Positions 1 to 64,000 of a DNA stretch of 64,000 nt are shown piece by piece; the stretch's first letter is position 1, and every line of letters begins with the position of its first letter. Location: the NCBI RefSeq assembly GCF_003610195.1, contig NZ_RAPO01000002.1, positions 62,001-126,000 on the forward strand. The letters are read 5' to 3'. Origin of the DNA: Halopiger aswanensis (GTDB lineage: Archaea; Halobacteriota; Halobacteria; Halobacteriales; Natrialbaceae). A program made the translations under genes and the position numbers. Under the pieces are notes generated by a model, which was not told the DNA's origin, did not search any database, and was given only the letters and a program-made list of their open reading frames with translations.

Positions 1-303
1 GAGGGTCGCGGGGACGCGCTCGAGGACCATGACGGTCACGTCGCGACGCGATTGGTACGAGTAGCCCAGGTCGCCGACGAAGATGCCCTGGACGTAGTCG
101 ACGTACTGGACGTAGAGCGGTTCGTTCAATCCCATCTCCTGGCGGATCTGTTCGCGCACCTCGGGGGACGTCGACGGATCGACGATCAGGTCGATCGGGT
201 CCCCCGGGGCGACCGCTCTGAGGCCGAACGTCACCGTGATGACGCCCCAGATGACGAACACGCCCTGGAGAAGACGTTTGATCAGAAACTTGGCGAGAGA
301 CAT
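1..303 (-). CDS. ABC transporter permease, DppB/OppB type (partial, 3' end outside window)
   Basis: Only the first 101 residues are in the window; the rest lies before base 1. The protein begins MSLAKFLIKRLLQG, with one membrane helix at about residues 7-28, then the APGDP segment and MGLNEPLYVQY typical of the N-terminus of DppB-type permeases that import di/oligopeptides or similar solutes across the cell membrane. The substrate-binding protein gene lies just upstream on the same strand (158 bases away), so the two likely form one operon with the binding protein first. The actual solute cannot be told from sequence. Confidence 0.9.
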   Translation of the reverse strand, partial: MSLAKFLIKRLLQGVFVIWGVITVTFGLRAVAPGDPIDLIVDPSTSPEVREQIRQEMGLNEPLYVQYVDYVQGIFVGDLGYSYQSRRDVTVMVLERVPATL

Positions 304-461
304 CGATTCCTTCTACCTGATAGTTTTGGGGTGGTGTGCGATTACACCGCTTTCGAACTCCGGCGCGGCGGTCGGCCGACGACGCGATGACGGTCGACGC
401 CGTTCGTCGGCGTTCGATAGTCGGAGGGCGATTCTAATGCCGGATCTCGTTTCGCGACCGA

Positions 462-2018
462 TTACCTGCTCATCTCGTCCAGGAAGATACTCTCGTCGGC
501 GCGGGGGTTCCAATCGACGTCGGAGCGGATCCCGTAGATGCTCTCCTCGCGGTGGAGGAAGACCCACGGCGCCGCTTCGTGGAGATCGGCGTTAATCTCC
601 TGGAGCAACTGCTCGCGCTCGTCCGGATCGGTCGTCTGCTGGCTCTCGAGGATCTTCTCCTCGATCTCCTCGTCCTCGAAGTTGTAGGCGGCCTGGCCGC
701 TGACGAACCACGGCGCGAGTCCGTAGTCCGCGTCGTAGGTCGGGTTGCCCCAGCCGATCAGGAAGAAGTCCGGCGAGGTCGACGGATCGGCGTCGAGCGA
801 CGATTCGGTGATCGTCTCGAAGTCCGTGATCTGGAAGTCACACGAGACGTTCTCGAGTTGGTCGATCTGCTGGGCCGCCGTCTCCGCGACCTCCGTGTCG
901 TTGAGGTAGCGCCCTTCCGGCGACTCGAGGGTGATCTCGACGCCGCTGTAGCCGCTGTCCTCGACGAGCTGTTCGGCCTGCTCGGGGTCGTGCGGGTACG
1001 GGTCGAGGTCGTCGTTGTAGCCGAAAATCCCCTCTGGGATCGGCTGGGAGGTCGGCGAGCCGAAGCCGTCGAGGACGTTCTCGATGATCGCGTCGACGTC
1101 GACGGCGTAGTTCATCGCCTGGCGGAACTCCTGGCTGTCGAACGGCTCGTCGTCGTTGGGCATCACCAGGAAGATGTTCCGGAGGCTCGTGACGGTCCGC
1201 ACCTCGACGCCGTCGGCCTCGTCGATGTTGGCGACGTCCGACGGCGGTACGTTGACGATCAGGTCGCTTTCCCCCGTCTCGAGTTCGGAGACGCGGGTGC
1301 TCGCCTCGCTGGCGCCGCGGAACCGGACCGGATCGAGGTCGGGCACCTCGCCCCAGTAGTCGTCGAACGTGGTGAACGTGATCTCTTCGTCCGGGGTATA
1401 CTCCTCGACCTGATACGGCCCGGTTCCGTTGAGCTCCTCGTTAACCGGCTGCTCGCGCTCTTCCATCCACTCCTCGCTGACGACGGTGGCGACGGTCGCT
1501 ACGTTGAACTCGACGATCGAGGGGACCGACTCGTGCTCGATCACGACCGTCGTGTCGTCCGGGGCTTCGGCGCCGACGACGCCGGGGTAGCGGTCGGCCT
1601 GCTCGCTGGCGATGCCGACGTCCTCGTCGACGGCGCGGTTGATCGTGTAGGCAACATCCGAGGCCGTCATCTCCTGGCCCTCGTGGAAGACGACGTCGTC
1701 CCGGACGGTCAGTTCCATCGTGCTGTCGTCGGGGTGGCTCCACTCCTCGACGATCCGCGGCTCGAGTTCGCCGTCGGGCGTGATGTCCCACAGCGGCTCG
1801 TAGACCTGATCGAGCACGTTGTACGTCGGCGCGTCGTTGTGGCCGTTCGGATCGACGGTCGTGGCGAACTCTCCTTGCGTCACCACGAACTCGTCGTCCG
1901 AGCCGCCGCCGGAGTCGTCGATACACCCCGCCATCGAGGTGAGTCCGGCAGTCGTCGCGATGCCGGTAAGCTGGAGGAATCGTCGCCGATCCAATTCGTT
2001 ATGTCTAGCACCCTGCAT
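462..2018 (-). CDS. ABC transporter substrate-binding lipoprotein, family 5 (peptide/nickel type)
   Basis: A 518-residue extracellular solute-binding protein for an oligopeptide-type ABC importer. The N-terminus has a twin-arginine signal (DRRRFLQLTG, residues 10-19) and a lipobox ending in Cys (SMAGC, about residues 28-32), so it is probably exported folded by Tat and lipid-anchored. A Ser/Gly/Asp linker follows, then the family 5 fold (VDPNGHNDAPTYNVLDQVYE, then EWSHPDDSTMELTVRDDVVF). Length fits the family. It leads the operon with the downstream permease gene. A TATA-like box 26-34 bases before the start suggests a leaderless mRNA. Ligand unknown; family 5 members also bind sugars and metals. 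Confidence 0.9.
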   Translation of the reverse strand: MQGARHNELDRRRFLQLTGIATTAGLTSMAGCIDDSGGGSDDEFVVTQGEFATTVDPNGHNDAPTYNVLDQVYEPLWDITPDGELEPRIVEEWSHPDDSTMELTVRDDVVFHEGQEMTASDVAYTINRAVDEDVGIASEQADRYPGVVGAEAPDDTTVVIEHESVPSIVEFNVATVATVVSEEWMEEREQPVNEELNGTGPYQVEEYTPDEEITFTTFDDYWGEVPDLDPVRFRGASEASTRVSELETGESDLIVNVPPSDVANIDEADGVEVRTVTSLRNIFLVMPNDDEPFDSQEFRQAMNYAVDVDAIIENVLDGFGSPTSQPIPEGIFGYNDDLDPYPHDPEQAEQLVEDSGYSGVEITLESPEGRYLNDTEVAETAAQQIDQLENVSCDFQITDFETITESSLDADPSTSPDFFLIGWGNPTYDADYGLAPWFVSGQAAYNFEDEEIEEKILESQQTTDPDEREQLLQEINADLHEAAPWVFLHREESIYGIRSDVDWNPRADESIFLDEMSR

Positions 2019-2043
2019 ACCCCGAGGATTACAGCGATACTAC

Positions 2044-2052
2044 TTATATATA
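2044..2052 (-). promoter_or_regulatory. TATA-like box of the substrate-binding protein gene
   Basis: On the minus strand this reads TATATATAA and lies 26-34 bases upstream of the ATG at 2018, the spacing expected when transcription starts at or next to the start codon in haloarchaea. Confidence 0.6.
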
Positions 2053-2188
2053 GTGGTAACAACTAGCATATAGTTGCATTTTGTGAACGTATCTCCACTG
2101 AGCGTTGGGATCAGTAGCCGAGCGGAACAGCGATTCGGCGGCTGAATCCAGGGGTAAGTTTAAGAAATCCTCGGTTCGTACTACGGGT

Positions 2189-2875
2189 ATGGCCGCTCAC
2201 GGCCGGTCCGCACTGCGGGACCTGTTCGACGAGTCGCCCACGCCCCACATCGCCCACCCACCCCGTACTCATCACCGTGACTTCTACGTCGCCACGGACG
2301 GGTCCTTCCGGGAGTCGGGCGGTGGCCTGGGCGCCGTCATTGAAACGCGCGACGGCACCCGCGTCGCACGCATCGCGACCGCGGATACGCCGCCGGACAA
2401 CAACGTTGCCGAGTATCGAGCGTTGCATCTCGGACTCGACGTCCTCGCCGCGCGAGCGCCTCGAGACGCCCGCGTCGGCGTCCTCGTCGACCACGACGCG
2501 CTCGCGAGCAACGTCAACACTGCCGTCCTCGCGACGAACCATCCCGACGGGAAGCCGCCGCAACCGCTCTCGGTGCCGGCGGCGACGCGGTATCACTGGC
2601 GCGGGATCGAAGCCCGACTCAGCGGCTTCGACGAGGTTCGCGCGGCGCGCATCGACAGCGATCAGAACCCCGCGCATCCGCTCGCGAACACGCCGGACCG
2701 GTACCGACACGTCAACCAGGAGCCCGACCGCTGCGTGCTCCCCGAACCCCTCAAGTCCCGAACGTCGGGGACGGGACGGGGCGCCGGAGCGGACGCCAAC
2801 GAGGACGCCGAGTTCCCGCCGCCGTCCCGCGCCGATCGGCACAGCGCCGGCGGGAGCGGGCGTGCCTCCGACTGA
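2189..2875 (+). CDS. Ribonuclease H-like protein (RNase HI type)
   Basis: Predicted 228 residues with an RNase H fold: it would cut the RNA strand of RNA-DNA hybrids. Acidic active-site candidates are visible in order: Asp in FYVATDGSF, Glu in NNVAEYRAL, Asp in GVLVDHDAL and a late Asp in ARIDSDQNPAHPLAN. These match the DEDD layout of archaeal type 1 RNases H. About 40 residues at the N-terminus and 50 at the C-terminus (Gly/Arg/Ala-rich) are not part of the fold. The ATG at 2189 is chosen over an upstream in-frame TTG because a TATA-like box (TTTAAG, 2159-2164) sits 25-30 bases before it. Catalytic activity is inferred. Confidence 0.75.
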   Translation: MAAHGRSALRDLFDESPTPHIAHPPRTHHRDFYVATDGSFRESGGGLGAVIETRDGTRVARIATADTPPDNNVAEYRALHLGLDVLAARAPRDARVGVLVDHDALASNVNTAVLATNHPDGKPPQPLSVPAATRYHWRGIEARLSGFDEVRAARIDSDQNPAHPLANTPDRYRHVNQEPDRCVLPEPLKSRTSGTGRGAGADANEDAEFPPPSRADRHSAGGSGRASD

Positions 2876-2961
2876 CTACACCCCACACCCCGCACTCGCA
2901 CACCGCGTCTCGCACTCGACAATCGCCACCGTTATTCCGCCACCGCAGCGAGTCGTTGCCG

Positions 2962-3444
2962 ATGAGTCTTCGCGTCGCCGCCGCCGCACCCTTCATCCAG
3001 AACGGCACCACTCGCCTCGAGGAAGGCGAGTTCGTCGTCGCGCTCTCGCTGGATCGCGACTGGTTCTCGCCCGACCAGGCTAAGCGCCTGATCGACATCG
3101 CGACGCGCGAGGGACTGCTCGAGCGCGACGGTGACGACCTCGTGGCCGGATTCGACCCGTCGGAGGTAACGGTCCCCGAGGAGTTCGTCCCCGACGAAGA
3201 CATTCTGCAGGAGCGATCGGCGTTCGAACGGGTGCTGGACGCGCTCGTCGCCGACGGCATGGAGAAACACGAGGCCGTCGGGGCGATCAACGCCCTCCAG
3301 AGCGACCTCGGCGTCACGATCGAGGCGGCCGCGGTCGTCTACGCCCGCCGCGAGGGACTCGAGGTCGACGATATCGCGCCGATCGCCCGCGACGCGATCG
3401 TCGAGGCCGGAGCGGAAGCCGAACCTGAACCCGAAGAGGGTTAG
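2962..3444 (+). CDS. DUF2240 family protein
   Basis: A 160-residue acidic soluble protein. The N-terminal part (AAAAPFIQNGTTRLEEGEF, then DRDWFSPDQAKRLIDIA) and the pattern of a winged-helix-like domain followed by a helical domain match the archaeal DUF2240 family, whose function is not known. The C-terminus ends in an acidic Glu/Pro tail. The ATG at 2962 is used rather than a TTG two codons earlier. It stands in the same direction as its neighbours with short gaps. Confidence 0.7.
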   Translation: MSLRVAAAAPFIQNGTTRLEEGEFVVALSLDRDWFSPDQAKRLIDIATREGLLERDGDDLVAGFDPSEVTVPEEFVPDEDILQERSAFERVLDALVADGMEKHEAVGAINALQSDLGVTIEAAAVVYARREGLEVDDIAPIARDAIVEAGAEAEPEPEEG

Positions 3445-3467
3445 TCTCCGCCGGCCCGACGACCCGC

Positions 3468-3908
3468 ATGGTCGAGGATCGGATCACCGACGGCAAGCGG
3501 ATCGCACAGCTGTTGTCTTCGGAACTCGACGGCCGCGAGGACGGCGGCCTCGAGCGCGTCGCCGTCACCAACGCCGACCGCGACGTCGAACCGACGACGG
3601 ACGGGGCGCGGGCGTACGACGTTTCGCTGGACGACTCGAGCGGTGACGACGATAGCGATGCCGACGACGGTGACGACGCCGGCGCTGGCGACCGATTCGC
3701 GCAGGTGTTCGTCCAGGAAGACCGCGCCCGCCTCGAGTTCACGGCGGGCCAAGACGTCGCGGCCGAAGCGGGTTCGGAACTCGAGTTGCGGGTCCGTCCC
3801 AAGGCGACGCAGCCGCCGCGAACGCTCGTCTTCGTCGAGAGCGGCGCGGAAGTCAAGCGGGCGACGGACGTGGTACAGGCGGTGCTCGACGAACTGGGCG
3901 ACGAATAG
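3468..3908 (+). CDS. Hypothetical protein, haloarchaeal
   Basis: A 146-residue soluble protein that I do not recognise. It has two folded-looking parts (residues 1-50 and 75-146) joined by a very acidic Asp/Ser/Gly linker. No signal peptide, membrane segment or metal-binding motif is visible. It starts 24 bases after the DUF2240 gene ends, so the two may be co-transcribed. Codon use is typical for the chromosome, which supports a real gene. Confidence 0.6.
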   Translation: MVEDRITDGKRIAQLLSSELDGREDGGLERVAVTNADRDVEPTTDGARAYDVSLDDSSGDDDSDADDGDDAGAGDRFAQVFVQEDRARLEFTAGQDVAAEAGSELELRVRPKATQPPRTLVFVESGAEVKRATDVVQAVLDELGDE

Positions 3909-3937
3909 CGTCGCGGTCGCGGGTCAGTTTTCCCCTC

Positions 3938-4597
3938 TTACTCGAGGTCCGCCAACACTGCCGGCAGCGCCGTCGCGATCTCTCGCTGCTCGACGTGGGC
4001 GACCGCCCGCGGATCGGGATCGGGACCGTCCTCGAGCAGCACCTGCACCGGGGTCATACCGGCGTTCGTGGCCCCGGTGACGTCGGCGTCGACGTCGTCG
4101 CCGACGTAGACCGCGTCGGCCGGATCGACGTCCAGTTCCGCGGCGATCGCCTCGAACGCGCGCGGGTCGGGTTTGCCGGCCTCGAGTTCGCCCGTGACCA
4201 GCGCCGCGTCGAAGGCGTCCTCCCAGCCGAGCGTCTCTAGTTTGTCCCGCTGGGCGCGGACGGGGCCGTTGGTGAGCAGCCCGACGCGGTACTCGGTCCG
4301 GAGCTCGGCGAGCATCGCTTCGACGCCGGGAAGCGGCTCGAGCGCGTCCGCGATCGTCTCGCGGTAGGCCGTCGCGACGGCGGCCGGGTCGGCGTCGCTC
4401 TCGCGGTCGGCCAGCAGGGCCGCGAAGATCGGTTCGCGCGACTCTCGCGTGAGGTGCTGGCCGTGGACCTCGAGGTAGTCCTCGCGCGAGAGCGACGGGG
4501 CGCCGACGGCGTCGACGGCGTCCTGTAGAATGGTCTCCCGGTCCCGGGTCGGCACCGCGAGGGTGTAATCGAGGTCGAAGACGACCGCCTGTGGCAT
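3938..4597 (-). CDS. HAD superfamily hydrolase
   Basis: A 219-residue HAD-type phosphatase-like protein. Motif I is intact (VVFDLDYTLAVP, residues 4-15, with both Asp residues), motif II is LLTNGP, the motif III Lys lies in LEAGKPDPRAFEAI, and motif IV is VYVGDDVDADV. The cap is inserted between motifs I and II, as in phosphoglycolate phosphatase-like enzymes. Substrate unknown. The ATG at 4597 is chosen because motif I then begins near residue 7, as usual; a longer reading frame exists but looks non-coding. Confidence 0.85.
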   Translation of the reverse strand: MPQAVVFDLDYTLAVPTRDRETILQDAVDAVGAPSLSREDYLEVHGQHLTRESREPIFAALLADRESDADPAAVATAYRETIADALEPLPGVEAMLAELRTEYRVGLLTNGPVRAQRDKLETLGWEDAFDAALVTGELEAGKPDPRAFEAIAAELDVDPADAVYVGDDVDADVTGATNAGMTPVQVLLEDGPDPDPRAVAHVEQREIATALPAVLADLE

Positions 4598-4696
4598 CGT
4601 AGCAGGTATGGAGGGCTCGAGCGGGTTGAAGGTATCCCTTCGGCTCGAGGGTCGAGGATCCGACACGACCCCGACTACCGCTCGGCGGGTCGGCGG

Positions 4697-5980
4697 TCAG
4701 TCCCCGCCGGCCTGCGTTCCCGTCCCGGCGCGGGCCTCGAGTCGCGGCACGACGACGGATTCGATCCGGTCGGCGTACTGCATGAGCGAGGTACCCAGCA
4801 CGCTCATGACCAGGACGTAACCGACGGCGAAGGCGTAGATGTCCTGACCGACGCCGCCGGCGAGCGTCGTCTCGGCCCCCGAGAGCGCGAGGCTCGCGAT
4901 GATCAGCGAGAACTCGCCGCGGGTCGACATCCCGAGGCCGACGCGGACCGACCGGCGCTCGCTCAAGTCGTAGATTCGACCGCCGAAGTAGCCGCTGACC
5001 AGTTTCGTCGGCGTCGTCGCGATCACCGCGACCGCGATCAGTCCAGCGACGCCGAGGAACAGCGACGGATCGGTGACGAGTCCGATCCAAAAGAAGAAGA
5101 TCGCCGCGAAAGCGTCCCGCAGCGGCTCGAGCAGGTTCTCTAAGTCGTGGACGTGGTCGGTCGACGAAAAGGCCATGCCGACGAAGAACGCCGCGACGGC
5201 CTCGCTGACGCCGAGCGAGAGCGCAGCGCCCGCTATCAGCAGCGTGATCCCCAGCGCCCGGAGCACGATGAACTCGTGGGAGTCGGTATCGAGACCGCGC
5301 TGGAACCACTCCGTACCCAGATAGACCAGCAGGAGGAGGCCGAGGATGAAGCCGATCGCGACGCCGATCCGGCCGAGCGCCTCGCCGACGTCGCCGCCGC
5401 CGAGCACCAGCGCGGTCGCGACGGCCAGGTAGACGGCGATAAAGAGGTCCTCGAACACCAGCGTCCCCAGCATCGCGTCGGACTCGTCGTTGGCGATCCA
5501 ACCCAGATCGAGCAGCGACTTCGTGATGATCGCCGAGGAGGAGATGTAGACGATCCCGGCGGTGAGGAAAGCCGGCAGCAACGAGCCGAAGAGGGCGTAG
5601 CCGAGCAGCAGGCCGACGCCGAAGTTGATCGCGAGATCGACCGCGCCCGCCTTCCCGATGCGTTCCTTCGACGCGAGGAGCCGATCGAGGTTGAACTCGA
5701 GGCCGAGGAAAAACAGCAGGAGGACGATCCCGATCTCGTGGCCGACGTAGATGAAGTCGGTCTCGACGAGCGCGAGTTCCGACCCGTGGGGGACGCGGTC
5801 CGTCCCGAGCAGCGCCGGGAAGTCGACGCCGCCGAGGACGTGTTCACCGAGCAGCATGCCGACGAGGATGTAGAACGGGATCACCGACTGGTTGATCCGG
5901 TTCGCGATAAGGCCGGCCAGCGCGACGGCTCCGAACAGGATACCGACGTCGATCAGGGCGGTCGATTCAGCAGTTGCCAC
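4697..5980 (-). CDS. Kef/KhtU-type cation:proton antiporter (CPA2)
   Basis: A 427-residue membrane protein with about 12 hydrophobic helices, of the CPA2 monovalent cation:proton antiporter family. Family marks include LLFFLGLEFN in the fourth helix region, SSSAIITKSLLDLG and the FEDLF segment with the ion-binding Asp. The C-terminus is short and lacks the TrkA-N domain of Kef; that role is taken by the RCK-C protein encoded just upstream, as in KhtT/KhtU of Bacillus. The start is a GTG preceded by a strong GGAGGTGA ribosome site six bases away. Expected role: K+ (or Na+) efflux against protons. Ion specificity is inferred. Confidence 0.85.
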   Translation of the reverse strand: MATAESTALIDVGILFGAVALAGLIANRINQSVIPFYILVGMLLGEHVLGGVDFPALLGTDRVPHGSELALVETDFIYVGHEIGIVLLLFFLGLEFNLDRLLASKERIGKAGAVDLAINFGVGLLLGYALFGSLLPAFLTAGIVYISSSAIITKSLLDLGWIANDESDAMLGTLVFEDLFIAVYLAVATALVLGGGDVGEALGRIGVAIGFILGLLLLVYLGTEWFQRGLDTDSHEFIVLRALGITLLIAGAALSLGVSEAVAAFFVGMAFSSTDHVHDLENLLEPLRDAFAAIFFFWIGLVTDPSLFLGVAGLIAVAVIATTPTKLVSGYFGGRIYDLSERRSVRVGLGMSTRGEFSLIIASLALSGAETTLAGGVGQDIYAFAVGYVLVMSVLGTSLMQYADRIESVVVPRLEARAGTGTQAGGD

Positions 5981-6021
5981 TCGCGGTCACCTCCGGCGGA
6001 ACGAATGCGAGCATCGATCGG

Positions 6022-6510
6022 CTAAATCTCGTCACCCAGCAGGGTTTCGAACTCGGCACACTCCTCCCGCGCCCCGATGACGACGAGGGTGTCGCCGACC
6101 TCGAGGACCGTCTCCGGCGTCGGCGGCGAGATCAGGTCGTCGCCGCGCTGGATCGCGATGACCGAAACCCCCGTCCGCTCGCGGATCGCCGCGTCCTCGA
6201 GGCTCTGGCCGGCGATGTCGGCCGTGTCGGTGACGTTGTACCACTCGAGGAAGGTGTCGTCCGAGAGCATCGTCTCTACGGCCTCGGCCTGGACCGGCTG
6301 GAAGTACGCACCCTCCAGAATCGTCCCGACCTTCCGGGCGAGCCGATCCGACACCTCGAACAGTTTGTCGCCGTCCGCGTCCGGATTCGCCTTCAGGTAC
6401 ACCTCCCGCTTCCCCGTGTTGTGCGTGACGATCACCAGTCGCTCGTCGTTCTCGAGTTCGACCTCGAATTTCTTCCCGACCCCGGGGAGGTCGCTCTCGT
6501 AAATGGTCAT
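6022..6510 (-). CDS. KhtT-like regulatory subunit of cation:proton antiporter (RCK-C domain)
   Basis: A 162-residue soluble protein. Residues 1-70 form a small N-terminal domain (MTIYESDLPGVGKKFEVEL), and residues 80-160 are a TrkA-C (RCK-C) ligand-binding domain (SLEDAAIRERTGVSVIAIQR, then VGDTLVVIGA). This layout matches KhtT, the gating subunit of the KhtU antiporter; the antiporter gene follows 41 bases downstream on the same strand. In Bacillus this pair responds to methylglyoxal and pH, which is interesting because methylglyoxal synthase is the next gene upstream. A TATA-like box 23-31 bases before the ATG suggests a leaderless mRNA. Confidence 0.85.
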   Translation of the reverse strand: MTIYESDLPGVGKKFEVELENDERLVIVTHNTGKREVYLKANPDADGDKLFEVSDRLARKVGTILEGAYFQPVQAEAVETMLSDDTFLEWYNVTDTADIAGQSLEDAAIRERTGVSVIAIQRGDDLISPPTPETVLEVGDTLVVIGAREECAEFETLLGDEI

Positions 6511-6532
6511 ACTTCAAGGACGGGGAGCGGGA

Positions 6533-6541
6533 CTATTAAAG
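6533..6541 (-). promoter_or_regulatory. TATA-like box of the khtT-khtU-like pair
   Basis: CTTTAATAG on the minus strand, 23-31 bases upstream of the ATG at 6510; implies a leaderless transcript that starts the regulator-antiporter pair separately from the methylglyoxal synthase gene. Confidence 0.55.
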
Positions 6542-6609
6542 ACCGTGTTGAATCACAATCGGTGGACGACGCGACGACGAGCGCGACGCGGCGGCCACCC
6601 AACCGACGG

Positions 6610-6978
6610 TTAGTCGGCCAAGCCCTCGATAAGGAACTCCGCGGACGTGAGGTTCGTCGCTATTGCGGTGTCGTGGACGTCACAGATCCGCAAGAGCGCG
6701 GAGATATCCGGCTCGTGGGGCTGGGCGCGCAGCGGATCCCGCAGGAAGACGATCCCGTCGAGTTTGTCCTCCGCGACCTCCGAGCCGATCATCAGGTCGC
6801 CGCCCAGCGGGCCCGACTCCTTGCGCTCGATCTCGAGGTCGGTCGCCTCCATGAGCCGCTTGCCGGTCGTCCCGGTCGCGATCAGTTCGTACTCGCGGAG
6901 TTGCTCCTCGTGATTTTGCGCGAACTCGATCAAATCCGGTTTCTTCTCGTCGTGTGCGATGAGCGCAACGCGCGTCAT
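6610..6978 (-). CDS. mgsA: Methylglyoxal synthase
   Basis: A 122-residue enzyme that converts dihydroxyacetone phosphate to methylglyoxal and phosphate in the cytoplasm, a bypass of lower glycolysis. Motifs: VALIAHDEKKPDLIEFA near the start, GTTGKRL in the phosphate loop, SGPLGGDLMIG, FLRDPL, and HDTAIATN near the end. Length fits the family. The ATG at 6978 is chosen because the family begins right there and a TATA-like box lies 22-29 bases upstream. It sits between a K+/H+ antiporter pair and a glyoxalase-fold gene, a setting that links methylglyoxal production to its management. Confidence 0.92.
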   Translation of the reverse strand: MTRVALIAHDEKKPDLIEFAQNHEEQLREYELIATGTTGKRLMEATDLEIERKESGPLGGDLMIGSEVAEDKLDGIVFLRDPLRAQPHEPDISALLRICDVHDTAIATNLTSAEFLIEGLAD

Positions 6979-6999
6979 ACCGGACGGTCGGCGGCCGGG

Positions 7000-7007
7000 A
7001 AAATAAG
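7000..7007 (-). promoter_or_regulatory. TATA-like box of mgsA
   Basis: CTTATTTT on the minus strand, 22-29 bases before the mgsA start codon; leaderless start expected. Confidence 0.5.
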
Positions 7008-7146
7008 GGTAGGCGACTTTCGACCGCCGGTACGCTCGCCGTCGCCGCAGGATAGGCGTCAATGCGCGTTCCGATCGTCCGCCAACCGGCAACCTCGAGC
7101 GGAGACGGAACGATTTACTGTCCTACCGTCGCGAGTATCGGAGACG

Positions 7147-7587
7147 ATGACGACCGCGAACGCACACGACCTGCAGTCCCACCACGTCGGAATCACCGTC
7201 GACGACCTCGAGGCCGTCCTGCCCTTCTACCGCGACGTCCTCGGCTTCGACGTCGCCGATCGGTTCGAGGTCGACGGCGAGGCGTTCTCCGACGCCGTCG
7301 GGGTCGACGGCGCCGCCGCGAACTTCGTCCACCTCGAGGCCAACGGCGTCCGCGTCGAACTCGTCGAGTACGAGCCCCAGGCTCGAGCGTCGCCGGGCGC
7401 CGGACTGAATCAGCCGGGCGCGAAACACCTCGGGTTCACGGTCGACGACCTCGAAGCGTTCTATTCCGACCTGCCGGACGACGTCGAGACGGTAAGCGAA
7501 CCGCAGACGACCGCGACCGGAAACTCGATTCTGTTCCTGCGGGATCCCGAGGACAACCTCGTCGAAGTGCTCGAGATCGCCGAGTAG
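7147..7587 (+). CDS. VOC-fold (glyoxalase I-like) protein
   Basis: A 146-residue metalloenzyme-like protein with the two beta-alpha-beta-beta-beta modules of the vicinal oxygen chelate family. Visible features: HHVGITVDDLEAVLPFYRDV at the start, the second module GAKHLGFTVDDLEAFYSDL, and FLRDPEDNLVEVLE at the end. Likely metal ligands are the early His, Glu in VRVELVEYE, His in AKHLGF and Glu in LVEVLE. Family members include lactoylglutathione lyase and methylmalonyl-CoA epimerase. Its place divergent from mgsA (168 bases between starts) favours methylglyoxal disposal, but haloarchaea lack glutathione, so the thiol cofactor would differ. Substrate is inference. Confidence 0.8.
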   Translation: MTTANAHDLQSHHVGITVDDLEAVLPFYRDVLGFDVADRFEVDGEAFSDAVGVDGAAANFVHLEANGVRVELVEYEPQARASPGAGLNQPGAKHLGFTVDDLEAFYSDLPDDVETVSEPQTTATGNSILFLRDPEDNLVEVLEIAE

Positions 7588-7618
7588 GTCGGCGTCGGGG
7601 ACCTACAATCCGCACTTC

Positions 7619-9160
7619 CTAGCTCTGCCAGTACGCCCGCGTCAGTAACACGAGCACCGGGAAGATCTCGAGGCGGCCGATCCACATGTAGAGGATCATC
7701 AGTCCCTTCGAGGAAAGCGGGAAGTCGTTGTAGCCGCCCATCGGACCGGTGACCGTCCCGAGTCCCGGTCCGATGTTGCCGAGCGTCGCGATCGACGCGC
7801 TCACGATGTCGATCACGTCGAACTCGACGTAGAGGCCGACGCGCGAGACGTCGGCCGCGAGCAGGCCGATACCCACGAAGAAGAGGACGAGGTACAGCAG
7901 CGTGAAGGCGTAGATACCCCGCACCGCGTCCTCGTCGAGGATCTGGCCGTTCATCCGAACCGGCCGGACTGCCTCGGGGTGGACCGTCGTGAAAAGCTCC
8001 CGCCGAAGCGTCTTTATGATCACGAGCCACCGGAGGACCTTCACGCCGCCGCCGGTCGATCCCGTCGAGCCGCCGACGAACATCGCGAACAGCAGCAGTC
8101 CCTTCCCGGCGCCGCTCCACGTGTCGAAATCCATGTTCGCGTACCCCGTCGAGTTGACCAACGACGTAATCTGGAAGACCGCGTACCGCGCCGATCGCTC
8201 GAGGTTACCGCCGATCTGTCCCGTCTCGGCCGTCTCGAGCGACGAGAAGAAGAGCATAGCGGTGCCGACGATCGAGAGGACGGTAACGGCGCCGAGATAG
8301 AGCCGGAACTCGTTGTCCCGAAGCATGGTCCGCGGATCTCCCGAGACGACGTGCCACCAGAGCACGAAGTTGACCCCCGCGATGAACATAAAGGGGACGA
8401 CGAGCCACTGTACGAGCGGTGAGAACGCCTCGATGCTCCGGGCTTCCGGCGAGAAGCCGCCGGTCGGCAGCGTCGTGAGGCCGTGCGCGATCGCATTGTA
8501 CGCGTCCATATTCGGCGCGTAGCCGGCGAGGTGTGCCGCGTACAGCAGGGCGATGTAGAGGACGGTGAAGCCGACGTAGGCGATCCACAGGACGCGGGCG
8601 GTCTCGGCGATGTGAGGTGTGAGCTTCGAGACGCCCGGTCCGGGGGTCTCGGCTTCCATCAATTGGGCGCCGCCGACGGCCATCTGCGAGAGGATCGCGA
8701 CCGCGAGGACGATGATCCCCATGCCGCCGACCCACTGGGTCAGCTGGCGCCACATCAACATCGCGCGGGAGTGGGTCTCGAACGAGATATCGCCCATGAC
8801 GGTCGCTCCGGTCGTCGTGAACCCGCTCATGCTCTCGAAGAGGGCGTTGACCGGGTGCGCGATGGTGCCGTTGCCCGCGAGGACGAACGGCACGGCGCCG
8901 AACACCGCCGCGAACAGCCACGTGAGCGCGACGACCATAAACGCCTCGCGGGCGCCCGGATCCGGCTCCGGCTCGAGTTCTCGCAGCGCGAGGCCGAAGC
9001 CGGCGGTTGCCGCCATCGTGACGACGAACACCCAGAGGTCCTCGCCGCCGTACAGCAGGGCGGTGACGATCGGCACGACGTACGCGATCGAGAGGAACGC
9101 GAGGATCGTGCCGACGAGGCTCAGCCCGGATCGCCAGTCGACGCGGAGGTGCCGTCGCAT
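7619..9160 (-). CDS. trkH: TrkH family potassium uptake protein
   Basis: A 513-residue membrane channel subunit that imports K+. The four pore-loop glycines are visible in GFTTTGATVM, LPTGGFSPEARS, NSTGYANMDF and NIGPGLG. The usual TrkH start (LRVDWRSGLSLVGTILAF) and about ten to twelve helices are present. The start codon directly follows the stop of trkA with no gap, so the two subunits are translated from one mRNA. The second TrkH of the locus (10692-12209) lies divergent from this pair. Confidence 0.92.
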   Translation of the reverse strand: MRRHLRVDWRSGLSLVGTILAFLSIAYVVPIVTALLYGGEDLWVFVVTMAATAGFGLALRELEPEPDPGAREAFMVVALTWLFAAVFGAVPFVLAGNGTIAHPVNALFESMSGFTTTGATVMGDISFETHSRAMLMWRQLTQWVGGMGIIVLAVAILSQMAVGGAQLMEAETPGPGVSKLTPHIAETARVLWIAYVGFTVLYIALLYAAHLAGYAPNMDAYNAIAHGLTTLPTGGFSPEARSIEAFSPLVQWLVVPFMFIAGVNFVLWWHVVSGDPRTMLRDNEFRLYLGAVTVLSIVGTAMLFFSSLETAETGQIGGNLERSARYAVFQITSLVNSTGYANMDFDTWSGAGKGLLLFAMFVGGSTGSTGGGVKVLRWLVIIKTLRRELFTTVHPEAVRPVRMNGQILDEDAVRGIYAFTLLYLVLFFVGIGLLAADVSRVGLYVEFDVIDIVSASIATLGNIGPGLGTVTGPMGGYNDFPLSSKGLMILYMWIGRLEIFPVLVLLTRAYWQS

Positions 9161-10492
9161 CTAAATCGCCTCGATGACTGCGTCGAGTACCTTCGCGTCG
9201 ACGAACACGACCACGTGGTCCCCGGGTTCGACGACCGTCTCCCCGCGAGGCGTCACGAGTTCGCCGCCTCGGGAGATCGCTCCGATGACGACGCCGTTCG
9301 GGAGCGCCGCTGTCGCGTCGACGATCGTCTCGCCGGCCAGCACGCTCTCCGGACTGACCTCGAACTCGATGACCTCCGCGCGATCGTGTTCCAGCATCGC
9401 GACCTTCTCGGTGTGGCCCGCTCGCGTGAAGCGAACGATCTCCTCGGCGGTCTCCTCGCGGGGATTGACCGCGACGTCGACGCCGACCGTCTCGAAGAGA
9501 TCCGTGTACTCGCGGTTCTCGATGACCGCGACGGTTCGATCGACGCCGAGTCGTTCGGCCAGCAGAGAGACGAGGAGGTTCTTCTCGTCCCCGTCGAGCG
9601 CGGCGACGACGACGTCGGCCTCGTCGACGTGTTCGCGCGCGAGGAACTCGGTGTCGGTGGCGTCGCTTTCCATCACGAGCGTGTTGGGGAGCGATTCGGC
9701 GACTTCCCGTGCGCGATCGGGGTCCCGTTCGATCAGTCGCGGCCGATACCCGTGTTCTTCGAACTCGCGGGCGGCCTGAAAGCCGATTTCGCTGGCGCCG
9801 ACGATGATGACTTCCTCGTCGTCGGTCGTCGACGGAACCACGTCGCCGGCGAAGTCGGCGACGGAGCCGGCGCTTCCGATAACGACGACCCGGTCGCCGG
9901 CCCGAATGACGGTGTCCCCGCCGGCGACGATCATCTCGTCGCCGCGGAAAATGGCCGCGAACGTCAGCGAGTCGTAACAATCGGCCTCCTGAACGGTCAT
10001 CTCCGCGACCGGACTGTCAGCGTCGATCTCGAACTCCGCCATCCGGACGAGTCCGCCGACGAACGTGTCGACATCCTGCGTCGCCGGCAGCCCGGAGATC
10101 CGGACGATCGCTTGCGCGGCCAGCAAGTCCGTACAGACCATGAAGTCGACGCCGAACGCGCCCTGCGATCCCTCCCACGTTTCCAGCAGGGTCCGCCGTC
10201 TGACCCGCGCGATCGTGAACGCGTCGCTGACCGTCTTCGTCGCCCCGCAGACGACGACGTTCGCCTCGTCGCTGTCGGTACAGGCGATGACCAGATCGGC
10301 CTGCTCGACGTCCGCCTCGCGGAGCGTCTCGAGTTCGGTGCCGTCGCCCTCGAGCGCGAGGACGTCAAGCGAGTAGGTGAGCTCCTCGACGACGTCCCCG
10401 TCTCGGTCGACGACGACGACCTCGTGAGACGCTTCGAGATTGGCGGCGATCGCGCGGCCGACGTCACCGGCGCCGATGATGACTACGCGCAC
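9161..10492 (-). CDS. trkA: Trk potassium transport regulator TrkA
   Basis: A 443-residue peripheral gating protein for TrkH. Two tandem units each hold a TrkA-N Rossmann domain and a TrkA-C domain: MRVVIIGAGDVGRAIAANLE with acidic VVVDRD at the end of strand 2, then a second nucleotide-binding motif EVIIVGASEIGFQAAREF with LIERD. NAD(H) or ATP/ADP binding is expected from the family. First gene of a two-gene operon with trkH. It is divergent from another trkH, with 199 bases between the two start codons that hold repeats described separately. Confidence 0.92.
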   Translation of the reverse strand: MRVVIIGAGDVGRAIAANLEASHEVVVVDRDGDVVEELTYSLDVLALEGDGTELETLREADVEQADLVIACTDSDEANVVVCGATKTVSDAFTIARVRRRTLLETWEGSQGAFGVDFMVCTDLLAAQAIVRISGLPATQDVDTFVGGLVRMAEFEIDADSPVAEMTVQEADCYDSLTFAAIFRGDEMIVAGGDTVIRAGDRVVVIGSAGSVADFAGDVVPSTTDDEEVIIVGASEIGFQAAREFEEHGYRPRLIERDPDRAREVAESLPNTLVMESDATDTEFLAREHVDEADVVVAALDGDEKNLLVSLLAERLGVDRTVAVIENREYTDLFETVGVDVAVNPREETAEEIVRFTRAGHTEKVAMLEHDRAEVIEFEVSPESVLAGETIVDATAALPNGVVIGAISRGGELVTPRGETVVEPGDHVVVFVDAKVLDAVIEAI

Positions 10493-10516
10493 GGGAAGAC
10501 CTCCATTTCTACGGAC

Positions 10517-10579
10517 CGTTTTGCCGGTACTAAGAAATGCCTTACGACGAGCGATCGCGAAACCCCGCGTTTTGCCGGT
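10517..10579. repeat. 12-base direct repeat in the trkA/trkH divergent promoter region
   Basis: CGTTTTGCCGGT occurs at 10517-10528 and again at 10568-10579, 51 bases apart, between the divergent trkA and trkH genes. The spacing is close to five helical turns, so a dimeric regulator could bind both on one face. This is inference from sequence only. Confidence 0.5.
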
Positions 10580-10691
10580 TCGGTACTGCCCGATTCGCTC
10601 GAGTGACCGGTTTCGACGGCCGAAATCGGCGGCGACGCGGTCGGCGTTCCGAACTGATTATTGTTCCGGACGGTCCACCTCGGTACACTCG

Positions 10692-12209
10692 ATGCGAATC
10701 CGTGTCGACTGGCGCTCGAGCTGTAGCCTCTCGGGGACGGTACTGAAGTGGATCGCGGTTCCCCTCGCGGTGCCGCTCCTGCTGGCCGTCATCGACGGCG
10801 ACGACGTGCTTCCGTTCGCGGCGGGCGTAGTGGTGACGGTCGTTCTGGGGGCGGCCCTCGAGTTGTTGAGCGACGACCGCGAACTCGGCCAGCGGGAGGG
10901 GTTCCTGATGGTCGCGTTCACCTGGCTCAGCGTCGGCCTCGTCGGGGCGATTCCGTTCTATCTGGCGGGGCTCGCCGCCGGCCCCGACTCCGCGTTCTAC
11001 AGCCTCGTCAACGCCGGGTTCGAGAGCATGAGCGGGCTCACGACGACGGGGGCGACGATCATGAACGGCTGGGACTTCGAGAACCAGTCGCGCGCGATCT
11101 TGCTCTGGCGCCAAATTCTCCAGTGGCTCGGCGGCCTCGGCATCCTGATCGTCGCGATCGGCCTGCTGTCGAACCTGATGGTCGGGGGCGCCCAGTTGAT
11201 GGAGACGGAAACGCAGACCAAGAACGTCACCAAGCTGACCCCGCAGATCGAGAGTACGGCGCGGCTCATCTGGGGACTGTACGTCGGGCTGACGGTGCTG
11301 GCGGCGGCGACGTTCTACGCGCTGCACCTCCTCGGACTCGCGGAGAATATGGACCTGTTCAACGCCGTCGCCCACGCGCTCACCAGCGTCTCGACCGCCG
11401 GCTTCTCGCCCGAAGCCGAGAGCATCGCCGCGTTCGAACCGATCGTCCAGTGGGCGGTCACGCCGTTCATGCTGCTGGGCGCGACCAACTTCGTGTTGCT
11501 GTACTACGTCGTGCAAGGCGAGTTCGAACGGCCGCTCGAGTCCGAGGAGTTTCGCTTTTACCTCGGGCTCGTCGCCGCGCTCAGCGTAATCGTCGCGTTC
11601 ATCATCGGCATCGATCCCGAGATGGACCTCGGCCTCGAGGCGACGATCAGACACGGCTTTTTCAACGTCGTCTCGATGGTGACGACGACGGGCTACGCCT
11701 CGACGAACTTCGACCGCTGGACGGCCGGCGCCAAACACGTCCTCTTCATCTGTATGTTCCTCGGCGGCATGGCCGGCAGCACGACCTGCTCGATCAAGAC
11801 GCTGCGGTGGCTCGTGATCGTCAAGGGGCTGTACCGCAACTTCTTCACGTCGATCCATCCGGAAGCGGTCCGTCCCGTCCGGCTGGGCGACGGCATCGTC
11901 GACGAGGAGACGATCACCGACATCTTCGCCTACGTGATGCTCGCGATCGTGATCTTCTTCCTGCTGACGGTGCTGATCGTCGTCGACGCCGCTCGAGCGG
12001 GGACGACCGTCACCGAGTTCGAGGCGTTAGGCGCCGCCGCGTCGATCTTCCTCAACATCGGGCCCGCGTTCGGTATGGCCGGCCCCATGGACAACTACGC
12101 CGGCTTCCCCGCGACGACGCGCGCCGTGATGGTGATCATGATGTGGATCGGCCGCATCGAGATCATCCCGGTGCTCGTGTTGTTGCTCCCGGCGTACTGG
12201 CGATCCTGA
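10692..12209 (+). CDS. trkH: TrkH family potassium uptake protein (second copy)
   Basis: A 505-residue TrkH paralogue, divergent from the trkA-trkH operon. Pore-loop motifs: LTTTGATIMNG, VSTAGFSPEAES, TTTGYASTNF and NIGPAFG, each keeping the filter glycine. It shares the RIRVDWR start with the other copy but differs in loop sequence, which suggests different K+ affinity or gating. The ATG at 10692 is chosen because the family N-terminus begins there; a long in-frame upstream extension has no family match. It probably uses the same TrkA. The Lrp/RCK-C regulator gene follows 117 bases downstream. Confidence 0.92.
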   Translation: MRIRVDWRSSCSLSGTVLKWIAVPLAVPLLLAVIDGDDVLPFAAGVVVTVVLGAALELLSDDRELGQREGFLMVAFTWLSVGLVGAIPFYLAGLAAGPDSAFYSLVNAGFESMSGLTTTGATIMNGWDFENQSRAILLWRQILQWLGGLGILIVAIGLLSNLMVGGAQLMETETQTKNVTKLTPQIESTARLIWGLYVGLTVLAAATFYALHLLGLAENMDLFNAVAHALTSVSTAGFSPEAESIAAFEPIVQWAVTPFMLLGATNFVLLYYVVQGEFERPLESEEFRFYLGLVAALSVIVAFIIGIDPEMDLGLEATIRHGFFNVVSMVTTTGYASTNFDRWTAGAKHVLFICMFLGGMAGSTTCSIKTLRWLVIVKGLYRNFFTSIHPEAVRPVRLGDGIVDEETITDIFAYVMLAIVIFFLLTVLIVVDAARAGTTVTEFEALGAAASIFLNIGPAFGMAGPMDNYAGFPATTRAVMVIMMWIGRIEIIPVLVLLLPAYWRS

Positions 12210-12270
12210 TAGCGGGGGCCGATCACCGATCCGCCCGCTGAAATTCCGATTCGAAAGTAATTGCGCTCCT

Positions 12271-12282
12271 CGTTCCGGAACG
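12271..12282. promoter_or_regulatory. Perfect palindrome CGTTCCGGAACG upstream of the Lrp/TrkA-C regulator
   Basis: A 12-base perfect palindrome that ends 13 bases before the TATA-like box (TTATATATT, 12296-12304) of the regulator gene. Dimeric Lrp-type proteins often bind such sites and control their own genes. A close variant (CGTTCCGAAC, 10645-10654) lies in front of the trkH gene. Confidence 0.45.
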
Positions 12283-12295
12283 GAAAGTGCTGGGG

Positions 12296-12304
12296 TTATA
12301 TATT
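12296..12304 (+). promoter_or_regulatory. TATA box of the Lrp/TrkA-C regulator
   Basis: TTATATATT lies 23-31 bases upstream of the ATG at 12327, the classic haloarchaeal spacing for a leaderless transcript. Confidence 0.65.
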
Positions 12305-12326
12305 CCGCCATCCCACACCATGGCGT

Positions 12327-13118
12327 ATGACCGACCGAACCGGCGGCGACTACCGGCTCGACGAGATCGATCGCCGGATCGTCTACGCGCTCATGGGCGA
12401 CGCGCGCAACACCTCCGCGCCTGCGATCGCCGAGGAAGTGAGCGTCTCCCCCGCGACGATCCGCAACCGGATCGCGAAACTCGAGGAGCACGGCGTCATC
12501 GAGGGCTACCACGCGACCGTCGACTTCGAACGCGCCGAGGGCTCGCTGATGAACCTGTTTCTGTGCCACGCACCCTTCGACGAGGTCGAAGGGCTCGCCC
12601 GCCGCGTCGGCACGGTTCCCGGCGTCGTCAACGTCCGGGAGCTGATGGGCGGCCGGATGAACCTCCACGTGCTCGCCGTCGGAACGGATACGTCCGACCT
12701 CCGGCGGATCGGCCGCGAACTCGAGAAGATGAACGTCGAGATCGAGGACGAGTTTCTCCTGCAGAACGAGCACACCTTCCCGTACGCGCCGTACGGCCCC
12801 GCCGACGGGCACCGCCGCGAACCGCTGACCGACTACATCAGCCTCACCGGCGGCGCCGAGGTCGTCGAGGTGACCGTCCACGAGGACGCCCCGATCGCCG
12901 GCCGGACGCTCGAGGAGGCCGACGCCGACGGCGTCCTCGACGAGCACACGCTCGTGATCGCCATCGAGCGCGACGACGACGTGATCACGCCCCACGGCGA
13001 TACCGAGATCCGCCCGTACGACGTCGTCACGGTATTCTCGCCGACCGACGCCGACGAACCCGCCCTCCGCGGATTCCGCGGCCCGGACGGCGACGTCGGG
13101 TCGACGCGGGTACACTGA
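12327..13118 (+). CDS. Lrp/AsnC-type transcription regulator with C-terminal TrkA-C domain
   Basis: A 263-residue protein. Residues 10-60 are an AsnC-type winged helix (LDEIDRRIVYALMGDARNTS, then SVSPATIRNRIAKLEEHGVI). Residues 65-150 form the Lrp ligand-binding (RAM-like) part. Residues 175-250 are a TrkA-C (RCK-C) domain (VEVTVHEDAPIAGRTLEEAD, then HGDTEIRPYDVVTVFSP). Fusion of a DNA-binding domain to the ligand sensor of K+ channels, next to two trkH genes and trkA, points to a regulator of K+ transport. The target genes are inferred. Start chosen by the TATA box at leaderless spacing. Confidence 0.88.
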   Translation: MTDRTGGDYRLDEIDRRIVYALMGDARNTSAPAIAEEVSVSPATIRNRIAKLEEHGVIEGYHATVDFERAEGSLMNLFLCHAPFDEVEGLARRVGTVPGVVNVRELMGGRMNLHVLAVGTDTSDLRRIGRELEKMNVEIEDEFLLQNEHTFPYAPYGPADGHRREPLTDYISLTGGAEVVEVTVHEDAPIAGRTLEEADADGVLDEHTLVIAIERDDDVITPHGDTEIRPYDVVTVFSPTDADEPALRGFRGPDGDVGSTRVH

Positions 13119-13119
13119 G

Positions 13120-13374
13120 ATGCCCCTCGGACGCTTTCTCCCCGAGTTTCTGCAGACGGGCGACGGGGACGAGCCCGAAGCGACCGCTGGGACGGTCATC
13201 TACGAGTGTCGCCACTGCGGGACGGATTTCGACGAACCGTGCGAACAGTGTCCCGTCTGCGGCGCGACGGAAATCGCGACTTACGAATTCGGATCCGGAA
13301 CGGCGACCGAATCCGAGTCGAAGCCGGCCTCGGAACCAAAGTCAGTATCGGAACCGGACGACCCGGACGACTGA
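13120..13374 (+). CDS. Small zinc-ribbon protein
   Basis: An 84-residue protein with two CxxC knuckles, YECRHCGTDF and CEQCPVCGA, that would hold one zinc ion. The last 25 residues are a Ser/Glu/Pro-rich acidic tail. It begins one base after the Lrp/TrkA-C regulator stop codon, so it is likely co-transcribed. Its end overlaps the end of the convergent zinc protein gene by about 94 bases. Function unknown. Confidence 0.65.
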   Translation: MPLGRFLPEFLQTGDGDEPEATAGTVIYECRHCGTDFDEPCEQCPVCGATEIATYEFGSGTATESESKPASEPKSVSEPDDPDD

Positions 13375-13628
13375 CGGCAGGCGAGCGTCGATCGAACTTG
13401 TTCAACTTCGGTCTCGCAGGTCGGACAGAACTGCTTCTCGTCGGCGATATAGACGGTTCCGCACGTCGAACAGTGGAAGAGATTCCCGGGCGCGTCGACC
13501 TGCCCCTCCGCTTCGGCCTGGTCTTCCGCCTCGGCCGGTGTCCGCTCCGAGCCGTCGATGGCCGAGCGGACGCGGTCGACGAGACGCTCGAGAGACGACT
13601 GATTCGAAAGCGTAGCTCTGATTCCCAT
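13281..13628 (-). CDS. Zinc-ribbon protein with N-terminal helical region (C-terminus uncertain)
   Basis: A 115-residue reading frame. Residues 1-30 look helical (SLERLVDRVRSAIDG), residues 31-48 are an Ala/Glu linker, and residues 50-75 hold a zinc ribbon FHCSTCGTVYI with CPTCETE. The remaining 35 residues are Ser/Asp-rich and are read from the strand opposite the neighbouring gene's acidic tail. The core looks real; the tail may be an effect of the overlap. I do not recognise a function, but halophile genomes carry many such single-ribbon proteins. Confidence 0.55.
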   Translation of the reverse strand: MGIRATLSNQSSLERLVDRVRSAIDGSERTPAEAEDQAEAEGQVDAPGNLFHCSTCGTVYIADEKQFCPTCETEVEQVRSTLACRQSSGSSGSDTDFGSEAGFDSDSVAVPDPNS

Positions 13629-13763
13629 ACACGAGCCAACCAGTATCTAATCGAAATAAATACCGTCTAAAGAATTTGGACTTCTCGTACCGTTCAAAGA
13701 GCTAATATTTCCGAAGCTAACCGGATAGCAACCTTTTCGACCGTCGCGGCGCCACTCGCTGCC

Positions 13764-14564
13764 ATGAACTTCTTCGACCGGCTGCACGACCGCATCCGAA
13801 CGGTCGACAGCGTCGTCAGCGTCGGGCTCGACCCCGATCCGGACCGCATTCCCGACCACCTCCAGGAGTACGACCTCCCCCGCTGGGCGTTCAACCGGCG
13901 AATCATCGACGCGACCCACGAACACGCCGCCGTCTACAAACCCAACGCCGCCTTCTACGAGGATCCGGACGGGTGGCGCGCCCTGCAGGAGACCATCGCG
14001 TACGCACACGGGAAGGACGTGCCCGTGCTGCTCGACGCGAAGCGCGCCGACATCGGGAACACGACCCGCCAGTACGCCAAACTGCTCGAGACCGTCGACG
14101 CGATCACGGTCAACCCGTACATGGGCCGGGACTCGCTGCAGCCGTTCCTCGCCGACGAGGAGTCGGGCGTCTTCGTCCTCTGTCGCACGTCCAATCCGGG
14201 CGGCGCCGACGTTCAGGACCTGGAACTCGAGACCGGCGAACCGGTCTACGAGCGGGTCGCGGCGCTGGCGGATCTCTGGAACGAGAACGACAACGTCGGG
14301 CTCGTCGTCGGCGCGACCCAGCCCGAGGAACTCGAGGACTTACGCGAGCAGGTGCCCGACCTGCCCTTCCTCGTGCCGGGCATCGGAGCGCAGGGCGGCG
14401 ACGCGGAGGCCGCCGTCGAGTACGGCCTCGCGGACGGGGTCGGCCTCGTCAACTCCTCGCGGGGTATCATCTTCGCGGGCGAAAATGACGGCGAGGAGTT
14501 CGCGAAGGCCAGCGAGCAGGCTGCCAAGCGGCTGAAAAAGCGGCTGAACCAGTACCGAGACTGA
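13764..14564 (+). CDS. pyrF: Orotidine-5'-phosphate decarboxylase
   Basis: A 266-residue enzyme that decarboxylates OMP to UMP, the last step of de novo pyrimidine synthesis. It is the longer type-2 form. Motifs: SVVSVGLDPDPDRIP near residue 18, YKPNAAFYE with the active-site Lys, VLLDAKRADIGNT with the catalytic DxKxxD pattern, FVLCRTSNPGG, and LVPGIGAQGGD for phosphate binding. Length and motif order are normal. It is transcribed alone and converges on the OsmC gene. Confidence 0.95.
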   Translation: MNFFDRLHDRIRTVDSVVSVGLDPDPDRIPDHLQEYDLPRWAFNRRIIDATHEHAAVYKPNAAFYEDPDGWRALQETIAYAHGKDVPVLLDAKRADIGNTTRQYAKLLETVDAITVNPYMGRDSLQPFLADEESGVFVLCRTSNPGGADVQDLELETGEPVYERVAALADLWNENDNVGLVVGATQPEELEDLREQVPDLPFLVPGIGAQGGDAEAAVEYGLADGVGLVNSSRGIIFAGENDGEEFAKASEQAAKRLKKRLNQYRD

Positions 14565-14593
14565 GCGTCGTCAAAAAGGCCGAATCGGACCGA

Positions 14594-15214
14594 TCACGCC
14601 GCGAACTCGACGCGCGGGCGGTTCGGGTGCTCGAGGGTGACGAGCGTGTAGACGGGCGAGCGCTTCGGGTACTCGCGGACCAGCGTCCGCTCCTCGGGCG
14701 TGAGATCGCCCGTCACCTCGACGTCGATCTCGAGTTCGCCGTACATCTCGTCGGCCCTGTCGATCTCGTGGATACCGAACAGCATCCGGAGGTCGACGGG
14801 TGCGCGGACGGTCGTCGTGACGTCTGCGACGTCGATCCCGTCGCGGATCGCGTTGTAGGCGATCGTCCCGTTGATGCAGGCCGTCAGCCCCGCGAGGGCA
14901 CCTTCGATGGCCTCGTAGCGGTCCGTCGGCTCGAGGTAGCCCATCGCGTCTTCGAGTTCGGGCGGGAGGCCGAACTCGAGGGTGTGCTCGCGCTCCTCGC
15001 CCATCGCCTCGCCGCCGAGAGCCCAGTCGCCGATCGTCGTCGTCGTGCGGTTAGCGGTCGGCTCGGTGACGCCCGTCGCCCGGAACTCGAGGCGGCCCTC
15101 GCGCGGGTGCTCTGCTAACCAGTCGATGAACTCGCGGTGGGCGTCGACGTCGACGCCGTGGTCGATCTCGTCCGTGCGTTCCGCGGTCATCTCCTTGCGG
15201 TTTTCTGTGGTCAT
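14594..15214 (-). CDS. OsmC family protein
   Basis: A 206-residue OsmC/Ohr-fold protein; the family reduces organic peroxides with two cysteines. Here the first Cys is present in LAGLTACINGTIAY, but the second position reads RSPVYTLV where peroxidases have CPV, so Ser replaces Cys. Classical peroxidase chemistry is therefore doubtful. The ATG at 15214 is preferred because AGGTGA lies six bases upstream; an in-frame GTG three codons earlier is inside that ribosome site. Confidence 0.8.
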   Translation of the reverse strand: MTTENRKEMTAERTDEIDHGVDVDAHREFIDWLAEHPREGRLEFRATGVTEPTANRTTTTIGDWALGGEAMGEEREHTLEFGLPPELEDAMGYLEPTDRYEAIEGALAGLTACINGTIAYNAIRDGIDVADVTTTVRAPVDLRMLFGIHEIDRADEMYGELEIDVEVTGDLTPEERTLVREYPKRSPVYTLVTLEHPNRPRVEFAA

Positions 15215-15325
15215 CTCGCTCACCTACGTATAGGTAGGCGCTCTCGAATCTTAACGTAGTAGTACGAACGGATAGTATAGTCCGAAAATCTGACCGAACG
15301 TCCACTGATATGTCCGAGTTCACTT

Positions 15326-15589
15326 CTATTCGGGGACGGCAGCCGGTTCGACGACACGGCCGGCGATCCGTCCGTCGACGACCTCGCCGACGATTTCGAC
15401 CGCGACCGGCTCGGTCGGCGGCCGCTCTTCGAGCCGGTCCAGTCCGTAGACGACGGCGATGTCCATCGGGCTTGCGTCGCGAGGGTGGGCCGCGACCAGC
15501 GTGTCGTCGCTATCCGCTTTCTCGAGTCGCAGTCGAAACGTCTCGCCGACGGCGAGCGTATCGCCGAGCAGGTCGCGGATCGACGTCAC
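15326..15589 (-). CDS. Small conserved-looking protein, possibly TRAM/OB-like
   Basis: An 87-residue acidic protein made mainly of beta-strand-like segments (GETFRLRLEKADSDDTLVA, then VAVEIVGEVVDGRIAGRVV). The last part resembles the strand pattern of TRAM/OB domains, but no diagnostic motif is present. It follows the zinc-finger gene by six bases and is probably in the same transcript. Function unknown. Confidence 0.5.
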   Translation of the reverse strand: MTSIRDLLGDTLAVGETFRLRLEKADSDDTLVAAHPRDASPMDIAVVYGLDRLEERPPTEPVAVEIVGEVVDGRIAGRVVEPAAVPE

Positions 15590-15595
15590 GGCAGG

Positions 15596-15805
15596 TTAGA
15601 ACCGGTTGACGTCGACGTCGTCGTGATCCGGGTCGGGGTTCGTGATCGGGTCGCCCTCTTCCGAGGGACGCGCCTGCGACGCGCAGTCGGCACACAGGCC
15701 CGTCTCCTGCTCGTAGTGTTGCTCGCACGCGAGCGTTCCGCAGTTATCGCAGCGCTCCTGTGCTTGCCGGGACTCGCAGATCTGACAGAGGCCGCTGACG
15801 CTCAT
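15596..15805 (-). CDS. HIT-type zinc-finger-like protein
   Basis: A 69-residue protein with many paired cysteines and one His: CQICESRQAQERCDNCGTLA followed by CEQHY and LCADCA. The arrangement resembles a HIT or B-box treble-clef cluster holding two zinc ions. A short acidic Pro/Asp tail follows. The ATG at 15805 begins just before the first knuckle. Likely a protein- or nucleic-acid-binding adaptor; function unknown. Confidence 0.65.
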   Translation of the reverse strand: MSVSGLCQICESRQAQERCDNCGTLACEQHYEQETGLCADCASQARPSEEGDPITNPDPDHDDVDVNRF

Positions 15806-16001
15806 ACAGGACGTAGGCCATCGAGCGCCTTGAATCCGGGGCAGGATCCTCCCAGTCGGGTCGATCGCGTTCCCTCGAGGACGAGCGCCGACCGGCGCCT
15901 TTCCGTTCGCGGTGACAGTCCGCCTCCGCAGCACGTATATCTGTGTTGCATGCTATCAACTGACGAGAAAGCTTTTGCCGTGTGAGGCGCTAACGGTGTA
16001 T

Positions 16002-17603
16002 ATGAGCCGTGACCGGGCCCTCCTCGAGCGGGCCCTGGACCGTGGCGAACAGGACGGTGGCAACGTCGAGTTCAAGGAACGCCTCTCACGGGACGTCCAC
16101 CTCGAGGGTGGGCGACGCGAGAGCCTGGCCGCGCAGCTCCGACACCGACTGCTGTCGGGCGACGGTGAGGCGACCTACGTCGTCGGCGTCACCGACGACG
16201 GCGGCCTCGCCGGCATCGACCCGGACACCTTCTCCGAGACGATGGACGTCCTCTCCTTGCTCGCCGAGGAGGCAGACGCCCACATCGACGACGTCCAGAC
16301 GTGGGGCGTCAAGGACGGTCTCGTCGGCGTCGCCTTGATCCGCGAAGGCAGCGTCCTCGAGACCGACGACGAGCACGTCGTCGTCGGGACGGCCGGCCAC
16401 GTCGACCACGGCAAGAGTACGCTCGTCGGCTCGCTCGTCACCGGGAAGCCGGACGACGGCGACGGGGCGACGCGGGCGTACCTCGACGTCCAGCCCCACG
16501 AGGTCGAGCGCGGGCTCTCGGCCGACCTCTCCTACGCGGTCTACGGCTTCGACGAGGACGGACCGGTTCGCGTTCGCAATCCGAACCGGAAGGCCGACCG
16601 CGCGGCCGTCGTCGAGGAGGCGGACCGACTGGTCTCGTTCGTCGACACGGTCGGGCACGAGCCCTGGCTGCGAACCACAATTCGCGGACTCGTCGGCCAG
16701 AAACTCGACTACGGCCTGCTGGTCGTGGCCGCGGACGACGGTCCCACCCGTACCACGCGCGAACACCTCGGGGTCCTGCTGGCGACCGATCTGCCGACGA
16801 TCGTCGCGATCACCAAGACCGACGCGGTCAGCGAGGAGCGCGTCGAGGAAGTCGAACGCGAGGTCGAGCGCCTGCTCCGAGAAGTCGATAAATCACCGCT
16901 GCGGGTCGCCCGCCACGGCGTCGACGCCGCCGTCGAGGAGATCAACGAGCGCGTCGTCCCCATCGTCGAGACCAGCGCCATCACGATGGAGGGCCTCGAG
17001 ACGCTGGACGAACTGTTCGATCGGCTCCCCAAGACCGCCGAAGACTCCGGCGAGTTCCGGATGTACGTCGACCGCAGCTACTCCGTTACCGGTGTCGGCG
17101 CGGTCGCCTCCGGGACCGTGATGGCCGGCGAGGTCGAGGCCGGCGACGAACTGCTCATCGGACCGATGCCCGACGGCCGCTTCGAGGAGGTCGAAGTCCG
17201 GTCGATCGAGATGCACTACCACCGCGTCGACCAGGCCCAGGCGGGTCGGATCGTCGGCATCGCGCTCAAGGGCATTCAGGAGAGCGCCATCGAGCGCGGG
17301 ATGGTCTTGCTCCCGCGAGACGCCGACCCCGATCCCGTCCGGGAATTCGAGGCCGAAGTCATGGTGCTCAACCACCCCACCCGCATCGGGGACGGCTACG
17401 AACCCGTCGTCCACCTCGAGACGATCGGCGAAGCCGCCGCGTTCTATCCCGAGGACGGACGCCTCCTGCCGGGCGATACAGGCGAGGCGACCGTCCGCTT
17501 CAAGTTCCGCCCCTACCTGGTCGAGGAGGGCCAGAAGTTCGTCTTCCGAGAGGGCCGCAGCAAGGGCGTCGGGACCGTGACCGACGTCCACCCGATGGAG
17601 TAA
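16002..17603 (+). CDS. GTPBP1-like translational GTPase
   Basis: A 533-residue GTPase of the elongation-factor superfamily, GTPBP1/GTPBP2 group. An N-terminal domain (residues 1-120, NVEFKERLSRDVHLEGG) precedes the G domain: G1 GTAGHVDHGKSTLVG (near 129), G3 DTVGHE, G4 TKTD, then EF-Tu-like domains 2 and 3 (RSYSVTGVGAVASGTVMAG; the end VFREGRSKGVGTV). Eukaryotic relatives act in mRNA decay and ribosome rescue; the archaeal role is not established. The ATG at 16002 is chosen since homologous sequence begins there. It is a single gene. Confidence 0.88.
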   Translation: MSRDRALLERALDRGEQDGGNVEFKERLSRDVHLEGGRRESLAAQLRHRLLSGDGEATYVVGVTDDGGLAGIDPDTFSETMDVLSLLAEEADAHIDDVQTWGVKDGLVGVALIREGSVLETDDEHVVVGTAGHVDHGKSTLVGSLVTGKPDDGDGATRAYLDVQPHEVERGLSADLSYAVYGFDEDGPVRVRNPNRKADRAAVVEEADRLVSFVDTVGHEPWLRTTIRGLVGQKLDYGLLVVAADDGPTRTTREHLGVLLATDLPTIVAITKTDAVSEERVEEVEREVERLLREVDKSPLRVARHGVDAAVEEINERVVPIVETSAITMEGLETLDELFDRLPKTAEDSGEFRMYVDRSYSVTGVGAVASGTVMAGEVEAGDELLIGPMPDGRFEEVEVRSIEMHYHRVDQAQAGRIVGIALKGIQESAIERGMVLLPRDADPDPVREFEAEVMVLNHPTRIGDGYEPVVHLETIGEAAAFYPEDGRLLPGDTGEATVRFKFRPYLVEEGQKFVFREGRSKGVGTVTDVHPME

Positions 17604-17731
17604 CGATGTGGGGCGGTCACCCCGTCGACGCGTCCGCACGGCTCATTTGCTGGTTCCGCGACCATCGGTGGCCGCTCGAGGCGGCCGAGTAGACGAACGA
17701 CTTCGATTTTGGCAACTGTTCTCCCCCGCGA

Positions 17732-18364
17732 TCACCACGGTGGCGTCGTCAACGCTCGAAGACTCTCGAGCGTGTACGCTGGCGTCGGTTCAGGCTGTTT
17801 GGGCGCGGATTCGCCGCCAGTACGTGGAATCCAGACCGACCGGAGACCCGCAGATCGAGCGCCCGCAACATCCGGCGACAGTGAGTGTCCGACGTGGACC
17901 GCCCGGTCCGGGCTCGAGTCCAGTTCCTCGAGTGCGACGTCGAACGGTTCCGGGGCCGGTTTGGCGGGCGTCTCGTAACCGCCGCAGACGACGGTCTCGA
18001 CGTAGCCGTCGAGGCCGGCCGCCTCGAGTTTCGCCCGCTGCAGGTCCGGTGCGCCGTTCGTGACGACGCCGAGCCGGTACTCGTCGGACAGCGTCTCGAG
18101 GACGGCTCTAGCGCCCGGGACGGGAGCGACAGACGTGCGGTCTCGAATCGCTTTGCGCTCGTCGGCGATAGCCCACCCACCGTCTCCCGCAGGGACCGGT
18201 TCTTCCTGCTGCTCGCCGGGATACTGTCGCCGTACCCCGGCTGTACTCGCGTCGCTCTCGCTCTCGAGACCGGTCGCAGTTGGCTGCGTCTCGGTACAAA
18301 GCGTTCCGTCGAGCCCAAAACAGATCGCCTCGACATCGGCGTCACCCGCTCGCGCACTGCTCAT
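17732..18364 (-). CDS. HAD superfamily protein lacking the nucleophile Asp
   Basis: A 210-residue HAD-like protein. Motif I reads ICFGLDGTLC, so the nucleophile Asp (normally F-D-x-D-G-T) is Gly while the second Asp is kept. Motif II (VVTNGAP), the Lys region (ETPAKPAPEPFDVAL) and a motif IV remnant (VHVGHSLSPDVAGA) are present, the last also lacking the usual GD. It is likely not a phosphatase; it may bind a ligand or a partner protein. A low-complexity insert lies near residues 30-60. Fold assignment is good, function unknown. Confidence 0.75.
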   Translation of the reverse strand: MSSARAGDADVEAICFGLDGTLCTETQPTATGLESESDASTAGVRRQYPGEQQEEPVPAGDGGWAIADERKAIRDRTSVAPVPGARAVLETLSDEYRLGVVTNGAPDLQRAKLEAAGLDGYVETVVCGGYETPAKPAPEPFDVALEELDSSPDRAVHVGHSLSPDVAGARSAGLRSVWIPRTGGESAPKQPEPTPAYTLESLRALTTPPW

Positions 18365-18549
18365 TTTCCCGAGATAGCCGATATCGACCTGAAAGCCGAC
18401 TGCTTACTCACGCATGCTCACCGTCTCGCCGTCCGGCGGTTCCGGGTCAACTCGCCGGGACTCGGAGGCGGGACGTATTCGGAGCAACGACTATTTGTCC
18501 CTGTCCGCCAGCAGCACCCGGTCAAAAACGGCCGCGTCGATTCCGTCGG

Positions 18550-19482
18550 TTACAGGTCGAACGACTCGAGGAGCAGTTCTTCGTCCGTCTCGCCGTGGAC
18601 GTAGGTCGGGCCGCCGAGCACGTCGATCGTCACCTTCGCGGGCGCGAACAGGTCCGAGGGGACTTCTTCGAACTGCCAGTCGAGGTCGTCGAAGACTTCG
18701 CCGAACGGCCGGCCGTGATCCTCGGCGGCCGTCGAGGCGACCGAATCGAAGACGTCGGCATCCTCCCGAACCGTGAGGTGGGCCGTCCCGCCGTAGGCGA
18801 TCGCGTCGTTCGTGCGGGCGATGGCCGTCCGCTCGTCGTCCGCGACGGGGGCGACCGGCGCGCGACCCGTCGCCGAGACGATGTCGAGCGGCTCGTAGCC
18901 GAGTTCGGCGAGCCGGAACGTCGCGAGTTCGGCCGCGCGGGCGGCGTTCGTGATGCTACCGACGAGGCTGGCGGTCGGATAGGCCAGCAGGAAGACGCTG
19001 CTGGGTTCGACCTCCGCGAGTTCGGCGACCTGTTCGGCGGCCGATTCGGGCGGCAGTTCGTCAGTTTCGACGGCCAGCGCCGTCAGGTCGAAGGCGTCCG
19101 TGTAGCCGACGCGGCGGAACTCCTCTTCCTCGGCGACCAGTGCGCGGGCCGGACCGCTGCCCAGCCCCTCGAAGTCCTCGGTGGTCAGCTCCCAGCCGGC
19201 CTTCTGCGAGCACAAAAGCGAGAGCGCCGGCTGATCGGTCGATAGCTCGACCGTGTGGATCGGTACGCCGTCGATCTCGCCGAGTTCGTGGCTCGGCGTC
19301 GCCAGCCCCGCGGTCTGGATCTCGGTGAGCAACAGTCCCGCCTCGATGCCGCCGTCGAACTCGACTCCGAAGTCGAGGACGGTCGCCTCGTTCTCGAGGT
19401 CGTAGCCGCCGATATTGAGTTCCTCGGCGTAGTCGAGGGCCTCGTCGACCAACTCGATCGCCATGCGATTGAGACTTTCCAT
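18550..19482 (-). CDS. mch: Methenyltetrahydromethanopterin cyclohydrolase
   Basis: A 310-residue protein matching the Mch family, which interconverts methenyl- and formyl-tetrahydromethanopterin in one-carbon metabolism. The N-terminus (MESLNRMAIELVDEAL), CSQKAGWEL, the Ala/Gly-rich GLGSGPARAL motif and SATGRAPVAPV fit the family in order and length. It stands alone here without other C1 genes. Haloarchaea mainly use folate, so the true pterin substrate is uncertain. Confidence 0.88.
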   Translation of the reverse strand: MESLNRMAIELVDEALDYAEELNIGGYDLENEATVLDFGVEFDGGIEAGLLLTEIQTAGLATPSHELGEIDGVPIHTVELSTDQPALSLLCSQKAGWELTTEDFEGLGSGPARALVAEEEEFRRVGYTDAFDLTALAVETDELPPESAAEQVAELAEVEPSSVFLLAYPTASLVGSITNAARAAELATFRLAELGYEPLDIVSATGRAPVAPVADDERTAIARTNDAIAYGGTAHLTVREDADVFDSVASTAAEDHGRPFGEVFDDLDWQFEEVPSDLFAPAKVTIDVLGGPTYVHGETDEELLLESFDL

Positions 19483-19593
19483 ACCTTATGGATCAGGCCC
19501 CGGCGTAAAACAGTTTGTCAGTTCTCGTCTGACCTGCGTCAGACGGCGACCACAACGCCGAGCGACGGCCTTCGATATCGAAGCCGTCCTCCC

Positions 19594-19803
19594 TCAGATC
19601 GCGGGTTCGTATCCGGCGTCCGCGATCGTGTTCGCGATCGCCGCCTCGTCGACCATCGTCTCGTCGTGTTCGACGCGGACCTCGCCGTCCTCGTGGCTCG
19701 CTCTCGCCGCCGACACGCCCTCGAGCGCCTCGAGAGCATCGGTGACCGTCGTTTCACAGTCGGTAGAGGACATGCCGCCGACCTCGAGCGTGGTCTGTTC
19801 CAT
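19594..19803 (-). CDS. Heavy-metal-associated (HMA) domain protein with one Cys
   Basis: A 69-residue single ferredoxin-like HMA domain, as in copper chaperones. The metal loop is VGGMSSTDCETT, where the family has GMTCxxC: Ser replaces the first Cys and only one remains. The rest of the fold (VSAARASHEDGEVRVEHD, ADAGYEPAI) is normal. Metal transfer is doubtful with a single thiol. It stands alone, with no copper ATPase nearby. Confidence 0.75.
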   Translation of the reverse strand: MEQTTLEVGGMSSTDCETTVTDALEALEGVSAARASHEDGEVRVEHDETMVDEAAIANTIADAGYEPAI

Positions 19804-20033
19804 ACTCGACGCTCGAGGCTCGCCGGGGGAGAGTCTTCTGCACGTGTCTGCAACGACGATGGCCGCCGGCGCCGTCGCTGGGCCGTATCAGCTACGCTAC
19901 TATCAGTTCGCCGGTGTCGAAACGGTTATCGGGGAGACCCGTCCGATCAACGGACGAGAATTCTGTTTCCGTATTTGGTCGGACGCAGCAACAGCTACCG
20001 TTGCGGTGACGGACGAACGGCCGTCCGGCGTTC
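19804..20033. other. Intergenic stretch, 230 bases, no gene seen
   Basis: The stretch holds the upstream region of the HMA gene and the end of the MTH1187-family gene. I see no convincing coding sequence, RNA or strong repeat in it. Confidence 0.4.
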
Positions 20034-20348
20034 TCAGTCCTCGCGGTTCGTCGCGGGTCGGCCGAGTTGCTCTTCTACGGCGTCGACCTTCTCCGCAGCC
20101 GACTCGTCTCGCGTTCGCTTGTCGTCGATCTTCAGTACCGTACTGACACGATCCGCGTCGACCGCCTCGTGGGCCGCCTGGGCCGCCGCGAACAGTTCGT
20201 CGGTCGACTCGGCTTCGATCACCGTCCCCATCGGATTGGTCTCGTACTCGACGTCGTAGTCCTCGAGGGCGTCGACGGCCTTCGCGACCTCGCCGGACAT
20301 GCTGCCTTCGATCACCGGTGCGACGCTCAGTAGGGCGATTACCGTCAT
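20034..20348 (-). CDS. MTH1187 family thiamine-binding protein
   Basis: A 104-residue protein with the ferredoxin-like fold of the MTH1187/YkoF group. MTVIALLSVAPVIEGSMSGE, YETNPMGTVIEAE and DRVSTVLKIDDKRT match the family pattern; a crystal-structure-based annotation of the family is thiamine binding. The C-terminal acidic extension (residues 85-104) is extra. The ATG at 20348 is the family start. Single gene. Confidence 0.8.
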   Translation of the reverse strand: MTVIALLSVAPVIEGSMSGEVAKAVDALEDYDVEYETNPMGTVIEAESTDELFAAAQAAHEAVDADRVSTVLKIDDKRTRDESAAEKVDAVEEQLGRPATNRED

Positions 20349-20478
20349 AGCTACCCCTAACGGGTGGCACGGTCCTAAAGCCGTCCCATGACGGCCTGTC
20401 GAGACCTCTCGGTACGCGACGGGGTGAAACAAGGGAAGAAAGTGAGCGCGAGCGACGGACTCGGAGTCGAAGTCGGCG

Positions 20479-20847
20479 TCAGTTCGAGGGCCCACCAGCG
20501 CGACTGCGACCGCGTCCGGCCTCCGAGGGCGGGTAGACGATAACGTCCCCGTTCGCGTAGACGTACACCTCGTGCTCGAGGGCGGTGAAGGCGACGTGAC
20601 CGCCCGTGCGCTCGGTGCCGTCGGCCTTCTTGCTGAAGAGTCGGTCGAGCGCGTCGGGATCGACGCTATCGTAGAGGGAGAACTCGCCCTGCGAGACGTC
20701 CGTCTCCGCGATCGAGGCGAGCGCGTGGACGATCGTCGTCGTGATCGTCGCCGTCCCGTCGGTGTCGTGGTGGAAGACGTAGCGGTCGTTCGTCTGGTCG
20801 TACCGCGGGTCGTCGCCGGCGTCGGTTGATGAGAGCTCAGTTTGCAT
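20479..20847 (-). CDS. HalOD1 output domain protein
   Basis: A 122-residue protein with the halophile-specific HalOD1 domain: DRYVFHHDTDGTATITTTIV, then VSQGEFSLYDSVDPDALDRL and HVAFTALEHEVYVYANGDV. Such domains occur alone or at the end of signal-transduction proteins; the mechanism is not known. A short Arg/Gly tail ends the protein. Its promoter contains a near-perfect inverted repeat (separate entry). Confidence 0.85.
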   Translation of the reverse strand: MQTELSSTDAGDDPRYDQTNDRYVFHHDTDGTATITTTIVHALASIAETDVSQGEFSLYDSVDPDALDRLFSKKADGTERTGGHVAFTALEHEVYVYANGDVIVYPPSEAGRGRSRAGGPSN

Positions 20848-21190
20848 GGAGGATCTACGAGTCAATCGTCTATTGATTCGTAGTTACTCGGAGTATAAAA
20901 GGTGATCGCAGCCGATATCGGTAAACGAACGTGACGGAATCCGCTACTAACAGTTCAGATTCGTGTATTGTGTCGCTGCGAGATGCATTGCGCACCACCG
21001 CGACGCCGTCCCGGAGAACGACGACGGACTGTAACCGCGACTTACTCGCGAAGGCGGACAGGTGCTCGCGCGGGCGCGATCACAAGAGACGATTAGGCAT
21101 TAGGACGGCACCGACGACACCGACGGCGAGGTCACGGATCCAGTGACGGGCGCAGAAAGACGGACGCGAACGCGGTGACTCGTCGCCTGC
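20848..21190. other. Intergenic stretch, 343 bases
   Basis: Apart from the HalOD1 promoter and operator-like repeat at the left end, I find nothing supported here. One open plus-strand frame (20931-21146) is Thr/Arg-rich and lacks halophile protein character, so it is not called. Confidence 0.5.
20855..20883. promoter_or_regulatory. Inverted repeat at the transcription start of the HalOD1 gene
   Basis: Arms CTACGAGTCAAT (20855-20866) and ATTGATTCGTAG (20872-20883) pair at 11 of 12 positions around a five-base centre. A minus-strand TATA-like box lies at about 20893-20901, which puts the start site within the repeat. It looks like a repressor operator. Confidence 0.5.
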
Positions 21191-21382
21191 CTACGCCGAG
21201 GTCGCGTCGAACGACTCGAGGATGTCGAGGCCGCGTTTGGTTTTGACGAACGCCGCGATCGGCCGTTCGGACTCGCAGCGCTCGCAGGTGTACCGGTTGC
21301 CGGGCGACGGGAGGGACGCCGGATCGGCCTCCCAATGGTCGCCGCAGTCGGGACACTCGAGGTCGATCCACCCCTCGCGCAT
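21191..21382 (-). CDS. Small zinc-ribbon protein
   Basis: A 63-residue protein with DLECPDCGDHWEA and YTCERCESERPIAAF, a four-Cys zinc ribbon, followed by a short helix (KRGLDILESFDA). The start at 21382 places the ribbon near residue 9. It belongs to a haloarchaeal group of tiny ribbon proteins without known role. It is divergent from the DUF4112 gene. Confidence 0.65.
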   Translation of the reverse strand: MREGWIDLECPDCGDHWEADPASLPSPGNRYTCERCESERPIAAFVKTKRGLDILESFDATSA

Positions 21383-21523
21383 ACACACGGTAGTAGGTAC
21401 TCGATTGCCTTCAGGTTGACTCGCGCCGGTTCGTCGGTCCGGCGGAGGGACCGTCCGACGGCGATTCGAGTGCTTGCCACGTCCGCCCTCGAACTTATTC
21501 AGGGGACGCCCCGACGAAGAGGT

Positions 21524-21970
21524 ATGGCAACTAGTTCGGCGGACGACATCGGCGCTGCCCTCGAGGAGTTCGAGGACGACATCCCGGCCACGATCGACGA
21601 CTCGGTGATCGACCGCATGCGCCTCGTGGCTCGGATTCTCGACGAGGGGATCCGTATCCCCGGAACGAACTTCCGATTCGGGCTCGACCCGATCGTCGGC
21701 ATCCTTCCCGGGGCCGGCGACACCGCGACCGCGTTCGTCTCGCTGTACATCGTCGCCGAGTCCGCACGACTGGGCGTCTCGCAGTCGACGCTCCTGCGGA
21801 TGCTCGGGAACATCGCCGTCGACACCGTCGCCGGCTCGGTCCCCATCCTCGGGACCCTCTTCGACGCCTTCTGGAAGTCCAACAAGTGGAACGTCATGCT
21901 GGCGCTCGAGGATCTGGCCGAGACCGAGCGCCATCCGCAGACGGGACCGGAGACCGTGACGATCGACTAA
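21524..21970 (+). CDS. DUF4112 family membrane protein
   Basis: A 148-residue protein of the DUF4112 family. The motif GTNFRFGLDPIVGILPGAGD (near residues 46-65) and the later VAGSVPILGTLFDAFWKSN are diagnostic; they form re-entrant or membrane segments around Gly/Pro-rich turns. Function is unknown in the family. Single gene. Confidence 0.85.
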   Translation: MATSSADDIGAALEEFEDDIPATIDDSVIDRMRLVARILDEGIRIPGTNFRFGLDPIVGILPGAGDTATAFVSLYIVAESARLGVSQSTLLRMLGNIAVDTVAGSVPILGTLFDAFWKSNKWNVMLALEDLAETERHPQTGPETVTID

Positions 21971-22099
21971 CCCTGGTTCGTTGGCTCAGGTGACGGTTTT
22001 CGGCTTGCGGCTCGTGACTCGAGCGACGACAACCCCGCAGTCAAAGGTACGAGAACCCGAAAACAACGTCACCACTGCCGGAAGTGAGTTCGAGAGAAG

Positions 22100-22120
22100 T
22101 GCGCTGGCTGGGATTTGAAC
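22100..22120. repeat. Copy of the tRNA-Gly 3' end (21 bases)
   Basis: TGCGCTGGCTGGGATTTGAAC is identical to 22214-22234, the discriminator base, 3' acceptor strand and part of the T arm of the tRNA-Gly gene. The sequence then departs completely. Such a partial copy next to a tRNA is what integration at the tRNA 3' end leaves behind. Confidence 0.6.
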
Positions 22121-22213
22121 TACGTCCAGACGTGCTCGCTTCGCTGCGCACGACTGGTCTCATTCAAATCCAGAGACGATTTCCGCCGCTCACGGATTTG
22201 TTCGCGACAAAAA

Positions 22214-22284
22214 TGCGCTGGCTGGGATTTGAACCCAGGTTGTGACCATGGCAAGGTCACGTGATACCACTACACTACCAGCGC
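22214..22284 (-). tRNA. tRNA-Gly (anticodon GCC)
   Basis: A 71-base cloverleaf on the minus strand: acceptor GCGCTGG pairing with CCAGCGC, D arm GTAGTGGTAT, anticodon stem GTGAC/GTCAC around loop CTTGCCATG, T arm CTGGG/CCCAG around TTCAAAT, and discriminator A. The anticodon GCC reads glycine codons. CCA is not encoded. A TATA-like box (22325-22332) lies about 41-48 bases upstream. Confidence 0.95.
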
Positions 22285-22597
22285 CCTGTGGTGCTTCGCT
22301 GCACTCATACCTACTGTCGGGTGGATATATAAGGCCTACGAATCAGTCCGGCATCGGCATGCGATTACATGGTGAATGTCGCCGACGGCGACCAGTTTCT
22401 CGGCGGATTTGCCGGCAAAACAGCACGGGTTTTAGTAGCTCGGAAAGTGACTCGTTACCATCCGTGAGTGTGTGTCCGTTCGGCACGAATTCGCGGGTGT
22501 GAGGCGTTGTCAGCCGGAATCGAATCCGCTATTCTTTTAAGACCCTATCCGCAATACATCGCTACAGTCTAGTGACGCGGCGCCGAAGCGTCTTGGC
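22285..22597. promoter_or_regulatory. Intergenic region with tRNA-Gly promoter and S10 operon promoter
   Basis: The left end holds the minus-strand TATA-like box of tRNA-Gly (22325-22332). Near the right end CTTTTAAG (22534-22541) is a plus-strand TATA-like box about 57 bases before the first gene of the ribosomal superoperon, leaving a leader of about 30 bases. No gene is seen between them. Confidence 0.55.
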
Positions 22598-23476
22598 ATG
22601 ACCGTCAGCGTACTCGTGCCGTCGTCGCTCACCCGGGAAGCCGAGGACAAACGCGAGGCTACTCGCAAACTCGGATACGTCGCCCGCGCGGCGACGATCT
22701 TCCGGGCCGATCGCCTCATCGTCTATCCCGATCGGGACGGCGAAACGGGGCGATTCGACGGCGGGTTCGTCAGTACCGTCCTGCGGTACGCCGCAACGCC
22801 ACCGTACCTCCGCAACGAGGTGTGGGGGATGCGGGACGAACTGGAGTACGCGGGGGTCTTGCCGCCGCTGCGAGCCGTGTCACAGACCGGCTCCGAATCG
22901 AACGATTCGGGGTCGATAAGACAAGGGATCGTGACCGAGGTCGGACCTGAAGGGCGCGTCCGGGTCAATTGCGGACTGCAACACCCGATCTCCCTCAACA
23001 CGCCTCCGGATATGGAGGTCTCCGAGGGGGAGCGCGTGACCGTCAGGATCTCTTCGCGACGACCGGTCCGGGCGAAGCTCGTCGACGAGCCCCTTCCGGG
23101 GCTTTCAGTCGAGCGGACGGACCTATCGGCAGCACTCAGCCGTGAGGACGCTGGCGTCCGCATCGCCGCCTCTCGACACGGTGAACGGCTCACCGTCGGG
23201 CGGCTCGAGACGCTGGCCGGACGCGTCGAACGAGACGGGATGACCGTCGTCTTTGGCGCGCCCGAGAGAGGGCTGCCGGCCATCCTCGGAATCGAGGCGT
23301 CCGACGTCGCTGCCGCATACGGCGGCGGCGCGGATGACGGCAACGTCGAACCCACAGCCGATCCAGGACCAGGGTTCGACCTCTGGCTCAACACGGTTCC
23401 GGATCAGGGAAGCGAGGTCGTGCGAACGGAGGAGGCTCTGTTCGCCACCCTCGCGCCCCTCTCACTACGAGAGTGA
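22598..23476 (+). CDS. SPOUT-family RNA methyltransferase (archaeal rRNA uridine methyltransferase group)
   Basis: A 292-residue protein of the SPOUT class (DUF171 group), which precedes rpl3 in most euryarchaea. Residues 1-85 begin the knotted methyltransferase (MTVSVLVPSSLTREAEDKR, IFRADRLIVYPD), an OB-like insert lies at about 108-160 (RQGIVTEVGPEGRVRVNCG), and the C-terminal half completes the knot (VVFGAPERGLPAIL, FDLWLNTVPDQGS). Archaeal relatives methylate 23S rRNA uridine, which fits its place. Ends four bases before rpl3. Confidence 0.85.
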   Translation: MTVSVLVPSSLTREAEDKREATRKLGYVARAATIFRADRLIVYPDRDGETGRFDGGFVSTVLRYAATPPYLRNEVWGMRDELEYAGVLPPLRAVSQTGSESNDSGSIRQGIVTEVGPEGRVRVNCGLQHPISLNTPPDMEVSEGERVTVRISSRRPVRAKLVDEPLPGLSVERTDLSAALSREDAGVRIAASRHGERLTVGRLETLAGRVERDGMTVVFGAPERGLPAILGIEASDVAAAYGGGADDGNVEPTADPGPGFDLWLNTVPDQGSEVVRTEEALFATLAPLSLRE

Positions 23477-23480
23477 TAGA

Positions 23481-24500
23481 ATGCCACAATCAAACGCACC
23501 ACGCAAAGGCTCACTCGGGTTCGGTCCACGGAAGCGCGCCTCCTCGGAGGTGCCGCGTTTCAACTCGTGGCCGGACGACGAAGGACAGCCGACGCTCCAG
23601 GGTTTCGCTGGCTACAAAGCCGGCATGACCCACGTCGTCATGGTCGACGACCAGTCGAATTCGCCGACCGAGGGGATGGAACAGACCGTCCCCGTGACGA
23701 TCGTGGAGACGCCGCCCATGCGCGCCGTCGCCCTGCGAGCGTACGAAGATACGGCGTACGGGAAGCAGCCGATCACCGAGGTCTGGACCGACGAGTTCGT
23801 TTCCGAACTCGATCGCGTCCTCGACCTCCCCGGTGACGACTACGATCCCGACGCCGCCGAAGACGAACTCCGCGGTCTCCTCGAGGAGGGCCGCGTCGAC
23901 GACGTCCGCGTCATCACGCATACGGTTCCGGCCGAGATTCCCTCGGTCCCCAAGAAGAAACCGGACGTGATGGAGACGCGCGTCGGCGGCGGCTCCGTCG
24001 AGGAACGCGTCGACTTCGCCCTCGAACTGCTCGAGGACGGTGGCGAGCACGTCATGAACGACGTGTTCCGCGCCGGCGAGTACGTCGACGCAAGCGGTGT
24101 CACGAAAGGGAAAGGGACTCAGGGCCCCGTCAAGCGCTGGGGCGTCCAGAAACGCAAGGGCAAGCACGCCCGGCAGGGCTGGCGCCGCCGCATCGGGAAC
24201 CTCGGTCCCTGGAACCCGTCCCGCGTCCGGTCGACGGTCCCCCAACAGGGCCAGACCGGCTACCACCAGCGGACGGAACTGAACAAGCGCCTCGTCGACA
24301 TGGGCGACGGCGCAGACGCGACGGTCGACGGCGGCTTCATCAACTACGGTGAAGTCGACGGACCGCACGCGCTGATCAAGGGCTCGCTCCCCGGACCGGA
24401 ACAGCGCCTCGTGCGCTTCCGCCCGGCGATCCGACCCGGAGACCAGCCGCGCCTCGATCCCGAGGTGCGCTACGTCTCCACCGCATCCAACCAGGGATAA
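23481..24500 (+). CDS. rpl3: Large ribosomal subunit protein L3 (uL3)
   Basis: 339 residues, the archaeal/eukaryotic long form. The universal loop that reaches the peptidyl transferase centre is seen as KGKGTQGPVKRWG near residue 208, and GEVDGPHALIKGSLPGP lies near the end. Acidic insertions typical of halophiles occur at about residues 115-135. The ATG at 23481 follows the methyltransferase stop by four bases. First ribosomal gene of the S10-spc superoperon. Confidence 0.97.
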   Translation: MPQSNAPRKGSLGFGPRKRASSEVPRFNSWPDDEGQPTLQGFAGYKAGMTHVVMVDDQSNSPTEGMEQTVPVTIVETPPMRAVALRAYEDTAYGKQPITEVWTDEFVSELDRVLDLPGDDYDPDAAEDELRGLLEEGRVDDVRVITHTVPAEIPSVPKKKPDVMETRVGGGSVEERVDFALELLEDGGEHVMNDVFRAGEYVDASGVTKGKGTQGPVKRWGVQKRKGKHARQGWRRRIGNLGPWNPSRVRSTVPQQGQTGYHQRTELNKRLVDMGDGADATVDGGFINYGEVDGPHALIKGSLPGPEQRLVRFRPAIRPGDQPRLDPEVRYVSTASNQG

Positions 24501-24503
24501 CAT

Positions 24504-25256
24504 ATGGAAGCAACAGTACGCAACCTGGACGGCGACGACGCGGGCTCGGTCGAGCTCCCGGCGGTCTTCGAGACTAACTACCGCCCGGACCTGATCGCCC
24601 GCGCCGTACGCGCCGCCCAGGCAAACCGAAAACAGGACTACGGTGCCGACGAGTTCGCCGGCCTCCGCACGCCGGCCGAATCGTTCGGCAGCGGCCGAGG
24701 GATGGCCCACGTCCCGCGACAGGACGGACGCGGTCGCCGCGTTCCCCAGACCGTCAAGGGACGCAAGGCCCACCCGCCGAAGGCCGAGAAGGACTGGACC
24801 GAATCGATCAACACGAAAGAGAAGAAGCTGGCCGTCCGCAGCGCGATCGCGGCGACGACCGACGAAGAGCTCGTCGCCGAGCGCGGCCACGAGTTCGACG
24901 ACGACGCCGAGATTCCGGTCGTCGTCGACGACGAGTTCGAGGACCTCGTGAAGACGAAGGAGGTCGTCTCCTTCCTCGAGGCCGCCGGACTCGCCGACGA
25001 CATCGAACGCGCCGACGAAGGCCGTAGCATCCGCTCGGGTCGCGGGAAGACCCGCGGACGCAAGTACAAGACGCCCAAGTCGATCCTCTTCGTCACCTCG
25101 AGCGAGTCCGGTCCGTCCCGTGCGGCCCGGAACCTCGCCGGTGCCGACGTGACGACCGCTGCGGAGGTCAACGCGGAGGATCTCGCGCCCGGTGCACAGC
25201 CGGGTCGACTGACCGTCTGGACCGAAAGCGCTCTCGAGGAGGTGGCTGACCGATGA
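24504..25256 (+). CDS. rpl4: Large ribosomal subunit protein L4 (uL4)
   Basis: 250 residues of the archaeal uL4 type. The extended rRNA-binding loop is RGMAHVPRQDGRGRRVPQ (residues 67-84) and SGRGKTRGRKYKTPKSIL lies near residue 175. Starts three bases after rpl3 and overlaps rpl23 by four bases, so translation is coupled. Confidence 0.97.
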   Translation: MEATVRNLDGDDAGSVELPAVFETNYRPDLIARAVRAAQANRKQDYGADEFAGLRTPAESFGSGRGMAHVPRQDGRGRRVPQTVKGRKAHPPKAEKDWTESINTKEKKLAVRSAIAATTDEELVAERGHEFDDDAEIPVVVDDEFEDLVKTKEVVSFLEAAGLADDIERADEGRSIRSGRGKTRGRKYKTPKSILFVTSSESGPSRAARNLAGADVTTAAEVNAEDLAPGAQPGRLTVWTESALEEVADR

Positions 25257-25507
25257 GTTCGATCATCGAGCACCCGCTCGTGACGGAGAAGGCGATGAAC
25301 GACATGGACTTCGAGAACAAGCTCCAGTTCGTCGTCAACCCTGACGCCACCAAGCCCGAGATTCGGGACGAAGTCGAGGAGCGCTTCGACGTCTCCGTCG
25401 ACAACATCAACACCCAGGTAACGATGAAAGGGAAGAAGAAAGCGACAGTTCGCCTGTCCGAGGACGACGACGCCCAAGAAGTCGCCTCGCGAATCGGGGT
25501 GTTCTGA
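25253..25507 (+). CDS. rpl23: Large ribosomal subunit protein L23 (uL23)
   Basis: 84 residues, normal length for archaeal uL23, which sits at the exit of the peptide tunnel and docks SRP and translocon. IEHPLVTEKAMNDMDF begins the protein and VTMKGKKKATVRL lies near the end. Overlaps rpl4 by four bases; rpl2 starts two bases later. Confidence 0.97.
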   Translation: MSSIIEHPLVTEKAMNDMDFENKLQFVVNPDATKPEIRDEVEERFDVSVDNINTQVTMKGKKKATVRLSEDDDAQEVASRIGVF

Positions 25508-25509
25508 CG

Positions 25510-26232
25510 ATGGGACGACGCATCCTTGGACAGCGACGTGGTCGCGGTACCTCCACGTTCCGCGCCCCGTCGCACCGATACAAGGCAAAGCTCGATCACA
25601 AGAAGGAAGAAGACGACGACGTCGTCCGCGGCACGGTCGTGGACATCGAACACGACCCCGCGCGTTCGGCGCCGGTCGCGGCCGTCGAGTTCGAGGACGG
25701 CGACCAGCGCCTCGTCCTCGCTCCCGAGGGCGTCGCCGTCGGCGAGGAGATTCAGGTCGGCGTCTCCGCGGAGATCAAGCCGGGCAACACGCTCCCGCTC
25801 GCGGAGATTCCCGAAGGGGTACCGGTCTGTAACGTCGAGGCGAACCCGGGCGATGGCGGCAAGTTCGCTCGTTCCTCCGGCGTCAACGCGGACCTGATCA
25901 CCCACGACCGCAACGCTGCGGTCATTCAGCTCCCCAGCGGCGAGGTCAAGCGCCTCGATCCGCAGTGCCGCGCCACTATCGGCGTCGTCGCCGGTGGCGG
26001 TCGCACGGAGAAGCCGATGGTCAAGGCAGGGAACAAGTACCACAAGATGAAAGCGCGCGGGACCAAGTGGCCCCGCGTCCGCGGTGTCGCGATGAACGCC
26101 GTCGACCACCCGTTCGGTGGCGGCGGCCGACAGCACCCCGGAAAACCGAAGTCCGTCTCGCGGGACGCCCCGCCGGGGCGGAAGGTCGGTGACATTTCCT
26201 CGCGCCGTACCGGCCGAGGTGGGAACAAATGA
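25510..26232 (+). CDS. rpl2: Large ribosomal subunit protein L2 (uL2)
   Basis: 240 residues. The conserved C-terminal region near the peptidyl transferase centre is intact ([16 protein letters not shown], with the key His), and the N-terminus [16 protein letters not shown] matches archaeal uL2. The last four bases overlap rps19. Confidence 0.97.
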
Positions 26233-26654
26233 GCCAGGAGTACCGAACCGGCCGCGAAGGTGAGGAGTTCACCTACCGCGGTCACACGCTCGACGAGCTG
26301 CAGGACATGGAGCTCGAGGAAGTCGCGGAACTGCTGCCCGCACGCCAGCGGCGAAGTATCCAGCGCGGTCTCTCCGTCGAGAAGCAGAAGCTTCTCGAGG
26401 AGGCCCGTGAGAAAGACGAGGAAGAGACGGCGAACGCGCCGATCCGGACGCACCTGCGCGACATGCCGGTGCTGCCGGAGTTCGTCGGACTGACCTTCGA
26501 GGTCTACAACGGCCAGTCCTTCGAGCGCGTCCGCATCGACCCCGAGATGATCGGACACTATCTCGGAGAGTTCCAGCTGACCCGCACGTCCGTCGAACAC
26601 GGACAGGCGGGGATCGGCGCGACTCGCTCGTCGAAGTTCGTCCCACTGAAGTGA
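26229..26654 (+). CDS. rps19: Small ribosomal subunit protein S19 (uS19)
   Basis: 141 residues of archaeal uS19 in the 30S head. The N-terminal half is a helical archaeal extension ([20 protein letters not shown]); the core follows with [20 protein letters not shown] and [22 protein letters not shown] overlap with rpl2; seven bases before rpl22. Confidence 0.97.
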
Positions 26655-26661
26655 TCTACGC

Positions 26662-27150
26662 ATGGGAATCAACTACTCAGTCGACGCGGACCCGGATTCC
26701 ACCGCGAAAGCGATGCTCCGGGAGCGTCACATGAGCCACAAGCACAGCAAGGAGGTCGCCCGCGAACTCAAGGGCCGAACCGTCGCCGACGCGCAGGAGT
26801 ACCTGCAGGACGTCATCGACCAGAAGCAGTCGGTGCCGTTTAAGTCGCACAACGCCGGTGCCGGCCACCGATCCGATCTCGAGGGCTGGGACGCCGGCAA
26901 GTACCCCGAGAAGGTCTCCGGCGAGTTCCTCGACCTCCTCGAGAACGTCGCGGCCAACGCCGACCACCAGGGCTTCGACGGCGAGTCGATGGAGATCGTC
27001 CACGTCGCCGCCCACAAGGTCGGCGAATCGGTCGGTCGCAAGCCCCGCGCGATGGGGCGTGCGTCCTCGTGGAACACGCCGCAGGTCGACGTCGAGATCG
27101 TCGTCGCGGAACCCGACGCAGAGGACGACTCCGACGAGGGTGATAACTAA
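26662..27150 (+). CDS. rpl22: Large ribosomal subunit protein L22 (uL22)
   Basis: 162 residues. [20 protein letters not shown] is the archaeal start; the tunnel-lining hairpin region is [20 protein letters not shown]. Ends in an acidic tail ([11 protein letters not shown]). The stop codon shares one base with the rps3 start. Confidence 0.97.
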
Positions 27151-28103
27151 TGGCTGACGAACAACAATTCATCGAGAACGGCCTGCAGCGGTCCCAGATC
27201 GACGAGTTCTTCCAGGAAGAGCTCGGCCGCGCGGGCTACGGTGGCATGGAGGTCGCCAAGACGCCGATGGGCACCCAGATCGTCCTCAAGGCCGAAAAGC
27301 CCGGGATGGTCATCGGTAAAGGCGGCGAGAACATCCGGAAGGTCACGACCGCCCTCGAGGAGCAGTTCAACCTCGAGGATCCGCAGGTCGACGTGCAGGA
27401 GGTCGACGAACCCGACCTCAACGCACGCATCGTGGCCGACCGGCTGGCCAACGCTCTCGAGCGCGGCTGGTACTTCCGTAAGGCCGGTCACACGACGATC
27501 GACCGGATCATGGAAGCCGGCGCGCTCGGCGCCGAGATCGTCCTCTCCGGGAAGGTCACGGGCGCCCGCTCGCGCGTTGAGAAGTTCAACCGCGGCTACA
27601 TCAAGCACAACGGCGAACCCGCCGAGGAGATCGTCGACGAGGGCCAGGCGACGGCCGTCATGAAGCTCGGGACGATCGGCGTCACGGTCAAGATCATCCC
27701 GCCGGGAGCCGAACTCCCCGACGACTTCGAGGTCAGCGAGGACGTCGACCCCGAAGAACTCGTCCCGGAGGCCGTCGAGGCCAACGAGGCCGAAGGCGTC
27801 GAGGAACTCCTCGAGGGCGAACCCGAAGAGGCAGACGCCGAAGCCGAGACCGAGGCGTCCGAGCCTGAGGCACCCTCCGACGAGGCCGAAGTCGACGAAG
27901 AGGTCGTCGAGGAAGTCATCGAAGAGGAAGTCGACGCCGAGGCCGACGAGGACTTCGAAGAAGTCGAGGTCCCCGAAGGCGACGAGGACGTCGAGGAAGA
28001 ACTCGACGAACTCGAGGAAGACGTCGAAGCGGAAGCCGAAGAACTCGTCGAGGAGATGGAAGCCGAATCCGACGACGAGGACGACGAGGGAGGTGACGCC
28101 TAA
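27150..28103 (+). CDS. rps3: Small ribosomal subunit protein S3 (uS3) with long acidic tail
   Basis: 317 residues. The KH domain is seen as [20 protein letters not shown] (near residue 52), then the C-terminal uS3 domain ([20 protein letters not shown]). From about residue 205 on, some 110 residues are nearly all Glu, Asp, Ala and Val, an unusually long acidic tail that probably helps solubility in high KCl. One-base overlaps on both sides. Confidence 0.96.
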
Positions 28104-28324
28104 TGGCGATTCTCCACGTCGAAGAGATCCGCGACATGACCCCTGCCGAACGGCAGGAGGAACTCGAGGAACTCGAGACCGAACTGCTGAACGCGAAGTC
28201 CGTCCTCGCCGCCGGTGGCGCCCCGGAGAACCCGGGCCGCATCGGCGAACTGCGTCGCACCATCGCGCGGATCAAGACGGTCCAGCGCGAGGAAGGCGAC
28301 CTCGAGGACGAAGCGGACGAATAA
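28103..28324 (+). CDS. rpl29: Large ribosomal subunit protein L29 (uL29)
   Basis: 73 residues, a two-helix hairpin at the tunnel exit: [20 protein letters not shown] and [19 protein letters not shown]. Followed by an acidic end. Overlaps rps3 by one base; the RNase P gene starts seven bases after it. Confidence 0.96.
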
Positions 28325-28331
28325 CGATAAC

Positions 28332-28739
28332 ATGGCACTGACACCCGAGACCCTGCCGCGACACGAACTCAACGGCCTGCCGGTCCGCGTCGTCGAGAGT
28401 ACCGACGACTCGCGGGTCGGGATAGCCGGCCGTGTCGTGATCGAGACGACGAAGACGCTCTCGATAGAGATTCGCGACGACGGCGAGTCTCGGGTCGTCA
28501 CGGTGCCGAAATCGGGCTCGACGTTCGAGTTCGCGATCACAGATGACGCCGCCGACTCCGCCAAGGGGTCGGGGACCGCGTCCAAACTGGCCGACACTCA
28601 ACCCTCTGCCGCCGGAAACGGTGCGGAGGAACGAGCCGGCGAGGGCGCGGCCTACGTTACGGTCGATGGATCGCGCTTGCTCTCACGACCCGCCCGACGC
28701 ACGGAAACGAATGGTGATTCACCATGGCAATTGGACTAG
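28332..28739 (+). CDS. rnp1: RNase P protein component 1 (Rpp29/Pop4)
   Basis: 135 residues. The Sm-like barrel of archaeal Rpp29 is seen in LPRHELNGLPVRVVESTD, GIAGRVVIETTKTLSIEI and TVPKSGSTFEFAI. Residues 75-110 are a low-complexity insert, longer than usual, before a final strand (AYVTVDGSRLLSRPARR). It helps tRNA 5' processing with the RNase P RNA. Located between rpl29 and rps17, the classic archaeal position; overlaps rps17 by 16 bases. Confidence 0.9.
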   Translation: MALTPETLPRHELNGLPVRVVESTDDSRVGIAGRVVIETTKTLSIEIRDDGESRVVTVPKSGSTFEFAITDDAADSAKGSGTASKLADTQPSAAGNGAEERAGEGAAYVTVDGSRLLSRPARRTETNGDSPWQLD

Positions 28740-29155
28740 ACGTTGAAACCCCTCCGGAACCAGAAAACCCGGAGGAATACGACTACGAGAAGTGTCCGTT
28801 CTACGGCGAGCTCTCCGTTCGAGGCCAAGTCCTCGAGGGGACCGTCGTGTCGACGGACATGGAGAAGACCGTGGTCGTCGAGCGAGAGTACGACGTGGCT
28901 GTACCGAAGTACGACCGGTACATGAAGCGTCGCTCGCGCATCCCGGCTCACGTGCCGGGCGTGCTCGAGCCGCTCTCGGTCGGTGACACGGTCAAGATCG
29001 CAGAGACCCGACCACTGTCGAAGACCAAATCGCACGTGGTCGTCGAAGTAACCGAAGAGGCAACCGCGGAGGACGTCGCCGACCTCACCGGCCAGGCCGA
29101 GCCTGAGCCGGAGCTGTCGGCCGAGGACTTCGCGACCGAGGAGGGTGAAGAATAA
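28724..29155 (+). CDS. rps17: Small ribosomal subunit protein S17 (uS17)
   Basis: 143 residues. The OB-fold core is [20 protein letters not shown] with [18 protein letters not shown] and [20 protein letters not shown]. About 35 N-terminal and 30 acidic C-terminal residues are halophile/archaeal extensions. Its start lies inside the end of rnp1; one-base overlap with rpl14. Confidence 0.96.
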
Positions 29156-29553
29156 TGGAAGCGATGAAAGCCGACGTGACCCAGGGGCTCAAGAAGGGCT
29201 CGCTGGTCACGTGTGCCGACAACACCGGCGCACGCGAGCTGAAAGTCATCAGCGTCTCGGGCTACCACGGCACCAAGAACCGCCAGCCGAAGGCGGGTCT
29301 CGGTGACAAGGTCACGGTCTCCGTGACGAAGGGTACCCCCGAGATGCGCCGCCAGGTCCTCGAGGCCGTCATCGTTCGCCAGCGGAAGTCGATCCGCCGG
29401 CCGGACGGGACGCGACTGAAGTTCGAGGACAACGCGGCGGTCATCATCGACGAGAACGAGGAGCCCCGCGGGACGGAGATCAAGGGCCCGATCGCTCGCG
29501 AAGTCGCCGAACGGTTCGGCGCGATCGCCTCCACCGCGACGATGATCGTATAG
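29155..29553 (+). CDS. rpl14: Large ribosomal subunit protein L14 (uL14)
   Basis: 132 residues; [40 protein letters not shown] and [11 protein letters not shown] are the universal uL14 motifs. An in-frame Met three codons later (29164) is an equally good start. Confidence 0.97.
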
Positions 29554-29557
29554 AACA

Positions 29558-29926
29558 ATGACGAAGCAACCACACAAACAGCGAACGCAGACGGAGCGAG
29601 CACCGCTGCACAAGCGGCAGAAACAGCTCCACGCGACGCTGTCCGACGACCTCCGCGAGGAGTACGATACCCGTCGCACCCGCGTCAACGCGGGCGACCG
29701 GGTCGAGGTCATGCGCGGCGACCACGCCGGCGAAGAAGGCGAGGTCATCCGTGCCATCCTCGAGGACGGCGTCATTCACGTCGAGGACGTGACGGTCGAG
29801 ACGGCCGACGGCGAGGAAGTGCCCCGGCCGCTCGACCCCTCGAACGTCCGGATCACGGAGCTCGACCTCGAGGACGAGCGCCGCGAGGCGCGCCTCGAGG
29901 GCGAATCGGAAGGTGATAACGAATGA
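29558..29926 (+). CDS. rpl24: Large ribosomal subunit protein L24 (uL24)
   Basis: 122 residues with the KOW motif [19 protein letters not shown] (about residues 47-65) and the archaeal N-terminus with many Lys/Arg/Gln. Four-base overlap with rps4e. Confidence 0.96.
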
Positions 29927-30624
29927 CGAAACACCAGAAACGACTTTCGGTCCCGAAGACCTGGCCGGTCGAGCGCAAGACCGACACCTTCACCGTCAAG
30001 GCCGGCGCCGGCCCCCACGGTGAGGAGGGCGTCCCGCTCGTCGTCCTGCTGCGGGACGTACTCGGCTACGTCGACTCGACGAAGGAAGCGCGATACGCCC
30101 TCTCCGAGGACGCGATCCTCGTCAACGGGCAGCCGATCAACGACGAACAGCGTCCGATCGGCATCTTCGACATCATCGCCTTCCCCGGCCGCGAGGAGTA
30201 CTACCGCGTCTTCCCCGACGAGGGCGGTCGGCTCGCGCTGACCGAGATCGACGCCGAGGCCGCGGAAAGCCGCCTCGGCAAGATCGACAACAAGCAACAG
30301 GTTCCCGGCGGCGATACGCAGCTGACGCTGCACGACGGGACTAACGTCCTCGTCGAGGACGGCGCCGAGTACAGCAGCAACGACTCGATCGTCATCGACA
30401 ACGACGACAAGTCGATCGTCGCGCACTTCCCCTACGAGGAAGGTGCGCTCGTCACCGCGATCCGTGGCAACCACGGCGGGAAGATCGGCGAAGTCGAGAC
30501 GATCGACGTGACTCCCGGCAGCGGCTCGAACACCGTCACCGTCGACACCGAGGACGGCGGCTTCGAGACCATCGAGGAGTACGTCGTCGTGATCGACGAG
30601 AACTTCACGGGTGATGACGAATGA
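29923..30624 (+). CDS. rps4e: Small ribosomal subunit protein S4e (eS4)
   Basis: 233 residues of the archaeal/eukaryotic eS4 family. Begins [17 protein letters not shown]; an S4-type RNA-binding domain (REDs around [20 protein letters not shown]) and a KOW-like part near [15 protein letters not shown] are visible. Absent from bacteria, so it marks the cluster as archaeal. Four-base overlaps on both sides. Confidence 0.96.
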
Positions 30625-31163
30625 GCGAGGCTGACTCGGAAGCCGACTTCCACGAGATGCGGGAACCCCGCGTCGAGAAGGTCGTCGTCCACATGGGCGT
30701 CGGTCAGGGTGGTCGCGAACTCGGCCGCGCGGAGGACATCATCGAGGAGATCACCGGACAGGAAAGCGTCCGGACCCAGGCGAAGAAGACCGAACCCGAC
30801 TTCGGCATTCGCCAGGGCGACCCGATCGGCACGAAGGTTACCCTTCGTGGCGACGACGCCCACGAGTTCCTCGAGACGGCCCTCCCGCTGGCCGACCTCT
30901 CGGCCAGCCAGTTCGACGACACGGGTAACTTCAGCTTCGGGATCGAGGAACACACCGACTTCCCGAGCCAGGAGTACGATCCGAACGTCGGGATCTTCGG
31001 ACTGGACGTCACCGTCAACCTGGTGCGTCCGGGCTACCGCGTCTCCAAGCGCGACAAGGCGACGCGCCCGATCCCATCGAAACACCGACTGAACCCCGAG
31101 GACGCCGTCGCGTTCCTCGAGTCGACCTTCGACGTCACCGTGGAGGGATCCGCAGATGAGTGA
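30621..31163 (+). CDS. rpl5: Large ribosomal subunit protein L5 (uL5)
   Basis: 180 residues; binds 5S rRNA and the P-site tRNA. Motifs: [24 protein letters not shown]-like region [15 protein letters not shown] and [19 protein letters not shown]. Overlaps rps14 by eight bases. Confidence 0.96.
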
Positions 31164-31362
31164 AAGCGAAACCGAAGCCGAAACTGAAACCGAAACCGAC
31201 GCCCTCAGCACGGGCGAGCACGCCGCAAAGCGCACGGGGCAGGAAGAAGCCTGCCAGCGCTGCGGTCGCAAACAGGGTCTCGTCGGGAAGTACGACATCA
31301 ACCTCTGTCGGCAGTGCTTCCGCGAGATCGCTCGTGACATGGGCTTCAAGAAGTATCGATAA
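31156..31362 (+). CDS. rps14: Small ribosomal subunit protein S14 (uS14, zinc type)
   Basis: 68 residues. [20 protein letters not shown] with the following QC gives a CxxC...CxxC zinc site (C+ form), then [14 protein letters not shown]. The first 25 residues are a Glu/Thr-rich acidic extension whose codons overlap the end of rpl5. Confidence 0.95.
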
Positions 31363-31363
31363 C

Positions 31364-31756
31364 ATGACTGGGAACGATCCACTCAGCAACGCGCTTTCGG
31401 GCATCGACAACGCCGAAAGCGTGGGCCATCTGACCCACGAGGTAACGCCCGCCTCGAACGAGATCGGCAGCGTACTCGAGGTCTTCTACGACCGCGGGTA
31501 CATCGACGGCTTCGAGTACGTCGATGACGGCAAAGCCGGTCGGTTCGAGGTCGAACTGAAAGGAGCGATCAACGAGTGCGGCCCCGTCAAGCCCCGCTAC
31601 AGCGCCGGCGCCGACGAGTTCGAGAAGTGGGAGAAGCGATTCCTCCCCGCTCGAGACTTCGGCGCGCTCGTCGTGACGACGAGCAGCGGCATCATGAGCC
31701 ACTACGAGGCTCGTGAGCAGGGTATTGGGGGCCAGGTGATCGCATACGTCTACTAA
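31364..31756 (+). CDS. rps8: Small ribosomal subunit protein S8 (uS8)
   Basis: 130 residues, normal archaeal length. [18 protein letters not shown] begins the protein and [20 protein letters not shown] is the rRNA-binding C-terminal motif. One base after rps14. Confidence 0.97.
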
Positions 31757-31758
31757 CA

Positions 31759-32292
31759 ATGCGAGTCGAACTGGAAATCCCTGACAACGTAACCGTCGAG
31801 ATCGACCACCTCGACGTGACCGTCGACGGTCCGGAAGGCAGCGTCACCCGCCGCCTCTGGTACCCCGACGTGAGCGTCGACGTGGAAGACGACAGTGTGG
31901 TGATCGAAAGCGAGTCCGAGGACGCGAAGACCAACGCGACCGTCGGTACCTTCGAGAGCCACATCACGAACGCCTTCCACGGCGTGACCGAGGGCTGGGA
32001 GTACGAGATGGAAGTCTTCTACTCTCACTTCCCGATGCAGGTCCGCGTGGACGGCGACGACGTCGTCATCGAGAACTTCCTCGGCGAAAAGGCACCGCGA
32101 CGTACGACTATCCACGGTGATACCGAGGTTACCGTCGACGACGAGCAGCTCGTCCTCTCGGGTCCCGACAAGGAGGACGTCGGGCAGACGGCAGCCGACA
32201 TCGAGCAGCTGACTCGCGTCAGCGGCAAGGACACCCGCGTCTTCCAGGACGGGGTCTACATCACCAACAAACCCGCCAAAGGAGGTGCCTGA
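31759..32292 (+). CDS. rpl6: Large ribosomal subunit protein L6 (uL6)
   Basis: 177 residues; two repeated alpha/beta domains, the second with YSHFPMQVRVDGDDVVIENF and GEKAPRRT. ELEIPDNVTVEIDHLDVTVD begins the protein. Near the factor-binding centre of the 50S subunit. Confidence 0.97.
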   Translation: MRVELEIPDNVTVEIDHLDVTVDGPEGSVTRRLWYPDVSVDVEDDSVVIESESEDAKTNATVGTFESHITNAFHGVTEGWEYEMEVFYSHFPMQVRVDGDDVVIENFLGEKAPRRTTIHGDTEVTVDDEQLVLSGPDKEDVGQTAADIEQLTRVSGKDTRVFQDGVYITNKPAKGGA

Positions 32293-32295
32293 TAG

Positions 32296-33015
32296 ATGGC
32301 AGCCGAAGACGACGAACCACAGGAACTCGAAGACATCAGCGGTGTTGGCGCGAGCAAGGCTGACGCCCTTCGCGAGGCCGGCTTCGAGTCCATCGAGGAC
32401 GTCAAGGAAGCCGACCAGGACGATCTGGCAGAAGCCGAGGGCATCGGTAACGCGCTCGCTGCCCGTATCAAGGCCGACGTCGGCGACCTCGAGGTCACCG
32501 AAGAAACGGAGGCCGAGATCGAAGACGAAGGCGCCGAAGAAGAGGAAGAGCCCGACGAAGACGTCGAGACGGAGCTTCGTGCCCGCGGCCTGACCGAGAA
32601 GACCCCCGAGCTCTCCGAGGACGAGGAACGACTCCTCGAGCGTCGGAAGAGCGAGGGCAAGCCGCAGTTCAAGCGCCAGGACTACCACATGAAAAAGCGG
32701 ACGCCCGAATCGTGGCGCCGCCCCCGCGGCCAGCTGTCCAAGCAGCGCAAGGGCATCAAGGGCAAGGGCCCGAAGGTCCAGGCCGGCTTCCGCACGCCCG
32801 AAGCCGTTCGCGGAAAGCATCCGAGCGGCTTCGAAGAGGTCTACGTCGAGAACGTCGACGACCTCGAGGGCGTCGACGGCTCTCGCGAAGCAGTTCGCAT
32901 CGCCTCCTCGGTCGGCGCGCGCAAGCGCGAACGGATCGAGGAAGTGGCCGAGGACGAGGGCATCCGCGTCCTGAACCCGACCTACGAAGAAGTCGAGGTG
33001 GAAGCCAATGACTGA
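32296..33015 (+). CDS. rpl32e: Large ribosomal subunit protein L32e (eL32) with helix-hairpin-helix extension
   Basis: 239 residues, about 100 more than the core. The N-terminal 60 residues are a helix-hairpin-helix domain ([38 protein letters not shown]), joined by an acidic linker to the eL32 core ([39 protein letters not shown]). The extension is known in halophile L32e. Overlaps rpl19e by eight bases. Confidence 0.95.
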
Positions 33016-33457
33016 TCTCTCCGCACAGAAGCGACTGGCCGCCGACGTCCTCGACGTCGGTGAGAACCGCATCTGGCTCGACCCCGACGCCCAGGCCGAC
33101 ATCGCCGAAGCGATCACCCGCGACGAGATCCGCGAACTCGTCGAGGAAGGTCGCATTCAGGCCGAAGACACCAAGGGCAACTCCCGCGGCCGTGCCCGCG
33201 AGCGCAACGCAAAGCGCTCCTACGGCCACCAGAAGGGCCCGGGCAAGCGCCGCGGCAAGAAGGGCGCACGCCAGAACGAGAAAGAAGAGTGGGAAAGCAA
33301 GATCCGCGCACAGCGCCGGAAGCTGCGCGAACTCCGCGACAAGGGCGAACTGACGCCCACGCAGTACCGCGAGCTCTACAAGAAGGCTGGCGGTGGCGAG
33401 TTCCGCAGCGTCCGGTACCTGTTGAACTACATCGACGACAACTACGGTGACCAATAA
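33008..33457 (+). CDS. rpl19e: Large ribosomal subunit protein L19e (eL19)
   Basis: 149 residues. [20 protein letters not shown] and [20 protein letters not shown] are diagnostic; the basic segment [20 protein letters not shown] spans rRNA. One-base overlap with rpl18. Confidence 0.96.
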
Positions 33458-34005
33458 TGGCGACAGGACCACGATACAAAGTGCCGATGCGGCGTCGCCG
33501 TGAGGTCCGGACGGACTACCACCAGAGGTTGCGCCTGCTGAAGTCGGGTAAGCCCCGACTCGTCGCTCGAAAGAGCAACAAGCACACTACGGCGCAGCTG
33601 ATCACTCCCGGACCTCAGGGAGACGAGACGCTCGCGAGTGCACACTCGAGCGACCTAGAGGAGTACGGTTGGGAAGCCCCCACGAGTAACATTTCCGCGG
33701 CGTACCTGACCGGCCTGCTGGCCGGCCAGCGCGCCGTCGAGGCCGGCCTCGAGGAAGCGGTCCTCGACATCGGTCTCAACACCGCGACGCCCGGTAACAA
33801 GGTGTTCGCGGTCCAGGAGGGCGCGATCGACGCGGGTCTCGAGATCCCGCACAACGACGAGGTCCTCGCGGACTGGTCGCGCACGCGCGGCGAGCACATC
33901 GCCGAGTACGCCGAACAGCTCGACGAGCCGCTGTACAACGGCGAGTTCGACGCGACCGACCTCCCCGAACACTTCGACGACGTACGAGAGGCGATCCTAG
34001 AATGA
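33457..34005 (+). CDS. rpl18: Large ribosomal subunit protein L18 (uL18)
   Basis: 182 residues of the archaeal/eukaryotic uL18 type that binds 5S r[57 protein letters not shown]. Four-base overlap with rps5. Confidence 0.97.
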
Positions 34006-34670
34006 GCGCAAACGACTACAACGACAACGGCTGGGAACCCGTCACCCGTCTCGGCCGGATGGTTCAGGAGGGCGAAATCGACACGATGGAGGACGCCCTC
34101 AACTCGGGGCTCCCCCTGAAGGAGCCCGAGATCGTCGACCAGCTCCTCCCCGGACTGGACGACGAAGTGCTGGACATCAACATGGTCCAGCGGATGACCG
34201 ACTCCGGACGACGCGTCAAGTTCCGCTGCGTCGTCGCCGTCGGCAACCGCGACGGCTACGTCGGCTACGCGGAAGGCCGAGACGATCAGGTCGGGTCCGC
34301 CATCCAGAAGGCGATCGGTATCGCGAAGCTGAACATGATCAAGGTCCCCCGCGGCTCCGGTTCCTGGGAGGACCGCTCGGACCGGCCCCACTCCCTGACC
34401 CGACGCACGAAGGGGAAGGCCGGCTCCGTCGAGGTCGAGGTCATCCCCGCCCCCGAAGGGCTGGGGCTTGCCGCCAGCGACACCGTCCACGCGGTGCTCG
34501 ACTTGGCCGGCATCGAGAACGCCTGGACCAAGAGCCACGGCAACACTCGGACCACGGTCAACCTCGCGAAGGCGACGTTCAACGCACTGGAGAACGCATC
34601 GCAGTCGCGCCACCCGCGGCGTCGCTCGGGTGCGAACCGAGACCGAGACGAAGCCGAGGTGACTGAGTAA
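34002..34670 (+). CDS. rps5: Small ribosomal subunit protein S5 (uS5)
   Basis: 222 residues. The double-stranded RNA-binding part is [20 protein letters not shown] and the C-terminal domain has [20 protein letters not shown] and the [13 protein letters not shown] motif. One-base overlap with rpl30. Confidence 0.97.
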
Positions 34671-35137
34671 TGAAGGCAGTCGTTCAGGTTCGCGGCGAAG
34701 TGAACCGCCAGCAGGACGTTCAGGACACGCTGGAGATGCTGAACATCCACAGCGTCAACCACTGCGCGCTCGTCCCTGAGACCGACACCTACACGGGAAT
34801 GGTCAACAAGGTCAACGACTACGTCGCGCACGGCGAACCGAGCGCCGAGGTGCTCGCAGCCGTGCTCGCAAAGCGCGCAGAGCCCCTCGAGGGCGATCAG
34901 TCCGACGTCGACGCCGACTGGCTCGACGAGAACACCGGGTATAGCGACTTCGAGTCGCTGGCCGAAGCGCTGCTTGCCGAGGAGACGACGCTGCGCGAGC
35001 AGGGACTGTCCCCGACGCTTCGTCTGCACCCGCCCCGCGGCGGTCACGACGGCATCAAGAAGCCGACCGCCGAGGGCGGCCAACTCGGAAAGCATACAAC
35101 GGACGAAATCAACGACCTGTTAGAATCGATGCGATAA
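34670..35137 (+). CDS. rpl30: Large ribosomal subunit protein L30 (uL30)
   Basis: 155 residues, the long archaeal form. [20 protein letters not shown] and NHCALVPETDTYTGMVNKV are family marks; the C-terminal half (RLHPPRGGHDGIKKPTAEGG) is specific to archaea and eukaryotes. Confidence 0.97.
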   Translation: MKAVVQVRGEVNRQQDVQDTLEMLNIHSVNHCALVPETDTYTGMVNKVNDYVAHGEPSAEVLAAVLAKRAEPLEGDQSDVDADWLDENTGYSDFESLAEALLAEETTLREQGLSPTLRLHPPRGGHDGIKKPTAEGGQLGKHTTDEINDLLESMR

Positions 35138-35139
35138 CC

Positions 35140-35652
35140 ATGACGAGTAAAAAACGACGCCAACGCGGGTCACGAACGCACAGCGGCGGCTCCCACAAGA
35201 ACCGACGTGGTGCGGGCCACCGTGGCGGTCGCGGCCGCGCCGGGCGCAGCAAGCACGAGTTCCACAACTACGAGCCGAAGGGCAAGCACGGCTTCAAGCG
35301 GCCCCAGGACATCCGCGAAGAGGTCGCGGAGATCGACGTCCAGAAGCTCGACGAGGACGCCATCCTCTACGCGGCCGAGGGTGTCGCCGAGGAAACCGAC
35401 GACGGCTACGCGATCGACGCACGCGACGTCGTCGAGGACGGCCACGAGGTCGACACCGTGAAGGTCCTCGGCTCCGGCCAAGTCCGCAATGCCCTCGAGG
35501 TCACGGCCGACGCCTTCTCGGATGCGGCCGAGGAGAAGCTCGCGGACGCCGGCGGCGAGGCGGTCCTCTCGGAACGAGCGCAGGAACGAGCGGACGCTGA
35601 ATCCGAGTCGGATACGGACGCCGCTGACGAAACCGAACAGAGCGAGGACTAA
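35140..35652 (+). CDS. rpl15: Large ribosomal subunit protein L15 (uL15)
   Basis: 170 residues. The basic glycine-rich start (KKRRQRGSRTHSGGSHKNRR) and GRAGRSKHEFHNYEPKGKHG are typical; LGSGQVRNALEVTADAFSD is the C-terminal fold. An acidic 30-residue tail follows. Two bases before secY. Confidence 0.97.
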   Translation: MTSKKRRQRGSRTHSGGSHKNRRGAGHRGGRGRAGRSKHEFHNYEPKGKHGFKRPQDIREEVAEIDVQKLDEDAILYAAEGVAEETDDGYAIDARDVVEDGHEVDTVKVLGSGQVRNALEVTADAFSDAAEEKLADAGGEAVLSERAQERADAESESDTDAADETEQSED

Positions 35653-35654
35653 CG

Positions 35655-37118
35655 ATGGGATGGAAGGAAGCCGCTGAACCGGTCTTAACGCGGATGCCCG
35701 CCGTCCAGCGTCCGGAGGGGCACGTCCCCTTCAAGCGGAAGCTGGCGTGGACGGCCGGCATTCTCGTGTTGTATTTCTTCCTGACGAACATCTCGCTGCT
35801 CGGGATGCAATCCGGCGGCGCGAACGACCTCTTCGGCCAGTTCCGTGCGATCCTCGCGGGGTCGCAGGGCTCGATCCTGCAGGTCGGTATCGGACCGATC
35901 GTCACGGCGAGCATCGTCTTGCAGTTGCTCGGCGGTGCGAACCTGCTCGGTCTCGACACCAACGATCCGCGGGATCAGGTTCTCTACCAGGGGCTCCAGA
36001 AGTTGCTCGTCGTCGTGATGGTGGCACTCACTGGGCTCCCGATGGTGTTCGCCAGCGGCTTCCTGCCAGCCCAGCCGTCGCTGTCGATCGGCGGCCTCCA
36101 GTTCGGTCAGACGCAGGTCCAGCTGCTGATGTTCCTGCAGATCTTCGCTGGCGGTATCCTCCTCCTCTACATGGACGAGGTCGTCAGCAAGTGGGGCGTC
36201 GGGAGCGGGATCGGCCTGTTCATCATCGCCGGCGTGAGCCAGCGACTCGTGGCCGGGTTCATCCAGCCCGCACAGGGCGGGTTCTTCTACAACTGGTACA
36301 TGATCCTCACGGGGCGGATGGAGGTCGGCTCCGTCGTCTCCACCGACGGGCTCTCCACGCTGCTGATGACCGACGGCGGGATGATCATCCCGCTGCTGAC
36401 GACGCTGCTGATCTTCGGCATCGTCGTCTACGCGGAGTCCGTGCGGGTCGAGATCCCGCTCAGTCACGCCCGCGTGAAGGGTGCTCGCGGCCGCTTCCCG
36501 GTGAAGCTCATCTACGCGAGCGTCCTGCCGATGATCCTCGTCCGCGCGCTGCAGGCGAACATCCAGATGCTCGGCCAGATCCTGAACAGCCAGTGGGCCG
36601 GGATGCCCACCTGGCTGGGCCAGTACACCGACGGGCAAGCGGTCGGCGGGTTCTTCTACTACCTGTCCCCGATCTACTCGCCCCAAGACTGGATGTGGTG
36701 GACCGGTGCCGTCACCCAGGAAGCGTGGCAGGTGCTGATTCGCGTCTCCGTCGACCTCACCTTCATGATCGTCGGCGGCGCGATCTTCGCCGTCTTCTGG
36801 GTCGAAACGACGGACATGGGTCCCGAGGCTACCGCCCAGCAGATCCAAAACTCCGGGATGCAGATTCCCGGCTTCCGACAGAACGTCGGCGTCATCGAGA
36901 AGGTCATGGAGCGGTACATCCCGCAGGTGACCGTCATCGGTGGCGCGCTGGTCGGCCTGCTGGCCGTCTGGGCGAACATGCTCGGCACTATCGGGTCCGT
37001 TACCGGAACCGGCCTGCTGCTGGCCGTCTCCATCACCTACAAGCTCTACGAGGAGATCGCCGAAGAGCAGATGATGGAGATGCACCCGATGATGCGCCAG
37101 ATGTTCGGCAAGGAGTAG
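35655..37118 (+). CDS. secY: Protein translocase subunit SecY
   Basis: 487 residues, ten membrane helices; the central channel for protein export and membrane insertion. Plug and pore motifs fit archaeal SecY: the start GWKEAAEPVLTRMPAVQRPE, IGPIVTASIVLQLLGGANLL, and the cytoplasmic loop before helix 9. Loops facing outside are longer than in Methanocaldococcus. Last gene of the superoperon, followed by a hairpin terminator. Confidence 0.97.
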   Translation: MGWKEAAEPVLTRMPAVQRPEGHVPFKRKLAWTAGILVLYFFLTNISLLGMQSGGANDLFGQFRAILAGSQGSILQVGIGPIVTASIVLQLLGGANLLGLDTNDPRDQVLYQGLQKLLVVVMVALTGLPMVFASGFLPAQPSLSIGGLQFGQTQVQLLMFLQIFAGGILLLYMDEVVSKWGVGSGIGLFIIAGVSQRLVAGFIQPAQGGFFYNWYMILTGRMEVGSVVSTDGLSTLLMTDGGMIIPLLTTLLIFGIVVYAESVRVEIPLSHARVKGARGRFPVKLIYASVLPMILVRALQANIQMLGQILNSQWAGMPTWLGQYTDGQAVGGFFYYLSPIYSPQDWMWWTGAVTQEAWQVLIRVSVDLTFMIVGGAIFAVFWVETTDMGPEATAQQIQNSGMQIPGFRQNVGVIEKVMERYIPQVTVIGGALVGLLAVWANMLGTIGSVTGTGLLLAVSITYKLYEEIAEEQMMEMHPMMRQMFGKE

Positions 37119-37792
37119 CAATAGCGTAGCGCCACGCTGGCGCTGCTGTTCTATTCTCCGTTGCAGTCTTCGTTCTCCGTTCTTTCAGCCTCGTAGAGAC
37201 GGCTCTGTCCCGACCTGGTGGCCCGAGATCAAAGTCAAACCACAGTGTCCTCGGAATAGGACTTCTCCTGTAGATACGGATGTGCTGGCCGAGGAAGCGT
37301 CAGTCTCCAGCAGGTATGTCACCTGAGTCGCAGCCGATCTCGCTGTCGTGTGTGCGTGCCGGCTCGTGAGGTCATAGGCGCCATCACTGGTCGGCTGCTA
37401 ATGTGCGGACACAATCTCTTCAGCGCACAGCCCGAGCGAGACGACTCGGTATCGTCGTTCACTGGTAGACGAGGGGCATCAGGAGTTGGTCGTCACTGAA
37501 GACCTCGAGCCGGGTGCTGACGGATTCGACTCGATAATAGCGCTACCGTCGAGATGGCCGGAAGGAGATAGCGCTACCCCTCCACTGGTTTCAATCACAG
37601 GTAACTGCACTCACAGGATCTCGACGAGCTCTGAGTTGCCGTCGGACTGAGAAGCAAGCTCGACGCTGTCCTCGAGAGACTGATCGAATCGAAAGGGTGG
37701 CCGACGCGATGGACTGTTCGAAAGCGAGTTCGGGTTGGGGTAGGGTTGTTCGGAAAGTGTAGAGTCGAACCGGGATCAACCGCGAGGCCCGA
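37119..37792. other. Long intergenic stretch, 674 bases, no gene supported
   Basis: After the secY terminator the stretch has mixed composition and no reading frame with halophile protein character. It contains an 11-base direct repeat ATAGCGCTACC at 37537-37547 and 37568-37578. It may be the decayed remains of a gene or mobile element between secY and the oxidase genes, but no family could be recognised. Confidence 0.5.
37128..37144 (+). terminator. Hairpin terminator after secY
   Basis: AGCGCCA CGC TGGCGCT forms a perfect seven-base-pair stem with a three-base loop, ten bases past the secY stop, followed by a T- and TTCT-rich run. It probably ends the ribosomal superoperon transcript. Confidence 0.55.
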
Positions 37793-38056
37793 TTACTGGA
37801 TGGAGTACCCGGCCGCGATGGTCAGCAGGAAGACCATGAACACGGCGGTGCCCATCATGTACGTGATTGCGCGCGGTTCCTCGACGAGGTGCTGGTAGTA
37901 GCCGGCGATCAGGAGCGACTTGGCGACGATCAGCGCCATCGTTCCGGCCATCGCCATCCCGTACGTGAAGAAGTCGAAGTGGAAGAACACGAACTTCCCT
38001 GTCGCCAGTGCCACCAGCGCGACGTAGATGAGGGTGTACGTTCGGATGTCAGCCAT
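37793..38056 (-). CDS. coxD: Cytochrome c oxidase subunit IV family protein
   Basis: 87 residues with three membrane helices (YTLIYVALVALATGKFVFF, MAMAGTMALIVAKSLLIAGYY region, YMMGTAVFMVFLLTIAAGY). Size, topology and the Lys/His-containing turn (YYQHLVEEP) match the prokaryotic subunit IV family that stabilises heme-copper oxidases. The other oxidase subunits are encoded on the same strand about 2.3 kb upstream, with a subtilase gene between. A TATA-like box (38082-38088) lies 26-32 bases before the start. Confidence 0.8.
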   Translation of the reverse strand: MADIRTYTLIYVALVALATGKFVFFHFDFFTYGMAMAGTMALIVAKSLLIAGYYQHLVEEPRAITYMMGTAVFMVFLLTIAAGYSIQ

Positions 38057-38234
38057 TAGTGTGCATTGAGGCTGACGACCACTTATACCTTCCTCATGTC
38101 GTCGTGCAGGCGTCTCGGACGAGTCCTGGGTGAGTTCGCTGCCCGTCTATCAACAGATGGTTACCCGCCCCATCCAGAATCGATTCGATACTACGAACTT
38201 CTTTATTGACTGACTGTCTGTGTGCGGTCATAGT

Positions 38235-39932
38235 ATGACTTCGCGTCGCGGGAGGGCGGGACGGTCGGAGATCGTTCCGATCGTCGTCTGTCTGTTGCTC
38301 CTCTCTGCAGGGCCGATCGCAGCGGGTGCGTCAGCGATGGCGGCGGGCCACTCCGACGGACCGCCGACTGACGACGGGATCCGGATCGACGACGATCTCC
38401 CGGCCAACGGGACCACCGTCGAAGTGATCGTCAGACTCGAGGACGCCCCGGCAACCGACACGGCTGTCGCTGCGGACGAAACTGACGTCGATATCGACCG
38501 CCTCGAGGAACACGCCGAAGCGACGCAGGACCCGCTCCTCGAGTACGCGGCCGACACCCCGGGGATCACCGTCGCCGAGGAGTTCTGGGTGACCAATGCC
38601 GTCTTACTGGAAGTCAACCTCGAGCGGGTCGACCTCGAGACGTTCGAGCGGTTCGAGGCCGTCGAAGCGGTCCACGAGAACTTCGAGGTTCCCGTCCCGG
38701 ACCGGCCTGCGGAGCCGACCGCGGTGAACGGAACGCCGACCGCGAGTGCTGCAGACGGGACCGCCCAGACTACCCAGGGATCGTCGGTGACGCCTGCGAT
38801 CGCCGCGATCGACGTCCCGTCGGTCTGGAACGAGTACGAGACGCGCGGCGAGGGCGTGCGCGTCGCCGTCCTCGATACCGGTATCGAGCCGTCTCATCCC
38901 GATCTCGAGTTGTACACCGACGACCCGTCGGACCCGACCTATCCCGGCGGCTGGGCTGAGTTCAACGACACCGGTCACCGAGTACCCGACTCGACGCCCC
39001 ACGATACCGGCGTGCACGGCACGCACGTCAGCGGGACGGTCGCCGGCGGCGCCGCGACGGGGACGGCGATCGGCGTCGCACCAGAGGCCGACCTCATGCA
39101 CGGGCTCGTGATGGACGAGACGAACGGGACGTTCGCCCAGATCCTCGCCGGCATGGAGTGGGCGCTCGCAGAAGATGCGGACGTCATCAACATGAGCCTC
39201 GGCACGACGGGGACGTACCCGCAGTTTATCGAGCCGATACGCAACGCGAACCTGAGCGGGACGATCGTCGTCGGCGCGATCGGAAACGAGGGACCGGAGA
39301 CGTCAGGGTCGCCGGGGAACGTCTACGAGACGCTTTCCGTCGGAGCCGTGGCTGCCGACGGGACGGTCGCCCCCTTCTCCGGTGGCGAGCGACTCAACCG
39401 GACCGACTGGGCGGCGACTCCGTCCGACTGGCCGGACGCGTACACTGTTCCCGATGTCGTGGCTCCCGGCGTCGATATCGCGAGTTCCATGCCCGACGGC
39501 GGCTACGCTCGCATGCCCGGGACGTCAATGGCTGCCCCTCACGTCGCCGGCACGGCCGCCCTCCTGCGCTCGGTCGAACCCGACGCGACGCCGGCGGATC
39601 TCTCGAGCGTGCTAACTGAGACGACTCAGGTTCCCGCTGACGACCGGGAATCGGCCGTAGAAACGCGGTACGGTACGGGGATCATTGATGCCGACGCTGC
39701 CGCCGCTGAACTCCTCGAGCGTACGAGTGAGGTCGAGTCGTCGATGGAGTCCGGCGGTGATACGACCGGCGGTCAATCCGACGAGAGCGCCGTAGCTGGC
39801 GGCCACACGGCTGGCGACGCAGCCGGCGTCGACTGGCCGGGCCAGCTTGCTACGATCGGACTGGCGATCGTTCTCGGCCTCTGTGTCGTCACGGTGCTGT
39901 CCGGTTTCGGTGTCGGACGACTCGAGCGGTAG
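38235..39932 (+). CDS. Membrane-anchored subtilisin-like serine protease (S8)
   Basis: 565 residues. Sec-type signal helix at about residues 13-38 (IVPIVVCLLLLSAGPIAAG), an inhibitor_I9-like propeptide (about 60-155), and the S8 domain with catalytic Asp (VAVLDTGIEPSHPD), His (GVHGTHVSGTVAGG), Asn in VGAIGNEGPE and Ser (PGTSMAAPHVAGTAALL). After a Gly/Ser/Thr linker, one C-terminal helix (LATIGLAIVLGLCVVTVLSG) would hold it on the membrane, unlike secreted halolysins. Start chosen by a TATA-like box 28-33 bases upstream. It interrupts the oxidase locus on the opposite strand. Confidence 0.9.
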   Translation: MTSRRGRAGRSEIVPIVVCLLLLSAGPIAAGASAMAAGHSDGPPTDDGIRIDDDLPANGTTVEVIVRLEDAPATDTAVAADETDVDIDRLEEHAEATQDPLLEYAADTPGITVAEEFWVTNAVLLEVNLERVDLETFERFEAVEAVHENFEVPVPDRPAEPTAVNGTPTASAADGTAQTTQGSSVTPAIAAIDVPSVWNEYETRGEGVRVAVLDTGIEPSHPDLELYTDDPSDPTYPGGWAEFNDTGHRVPDSTPHDTGVHGTHVSGTVAGGAATGTAIGVAPEADLMHGLVMDETNGTFAQILAGMEWALAEDADVINMSLGTTGTYPQFIEPIRNANLSGTIVVGAIGNEGPETSGSPGNVYETLSVGAVAADGTVAPFSGGERLNRTDWAATPSDWPDAYTVPDVVAPGVDIASSMPDGGYARMPGTSMAAPHVAGTAALLRSVEPDATPADLSSVLTETTQVPADDRESAVETRYGTGIIDADAAAAELLERTSEVESSMESGGDTTGGQSDESAVAGGHTAGDAAGVDWPGQLATIGLAIVLGLCVVTVLSGFGVGRLER

Positions 39933-40334
39933 TCGTCTATTTCATCTCTCCTCTCTCGCCGCCTTAGCTCGAGAACACAGTCAGCGGTGGCGGAGCGATC
40001 GTCATCTGTACGATAGGCTTGCTGGTTAGACTCGTCCAGCGAGACCGACGGCCTTCCGAGGAATACAGACCAGTGCGTCCACTCCATCACTACGTCGCTT
40101 TGTCCGGCTCGGAGTGAGACAACCTCGCTGCTACAGCATCAGCCATTGGTTCCTCGCTCGAGCAGTCACTGGACGGGATCAGCCTACGCAGTACAGTCGC
40201 TACGCACGCGCGTTCTGGGGACTCAACAGCAAGGCGGTACCATCGAGTCACTGATCGATCGGTCGGCGCGACAAAAATCGAACCCGCAGATCGAAACCCG
40301 AATGGAATCGACCGCGCTCGAGGCGCGGTCGGGC
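39933..40334. other. Intergenic stretch, 402 bases, between convergent subtilase and coxAC
   Basis: No gene is supported. The right end holds the probable terminator of coxAC. The remaining 370 bases lack frames with halophile codon bias and show no strong repeat. Confidence 0.5.
40309..40331 (-). terminator. Hairpin terminator of the cox operon
   Basis: CGACCGCG and CGCGGTCG pair perfectly around CTCGAGG, three bases beyond the coxAC stop on the minus strand, and a T-run (ATTTTTGT) follows some 35 bases later. Confidence 0.5.
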
Positions 40335-42815
40335 TTAGAAGAGGTAGAACAGCGGGAACAGGAACACCCACACGATGTCGACGAAGTGCCAGTAGAGCCC
40401 GAAGTGCTCGACCGGCCGGTGGTCCTCGAGGTAGGCGTCGACGCTGAGGATCCGGTAGATCATGAACAGCGCGATGATGACGCCGAGGATCACGTGGAGT
40501 GCGTGCAGTCCCGTGGTCACGAAGTAGATCGAGTACTCGATGCTGTACCACCAGTAGTGGCCGTCAGCGAACTTCGCGCCGTACTCGTAGGCCTTGACGC
40601 CCATGAACACCAGCGCGAGCAGCACCGTCGCGACCATCGACCCGAGCATCTTCGTCTTGTCGCGGCGCTCGGCGTATGCCAGCGCCAGGATGACGGTGAA
40701 ACTCGAGGTCAACAGCACGTAGGTGTTGACCAGCCCGGCTGTGGTGATCGAGTCGAGGTGCCAGTTGCCCCAGCCCATGTGCAGGCGCATGAAGACGAAC
40801 GCACCGATCGCGCCGCCGAAGACGACGACGTCGGACGCGAGGAACACCCAGATGCCCATTTTCATGTTGTCGACGCCGCCGAACGGCCAGCGTTCGGCGA
40901 TGGCCATCGTGGGGGCGTTGAAGTCCTCGACGCCGAGCTTGAACAGCGAGTAGCCCATGATCGCGACGCCGAGCAGCATCACTGCCGGATAGATGATGTT
41001 CGGCTCGGCGCTCGTTCCGGTAAGTCCTTCGGGTGCGTGTCCGACGCCTTCCGCGAACTGGACCACGTAGGGCGTGAGTCCGGAGAGGCCGAGGAAGAAC
41101 GTGAACGTCCCCAGCCCGATGCCGAACGGCCAGATGCTGGCGTGGTCGACGTGTTCCTCCTCGTGGCCGGCCGTTGCATGGCCGGCAGCGCTCTGTTCGT
41201 GTGCGACACCGCCGTCAGTCGCCGCGGCCGAGTCATCGAGGAACTCGAGGCTTCCGCTGGCGTAGCTCGGACGGCCGGGCCAGTTCTCCGACGGCGGGGG
41301 CGAGGGAATCGCCCACTCGGCCGTCCGGGAGTACTTCCACGGGTTGTCGGGTGCGTCCGGCCCCGAGAGCCAGCTCTTCCCGAGCGTGTAGAACATGATC
41401 AGGAAGGAGGCGCCGAGGATGAACGCGCCGACCGTTGCGATCTGGTGGTAGATCTGGTAGCCTTCGGGGTACTCGAAGACGCGGCGAGGCGTCTCCCAGG
41501 CGAGGAACAGCGGGAAGTACAGCAGGTTGAAGCCGATGAAGTACACCGCGAAGTTGAGCTTCCCGAGTGCCTCCGAGTACATCTTCCCGGAGATTTTGGG
41601 CCACCAGTAGTAGAGCCCGCCGACCAGCGCCGTCACACCCGACACCATCACGTAGTGGAAGTGTGCGACGACCCAGTAGGTCCCGCGGAACTCGTAGTCG
41701 AGCACGACGGCGCCGAGGAAGACCCCGGTAATTCCGCCGAGGATGAACAGCACGAGTGCGCCCATCCCGAACAGGAACGGCGTCGTGAACCGGACCCGTC
41801 CCTTGACCATCGTGTAGATCAGCGAGAAGACCATCAGGTCGAAGGGGAGCGAAATCCCGATGGTCGTCGCCATCATCAGGGTCTTGATCTCGAGGTTGAT
41901 GGTCGTCAGGAACATGTGGTGCATCCAGACGAGGAACGACTGGACGGCCACGAGGACCATCGCGATGATGACCCACTTGCGGCCGACCAGGCGTCGTCCG
42001 GTGAACGTCTGGAAGACCTCGAACATGACCCCCAGCGCGGGGAAGAAGACGATGTACACCTCGGGGTGACCGAAGAACCAGAACAGGTGCCCCCACAGGA
42101 GGCTCGAGCCCTGGTCGGTCGCGAAGTACTGCGTCAGGAAGGTGCGGTCGACGGCCAGCAGCAGGAGTGCGGCCAGCAGCGCCGCGAAGGCAAAGAGCAT
42201 CATCCAGACGGTCAGCAGCCACGACCAGGTGAACATCGGCATGTTCCAGAGGCCGAGGCCCTCCGCGCGCGAGCGGTGGATCGTCACCAGGAAGTTCACG
42301 GTCCCCATCGTGATCGAGATCGTGAACAGGATCAGCGCGAGGATCGTCGCGTTACCGCCGGTCGCGGCCTCCATGGCCGTCGTGTACGCCGGGACGTTCA
42401 GCGGCGCGTACAGGGTCCAGCCGCCGGCAAACGCCTGTCCCAGGAAGTACGAGAGACTCAGGAGCACTCCCGAGAACAGGTAGAACCAGTAACTCATCGC
42501 GTTCAGCCGCGGGAAGGCGAGATCCTTCGCCCCGATCTGCAGCGGCACGAAGTAGTTCGCGAACCCGGTCGCGAACGGCGAGAGGAACCAGAACACCATC
42601 AGGAAGCCGTGGGTCGTCACGGCCTGGTTGAACTGGAGCCCGTCGAGGAGCCCGATTCCGCCGGGCGCCCAGAGGTGGGTGCGGAACAGCAGCGCCATGA
42701 CCCCGCCGAACAGCAGGAAAAACAGGGACGTCGCGATGTACATCATCCCGACGTCCTTGTGGTTGGTCGTGACTAGCCACCGTTTGATCGTGGTTTTCGG
42801 TGGGAGCTCACTCAT
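40335..42815 (-). CDS. coxAC: Cytochrome c oxidase subunits I and III, fused
   Basis: 826 residues, a natural fusion of two subunits. Residues 1-530 are subunit I: heme ligand His in VTTHGFLMVFWFL, the CuB site FFGHPEVYIVFFPA with His and the cross-linked Tyr, the His pair VWMHHMF, and heme ligands in VAHFHYVMVSG. The HPEVY form marks an A1-type oxidase. Residues about 600-826 are subunit III (NMKMGIWVFLASDVVVFGG; end WHFVDIVWVFLFPLFY), joined by a His/Ala/Glu-rich linker. It reduces O2 and pumps protons in the membrane. Four-base overlap with coxB. Confidence 0.95.
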   Translation of the reverse strand: MSELPPKTTIKRWLVTTNHKDVGMMYIATSLFFLLFGGVMALLFRTHLWAPGGIGLLDGLQFNQAVTTHGFLMVFWFLSPFATGFANYFVPLQIGAKDLAFPRLNAMSYWFYLFSGVLLSLSYFLGQAFAGGWTLYAPLNVPAYTTAMEAATGGNATILALILFTISITMGTVNFLVTIHRSRAEGLGLWNMPMFTWSWLLTVWMMLFAFAALLAALLLLAVDRTFLTQYFATDQGSSLLWGHLFWFFGHPEVYIVFFPALGVMFEVFQTFTGRRLVGRKWVIIAMVLVAVQSFLVWMHHMFLTTINLEIKTLMMATTIGISLPFDLMVFSLIYTMVKGRVRFTTPFLFGMGALVLFILGGITGVFLGAVVLDYEFRGTYWVVAHFHYVMVSGVTALVGGLYYWWPKISGKMYSEALGKLNFAVYFIGFNLLYFPLFLAWETPRRVFEYPEGYQIYHQIATVGAFILGASFLIMFYTLGKSWLSGPDAPDNPWKYSRTAEWAIPSPPPSENWPGRPSYASGSLEFLDDSAAATDGGVAHEQSAAGHATAGHEEEHVDHASIWPFGIGLGTFTFFLGLSGLTPYVVQFAEGVGHAPEGLTGTSAEPNIIYPAVMLLGVAIMGYSLFKLGVEDFNAPTMAIAERWPFGGVDNMKMGIWVFLASDVVVFGGAIGAFVFMRLHMGWGNWHLDSITTAGLVNTYVLLTSSFTVILALAYAERRDKTKMLGSMVATVLLALVFMGVKAYEYGAKFADGHYWWYSIEYSIYFVTTGLHALHVILGVIIALFMIYRILSVDAYLEDHRPVEHFGLYWHFVDIVWVFLFPLFYLF

Positions 42816-43930
42816 TCGCCGTCACCTCCGTCGCTCGTTTCGTTGTTGCCTGTCTCGTCATCGGTTGCGTTGTCGGTGTCACTACCCGATCCACCGTCGT
42901 CGGCCGACTCGTTGCCGCCGTCGTCGCCACCGTCACTACTGTCGTCCTCGCTCGCGTTCGGGTCCTCGAGCGTGTACGTCTCGTCGGTCGGGCCGGTGAC
43001 GTCGATCGTCTCCTCGACTTCCTCGAACTGGCCGTCGGTCGGCGAGATCGTCAGATCGTACGGACCGCCCCGTTCGAGGGTGACGGTGATCGTGCCGTTA
43101 TCGAACTCCTCGGAATCGGGGGTGAACGTGTAGCTGAGGTCCTGATCGTAGTCGCTGTTGTTCTGGTGCTCGAGCGTGACTTCGAAGCCCTCGGTGACCG
43201 GCGACTCGTTGCCGTCCTCGAGCGTGATGTTCGCCGTCAGCTGCTCGTTCATCCACTCCTCGTAGGCCGATTGTTCGAGAACGGTCACGTCGGAGAGCAT
43301 GTCGGAGTGCTGCGGGCCACACAGTTCGAAACACTTGGCGGTGTGTTCTCCGGGCTCGTCAGCCTGGAACCACGTCTGGTCGTACTCGCCGGGGATCGCG
43401 TCGGCTTTCACCCGTAAGTCGGGGATGCCAAACGTGTGCCAGACGTCGCGTGACGTCGTTTCGATCCAGATTGCCTGATCGGCCGGGACGACGAGTCCTT
43501 CACCGTAGCCGCTCGTCTCGATACCGTTGTCGTAGTAGAAGTCCCAGCCGAACGCGTAGCCTTCGACTTCGATCTCGATCGCGTCCTCCGGTTGTTCCGG
43601 CCCGTCCTCGACGTACAGCAACATCCCGTAGGTCCAGACGACCAGCGAGATGACGATGATGGCGCTCAGGCCGAACGAGAGGAATAGTTTCTTGCCGCCC
43701 TTTCCACCTGTCGGTAGTTCCCCGACGCTCGGCAGGTTCTCGTCGTCGCCGACCTCGCCGGTGTCTCGGTACTTGTACGCGTTGTACAAGATGTACGAGA
43801 CCACGACGATGCCGACGAGCGTCCCGAGTCCGAGGAAGACCAGAAAGATCCCCTCGAACACGTCGACGCGCGATCCCTGCTCCGGAATGAGCTGCATCGG
43901 GGGGAGTATTGCGCTGAAGATTGTGTTCAC
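42812..43930 (-). CDS. coxB: Cytochrome c oxidase subunit II with C-terminal extension
   Basis: 372 residues. Two N-terminal helices (about 25-55 and 80-105), then the cupredoxin domain with the CuA site: DVWHTFGIPDLRVKADAIPG supplies His, and CFELCGPQHSDM gives Cys, Cys, His and Met. After the CuA domain (about residue 230) comes an extra beta-rich domain of some 80 residues (VTLEHQNNSDYDQDLSYTF) and a Ser/Asp/Gly/Asn tail of 50. The GTG at 43930 is a tentative start; an ATG at 43897 is possible, as the TATA-like box (about 43947-43952) lies only 17-22 bases from the GTG. Confidence 0.9.
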   Translation of the reverse strand: MNTIFSAILPPMQLIPEQGSRVDVFEGIFLVFLGLGTLVGIVVVSYILYNAYKYRDTGEVGDDENLPSVGELPTGGKGGKKLFLSFGLSAIIVISLVVWTYGMLLYVEDGPEQPEDAIEIEVEGYAFGWDFYYDNGIETSGYGEGLVVPADQAIWIETTSRDVWHTFGIPDLRVKADAIPGEYDQTWFQADEPGEHTAKCFELCGPQHSDMLSDVTVLEQSAYEEWMNEQLTANITLEDGNESPVTEGFEVTLEHQNNSDYDQDLSYTFTPDSEEFDNGTITVTLERGGPYDLTISPTDGQFEEVEETIDVTGPTDETYTLEDPNASEDDSSDGGDDGGNESADDGGSGSDTDNATDDETGNNETSDGGDGE

Positions 43931-44304
43931 CTCTATTGAAGACCGGTTATATGTCGGACGATGGTTGCTGGGGGCACTTATCTATTTGGAAACTGCCCGA
44001 CGCGCGGCGGCTCACCGGTACGTTACCGGTGAATCTGACCGACGATTTCCGTGCCCCGTCGTTCACTCCTCTCCCATTCGTTGGATTGCGTCCTCTTCTT
44101 TCTGTCGCTTATTCGCCGATTAGGTGTCGGAATAGAAATACATTCGTAGCCCGGGTACACTCGTAATCGAACAGGTTCGGCTCGATTCGCGGAAAACATA
44201 CGTATTCGCATACTTTCTGTCGGCCCAGACCGGTCGTTCGACCTCGCGCGCGTCACGCGCCAACACGCACCCCACGGCAGTGCGCCCCCTCTGGGATCGG
44301 CCCG
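43931..44304. other. Intergenic stretch, 374 bases, upstream of coxB
   Basis: Holds the minus-strand TATA-like box of coxB near 43947-43952, the 21-base palindrome at 44012-44032, and the 3' flank of the next gene. No coding sequence is supported. Confidence 0.5.
44012..44032. promoter_or_regulatory. 21-base palindrome upstream of coxB
   Basis: Perfect nine-base arms TCACCGGTA and TACCGGTGA around CGT. It lies about 60-80 bases upstream of the coxB TATA-like box, the place expected for an activator site. No gene overlaps it. Confidence 0.5.
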
Positions 44305-44793
44305 TTACACTTCGACGACCCACACCCGGAACCCCTCGGGTAGGCCGTAGACGCGCTGGAACGTTGCATCGATGAACTGGGCGATCCGGTTCTGGTCCGC
44401 CTTCGCGCTCACGCGGGCGTTGACTCCTTCGGCATTTTCCGGACGCGTTAGCTCGTCGACCTTGAAGGCCGGAAACTCGCTCAGCAGGTCCTTGAGCGCG
44501 TCCAGTTCCTCGTCCGTGCAATCGAGGTTGACCGTTCCGTCGCCGAATTGAAGCCAGGGGACGCCGAGTTCCGGGTCGAGACCGGACTCGCGGTCGTCGG
44601 GGGTAGCCCCTGCGTCGGTACCGAGTTCGGCATCTTCGCTTCCATCGTTAGTCTCAGACTCGTCGGTCGACTCGAGGGCGCTCGGATCGACCTCGAGCGT
44701 GAGAAAGCCGCTTCCGCGCTCGCGGTGGGCAGTGATTGCGTCCACGTACAGCTTTCGGCGTTCGGCCGGATCGGCCGCGTCGAATCGGGTCAT
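44305..44793 (-). CDS. Hypothetical protein, haloarchaeal
   Basis: 162 residues, no signal or membrane segment. It has a structured N-terminus (ERRKLYVDAITAHRERGSGF), an acidic Asp/Glu/Ser middle (about 45-80), and a structured end (QNRIAQFIDATFQRVYGLPE with GFRVWVVEV). I do not recognise it. It is divergent from adk with 59 bases between starts, sharing a promoter region. Codon use is typical for the chromosome. Confidence 0.6.
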   Translation of the reverse strand: MTRFDAADPAERRKLYVDAITAHRERGSGFLTLEVDPSALESTDESETNDGSEDAELGTDAGATPDDRESGLDPELGVPWLQFGDGTVNLDCTDEELDALKDLLSEFPAFKVDELTRPENAEGVNARVSAKADQNRIAQFIDATFQRVYGLPEGFRVWVVEV

Positions 44794-44852
44794 ACCCGTA
44801 CGGATGTGCCCGTTTCTTTAAGCCTTTATGTGGTGGTCGTGAACGGTGGCGT

Positions 44853-45488
44853 ATGGCACAGCCACAGCTCGTGATTATGGGCGCCCCCGGGGCGGGAAAG
44901 GGGACCCAGTGTGCAAAGATCACCGAGGCGTTCGGCATCGATCACATCACCACCGGCGACGCACTTCGGTCGAACAAGGAGATGGACATCTCCGACATGG
45001 ACACGGAGTACGACACGCCCGGCGAGTACATGGACCAGGGCGAGCTCGTCCCCGACGAGGTCGTCAACGCCATCGTCGACGAGGCGCTCTCGCAGGCCGA
45101 CGGCTTCGTGCTGGACGGCTACCCGCGAAACATGGACCAGGCCGAGGAACTCGAGGGCATGACTGACCTCGACCTCGTCCTCTACCTCGACGTCAGCGAG
45201 GAGGAACTCGTCCACCGACTGACCGGCCGGCGACTCGACCCCGAGACCGACGAGATCTACCACGTCGACTACAACCCGCCGGAGGACCCCGAGGTCGAAG
45301 ACCGACTCGTCCAGCGCGAGGACGACACCGAAGAAACGGTCAAGGAACGACTGCGCGTCTACCGAGAGAACACCGAACCCGTCATCGAACACTACGAGGA
45401 CGAGGGACTGCTCGAGCGCGTTAACGGCGAGCAGAGCCCGGATGAAGTCTGGGAGGACGTGAAGGCGACGATCGAAGACGCAGCGTAG
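44853..45488 (+). CDS. adk: Adenylate kinase
   Basis: 211 residues; interconverts ATP + AMP and 2 ADP. P-loop MGAPGAGKGTQCAKI near residue 9, ITTGDALRSN (AMP binding), VLDGYPRN and the LID start GRRLDPETDEIYHVDYNPP. It is of the bacterial-like type common in haloarchaea. A TATA-like box (44815-44822) lies 31-38 bases upstream. In many archaea adk directly follows secY; here about 7.7 kb separates them. Confidence 0.95.
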   Translation: MAQPQLVIMGAPGAGKGTQCAKITEAFGIDHITTGDALRSNKEMDISDMDTEYDTPGEYMDQGELVPDEVVNAIVDEALSQADGFVLDGYPRNMDQAEELEGMTDLDLVLYLDVSEEELVHRLTGRRLDPETDEIYHVDYNPPEDPEVEDRLVQREDDTEETVKERLRVYRENTEPVIEHYEDEGLLERVNGEQSPDEVWEDVKATIEDAA

Positions 45489-45498
45489 AACCGTTTCT

Positions 45499-47025
45499 CT
45501 ACTTCTCGCGGACGTCGACCGTGTGTTCGGCGATGTTGAGATACGTCAGTTGGGGCGGCAGCAGACTCGGGTCCGGATAGATTCCCACGTCCTCGTCCTG
45601 GAGTTGCTCGTCGTACTCGAAGTCGATGCTTCCTTTGCCGCCCTGTATCTCGACCGAGGAGGCGATTATCGATCCGTAGAAGTTCGGATTCGAGTGAATG
45701 CACACCTGCTTATCACACCCGTGTCGTTTCGTCCAGTCCTCGTTCGTTCCACCGGCGTAGATGACGCCCTCGAATCGAGATTTCCCACCGGGACCGAAGT
45801 CGATCTCGGACTCGTCCGACGTGACTAACTGAATCACCGTTGCGTCTTCGTTCGTGTAGCATCCTGACTCCGTGACGCAGATGTTGCCGCCGTTTTCAGC
45901 ATCGTAGTCCCCGGTGAGATACACGCTCAGTTCGTGGTCGTTCTCGTGTTCACTCACCGTGATCGTCTCGTCGTTCGCGTTAATGTCGCCGTCGACGACG
46001 AGCGTCGCGTTGCCGTCCGACAGGTCAAACTCGAGATGCCCTGCCTCTTCGATCCCGTCGGCAACGTAGATCCCGTCCTCGAGGCTATCGTTGTGTTCGT
46101 CGACCGTCCCGAGGCGCGTAATCTCCGTTCCTTCGAAGGTATCCTTCGGTGCGCGCGTCGCGTTGACCAGTCGATTTACTTCCTCGGTGAGCGGCGGATA
46201 CGCGACCTTCTGTGTGAGGTCGTCGTCGACCGCTGCACCGCCCTGTACTTCGAGGTTCGTCGCGTAGATCGCACCGGTTTTGAACGCGTCCGAAACCTCT
46301 TGGTAGCCGAACTCCGCAGTCACCGTTCCCGTCTGATTGTCGTACACCTCGACGTTTCTGACGGTCGTCGCGCCGCCTTGCTCTTCGAAGAAGCGTTCCC
46401 AGCCGCGGTAGTACTTACTCGTCACTTCGATCGTCACCGTGTCGTTTTCGACGAGACTGCTACCGCCGAGCGGATCCGTTTCGTAGTGATCCACGACGAT
46501 GTCTCCGGATCTGAGGCGCGTTTCGTCGCGGACCTCGGTGATCGGGAACGACAGCGTCTCCGAGTCGACGTCGTACTCGATCGGCGGCGCGGAGATAATT
46601 CGCGTTTGGTTCCCGGTCTCTCTGAAGACGCCGCCCGCCTGGTAGGCAATTTTCGTCCCGTCGTCGTCTTGGTACTCGATCGCCCCGATCGAGACGTTCT
46701 TGTTGACGTCACCACCCGAGATGGAGATCTGACCAGTATCCGTCATTACGACCGCCCCATCCTGATCCGTCTGGAGGTTCAACGCTCTCGAGCTGTCGCC
46801 GGCGGACGACGCGGTCGCCATCTGTTGGCTTAGTTCGACGAAGCCGCTCTCGATCCGCTCGTGTTCGGACTGGCGCTGTACGCTCGTGAGACTGTCATCG
46901 GCGACGAGAACCATACTGCTGCCGACGACCGCGACCATTCCGATCAGCAATATCAGTCCAAGGAGCGTGGATTCGGCGCGACCTGATGAAACGGCAACGG
47001 ATCTCTCCTCACGACGCCAACTCAT
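45499..47025 (-). CDS. Large pilin-like surface protein
   Basis: 508 residues. The first 45 residues look like an archaeal type IV pilin N-terminus: a basic stretch (SWRREERSVAVSSGRAES) followed by a single helix TLLGLILLIGMVAVVGSSMV, which may be a class III signal. The rest is extracellular-type: beta-rich, many Asn-Gly-Thr sites, and two Cys pairs (CVTESGCY, CDKQVC). It resembles its neighbour 47227-49887 over about 250 residues (such as VNKNVSIGAIEYQDDDGTKI versus ALRYKDGSENELLYQAG), so the two are paralogues. Probably a pilus or surface adhesin subunit. Confidence 0.65.
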   Translation of the reverse strand: MSWRREERSVAVSSGRAESTLLGLILLIGMVAVVGSSMVLVADDSLTSVQRQSEHERIESGFVELSQQMATASSAGDSSRALNLQTDQDGAVVMTDTGQISISGGDVNKNVSIGAIEYQDDDGTKIAYQAGGVFRETGNQTRIISAPPIEYDVDSETLSFPITEVRDETRLRSGDIVVDHYETDPLGGSSLVENDTVTIEVTSKYYRGWERFFEEQGGATTVRNVEVYDNQTGTVTAEFGYQEVSDAFKTGAIYATNLEVQGGAAVDDDLTQKVAYPPLTEEVNRLVNATRAPKDTFEGTEITRLGTVDEHNDSLEDGIYVADGIEEAGHLEFDLSDGNATLVVDGDINANDETITVSEHENDHELSVYLTGDYDAENGGNICVTESGCYTNEDATVIQLVTSDESEIDFGPGGKSRFEGVIYAGGTNEDWTKRHGCDKQVCIHSNPNFYGSIIASSVEIQGGKGSIDFEYDEQLQDEDVGIYPDPSLLPPQLTYLNIAEHTVDVREK

Positions 47026-47226
47026 GGGCCTCTCGAGGCAAACGAGTGGGATAATGGCCTCGTCCGATCAAACGCTTCAGAATCGTTCAGGTTCGTTCAC
47101 AGCGAGAATACGTTCATTGGTAAGACAACGAAATAACTACTGCTGACGCCAAACTACCCATCATCTTTCCGAATGAACCGTTTGAACAATCGCTGGTATC
47201 GAACTTACTCTTTCGCGGGTTGGTCT

Positions 47227-49887
47227 CTAGTCCTCAATAGTCACGTGATGTTCGTCGACGTTGAGTACGTATTCGTTCGAGCTTCCATCGATTTGTGGTT
47301 CCATTGCTGCTTCGAAGGTAACATCCGCCTCTTCCTCGATGACATCGTTGGCGATCCCTTCGAAGATTTCCTCAAGCTCCTCGGCATTATCAATCATATG
47401 GAATTCGCCCTCGTCGGTCGTTATGTCCCGTAGTAACTCTTTGTCGATGTTGTCCTCGCCGAGACCGATTGTATATACGGTAACGCCCAGATCGGCGGCT
47501 CGATCAGCCTGCCTTTTCGTGTGTTGATCTGCTGCCTCCGAACCCCCTCTTCTGGGATTGTTTTCTCCGTCGCTTAGGACAACCATGACGCGATCCCTGG
47601 TACTTGTCGGACCCCTATACTCGTCAAGTGCGAGTTCCATGCCTGCCGAAATGTCCGTGTATCCGCTACCCGTAACGTCGACGCTTTGCCGAACTGCCTC
47701 GAGATCGTCGCTCAGCGAGTGGAGTTCGTACCCGCGATCGTTAAACTCGTAGACACCAGCACGGTCGTCGTTGGATTCGTTCATGAGGCCGATAAAGTCC
47801 CGCGTTGCATCACCGCGGAGGCCGGTTGGATCGTTTCCATCGACTACCTCGAAGGTTGTAACCTCGCACCGGTCACACGATTCATTTGCAACTCGCACTT
47901 CTGTCGTCCAAGTTCGATCGTGAACAACATACATCGAATTCCCTGGTTCGATTGTCGTTCTGTATCCACATCTTCCGTTGTTGCAGTACTGCACTTCGAT
48001 CGAATGATTTGCTCTCGGATCTAACAGCGCTTCAGTACCTCGTCTCGTTCGTAGTGGTGCGTCCTGCCAGACATTGCCGGTGACTGTCCCACTATCGTAG
48101 ATATCACCCATTGACCCAGACCGGTCGAGTACGAACGTAACGTCAAGCGGGGGTCTAGTTTTCGTGTCCTTGACCGAGATATTCCGATTCTCGGGCGGAA
48201 TCGGTACGTCAGTTCGGAGCGATCGATCGAAGTTGATCGTCGCATCGTCGCCGAGTTTTGTTTCACCCCCAACGATAGCCCCGGTGATGTCGGCGTTGTC
48301 CTCAATCGTCATTTCGCTTCCTGGAGCGTAAACGACACCCTCGTACTCGTCATCAACCGTTACTTCGGCACGCTCAGTCCCGTATACCCAGAAAGCTCCC
48401 GCTCTGTCATCGGGCTGAATATCGATATTACCGACCGTTAATCGATCATCTGTATTAGTATAGACAAACGTCTGATTTCCGCCAGTGATTTCGATATCTG
48501 AAATATCAATATAACCACGTTTATCAATCCCGATGTGGACATCGCCGTTCGAGGTATCGATCTCGTCCACATCGAGTTCGTCTCCGTAGTACAGCCCCGC
48601 ATCAATCGTACTTCCGCGTCCAGGAATCGGATCGACGTCTTCGTGGTCTTCGAGATAGGGCAGCGCCTTGTTCTCGAGTTTCGCGGTGACCGGCTGGACC
48701 GTCTCAACCGATTGTGACATGTTCGCGATCAGAGCGTTTTCCTCGCCCGTCAGCCAGAAAACGGCCGTCGATCCGTTCTCCGTGGTATTGATGTACTCGT
48801 ACTCGCTCGGTGCGGCTCCTCGCTCGAGGTTCGCAGCGTATCCGATCGGTGAAATAGACGGATGGCCACTTGCGGCGGTTATCGAGTCGTTGACGACGGG
48901 TGTTCCCTCGATATCGGCACCGCTATTCAGTTCGAAGTCATCGTCGACGACGAACAGGTCTTTCGAGACGTTGTCCGTCGTGTCGTGATTCTCGTACCCG
49001 GTTACGGTAAACGGCGCTCCGTGCTGTCCCGTGATACTGTCTGCGTACAAGCCCCCGTACACCGTCGGCGTAATCCCGACCTGACTTGCAAACGAGTTCT
49101 CGAGGTCGATTGTGGCCATAACCGTTATCGAATCCCCATCTTCGCAGATGACGTTTGTATCCGGCTGTCTAGGACAGGTACCGACCTCAGTTGCGTCGAA
49201 CTCTGATTTGAGGAAATCAACCCACGCATCACGATGTGGTGGGTCCTCGACCGTTATTTCGACGTGACGAACGAATCCAACCTGATCCATTACACGCTCG
49301 AGATCCGCTGAACTCGAATTTTTGTACTGGACTGTGTGTTCACCGTTCCCCACATTACCGTCCATATCCGTCACCGAGAGGTCAATCCGACCAACTTCCT
49401 TGCCCTCGGCATTTGTTTCCTCATAGTAGCGGATGTCGGGCTCCGAAATCAGCGTCGTTGTCTGGTCAGTGACCCGCCAGACTCCGCCGGCCTGATAGAG
49501 GAGTTCGTTCTCGGAACCGTCTTTATAGCGGAGTGCGCCGATCGAAATCGGGTCAAGATCTTCCTCGTAGAATCCGTTCGAGACTGTAATCTCCAACTCT
49601 CCGCCGTTGATTAACTCGCTTCTGCCCTCTTCAGGAAGATAGGCGGGATGTCTCGTATCGTTATCGAATAGGGATGTCGAGAGGTCCTTGTCGAACTTGA
49701 CCATCAACTGCTCGCTCTGTTCCGCAGAAATTTGCCCCTTGACCGCGTCGTTCGTTCCCATCCCGACCATGAGAATGAGCATACTACCGGCAAGCACGAG
49801 CCCGATCAGCAGTATGAGCCCAATAATCGGACTCACTCCCCGACTACCGCTGTTACTACTAGTTATTCGCGATGTCCGCACCCTCAT
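47227..49887 (-). CDS. Pilin-like surface protein with von Willebrand A domain
   Basis: 886 residues. N-terminal pilin-like helix GVSPIIGLILLIGLVLAGSM (about residues 17-36) after a basic, Ser-rich start. Residues 45-560 are beta-rich, with repeated strands near EGVVYAPGSEMTIEDNADIT. The vWA domain begins at about residue 580: MIDAS DRSGS with Asp588, Thr in GSGYTDISAG and Asp in VVLSDGENN; an insert with three Cys lies inside it. The MIDAS binds a divalent metal and usually ligands. Anchored by the helix, this looks like an adhesive pilus or surface tip subunit. Codon bias is weaker than in nearby core genes, hinting at recent acquisition. Confidence 0.75.
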   Translation of the reverse strand: MRVRTSRITSSNSGSRGVSPIIGLILLIGLVLAGSMLILMVGMGTNDAVKGQISAEQSEQLMVKFDKDLSTSLFDNDTRHPAYLPEEGRSELINGGELEITVSNGFYEEDLDPISIGALRYKDGSENELLYQAGGVWRVTDQTTTLISEPDIRYYEETNAEGKEVGRIDLSVTDMDGNVGNGEHTVQYKNSSSADLERVMDQVGFVRHVEITVEDPPHRDAWVDFLKSEFDATEVGTCPRQPDTNVICEDGDSITVMATIDLENSFASQVGITPTVYGGLYADSITGQHGAPFTVTGYENHDTTDNVSKDLFVVDDDFELNSGADIEGTPVVNDSITAASGHPSISPIGYAANLERGAAPSEYEYINTTENGSTAVFWLTGEENALIANMSQSVETVQPVTAKLENKALPYLEDHEDVDPIPGRGSTIDAGLYYGDELDVDEIDTSNGDVHIGIDKRGYIDISDIEITGGNQTFVYTNTDDRLTVGNIDIQPDDRAGAFWVYGTERAEVTVDDEYEGVVYAPGSEMTIEDNADITGAIVGGETKLGDDATINFDRSLRTDVPIPPENRNISVKDTKTRPPLDVTFVLDRSGSMGDIYDSGTVTGNVWQDAPLRTRRGTEALLDPRANHSIEVQYCNNGRCGYRTTIEPGNSMYVVHDRTWTTEVRVANESCDRCEVTTFEVVDGNDPTGLRGDATRDFIGLMNESNDDRAGVYEFNDRGYELHSLSDDLEAVRQSVDVTGSGYTDISAGMELALDEYRGPTSTRDRVMVVLSDGENNPRRGGSEAADQHTKRQADRAADLGVTVYTIGLGEDNIDKELLRDITTDEGEFHMIDNAEELEEIFEGIANDVIEEEADVTFEAAMEPQIDGSSNEYVLNVDEHHVTIED

Positions 49888-50076
49888 TTACTCACTCTAA
49901 TATTATCGTCATAACATAAAACCACGGTAACTGCTGTTTGAAACGATTAAATTACTCTGTGAGATGGAATTATACGAAGTTATTTAGAGAAAGCAATCTC
50001 TCTCCACATGACGGATTTGCCCGCTGTCTCCGCGAAGAAAAACACTTGTATACCGGACGAACCCTAGCACACCCAG

Positions 50077-51024
50077 ATGACGCGTACCGCCGAAAAAATC
50101 AACGACCTCGTCCGCGAGGACGCCTCGATGGAGGACGCCCTCGAGGCAATTCGAGAACGGGCGGACGAAAACGGGGGCGAGGTCCAGTGGGCCGACGTCA
50201 GCGACGAACTGACGAGCGGACAGTGGGGCCGACTGATCGAGAAGGGAGTGTTAGTTGACGGCAACGAGGGATTCGAAATCGCCAATCGAGACGCCTACGA
50301 CGAGGCCCTCGACGGTGACGGCACCGAGCCGGGTGCCGATGTCGACGTCGACGCGGAACAGTCCAAGTGGTCCCAGTGGGACAAGATGGCCGGCGTCGCA
50401 TCGCTGCTGTTGATGTTCGGGTACTGGTTCAATCCCGTTCGGAACACGGTCGGCAGCACGATCGACCTCGTCCTCGCGCCGCTGGACGCCGCGTTGCCGT
50501 TCTACGCCGTGATCATGTCCGTCGCACTGCTGACGGGCCTCTACTCCACGCTGCTGCAGGCCAACCTGATGAACCCCGAAGTGATGGCCAAGTACCAAAA
50601 GCGGATGAAGGCCATGCAGGAGAAGATGCAGGACGTCCAGGACCGGAAGCAGGAGGCCGAAGAGCGCGGTGCCAGCGACGCCGAGATCGAACGCCTCGAG
50701 AACGAACTCGAGCAGGTCCGCGAGGAGCAGATGGAGGCGATGTCGGACAACTTGGGCATGTTCAAAGAGCAGTTCCGGCCGATGGTCTGGATCATGCTGC
50801 TGACGATCCCGCTGTTCCTCTGGATGTACTGGAAGATCCTCGACGGCCACGTCAGCGAGGCCGAGATGACGATGATCATGCCGATCGCCGGCGAGGTCTC
50901 GTTCAACGAGTCCCTGCTCGGTCCGATGTGGTCGTGGATCGTCTGGTACTTCCTCTGCTCGATGGGCTTTACCCAGCTGCTTCGCAAGTCGCTGAACATC
51001 GACATGACGCCGTCGACGGCCTGA
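50077..51024 (+). CDS. DUF106 membrane protein, Oxa1/EMC3/TMCO1 superfamily
   Basis: 315 residues. The Oxa1-superfamily core of about three to four helices (SVALLTGLYSTLLQANLMNP; then MVWIMLLTIPLFLWMYWKIL; WSWIVWYFLCSMGFTQLLRK) has a cytoplasmic coiled coil between helices (MKAMQEKMQDVQDRKQEAEE). The first 100 residues are an acidic, soluble extension. Archaeal relatives (Ylp1 type) insert membrane proteins and bind ribosomes; this gene usually lies between adk and cmk, as here except for the inserted pilins. Confidence 0.9.
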   Translation: MTRTAEKINDLVREDASMEDALEAIRERADENGGEVQWADVSDELTSGQWGRLIEKGVLVDGNEGFEIANRDAYDEALDGDGTEPGADVDVDAEQSKWSQWDKMAGVASLLLMFGYWFNPVRNTVGSTIDLVLAPLDAALPFYAVIMSVALLTGLYSTLLQANLMNPEVMAKYQKRMKAMQEKMQDVQDRKQEAEERGASDAEIERLENELEQVREEQMEAMSDNLGMFKEQFRPMVWIMLLTIPLFLWMYWKILDGHVSEAEMTMIMPIAGEVSFNESLLGPMWSWIVWYFLCSMGFTQLLRKSLNIDMTPSTA

Positions 51025-51177
51025 TCGGCCGCTCTCCGTCGAAACAGTACTTCGGTCTCATTCAACCTCGTCTAACTCCGTTCGCTCGAGTGCGCGGATC
51101 AAATTCGAACGCCACCGCGTCAGGCCACCGCTCGAGGGATTCAAAACCCATTTTACCCGGCACCTCGGAGGTCGAAT

Positions 51178-51756
51178 ATGTTGCTCACCGTCTCTGGCCC
51201 GCCGGGAAGCGGGAAGAGCACGACCGCGGAGTTGCTCGCCGACGCCTTCGATCTCGACCACGTCAGCGGCGGCGACATCTTCCGCGAACTGGCCGACGAA
51301 CGCGGCTACACGCCGCTCGAGTTCAACAAACTCGCCGAAGAGAACGATCAGATCGACCGCGACCTCGATCGCCGGCTTCGGGAGATCGCACGCGAGGAAG
51401 ACGACCTCGTGCTCGAGTCCCGGCTCGCCGGCTGGTTGGCAGCCGAACAGGCCGATTTCCGGTTCTGGCTGGACGCGCCGGCCCGCGTTCGCGGCGAGCG
51501 GATCGCCGAGCGAGAGGGTAAGAACCCCGAGCGTGCGACCGAAGAGACGAAAGCCCGCGAGGCCAGCGAAGCCCAGCGCTACGAGGAGTACTACGGCATC
51601 GACATCCGGGATCTGACGATCTACGACCTCTCGGTGAACACGGCCCGCTGGGAGCCCGATGCAGTGCTCGACATGCTCGTGACCGCCGTCGAGGAGTACG
51701 ACCCCGCGGGCGACGAAGGGAAGGCCCACATCGACCTCGACTACGAGTTCGAATGA
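51178..51756 (+). CDS. cmk: Cytidylate kinase
   Basis: 192 residues; phosphorylates CMP/dCMP. P-loop [18 protein letters not shown] (residues 5-22), [26 protein letters not shown] and [17 protein letters not shown] fit archaeal type-2 Cmk. Overlaps the next gene by four bases. Confidence 0.95.
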
Positions 51757-52667
51757 CGGACGCGTTACGTGGCCCGCCCGAGGAGCGGTCGCCTGCCGAA
51801 CTGCTCACGTTCGGCGTCGTCAATCTCGACAAACCGCCGGGGCCGTCCTCGCACCAAGTAAGCGGCTGGCTCCGCGACGCCGTCGCCGACACCCTCGCCG
51901 AGCGAGGCGTCGACGAAACGATCGAGCGCGCCGCCCACGCGGGGACGCTCGATCCGAAGGTTACCGGCTGTCTGCCGATCATGCTCGGCGACGCGACGCG
52001 GCTCGCGCAGGTCTTCCTCGAGGGGTCGAAGGAGTACGTCGCCGTCCTCGAGTGTCACGGCTCGCTGCCGGCCGACGCCGAGTCGGTCGTCGCGGAGTTC
52101 GAAGGCCCGATCTACCAGAAGCCGCCGCGCAAGAGCGCCGTCGCGCGGCGGCTGCGGGTCCGCGAGGTTTACGACCTCGAGGTGCTCGAATGCAACGAAG
52201 CCGAGCGCCAGTTGTTGCTGCGGATCCGCTGCGAGAGCGGCACCTACGTCCGGAAACTCTGTCACGACCTCGGGCTGGCGCTCGGCACCGGGGGGCACAT
52301 GGGACACTTGCGGCGAACGGCGACGACGCCGTTCGACGATCGTGATTTGTACTCCGCCTACGAATTTCTCGACGCGCTGGCGTTCTGGCTCGAGGACGAC
52401 GACCCAGAATTGCTGTCCGAGATCGTCGACCCCGCCGAACGGATTTTGGAAGGTATCCCGAGCGTCGTGATCCCCGATAGCGCCGCTCGAGAGGTGGCCA
52501 ACGGCGCGCCGGTCTACGAACCGGGGGTGCTCGAGGTCGACGGTGACGTCAGTGCAGGCGACCTCGTCGCTTGCTACACGCCGAACAGGGCTGCGGTCTG
52601 TCTCGGCGAGTTCGTCGCTGATGAACGGCGGGACGTGGCGGTCGATCTCGAGCGCGTGCTCGTGTGA
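51753..52667 (+). CDS. tRNA/rRNA pseudouridine synthase Cbf5/TruB family
   Basis: 304 residues. The catalytic Asp lies in [17 protein letters not shown], preceded by [40 protein letters not shown] and a C-terminal PUA-like domain ([20 protein letters not shown]) follow. Archaeal Cbf5 is the catalytic part of H/ACA particles and also can make Psi55 in tRNA. Start overlaps cmk (ATGA). Confidence 0.93.
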
Positions 52668-52746
52668 GGGTTCTCGAGGGAACGACTCGATGCTAGTTTA
52701 ACGAGGCGGGTGAAACACGGTCACGAGGCGGCGGCGAAACGACACG

Positions 52747-52752
52747 CTTAAA
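52747..52752 (+). promoter_or_regulatory. TATA-like box of tRNA-Pro
   Basis: CTTAAA, 27-32 bases upstream of the tRNA 5' end. Confidence 0.5.
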
Positions 52753-52778
52753 CAACAGACGCCCTTCGGATAAGATGC

Positions 52779-52849
52779 GGGACCGTGGGGTAGTGGTATC
52801 CTCTGCGGATGGGGTCCGTAGGACCCGAGTTCAATTCTCGGCGGTCCCA
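52779..52849 (+). tRNA. tRNA-Pro (anticodon GGG)
   Basis: 71 bases: acceptor GGGACCG/CGGTCCC, D arm with GTAGTGGTAT, anticodon stem TGCGG/CCGTA around ATGGGGT (anticodon GGG), T arm CCGAG/CTCGG around TTCAATT, and discriminator A. CCA not encoded. Accessory genes begin about 100 bases downstream; a second copy of the tRNA 3' end was not found in the window. Confidence 0.95.
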
Positions 52850-52949
52850 CTTCTAATTCCCTAAGTGTTCAACCGTTAGGCTCTCATACCTCTGAGCCTG
52901 CCGAAAATCCAGTTCTCGCTTTAGGGATAATTACAGATGGCGGACAGAA

Positions 52950-53198
52950 GTGTGGGGGGTGGTCGGCGTGACGACCGTCCTGCGGACGTCGACCAGTCGA
53001 TCGACGTGCCTCCACTGCGGTTCGTTCGTCACCGATCGATTCCGTCGAGTCTACGGTGATGATGCTGACCGGGCTCACCGCTGTTCCGAGTGCGATTCTT
53101 ACCCACGATTAAGCCGTGGGTCGGCCGCCGGGAAAGAGGTCGAGATACCAGATCCAGAGACCTCACCGGGTCGTCATGGGGGTGACTCGGACCGATGA
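52950..53198 (+). CDS. Small zinc-finger protein (DUF7563-like)
   Basis: 82 residues. STCLHCGSFVTDRFRRVYGD followed by HRCSECDSYPRL gives a four-Cys zinc site, then the short motif RGSAAGKE. It resembles another protein of this island (58662-58976), the best-kept features being CxHC...F.RV.G...C..C. The start may be the GTG codons near 52968. First gene after tRNA-Pro; overlaps the next gene by four bases. Confidence 0.65.
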   Translation: MWGVVGVTTVLRTSTSRSTCLHCGSFVTDRFRRVYGDDADRAHRCSECDSYPRLSRGSAAGKEVEIPDPETSPGRHGGDSDR

Positions 53199-53650
53199 CG
53201 GTCGCCGAGAATCGCGAGCGCGGCCACTACGTCGAGACCGCTGCCTGCGACCGCTGGCCCCTCGAGCGTGTCGACGACGATCGTGCCGAGTGGCACGATC
53301 TCGAGTTCGTCCAAGACCTCGTCGGTGACCGCGCCGGCGTGATCGCGACGGCGGGCGAGGTCGCCGAAGCGAAGTCATGTTACGAGACCTACGACGGCCG
53401 CGCGGGTCGCTGGTGGATCCGACGGGAGAACCACGAGCGACTTGTCGGCGTCGACGGCTGGTACATCCTCGTCGTCCTCGAGCGCGAGTCCGACGAGATA
53501 CTGCGGATCGCATTGACGCGTGCCGCGACGGTTGACCGGATCATCGACGGGAACTGGTGGGAGTGCGGGAACGGTGGGCGCAGCGCCGAGCAGTACCGTC
53601 AGATTGCGTGGACTGCAGTCTTCGACGGTGTCGGAGGTGAGTGGTCATGA
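53195..53650 (+). CDS. Probable PD-(D/E)XK nuclease-like protein
   Basis: 151 residues. The pattern Asp in the WHDLEF region, then AEAKSCYETYDGRAGRWWIR with E-x-K, and strand GWYILVVLE is like the core of PD-(D/E)XK enzymes and like small proteins of halophile proviruses. An early Glu (GHYVETAACDRW) could be part of the site. No target is known. Overlaps neighbours by four bases on both sides, so it belongs to one operon with the methylase. Confidence 0.55.
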   Translation: MTVAENRERGHYVETAACDRWPLERVDDDRAEWHDLEFVQDLVGDRAGVIATAGEVAEAKSCYETYDGRAGRWWIRRENHERLVGVDGWYILVVLERESDEILRIALTRAATVDRIIDGNWWECGNGGRSAEQYRQIAWTAVFDGVGGEWS

Positions 53651-54510
53651 AAAGCGCGTTCCCGTACATCGGTGGGAAGACGCGCCTAGCTCGGTGGGTA
53701 ATCGATCACCTACCGGAACACACCACCTATGTCGAACCGTTCGGCGGGTCGGCGTCGGTGTTGTTGAACAAACCACGAAGCGACGTCGAGATCTTCAACG
53801 ACAAGGACAGCGACGTCGTGACGTTCTTCCGGGTTGCCCGCGAGCGGCCGGACGAACTCGCGGAGTGGTGTCGGTATACGCCGTTTTCAGAACAGCTTCA
53901 CGACGAGTGGGCCGACGAGTTCTTCAGCGGCGAGCGGCCAGACGACGACGTCGAGCACGCCGGGAAGTGGTTGTTCCTCCGGTACAGTCAGTACGCGGGG
54001 AAAGTATCGCGTAAAAGCGGGTTCAAACGCGAGAGTCCCCGCGACGAGAAGGGTAGCCGGAACGCGAGAAACTGGGTCAACGCGCCGGAGCGAATCGAGT
54101 ACGTCGCCGAGCGGTTCCGCGGCGTCTCGGTTGTTCACGAGGACTACCAAGACGTCGTCGAGCGGTACGATTCCCCCGAGACAGTCTTCTACATTGATCC
54201 ACCGTACTACCAGAAAGAGGACCTGTACCGGGAATCTGCCGAGCACGCCGCCCTCGAGCAGACCCTTTGTGATGTCGACGGACATGTTCTCGTCTCCTAT
54301 ACTGAGATCCCGCCCGGACTGTACGAAGGTGATACCTGGAACGTCGTCGAACGGACGGTGACTCATTCCGCGGCAGGAACCGGGAAGACGGCAGACGAGC
54401 GGCTGATCATGAACTTTGAGCCGTCGACAGAACGGGAGTTTACCCAGCGAACGCTCACTGACGCGGTCGACGCTCGACAGGCCCGGCCAGACGGGGGTGA
54501 TTCCCGGTGA
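53647..54510 (+). CDS. DNA adenine methylase (Dam/D12 class)
   Basis: 287 residues. AdoMet motif I FPYIGGKTRLARWVIDHLPE and EPFGGSASVLLNKP, and catalytic motif IV YIDPPYY are intact. This class methylates adenine N6, the recognition site cannot be read from sequence. A GGAGGTGA site six bases before the ATG at 53647 sets the start. It is coupled to the nuclease-like gene before and the DUF488 gene after (four-base overlap). Confidence 0.92.
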   Translation: MKSAFPYIGGKTRLARWVIDHLPEHTTYVEPFGGSASVLLNKPRSDVEIFNDKDSDVVTFFRVARERPDELAEWCRYTPFSEQLHDEWADEFFSGERPDDDVEHAGKWLFLRYSQYAGKVSRKSGFKRESPRDEKGSRNARNWVNAPERIEYVAERFRGVSVVHEDYQDVVERYDSPETVFYIDPPYYQKEDLYRESAEHAALEQTLCDVDGHVLVSYTEIPPGLYEGDTWNVVERTVTHSAAGTGKTADERLIMNFEPSTEREFTQRTLTDAVDARQARPDGGDSR

Positions 54511-55034
54511 CGGTCCATACGACGTACTTCGGCGGAATCTCACAGTTCGATCCGCCTGAGGGAGACGATGTCTTCGGCGTAGTCCGATACCCGAAGGATT
54601 TCGTCGAACGGGTCACCGACCGGAATATCCCAGCAGTCGCGCCGCCGGGGGATCTACTGAACGCCTACAAGACCGTCGAGAACGCCGCCGAGGAAGACGA
54701 CGAGCCCAACCCCGCGGCAATCGCTTGGAACTCCGTCGACTACGAACGCCGGTATCTCGGGTACCTCGAGCGGGACGGTCCCCAGGCGCTGATCGACGAG
54801 TTGGCCGATCGCGCACGCGAGCGTGATATCTGGTTGGTGTGCTGGGAGAAGGACGCCCGGTGGTGTCACCGCCGACTGCTCGCGAACGTCGTCGTCGAGC
54901 GCCTCGAGGATTCCGAGGTAGTCCATCACCCGGACCCATCGACGATTCCGGTCAATACTGCTGGCGACGAACCCAGCGATAGCACCGATGAGACAGCCAC
55001 ATTGCGAGACTTTGCGGAGGCTGGAGGGGACTGA
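54507..55034 (+). CDS. DUF488 family protein
   Basis: 175 residues. The C-terminal motif LVCWEKDARWCHRRLLANVV (Cys-x-Glu ... Cys-His-Arg) is the DUF488 signature. An acidic tail of 35 residues follows. Function of the family is unknown; members are common on mobile elements and next to nucleic-acid enzymes. Overlaps the methylase gene by four bases. Confidence 0.8.
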   Translation: MTVHTTYFGGISQFDPPEGDDVFGVVRYPKDFVERVTDRNIPAVAPPGDLLNAYKTVENAAEEDDEPNPAAIAWNSVDYERRYLGYLERDGPQALIDELADRARERDIWLVCWEKDARWCHRRLLANVVVERLEDSEVVHHPDPSTIPVNTAGDEPSDSTDETATLRDFAEAGGD

Positions 55035-55036
55035 CG

Positions 55037-55255
55037 ATGGACCTAACAGCCTTTGGCCTCGAGCCGCAGGACTCGCCAGCGTCCGAGGATGACACGTCTG
55101 ACGATGTCGACAACGAGTCCGACGACGTCGACAATGAGCAGGTCTGGAGCGAGTGCGTCGACTGCGGGTACGCTGGCTATGAGGTGCAGGTTCGTCGCGA
55201 GAGCGGCGTGCTGCTCTGTCCATCGTGTTTCGCCGACCGGGAGGGGCTACGATGA
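55037..55255 (+). CDS. Small zinc-ribbon protein
   Basis: 72 residues: an acidic N-terminal half (Asp/Glu/Ser) and a zinc ribbon SECVDCGYAGYEVQV with LLCPSCFADREG. Starts two bases after DUF488 and overlaps the next gene by four bases. Likely part of the same element operon; role unknown. Confidence 0.65.
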   Translation: MDLTAFGLEPQDSPASEDDTSDDVDNESDDVDNEQVWSECVDCGYAGYEVQVRRESGVLLCPSCFADREGLR

Positions 55256-56871
55256 CGCAAGTCGAAACGACACCTCACGAAAGCGAGGGGCGCTGGAAGT
55301 GGCCCGACTGGGGCCGTGGTCCGTACGATGCCCTCTCATCGGTTATGCTCGGGCCGCCCTTCGAGGGCTACCTGGAGCTGGACGTCGAGGTTGACGGCGA
55401 ACCGTGGCACCTCGAGGTGAGCTACAGCAAGTCGGGGTTCGCACCACGGCTATCGGACGGAATCAACGCCGAGCGATTGTACGAGTGGGACATCCGCGGA
55501 CGCGGGCGCGGCGAGCGAAAGGCGTCGTTCAATATCTCGCCGCGGTTCCCGAACATGCGTCACTGGGAGACCGGCGAGCTGGTGAATCTCCCCTGGGAGA
55601 ATCAGGTCGGCGAGGTCGACGGCGTCGACGTCGAGTTCCACGTCAGTAACATCGAACCCGGCCACGGCCTCGAGTTGCTGCCGGAGTTCTTCGCGGCGAT
55701 CTTCGAGCACGCAGGCGAGCGCGTGCATCCGGAGTACTTTCGCGCGGATCCGCACTCGGCCAGCCGCATGTGGGCGTACGAGCGCTACGTTCGTATCCGT
55801 CGGCAGTGGGCTGAAAAGCTCGCATCGGCCGGTGTCCTGCAGAAAGTAGTTCATTTCCTCTCGGACCTCGAGGGCGTGAAGGCGGAACTGTACCTGGACA
55901 ACGAGGAAGTGATCAACCACCAGAACCGGCTGATTCTCGATCCGACGTCGGCTGCGAAGTTGCTGCCGGGACACACCTACGGGCGGAAATTCGAGATTTA
56001 CCAACTGGCTGATCCGGACGCGGTGTCGAAGGATCACCCGTCGTACCATCCGAAGGTGGAAGTCCTAGTGAACAAGTCGATGAACGACGGCGAGGCATGG
56101 GCATGGGCAGACCGCCACGAAGTGACCGAGCAGATCGAGGAGACGCTATTGAACGCACTTCACTGGGAGGATATTCCGCTCGGACCTGATGGGAACGACG
56201 TGTACGTCCCCGACGATCACTTCGACGCTGTCGCTCGAGAGGAGTCAGTCGAACTCTATGAAGATCCAACGCCGCGCCTCGAGGCGAAGACGGATCACCT
56301 GTTGATGACGACGTTGCGGGACATGGGCGAGACCGCGCGCGAAGTGACCGAGACGGTCGCAACCGATGGCGGTAGTACCGTCGACGGCCTGGCCGACGAA
56401 CTCGGCAAGCACCCCGCGACGATCTACCGGGCGATCGAAGACCTCGGCGACATCCTCGAGCTGGACCAGGGCGAGATTTCGTTCCGGGCGCGCAAGTACC
56501 AGGAGGAGTTGCGCGCGCTCGTCGAGTCGGCAGAGTACGCAATCGAGAGTTTTGCTGATCGAATTCAGCACGTGATGGGCTTGGCCGATCACATCGCCGA
56601 TTCATCGCCATTCCAGCGGTGGCTCGCCGAGAACGGCGCTGAAATCCAGTACGACGAGAACGGCGATCCGCGGACCGTCCGAATCGATACGATCCTTTCC
56701 GAACTGAAGTCGAGTAGCTTCGAGAATGTGCGGACGATCGCCGCCGAGGCGCTCGAGAAGTGGCGGAAGTCGGGCAACGACCCGGCGCTGTTACGCCGTG
56801 CTCAGTTGACCTGGAAGGCTCCGGGCGGCGGCACCGAGGTTGGATTCGTCGGTGCGATCGCCGACCGCTGA
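55252..56871 (+). CDS. Large haloarchaeal protein with C-terminal winged helix (DUF7845-like)
   Basis: 539 residues, soluble. The N-terminal 330 residues form a region I know only from haloarchaeal mobile DNA (EGRWKWPDWGRGPYDALSSV; ASRMWAYERYVRIRRQWAEK; SYHPKVEVLVNKSMNDGEAW). Residues about 355-410 are a winged helix (GSTVDGLADELGKHPATIYR) followed by a helical end. It may bind DNA as a replication or regulatory protein of the element. The family name is given with moderate confidence. Confidence 0.65.
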   Translation: MTQVETTPHESEGRWKWPDWGRGPYDALSSVMLGPPFEGYLELDVEVDGEPWHLEVSYSKSGFAPRLSDGINAERLYEWDIRGRGRGERKASFNISPRFPNMRHWETGELVNLPWENQVGEVDGVDVEFHVSNIEPGHGLELLPEFFAAIFEHAGERVHPEYFRADPHSASRMWAYERYVRIRRQWAEKLASAGVLQKVVHFLSDLEGVKAELYLDNEEVINHQNRLILDPTSAAKLLPGHTYGRKFEIYQLADPDAVSKDHPSYHPKVEVLVNKSMNDGEAWAWADRHEVTEQIEETLLNALHWEDIPLGPDGNDVYVPDDHFDAVAREESVELYEDPTPRLEAKTDHLLMTTLRDMGETAREVTETVATDGGSTVDGLADELGKHPATIYRAIEDLGDILELDQGEISFRARKYQEELRALVESAEYAIESFADRIQHVMGLADHIADSSPFQRWLAENGAEIQYDENGDPRTVRIDTILSELKSSSFENVRTIAAEALEKWRKSGNDPALLRRAQLTWKAPGGGTEVGFVGAIADR

Positions 56872-57249
56872 ACCGGCCTCGGTAGTGGCAACACTATTCT
56901 GCGACCTGCTTTCGGCAAGTTCGCTTGTATAATAGCGGCTGTTAGTCAATTCTGGTTGTAGTTCTCTCCTCGATGGAGGTGCCGCCGGCACGATCGTGCC
57001 GGCTCGCCTGCGGGTCGGTTTCGCGCTGCGCGCGAAACGCCCCTTGGCGGGTGTCGCCAAGGCGACAGCGCCAAAAAATTACAGTTCACCACCCCCGCTT
57101 CCGTACGCAGATCTCCAGTTGAAGCACATGAAACAAAGGTCATTGAGAGATCGACTACTCCAATAACACATGAAGTCTCTATCAGACCCGAGTTTACACT
57201 AGCATAACATCAATATAGCCTGCAGACTTGGTTGCTACGAATAGACCCA
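56872..57249. other. Non-coding stretch, 378 bases, with a change from GC-rich to AT-rich DNA
   Basis: Left part: mixed sequence after the 539-residue protein. Middle (56984-57072): tandem hairpins (separate entry). Right part: AT-rich DNA leading to the next gene, with CAATATAG (57211-57218) as a possible TATA box. No coding sequence is supported. Confidence 0.55.
56984..57072. repeat. Cluster of tandem perfect hairpins
   Basis: Three perfect stem-loops in a row: a 20-base palindrome GCCGGCACGATCGTGCCGGC (56984-57003); GTTTCGCG/CGCGAAAC around CTGCG (57018-57038); CCTTGGCG/CGCCAAGG around GGTGT (57042-57062). A fourth, GGCG/CGCC, overlaps at 57061-57072 and is followed by six A. It sits exactly where base composition changes. 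Confidence 0.75.
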
Positions 57250-58428
57250 ATGACAGGCGCTGAGACGGTAATTAAAGAATCGCTAAATAGCATTGGTCAG
57301 TTTGTAGATGAGGATTCTAAGAAGCAAGATCTAACGCAAATATTTATAGACATATTAGAAGGCTTGGGATATTCTGGCGATGAGATATTTTTAGATGTTC
57401 AAATAAGAAAGCCGAGGGATATTAGGGAGAACTATCATGTCGAGGATAATATTTCGACATTCGATGTAATTGTCTCCGAGTCTATTCGATCTGCGCCCTA
57501 CATTGCCTGTCGTGTGGCAACTACTGATTTAGACGGTTATATGGATAAAAGGAATTTGGGTCAAGGAAACCATCTTGAACTAACAGAAGCCGTAGGAACT
57601 GCTAAAGCTGAATGTACGATTCTTTTCACTGAGAATTTTATAGCGATTCAGGATGGGTATCGACCAATCCCTTATGATCTGGATTTTACGGAGTTCGCTT
57701 CAAACTATACAGTCTTCCCTACTGGTAAGATAGATGATGAAGATGCAGAGGAAATCCGCGACCTTTTGGAAAGGCCAGAGACACTGCCAACTAGTGGGAG
57801 TCCCCGTTTCCCACCCGGATACCATCCTGACCAAACAAAATTAACACGATGGCTCTTCCCCGATTCAGAGATAACACCTGAGTATCGGGAAGAAACAGAC
57901 ACAGAATTCTTCACTCTTGATGTAAGTAAATATTCGGAACTTCTGTACGAATCATATATTGAAACAGATTCAAACAAGAAGGGGGAGAATTTAGAGAATA
58001 CGTTATCATACCTCTTTGATAGTTTAGAGATGATCGATATTCGCGATCAAAATCTACGTACGAAAACAGCCGAATTTGATATAATTCTAGAATATTCTGG
58101 CTCTGACGACCATAATTTATTCAGATACTACGACAGATTCATCCCAGTAGAAAGTAAAAACACAAAAGACCCAATTCCTGCAGGAAAGGTGAGAAAATTC
58201 AGCGATAAAGTAGCTCGTGCCTATCTTGATTTGGGAATATTTGTTAGTTGGAATGGGATCTCAGGAGAGGGAGAAGATATGCACGCAGAGCGGCTTTCCT
58301 CGGAATATAATCCAGATAGACCAATAATTATTGTATTGACCTCTAGGGACTTGTATCGTCTATTAGATGGAGAATGCTTATATGAAATGATAGATGAGAA
58401 ACTGTACTCGACCCGATTCGATATCTGA
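57250..58428 (+). CDS. Restriction-endonuclease-like protein (two PD-(D/E)XK-like halves)
   Basis: 392 residues in AT-rich DNA unlike its left neighbours. The C-terminal half has a restriction nuclease core: Glu249 in KKGENLENT, Asp277 in TAEFDIILEY, and Glu301-x-Lys303 in IPVESKNTKD. The N-terminal half (about 10-150) looks like the fold of HsdR-type N-domains (TFDVIVSES, then AYPIACRV-like strand PYIACRVATTD and ILFTENFIAI) but without E-x-K. The ATG at 57250 is preferred to a TTG six codons upstream. A lone nuclease of this kind suggests defence or element maintenance; target unknown. Confidence 0.65.
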   Translation: MTGAETVIKESLNSIGQFVDEDSKKQDLTQIFIDILEGLGYSGDEIFLDVQIRKPRDIRENYHVEDNISTFDVIVSESIRSAPYIACRVATTDLDGYMDKRNLGQGNHLELTEAVGTAKAECTILFTENFIAIQDGYRPIPYDLDFTEFASNYTVFPTGKIDDEDAEEIRDLLERPETLPTSGSPRFPPGYHPDQTKLTRWLFPDSEITPEYREETDTEFFTLDVSKYSELLYESYIETDSNKKGENLENTLSYLFDSLEMIDIRDQNLRTKTAEFDIILEYSGSDDHNLFRYYDRFIPVESKNTKDPIPAGKVRKFSDKVARAYLDLGIFVSWNGISGEGEDMHAERLSSEYNPDRPIIIVLTSRDLYRLLDGECLYEMIDEKLYSTRFDI

Positions 58429-58661
58429 TGATATTTCATTCCCTTTCCCCTGGGGTTGTATGCTGACAGAATTCTTTTTCCGAATATGCACACAAGTCAA
58501 GCAGCGCCGTGTGCATATTTCGTGTCAATTGAACGGTATGAATCCATGGTCTGCCCGCGAGTGTGATAGAATCGACCGTCTCTGGACGGTCTACTGCTTG
58601 AATGAGACGAACAGGGGAACATATAGGACCGTGTGTACGAGTATTCGAAATAGAAAGGGTT
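58429..58661. other. Non-coding stretch with an 11-base inverted repeat
   Basis: AATATGCACAC (58483-58493) and GTGTGCATATT (58509-58519) pair perfectly around a 15-base spacer, between two convergent genes. It may end transcription from either side or bind a regulator; half-sites recur further on. No gene is supported. Confidence 0.6.
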
Positions 58662-58976
58662 CTACTCGTAAGCGAGCTGCTCGAAGGCACAGTCGCGGTG
58701 GATTGTTGATGAGGTACCGTCATCTTGGAGAGACTGAGGTCGATTATCTTGGAGATCGTCGAGCGTCACCCGGGCTGTGCTGGTGTCAGCGTCAGTTGGT
58801 TTCGCTGACGACATAGGAGTTTTAGACGCGTGTTCGCTGGTAGCGGCACCACGATAGATCGCTTCCCATGTTTCACAGTCGGGACAGGCGAAGGCCTTCC
58901 CGTTCTGACCGAAAACACGGACAAAATCGCTACTGATGACAGCGTTGCAGTGCTGGCAGTGGTGGTTTCGAGCCAT
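58662..58976 (-). CDS. Small zinc-finger protein (DUF7563-like), second copy
   Basis: 104 residues. HHCQHCNAVISSDFVRVFGQ and ACPDCETWEAIYRGAAT match the first island protein (52950-53198) in Cys spacing and in the F.RV.G motif. A Thr/Ser/Asp-rich tail of 50 residues is different. Probably nucleic-acid binding; role unknown. Confidence 0.65.
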   Translation of the reverse strand: MARNHHCQHCNAVISSDFVRVFGQNGKAFACPDCETWEAIYRGAATSEHASKTPMSSAKPTDADTSTARVTLDDLQDNRPQSLQDDGTSSTIHRDCAFEQLAYE

Positions 58977-59085
58977 ACCCGGCGCGGTTCGGCGAATGGA
59001 TAAAAAGACTCGGCGCGAGTGACGGTCGTTCGTACGGTGTCACAATGGGATACTGATTTAGGTGGGATTGGGTGTGACGACCGAT

Positions 59086-59280
59086 ATGCCACCGGAACGC
59101 TCGGTACTGATCGGCCGGCGGACAGTGATCGAAACGGGCAACTCGCAAGGCGTGACGATCCCACAGGAGGTCTTAGCGGACATGGACCTCAAGGTCGGCC
59201 ACGAGGTGACACTGGTGTACGACCGAGAGAATGAACGCGTAGCCGTCGAACGCGCGCCGGAGTCAGGCGGGGTGTTCTGA
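59086..59280 (+). CDS. AbrB/SpoVT-like DNA-binding protein
   Basis: 64 residues with a swapped-hairpin AbrB fold: RRTVIETGNSQGVTIPQEVL, then LKVGHEVTLVYDRENERVAV. Such proteins are antitoxins or regulators. It starts at the ATG at 59086 and is followed two bases after its stop by a second AbrB-like gene, so both share one mRNA. No toxin gene is visible beside them. Confidence 0.75.
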   Translation: MPPERSVLIGRRTVIETGNSQGVTIPQEVLADMDLKVGHEVTLVYDRENERVAVERAPESGGVF

Positions 59281-59282
59281 GC

Positions 59283-59681
59283 ATGGAAGCCGTCGCAGTC
59301 TATCTCGGCACGCGGACGCTCCGCGAATTGAATAACACCTACTCGGCATCGGTGCCCGCTCATATTGTCACCGAAACCGACCTCGAGCGGGGGCAGTCGC
59401 TGTTCGCTCATTTCGATCGACGAGAGCAGACAATCGTCTACCGTACGACTGAGCAGAATCCAATCGATGGTTCCGGGCCAGACGGAGCGGTGTTCTTGGG
59501 CTCATACCAGCTCCGGGAACTCGATGGGGACAACCTCGGGCTCACGGTCCCGCGGGAGATCGTCGTCTACACTGACGTCCAAGTCGGTGACGGCCTCGGC
59601 GTTCACTGGGACCCTGCTGATCGCGCCCTTCGCTATCGGCTCGAGCCCGATCCGAATCCCTTCTCAAAAAATAACAATTAA
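59283..59681 (+). CDS. Protein with two AbrB-like repeats
   Basis: 132 residues made of two similar halves: residues 8-55 (RTLRELNNTYSASVPAHIVT, RGQSLFAHFDRREQTIVYR) and 70-125 (YQLRELDGDNLGLTVPREIV, VGDGLGVHWDPADRALRYR). Each half resembles the swapped hairpin, so one chain may mimic an AbrB dimer. Co-transcribed with the gene before. DNA binding is inferred. Confidence 0.65.
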   Translation: MEAVAVYLGTRTLRELNNTYSASVPAHIVTETDLERGQSLFAHFDRREQTIVYRTTEQNPIDGSGPDGAVFLGSYQLRELDGDNLGLTVPREIVVYTDVQVGDGLGVHWDPADRALRYRLEPDPNPFSKNNN

Positions 59682-59739
59682 ATGGTCTCTTGACTCTTCA
59701 GAATTCACTATAGAATCAAAAAACATTGCGAAGTGAGTG

Positions 59740-60051
59740 TTACCTAATCTCTAGAAGATAGTGTGAGTCTCGCATCGTATCGATAACGTTCACCGTTCCT
59801 GCTTCAATCTCCACGTTGTGAACGTGATTCGCAACACTCTCTAATTTTCTTGTGTCGACCGTTGAACCGACAGGTTCGGTTGTCCCCATCTCTTTTATTC
59901 CTTCGAGAAATCTATCATCAGTCCCTTCTACGCCGATGTTTATCTGGTATCTGTCCAGGCTTTGGTTGTATCGAATTTTCTCTGGGTTTAGGCCAAGATC
60001 TTGGAAGACTTGTCTAATCTGTTCTTGAACCGGATTGGATGGTTCACTCAT
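59740..60051 (-). CDS. Hypothetical protein
   Basis: 103 residues in AT-rich DNA. Helix-rich start (VQEQIRQVFQDLGLNPEKIR), a strand (DRYQINIGVEGTDDRFLEGI), and a beta end (VEIEAGTVNVIDTMRDSHYL). No recognisable family, signal or metal site. Its real look comes from mixed but protein-like composition and from clear ends. Confidence 0.5.
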   Translation of the reverse strand: MSEPSNPVQEQIRQVFQDLGLNPEKIRYNQSLDRYQINIGVEGTDDRFLEGIKEMGTTEPVGSTVDTRKLESVANHVHNVEIEAGTVNVIDTMRDSHYLLEIR

Positions 60052-60202
60052 AGATTGAGTTAGATTCTCTTTCCATTTAAACTCAAGTACGGTGGTATAG
60101 ATTTCTGTCGAGACTTTTGTTAGAGTTCACTCAGTATCCAGTACGTCTGTTAAGTCTGATCCTCGTCCCTGGATTTCAATAAATGAGGTTTTAGCGGGAT
60201 GA

Positions 60203-60931
60203 TTATTTTCCGAAGCGAAGTGAAACGACGCCTTCGAATTGGCAATTCGGATTCGGACAGGTAAGTTCGACACCACCGAGTGCGGAGACGTTGGCACCGA
60301 GGAGAACACCGCCAGCGATGCCGCGGTCACAGTCGGGACAGGTGATTCTCGAGACGTTGACCGGCTGGTAACGCCGAGCACAGTCCATACAGGGGCGGCA
60401 GGATGAGCGGACGGTGTAGTGCCGGGCAAACCGATAGTCGGCGTCTTCGGCAGTGTTCGGTGAGCCGTGACAGGCGGGGTGTGCCTCACCACGGCCAGCT
60501 GCACGCGGGTCCGGCAGGTGGAACACATTCGAACTCGAGTGAACGACTGTCCAGGTCGGTTCCATATCGAGCACGCGGACGGACTCGACAGGATAGGTTT
60601 CGTTCTCTTCGTACCAGTTGGGCGTTCTAAGTACGTGTAGGCGGCAGTGATAGCGGTCAGGATAGGTTACCAGCACCAGCGCAAAGACGGCGTTGGGCTC
60701 ATCGGACCGTCCGCGAGTGGTAAGGCGAATCGCTCGCTTGGACTCCCGATCGTCGTCCTGGTCGTCGAACTCGCGGTCGACGATATCGGTCACCTCCCAC
60801 GTTCGACTGTCCCCGTTGACGATCAGTAGGTCGCTCTTGTCGATACCAGTAACCGTGTCGGCCAGTTTGGGATGACACTCGTATATGTCCGGTCGCTCGA
60901 GGTCAGACCGGCCAGATTCACTTTGCGCCAC
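60203..60931 (-). CDS. Cys-rich zinc-binding protein of the element
   Basis: 242 residues. The N-terminal 120 residues are alpha/beta (PDIYECHPKLADTVTGIDKS; VFALVLVTYPDRYHCRLHVL), the end holds metal knuckles (SSCRPCMDCARRYQ, ITCPDCDRG, LTCPNPNCQFEGVVSLRFGK), likely two zinc sites. The GTG at 60931 is selected: GGAGGTGA lies eight bases before it and it begins one base after the stop of the HTH gene upstream, which points to coupled translation; an ATG at 60955 would overlap that gene. Family not recognised. Confidence 0.6.
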   Translation of the reverse strand: MAQSESGRSDLERPDIYECHPKLADTVTGIDKSDLLIVNGDSRTWEVTDIVDREFDDQDDDRESKRAIRLTTRGRSDEPNAVFALVLVTYPDRYHCRLHVLRTPNWYEENETYPVESVRVLDMEPTWTVVHSSSNVFHLPDPRAAGRGEAHPACHGSPNTAEDADYRFARHYTVRSSCRPCMDCARRYQPVNVSRITCPDCDRGIAGGVLLGANVSALGGVELTCPNPNCQFEGVVSLRFGK

Positions 60932-60932
60932 G

Positions 60933-61217
60933 TTAGGCGTCACCTCCGATCGCATCGGGGTCCATCTCCCACAGACGGCGCGCAAGCCCGTTTGCAGGCG
61001 GCCGCTCAAGTTCAAGCCCATTGCGTTCGGCCGCTCGATAGATCGTCTTGCGGCGAACCTCGTGAGCCGTCGCGAGGTCCTGAACGCTGAAGCCTGCGTC
61101 CAGTGCTCGCTCGAGGTACTCGCGGTGTCGGTGGCCATTGATCGGGAACGCGTCTAACTCGAGTACGTCAATGATCCGGGCGCGAAGGGCTGTTACGTCT
61201 GTTTGGAACTTTGCCAT
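60933..61217 (-). CDS. Small helix-turn-helix protein
   Basis: 94 residues. GFSVQDLATAHEVRRKTIYR (about 45-64) is a clear helix-turn-helix of the resolvase/Hin-like kind. The N-terminal helix (VTALRARIIDVLELD) may dimerise. First gene of a two-gene operon with the Cys-rich protein. A DNA-binding role is likely; target unknown. Confidence 0.65.
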   Translation of the reverse strand: MAKFQTDVTALRARIIDVLELDAFPINGHRHREYLERALDAGFSVQDLATAHEVRRKTIYRAAERNGLELERPPANGLARRLWEMDPDAIGGDA

Positions 61218-61384
61218 GACCGCGCGTTTTCGGCCGGGGATTAGAAGCGTCGAGAATCTTGGTAGATTCTTCTGAGGTTGCGAGCGAACGCGCGTGTGGG
61301 CGACCGTCGAAGACGGTCGCAACGCGCGTCACACGGGGGGGACCCCACCGTGCCTATCCGATACGTGCGCGCGCGTAAAATCGC

Positions 61385-61543
61385 TCAGATGAATTCGACT
61401 CGAGCTGGCGGCGAGTATTCTCGACCGTTTTCGATCGGGGTGTGATCGTCGAAGTCGAGGTCGTGGAACGGTGCGAACTCGTGACTGGTGATTTCAAAAA
61501 TTCGACTCAAGAGAGACGAACTGGGATCTACACAGACAATCAC
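61385..61543 (-). CDS. Short reading frame, 52 residues (small gene or gene remnant)
   Basis: A frame from GTG to TGA with clear halophile protein character: FEITSHEFAPFHDLDFDDHT followed by PIENGREYSPPARVEFI. It has no Met start and looks like the end of a larger protein. It could be a tiny leaderless gene or the remains of a truncated one. No family recognised. Confidence 0.35.
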   Translation of the reverse strand: MIVCVDPSSSLLSRIFEITSHEFAPFHDLDFDDHTPIENGREYSPPARVEFI

Positions 61544-61554
61544 ACGACCCTATA

Positions 61555-61563
61555 CATTTATTA
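61555..61563 (+). promoter_or_regulatory. TATA-like box of the AbrB-like gene
   Basis: CATTTATTA, 29-37 bases before the ATG at 61592. Confidence 0.45.
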
Positions 61564-61591
61564 GATAGCGGAGAACCGCTACGGGCGATCC

Positions 61592-61804
61592 ATGAGTGGA
61601 ATTGACGGCTTCTACGCCGACAGTCGCAAAGTCACGCAAGGAGACGGCACGCTACTCGTCGTGGTTCCGGCACCGATCGTCGACGAGTTCGACCTGGAGG
61701 CCGGAGATGACCTCCCGTTCATGCTCGAGGAAGGCGGGGAGAAGGCGACGATCTTGAATCCGAACCGCGACGATAGTACCGAGGTCTCGATCTCACTTCC
61801 ATGA
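61592..61804 (+). CDS. AbrB-like protein
   Basis: 70 residues with an AbrB-type hairpin: DSRKVTQGDGTLLVVVPAPI, VDEFDLEAGDDLPFMLEEGG. The third AbrB-like protein of the island. Its TATA-like box (61555-61563) sits 29-37 bases upstream. No toxin gene follows in the same direction; the next gene is a ribbon-helix-helix-like protein 250 bases on. Confidence 0.65.
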   Translation: MSGIDGFYADSRKVTQGDGTLLVVVPAPIVDEFDLEAGDDLPFMLEEGGEKATILNPNRDDSTEVSISLP

Positions 61805-61819
61805 GGTTACTGCAGCGCC

Positions 61820-61925
61820 CTGGAACCGGGTTCCAGAAGCCGACCCCATGGGGTCGCTCGCGAATGTATACAGAGATCTCGATCTATGCACCTTCCCATG
61901 GCCGACTGGCTTGCTTGGTGCATAG
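61820..61925. repeat. Three palindromes between the AbrB-like and RHH-like genes
   Basis: CTGGAACC/GGTTCCAG around one G (61820-61836); a perfect 16-base palindrome CGACCCCATGGGGTCG (61841-61856); and CTATGCACC/GGTGCATAG with a 24-base spacer (61884-61892, 61917-61925). They follow directly on the AbrB-like gene and could be terminator plus operators. Confidence 0.6.
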
Positions 61926-62052
61926 AATCAGCGGTGCTCGAGTCGGTAGCCGCGCCGATCCACTGCCACACCGTCCCTCTTTCTTAAAGAATGGTTCAGT
62001 CACTCACCTGTAAGTGAAGCGAATCTCCCCCTGTGCATACACCTGCTTAAAT

Positions 62053-62313
62053 ATGACCAAACGCACCAGCTTGAAACTCACCGACGAACGGCAACGAAAA
62101 CTCGACAAGGCCAGCTCAATTGTTGCAGAAGATGAATATGACGACCCACCGATGAGCGTGGTGATCGACGCTGCGCTTACGCACTTGGTAGAAAGTAAGC
62201 AGAATATCGACAACGCCCGCGGTGATATCGACCCGGAGACGATCCAGACGGTTGCGAATACGTCTGTGATTGGGCTCAGATATCGGACAAGCATTGAAAG
62301 CAAATGGCGATAG
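62053..62313 (+). CDS. Small ribbon-helix-helix-like protein (DUF7386-like)
   Basis: 86 residues. KRTSLKLTDERQRKLDKAS, then DPPMSVVIDAALTHLVESKQ has the strand-helix-helix pattern of RHH DNA-binding proteins. The ATG at 62053 is chosen since the strand begins there. A half-site TGTGCATA (62032-62039) just upstream recurs in the island and may be its operator. Confidence 0.65.
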   Translation: MTKRTSLKLTDERQRKLDKASSIVAEDEYDDPPMSVVIDAALTHLVESKQNIDNARGDIDPETIQTVANTSVIGLRYRTSIESKWR

Positions 62314-62362
62314 AAACCAAGATAAGATTTCAGCCTCTGTTATTCGAAAACTCATAGCCAAA

Positions 62363-62370
62363 TTATTATA
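62363..62370 (+). promoter_or_regulatory. TATA box of the SIR2 gene
   Basis: TTATTATA, 24-31 bases upstream of the ATG at 62394; leaderless start expected. Confidence 0.55.
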
Positions 62371-62393
62371 TCATCTATGCTAACCCACACGAT

Positions 62394-64000
62394 ATGTTAT
62401 CGGATCGGAGTTCTCATCGCCAATGGGCCACTAAGAAACTAAAAGAGACAATTGATGAATACGATTTGAGACCCATATTATTTATCGGATCTGGTATCTC
62501 TCAAAGATATCTTGATGATGCACCCAGTTGGGATGGGCTATTAAGGGAATTAATAAACGAATGTCCGGACACGCACATTGATTACCCGTTGGAGTATTAC
62601 AAACAAAAATATAGCAATCCACGCATTGGAACAGAAATTGCAGATGCTTATGCTGAGTGGGCGTGGGAAGTAAGAGAAACCTCAATATTTCCCGACTGGA
62701 CATATGAACATGAAAATAGGGAGGTGTTTCTGAAACAAAAGGTATCGGAGAAGTTTGACGACCTCTCACCAGACTCTATCGAAGACTTCGATAAAAATAT
62801 TGAAGAAGCAAAGATTCTTCAAGAGATAGGACCCCACGCAATCATCACGACAAACTATGATACCGTGATCGAAGAGGTGTTCCCCGACGAATATAACACA
62901 ATTGTTGGTGAACAAGTGTATGACGTTGACTTCACGAGTATTGGTGAAATCTACAAAATCCACGGATGTACTAATGAACCGGAGAGTATCATTATAACTG
63001 AAAACGATTACCAGAGATTTTTGAATAGAAAGAAGTATTTGAGCGCAAAACTACTCACCTACTTTGCAGAACACCCTGTTGTTATTTTAGGATATGATAT
63101 CACAGACCAGAATGTTACCACTATTCTTTCTGACTTAGATACTGTTACCACTGATGATGAAAATGATCTTCTAGAGAATATTTTCCATATAGATTTTACA
63201 AGAGGAATATCCAATAATGATGATTTGCAGAAATATAGTGTGGTCAATCATGAAGATGGTGGGAGATCTCGCGTACGTTCTATCAGTGCAGAAGATTACA
63301 GTTGGATTTATGAGACACTCACCTATGAATCTGAACTTTCTGCTGTCAAAATAAAACATCTGAGAGAACTAATGAACAATACGTATAAGGTTGTAACTCA
63401 GGATGCCCCCAGAAAAAAGGTGCAGATCGAGATTCTTCAGCAGGCCTCTGATGAAGATGAACTCACAAATATGCTAGGCGTGCTCCCCATGGACGGAGAT
63501 TCTGAGAGTGCAGATATACTTAGGAAATATCTTATCAATCAGAAAGAATCTGAGACCCGAGATGGAGAGAACTTGCAAACAAACCTTGAGCTAGCGACAT
63601 TGACGTTCATTGGTGATAAGAACCAGACATTAAGTTCAGATGAAGTGGTTCTCATGATGAGGAAAGAGATCGACGAGTTAGATTGGAACGATGACCGATG
63701 TGAACTTCTTATCCACAGTAGTTTGGAAAATGGGTTACACGGTGTTGAATGGCTATTAATGCATAATGAGGATATCTCTGAAGTTCTTCATGATATCGCC
63801 GGGAAAGTCGGGAAGAAGAACAAAGCTCAACGACTCGAATACATTCTTTATGTTCTTGGGGAGGAGGAGCCCCTTCAAACTCTGTCGGAAAATGAAAGTA
63901 TTCAGCAGTATAAATTGAACTATGAAGAATTCCTTGAAAATATCAACAATCCTGTTGAAGAGAGAGTGGGTCGATATGGTGCCAGTGATACGATTCATTA
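62394..64000 (+). CDS. SIR2-domain protein, probable anti-phage NADase (partial, runs past the window)
   Basis: At least 535 residues; no stop before the window ends. An N-terminal SIR2 fold: PILFIGSGIS with Gly32-Gly34 (NAD binding), ITTNYDTVIE with Asn154, IYKIHG with His190 and VVILGYDITDQN with Gly233. In defence proteins such as ThsA and DSR2 the matching Asn and His are the NADase residues, and both are present. From about residue 320 on the protein is helical and likely a sensor part. AT-rich DNA and the island setting suggest transfer. The role in abortive infection is inferred. Confidence 0.85.
   Translation, partial: MLSDRSSHRQWATKKLKETIDEYDLRPILFIGSGISQRYLDDAPSWDGLLRELINECPDTHIDYPLEYYKQKYSNPRIGTEIADAYAEWAWEVRETSIFPDWTYEHENREVFLKQKVSEKFDDLSPDSIEDFDKNIEEAKILQEIGPHAIITTNYDTVIEEVFPDEYNTIVGEQVYDVDFTSIGEIYKIHGCTNEPESIIITENDYQRFLNRKKYLSAKLLTYFAEHPVVILGYDITDQNVTTILSDLDTVTTDDENDLLENIFHIDFTRGISNNDDLQKYSVVNHEDGGRSRVRSISAEDYSWIYETLTYESELSAVKIKHLRELMNNTYKVVTQDAPRKKVQIEILQQASDEDELTNMLGVLPMDGDSESADILRKYLINQKESETRDGENLQTNLELATLTFIGDKNQTLSSDEVVLMMRKEIDELDWNDDRCELLIHSSLENGLHGVEWLLMHNEDISEVLHDIAGKVGKKNKAQRLEYILYVLGEEEPLQTLSENESIQQYKLNYEEFLENINNPVEERVGRYGASDTIH

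Follow-up and report, generated by a model that had tools for sequence, protein, structure and literature searches.

A von Willebrand A domain on an enlarged pilin-like protein of Halopiger aswanensis: a candidate exchangeable tip for type IV pili

Archaeal type IV pili adhere, and a pair of adjacent genes in Halopiger aswanensis raises the question of whether the two proteins that it encodes are subunits of such a pilus and what the von Willebrand A (vWA) domain on the larger one would do there. The pair lies in the window analysed here, a stretch of 64,000 nucleotides. The favoured reading, which we regard as reasonably probable, is that both proteins are minor type IV pilins whose heads are enlarged and which are located at the pilus tip, that the vWA domain with its MIDAS serves as a ligand-binding head, and that the assembly machinery is encoded elsewhere in the genome. 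The features on which the analysis draws are collected in Table 1.

Table 1. Features of the gene pair, in positions of the window
Feature	Position	Strand	Basis or remark
vWA giant pilin-like protein, 886 aa	47227..49887	-	ORF; DUF7289 + DUF7305 + VWA; upstream gene of the pair
Partner giant pilin-like protein, 508 aa, without vWA	45499..47025	-	ORF; DUF7289 + DUF7305
DUF7289 of vWA giant, residues 16-251	49135..49842	-	Pfam PF23960, 2.4e-15
DUF7305 of vWA giant, residues 413-559	48211..48651	-	PF23981, 8.7e-28; many short strands in model
DUF7305 of partner, residues 264-477, predicted beta-solenoid	45595..46236	-	PF23981, 3.9e-33; model alignments
Prepilin-like motif SRG/VSP (R16-G17, putative cleavage) and N-terminal helices, residues 16-72	49672..49842	-	Conserved R-G/A/S; model
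vWA domain, residues 578-852	47332..48156	-	PF00092; VIA-align fold matches
MIDAS motif DRSGS, residues 588-592 (with T744, D773)	48112..48126	-	Conserved in 27 aligned relatives
Cys-containing arm beside MIDAS, about residues 594-684	47836..48108	-	92 aa, 4 Cys
C-terminal strand YVLNVDEHHVTIED common to vWA giant and partner	47230..47271	-	Best-scoring of 865 windows with the partner-tail profile
Segment without blastn match (E ≤ 1e-10) in congener locus L050	47088..50032		blastn; holds the whole vWA gene

Domains of the two proteins

Both giant open reading frames are present, and the common region noticed in them by the preliminary description corresponds to two domains, since both proteins match DUF7289 (PF23960; E 5.9e-22 and 78.8 bits in the partner, E 2.4e-15 and 57.1 bits in the vWA giant) and DUF7305 (PF23981; E 3.9e-33 and 115.3 bits, E 8.7e-28 and 97.9 bits), all above the Pfam gathering cut-off of 27. 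A profile search, proposed in that description as the way to define the family, thus places both in DUF7289 plus DUF7305. Both domains are annotated as of "unknown function". The 886-residue protein also contains a VWA domain (PF00092, E 6e-13), and the best BLASTP piece between the two proteins shows 28% identity over 131 columns. Of the 34 distinct vWA giants, 27 were aligned (A1), the other seven resembling included sequences closely; every aligned member matches DUF7289 and VWA at E ≤ 0.01 and 25 also match DUF7305. Chance resemblance of the pair to these domains is ruled out by the Pfam E-values and by the MIDAS kept in the 27 relatives.

The pilin-like N-terminus previously ascribed to both proteins is borne out by a prepilin-like start segment, in which Arg followed by Gly or Ala (38 proteins) or Ser (two) directly precedes the hydrophobic segment in all 40 sequences of A1 and of a second alignment, A2 (n = 13). 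The model of the vWA giant has helices at residues 21-40 and 44-72, with low confidence at residues 1-19 and 35-46, and the modelled N-termini of the proteins are of low confidence. The archaeal pilin N-terminal model TIGR02537 gives the vWA protein 19.3 bits against a cut-off of 20 and matches four of the 27 vWA giants at E ≤ 0.01; it is absent from the matches of the 508-residue partner up to E 1, and Pilin_N matches just 3 of the 27. An A24 (PibD-type) peptidase is encoded in this genome. Both proteins would be exported and then cut by such a peptidase after R-G or R-A, and the N-terminal helix would hold them in the membrane.

The DUF7305 domain of the partner is predicted to be an ice-binding-type beta-solenoid, as found in ComZ. 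Residues 243-479 of its model align to the ice-binding protein 6eio (Z 14.4) and residues 246-484 to ComZ (6qvi, Z 9.9, 190 residues) when VIA-align is run on the candidates of Foldseek, which alone gave no match at E ≤ 0.001; the alignments behind the structure models are shallow, with 27 and 13 sequences. The two proteins also have a C-terminal strand in common, and windows were scored against a profile built from the C-terminal ends of the partners. For 21 of the 27 vWA giants, the best of nine tail windows falls in the top 10 of the 767-997 windows scored, with first place in only seven of the 27; in five short DUF7289 proteins the same profile gives ranks 8, 1, 1, 4 and 2. This common strand, a short motif, suggests that the solenoid and the vWA domain are insertions ahead of the last pilin strand.

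The vWA giant possesses a vWA domain with a MIDAS. Residues D588, S592, T744 and D773 are invariant in the 27 aligned giants and S590 is at least 90% conserved, so that the site is complete, and the modelled domain superimposes on ANTXR2 with Z 23.2 (rmsd 2.2, 174 residues aligned), on the pilus-tip vWA of Mfa5 (6tnj) with Z 22.0 and on the ArnB-type 8s05 with Z 21.5, these VIA-align matches spanning only residues of about 577-852. The preliminary description of a complete MIDAS around Asp588 with a Cys-containing insert is correct in each of the five residues and in the insert, an arm of 92 residues and four cysteines between DRSGSM and the remainder of the domain. The arm is 74-105 residues long in 17 of the 27 giants and 3-20 in the other 10.

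Locus, pilus machinery and alternative readings

The vWA giant is matched at E ≤ 1e-25 in 24 of 292 genomes across the class, 22 of them in the home family (f1) and two in family f7, where the matches cover just residues 566-873 and 682-878. A scan of named genomes gave at least 10 loci, those listed being from seven halophilic archaea and three rhizobia. The rhizobial matches concern parts of the query only (residues 503-845, 558-852 and 765-846). The two genes form a pair at this locus, as described previously, but the pairing is not obligatory: a partner of about 500 residues accompanies 12 of the 17 adk-linked vWA giants, and at the second recurrent locus all 15 lack one. In each of the 21 loci compared, the giants (GC 0.50-0.64) are poorer in GC than their neighbours on average (0.60-0.69). 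Low GC is therefore a habit of the giant family and was not taken to indicate recent transfer.

The DUF7289 family is genetically linked to PilB and PilC, at places other than the locus of the pair. The PilB operon of the same genome encodes T2SSE (1395 residues), T2SSF (690 residues), DUF7287, DUF7288, a DUF7261-like protein that scores just under the cut-off of its family, DUF7266 and, as the last pilin gene, a short DUF7289 protein of 259 residues. This PilB matches Pfam PilB3_C at 28.1 against a cut-off of 27, and PilB3_N below its cut-off. Four loci at which a giant has a DUF7289 neighbour were inspected: L074, L075 and L080 contain PilB (66-68% identity) and PilC (60-63%), and in L084 short pilin genes are present, while the stretch examined gave no match to PilB or PilC. 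DUF7289 was used as the class-wide marker of pilus linkage, direct observation of PilB and PilC being confined to the own genome and those three loci; the nearby DUF7289 genes have open frames of 246-456 residues. Among the 150 matches listed for each of the two genes, 39 of the 52 non-f1 genomes that appear for both have a DUF7305 giant no more than 6 kb from a separate DUF7289 gene, the two being convergent in 38 of the 39; in f1 this holds for none of 18 such genomes.

No pilus assembly gene occurs in the neighbourhood of the pair, and in 14 of the 17 adk-linked loci the giants sit between adk and EMC3 without a pilus gene. Together with the weak matches to the pilin N-terminal models, this favours an alternative, in our judgement unlikely, in which the proteins are not pilus subunits at all: the helix, cleaved or not, would be a membrane anchor and the vWA domain would act at the cell surface, its head serving, on an equally low estimate, S-layer or cell-cell contact. 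Such a reading is opposed by DUF7289 itself being a pilin-like member of a PilB/PilC operon, by the adjoining DUF7289 genes counted above and by the R-G/A at the helix start of 38 of the 40 proteins. It is also conceivable, at a distinctly lower probability, that the vWA giant serves a SipW-type pilus, which we take to be of the donor-strand, TasA/AbpA-like kind, as anchor, nucleator or binding partner; an operon of this type is divergent from the giant in several genera. A protein of locus L042 matches PDB 9p0a, "Pilin" (E 2e-83), for which no paper was found when sought by code, and its relatives lie near the giant in 11 of the 15 second-context loci, 10 of which also have CARDB, S26-peptidase-type and DUF5305 genes, the eleventh, at a contig end, having CARDB; the loci of two giants without vWA (L068 and L069) likewise contain such a pilin. 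However, the pilin is missing from four of those 15 loci, tblastn with it gives no match at the locus of the pair or at 16 other adk-linked loci, and in the own genome its best relative is encoded on the contig of the pair at a distance of about 1.1 Mb, and a weaker relative at about 0.4 Mb.

Least probable of all, we consider, is that the vWA domain is a scaffold or regulatory module of the ArnB or TadG type, anchoring the pilus with no outside ligand. Proteins with vWA domains have been tied to archaeal pili as regulators, and the bacterial TadG is thought to be a pilus anchor (PMC4858521); the ArnB-type 8s05 is also among the fold matches. The N-terminal pilin segment, however, predicts an extracytoplasmic vWA domain, and divergence focused on the head together with gene exchange is unexpected for an internal scaffold.

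Apparent exchange of the vWA gene and proposed function

In the congener locus L050 the flanking proteins are 94.4-98.7% identical to those of the pair and the partner 92.1%, while the vWA protein is only 42.3% identical. The segment unmatched by blastn (Table 1) is bordered by flanks of 92-93% identity. This difference indicates that the vWA gene has apparently been exchanged for a very different version in a close relative. Between L046 and L051, residues 685-852 are only 71% identical as against 86-96% in the other modules, and the long arm is present in one and missing from the other. That a single gene appears to have been exchanged while its surroundings are almost identical is a hint that what the head binds is under selection, and it is proposed that selection on the MIDAS ligand would account both for arm gain and loss and for whole-gene exchange between close relatives.

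Under the favoured reading of the pair as minor tip pilins, DUF7289 would be the pilin base, carrying a ComZ-like beta-solenoid inserted ahead of the last pilin strand; the vWA domain of the larger protein would come after the solenoid and before that strand. A type IV pilus machine with its genes elsewhere in the genome, most likely PilB/PilC of the PilB4 type, would incorporate both proteins, and a tip position is expected because a head of this bulk would not fit in the filament shaft. A divalent metal would be bound by the MIDAS, which together with the arm would recognise a ligand on surfaces, on matrix or on other cells; the 508-residue partner would be a second tip subunit without vWA. 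Judged from sequence, the vWA gene probably makes an exchangeable adhesive tip for pili, as a candidate role. The fuller proposal is put forward tentatively, as a possibility short of an even chance: a tip pilin of three modules (pilin base, ice-binding-type solenoid stalk and vWA head with optional arm) nested before the last strand, its gene swapped whole at a fixed site and its head diversifying fastest. In other genera a gene of this kind adjoins a SipW-type pilus operon, so on this proposal the vWA giant may link two filament systems of unrelated type.

Comparison with known systems

The preliminary description suggested that an archaeal pilin fused to vWA would be a new adhesin design. 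In that form the suggestion is not supported; grafting of vWA onto a type IV pilin is already established in bacteria by PilB of Streptococcus sanguinis (PMC8179133). That protein likewise combines a type IV pilin N-terminus and a complete-MIDAS vWA on one chain, with extra arms flanking the MIDAS and a tip position proposed (PMC8179133). In PilB the vWA domain is attached to the terminus of a small pilin module; in the vWA giant it comes after DUF7305 and is apparently followed by a last strand of pilin type. Foldseek matches the giant to the S. sanguinis structure 7b7p with E 9.6e-6, but with an rmsd of 19.4 over 404 columns, and the profile match to 7b7p is one short stretch only (profile positions 573-618, E 0.0073). 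What is new is the archaeal form, which would combine a solenoid with vWA. Mfa5, of a type V pilus, and the tip protein PilY1 (PMC8179133) also have vWA at a pilus tip, but they are not type IV pilins.

ComZ, a proposed tip pilin of Thermus thermophilus, carries an ice-binding-like beta-solenoid on a pilin, before the last strand, and has a second pilin adjoining (PMC6561018). Its likeness to the partner model is one of fold; ComZ has no vWA and binds DNA. The arCOG02911 minor pilins of euryarchaeal type IV pili, described in 2016 as variable in length (about 250-550 residues), are signature minor pilins, prone to duplication and common to PilB3 and PilB4 systems, and the available text of their description contains no vWA fusion (PMC4858521). 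We infer that they are DUF7289/DUF7305 proteins.

A published precedent, by analogy, for the exchange is given by the homeocassettes of Halorubrum ezzemoulense, alternative islands that exclude each other at a single site flanked by core genes, of which one pair has vWA-domain proteins and another consists of type IV pilus islands beside tadC; unlike the gene discussed here, these are multi-gene islands within one species (PMC11078007). Species-specific recognition has been studied in the Ups pili of Sulfolobales (PMC7064770). In the literature searched, as far as its available text goes, no archaeal pilin with a recognised separate ligand-binding domain was found.

The genes point to a ligand-binding head, as a candidate, to DUF7289/DUF7305 as the pilin family that would carry it and to a likely machine; tip adhesion in archaea therefore becomes directly testable. 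If the proposal is true, the three-module tip pilin would be the archaeal counterpart of variable tip adhesins, and kin, surface or virus recognition would be altered by exchanging one gene.

Domain architecture and predicted fold of the pair

The window encodes two adjacent pilin-like proteins, as the preliminary description had it: a protein of 886 residues with a von Willebrand A domain (the vWA protein) and a partner of 508 residues. The region they were said to share consists of DUF7289 and DUF7305, present in both, and the vWA domain is an addition found in the larger one only. Its MIDAS is indeed complete and is kept in 27 aligned relatives (vWA giants; 34 are distinct, and 7 close ones were omitted). 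At E ≤ 0.01, DUF7289 and VWA are matched by every one of the 27, and DUF7305 by 25. The Cys-containing insert was also recovered, as a 92-residue arm with four Cys that separates DRSGSM from the remaining vWA. This arm measures 74–105 residues in 17 of the 27 relatives and 3–20 residues in the other 10. Loci L047 and L049 each carry two vWA giants in tandem, one with the arm (74 or 90 residues) and one without it (3 or 19 residues).

In all 40 proteins of the two alignments (27 vWA giants and 13 partners), the hydrophobic segment is preceded by an Arg with Gly/Ala (38) or Ser (2) directly after it, a motif like that of archaeal prepilins. Weak profile matching counts against a prepilin-type N-terminus: the vWA protein scores slightly below the TIGR02537 cut-off, the partner is not among the TIGR02537 matches up to E 1, and at E ≤ 0.01 TIGR02537 is matched by 4 and Pilin_N by 3 of the 27 relatives. 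The source genome encodes an A24 prepilin peptidase and has five T2SSE matches.

Features of the window and of two related loci
Feature	Start	End	Strand	Content
Ribosomal-protein-like genes	23550	37118	+	Long series, S10/spc-type cluster by the look of the translations
Partner	45499	47025	-	508 aa
vWA protein	47227	49887	-	886 aa
tRNA-Pro	52779	52850		Adjoins the following segment
Methyltransferase segment	53641	56871		Consecutive D12-class adenine methyltransferase, DUF488 and DUF7845 proteins; relatives of several of these genes at the same site in locus L039
Probable integrated element	56001	64000		GC drops from about 0.62 to 0.41–0.57; small translations, AbrB-like by appearance, at 59086 and 61592; four ORFs without Pfam match
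Giant in locus L068	7956	11105		Pilin-like; CARDB-like segments, DUF7289 match
Giant in locus L069	6545	9649		Pilin-like; CARDB-like segments below cut-off

The AlphaFold2 model of the vWA protein (27 sequences, mean pLDDT 78.9) shows N-terminal helices, beta domains and the vWA, which resembles ANTXR2 (Z 23.2) and the pilus-tip vWA of Mfa5 (Z 22.0). Foldseek retrieved PilB of S. sanguinis at E 9.6e-6 with an rmsd of 19.4 across 404 columns, so the model superposes on it in part only. In the partner model (13 sequences, mean pLDDT 73.5) DUF7305 is similar to ice-binding proteins (Z 14.4) and to ComZ (Z 9.9); Foldseek alone returned nothing for this model at E ≤ 0.001. In its published description, ComZ is a pilin with a solenoid inserted ahead of the final pilin strand, likened by its authors to the ice-binding protein FfIBP, and is argued to be located at the tip (PMC6561018).

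The last strands of the partner (TYLNIAEHTVDV) and the vWA protein (YVLNVDEHHVTI) are similar, those of short DUF7289 proteins more loosely so. A profile built from the last strand of the partners was scored against the vWA giants: the best of nine tail windows ranked first in 7 of 27, and in 21 of 27 it was tenth or better among 767–997 windows. A combined profile gave the tails of five short DUF7289 proteins ranks 8, 1, 1, 4 and 2. Given these ranks and the likeness of the strands, the solenoid and the vWA may be read as nested ahead of the last pilin strand.

Relation to pilus operons and genomic setting

No pilus machine genes were found near the pair in the window. The top DUF7289 match of the source genome is a 259-residue protein, the product of the final gene of a T2SSE/T2SSF operon, preceded by a 1395-residue T2SSE ATPase, a T2SSF protein, DUF7287, DUF7288, a DUF7261-like protein (25.2 bits, cut-off 27) and DUF7266. 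We infer that this operon is of the Haloferax PilB4 type, because the ATPase has extra length and its own pilin set, in line with PMC4858521; the ATPase also scores narrowly above the cut-off of Pfam PilB3_C. According to the same paper, the signature minor pilin of such systems is arCOG02911, which is prone to duplication and has a length of about 250–550 residues (Makarova et al. 2016, PMC4858521). On our reading it would correspond to DUF7289/DUF7305.

DUF7289 is present in 287 and DUF7305 in 192 of the 292 sampled genomes of the class. Among the best 150 places of each search, which have 70 genomes in common, an oversized DUF7305 protein (giant) lies within 6 kb of a separate DUF7289 gene in 39 of 52 genomes outside the family of the source genome, convergently in 38 of the 39, and in 0 of 18 genomes within it. 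A short DUF7289 neighbour stands beside the giant in L074, L075, L080 and L084; the first three have PilB and PilC with 66–68% and 60–63% identity to the proteins of the source genome, and neither was found in the stretch of L084 that was covered. This proximity outside the home family, and none within it, makes it plausible that the giants arose next to a pilus operon and were later relocated away in the home family. Relatives of the vWA protein occur in 41 of 125 genomes of that family at E ≤ 1e-20, some matches spanning the pilin part alone, and in 24 of the 292 class genomes at E ≤ 1e-25, 22 of them from the same family; among named genera they include Natrinema, Natrialba, Haloterrigena, Halovivax and Natronoglomus, which makes Natrialbaceae the probable home family.

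Across 34 loci (33 relatives and the window), the giant is next to adk or separated from it by the partner in 17, of which 14 have EMC3/DUF106 at the giant's opposite flank. A second site, near a gene which we take to be ABCE1-like, accounts for 15 loci, and two have neither setting. The partner of about 500 residues is found in 12 of the 17 adk-linked and none of the 15 second-site loci.

At the second site, 11 of the 15 loci (L042, L044, L045, L095–L097 and L100–L104) encode, near the giant, a relative of a protein matching the PDB entry 9p0a ‘Pilin’ (E 2e-83 for L042). CARDB, S26-peptidase-type and DUF5305 genes accompany this relative in ten of these stretches; L101, at a contig end, has CARDB only. 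The giant could therefore also function in, or attach to, another type of pilus, and the cluster is a possible SipW-type pilus operon of haloarchaea. The giants of L068 and L069, about 1030–1050 residues long and each sharing its locus with a 9p0a-like pilin, have no VWA match and represent another modular giant.

Divergence of the vWA head

Between the window and its congener G009, the flanking proteins are 94.4–98.7% and the partner 92.1% identical, the vWA protein 42.3%. The DNA matches at 93.3% through position 47087 and at 92.2% from 50033 onward, with no match between, and the G009 vWA protein is closest to that of L048 (60.2%), not to that of the window. The adk-linked comparison took in 78 pairs, drawn from 13 of the 17 loci. 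Flanks exceed 96% in two further pairs, and there the vWA protein retains 85–90% identity, so the window/G009 pair is an exception rather than the product of a clock that runs uniformly fast. One of these two further pairs is L046/L051, in which the vWA after the arm is 71% and the other modules 86–96% identical, and a long arm is present in one protein and absent from the other.

Such a pattern would be expected if selection acted on a ligand-binding head exposed at the cell surface. Relaxed constraint would also let the head diverge but is less likely, given the conserved MIDAS. For the apparent exchange of the vWA gene between the window and G009 a precedent is provided by Halorubrum ezzemoulense, within which alternative cassettes are reported to be exchanged at fixed sites, some with vWA proteins and some with type IV pilus islands (PMC11078007).

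A literature search, with subscription journals and bioRxiv preprints outside its range, found no archaeal vWA pilin and no paper naming DUF7289 or DUF7305. The likeliest reading of the vWA protein is a minor type IV pilin that sits at the tip and bears a MIDAS head; it would be an archaeal form of the design known from PilB of S. sanguinis, carried on a ComZ-like stalk.
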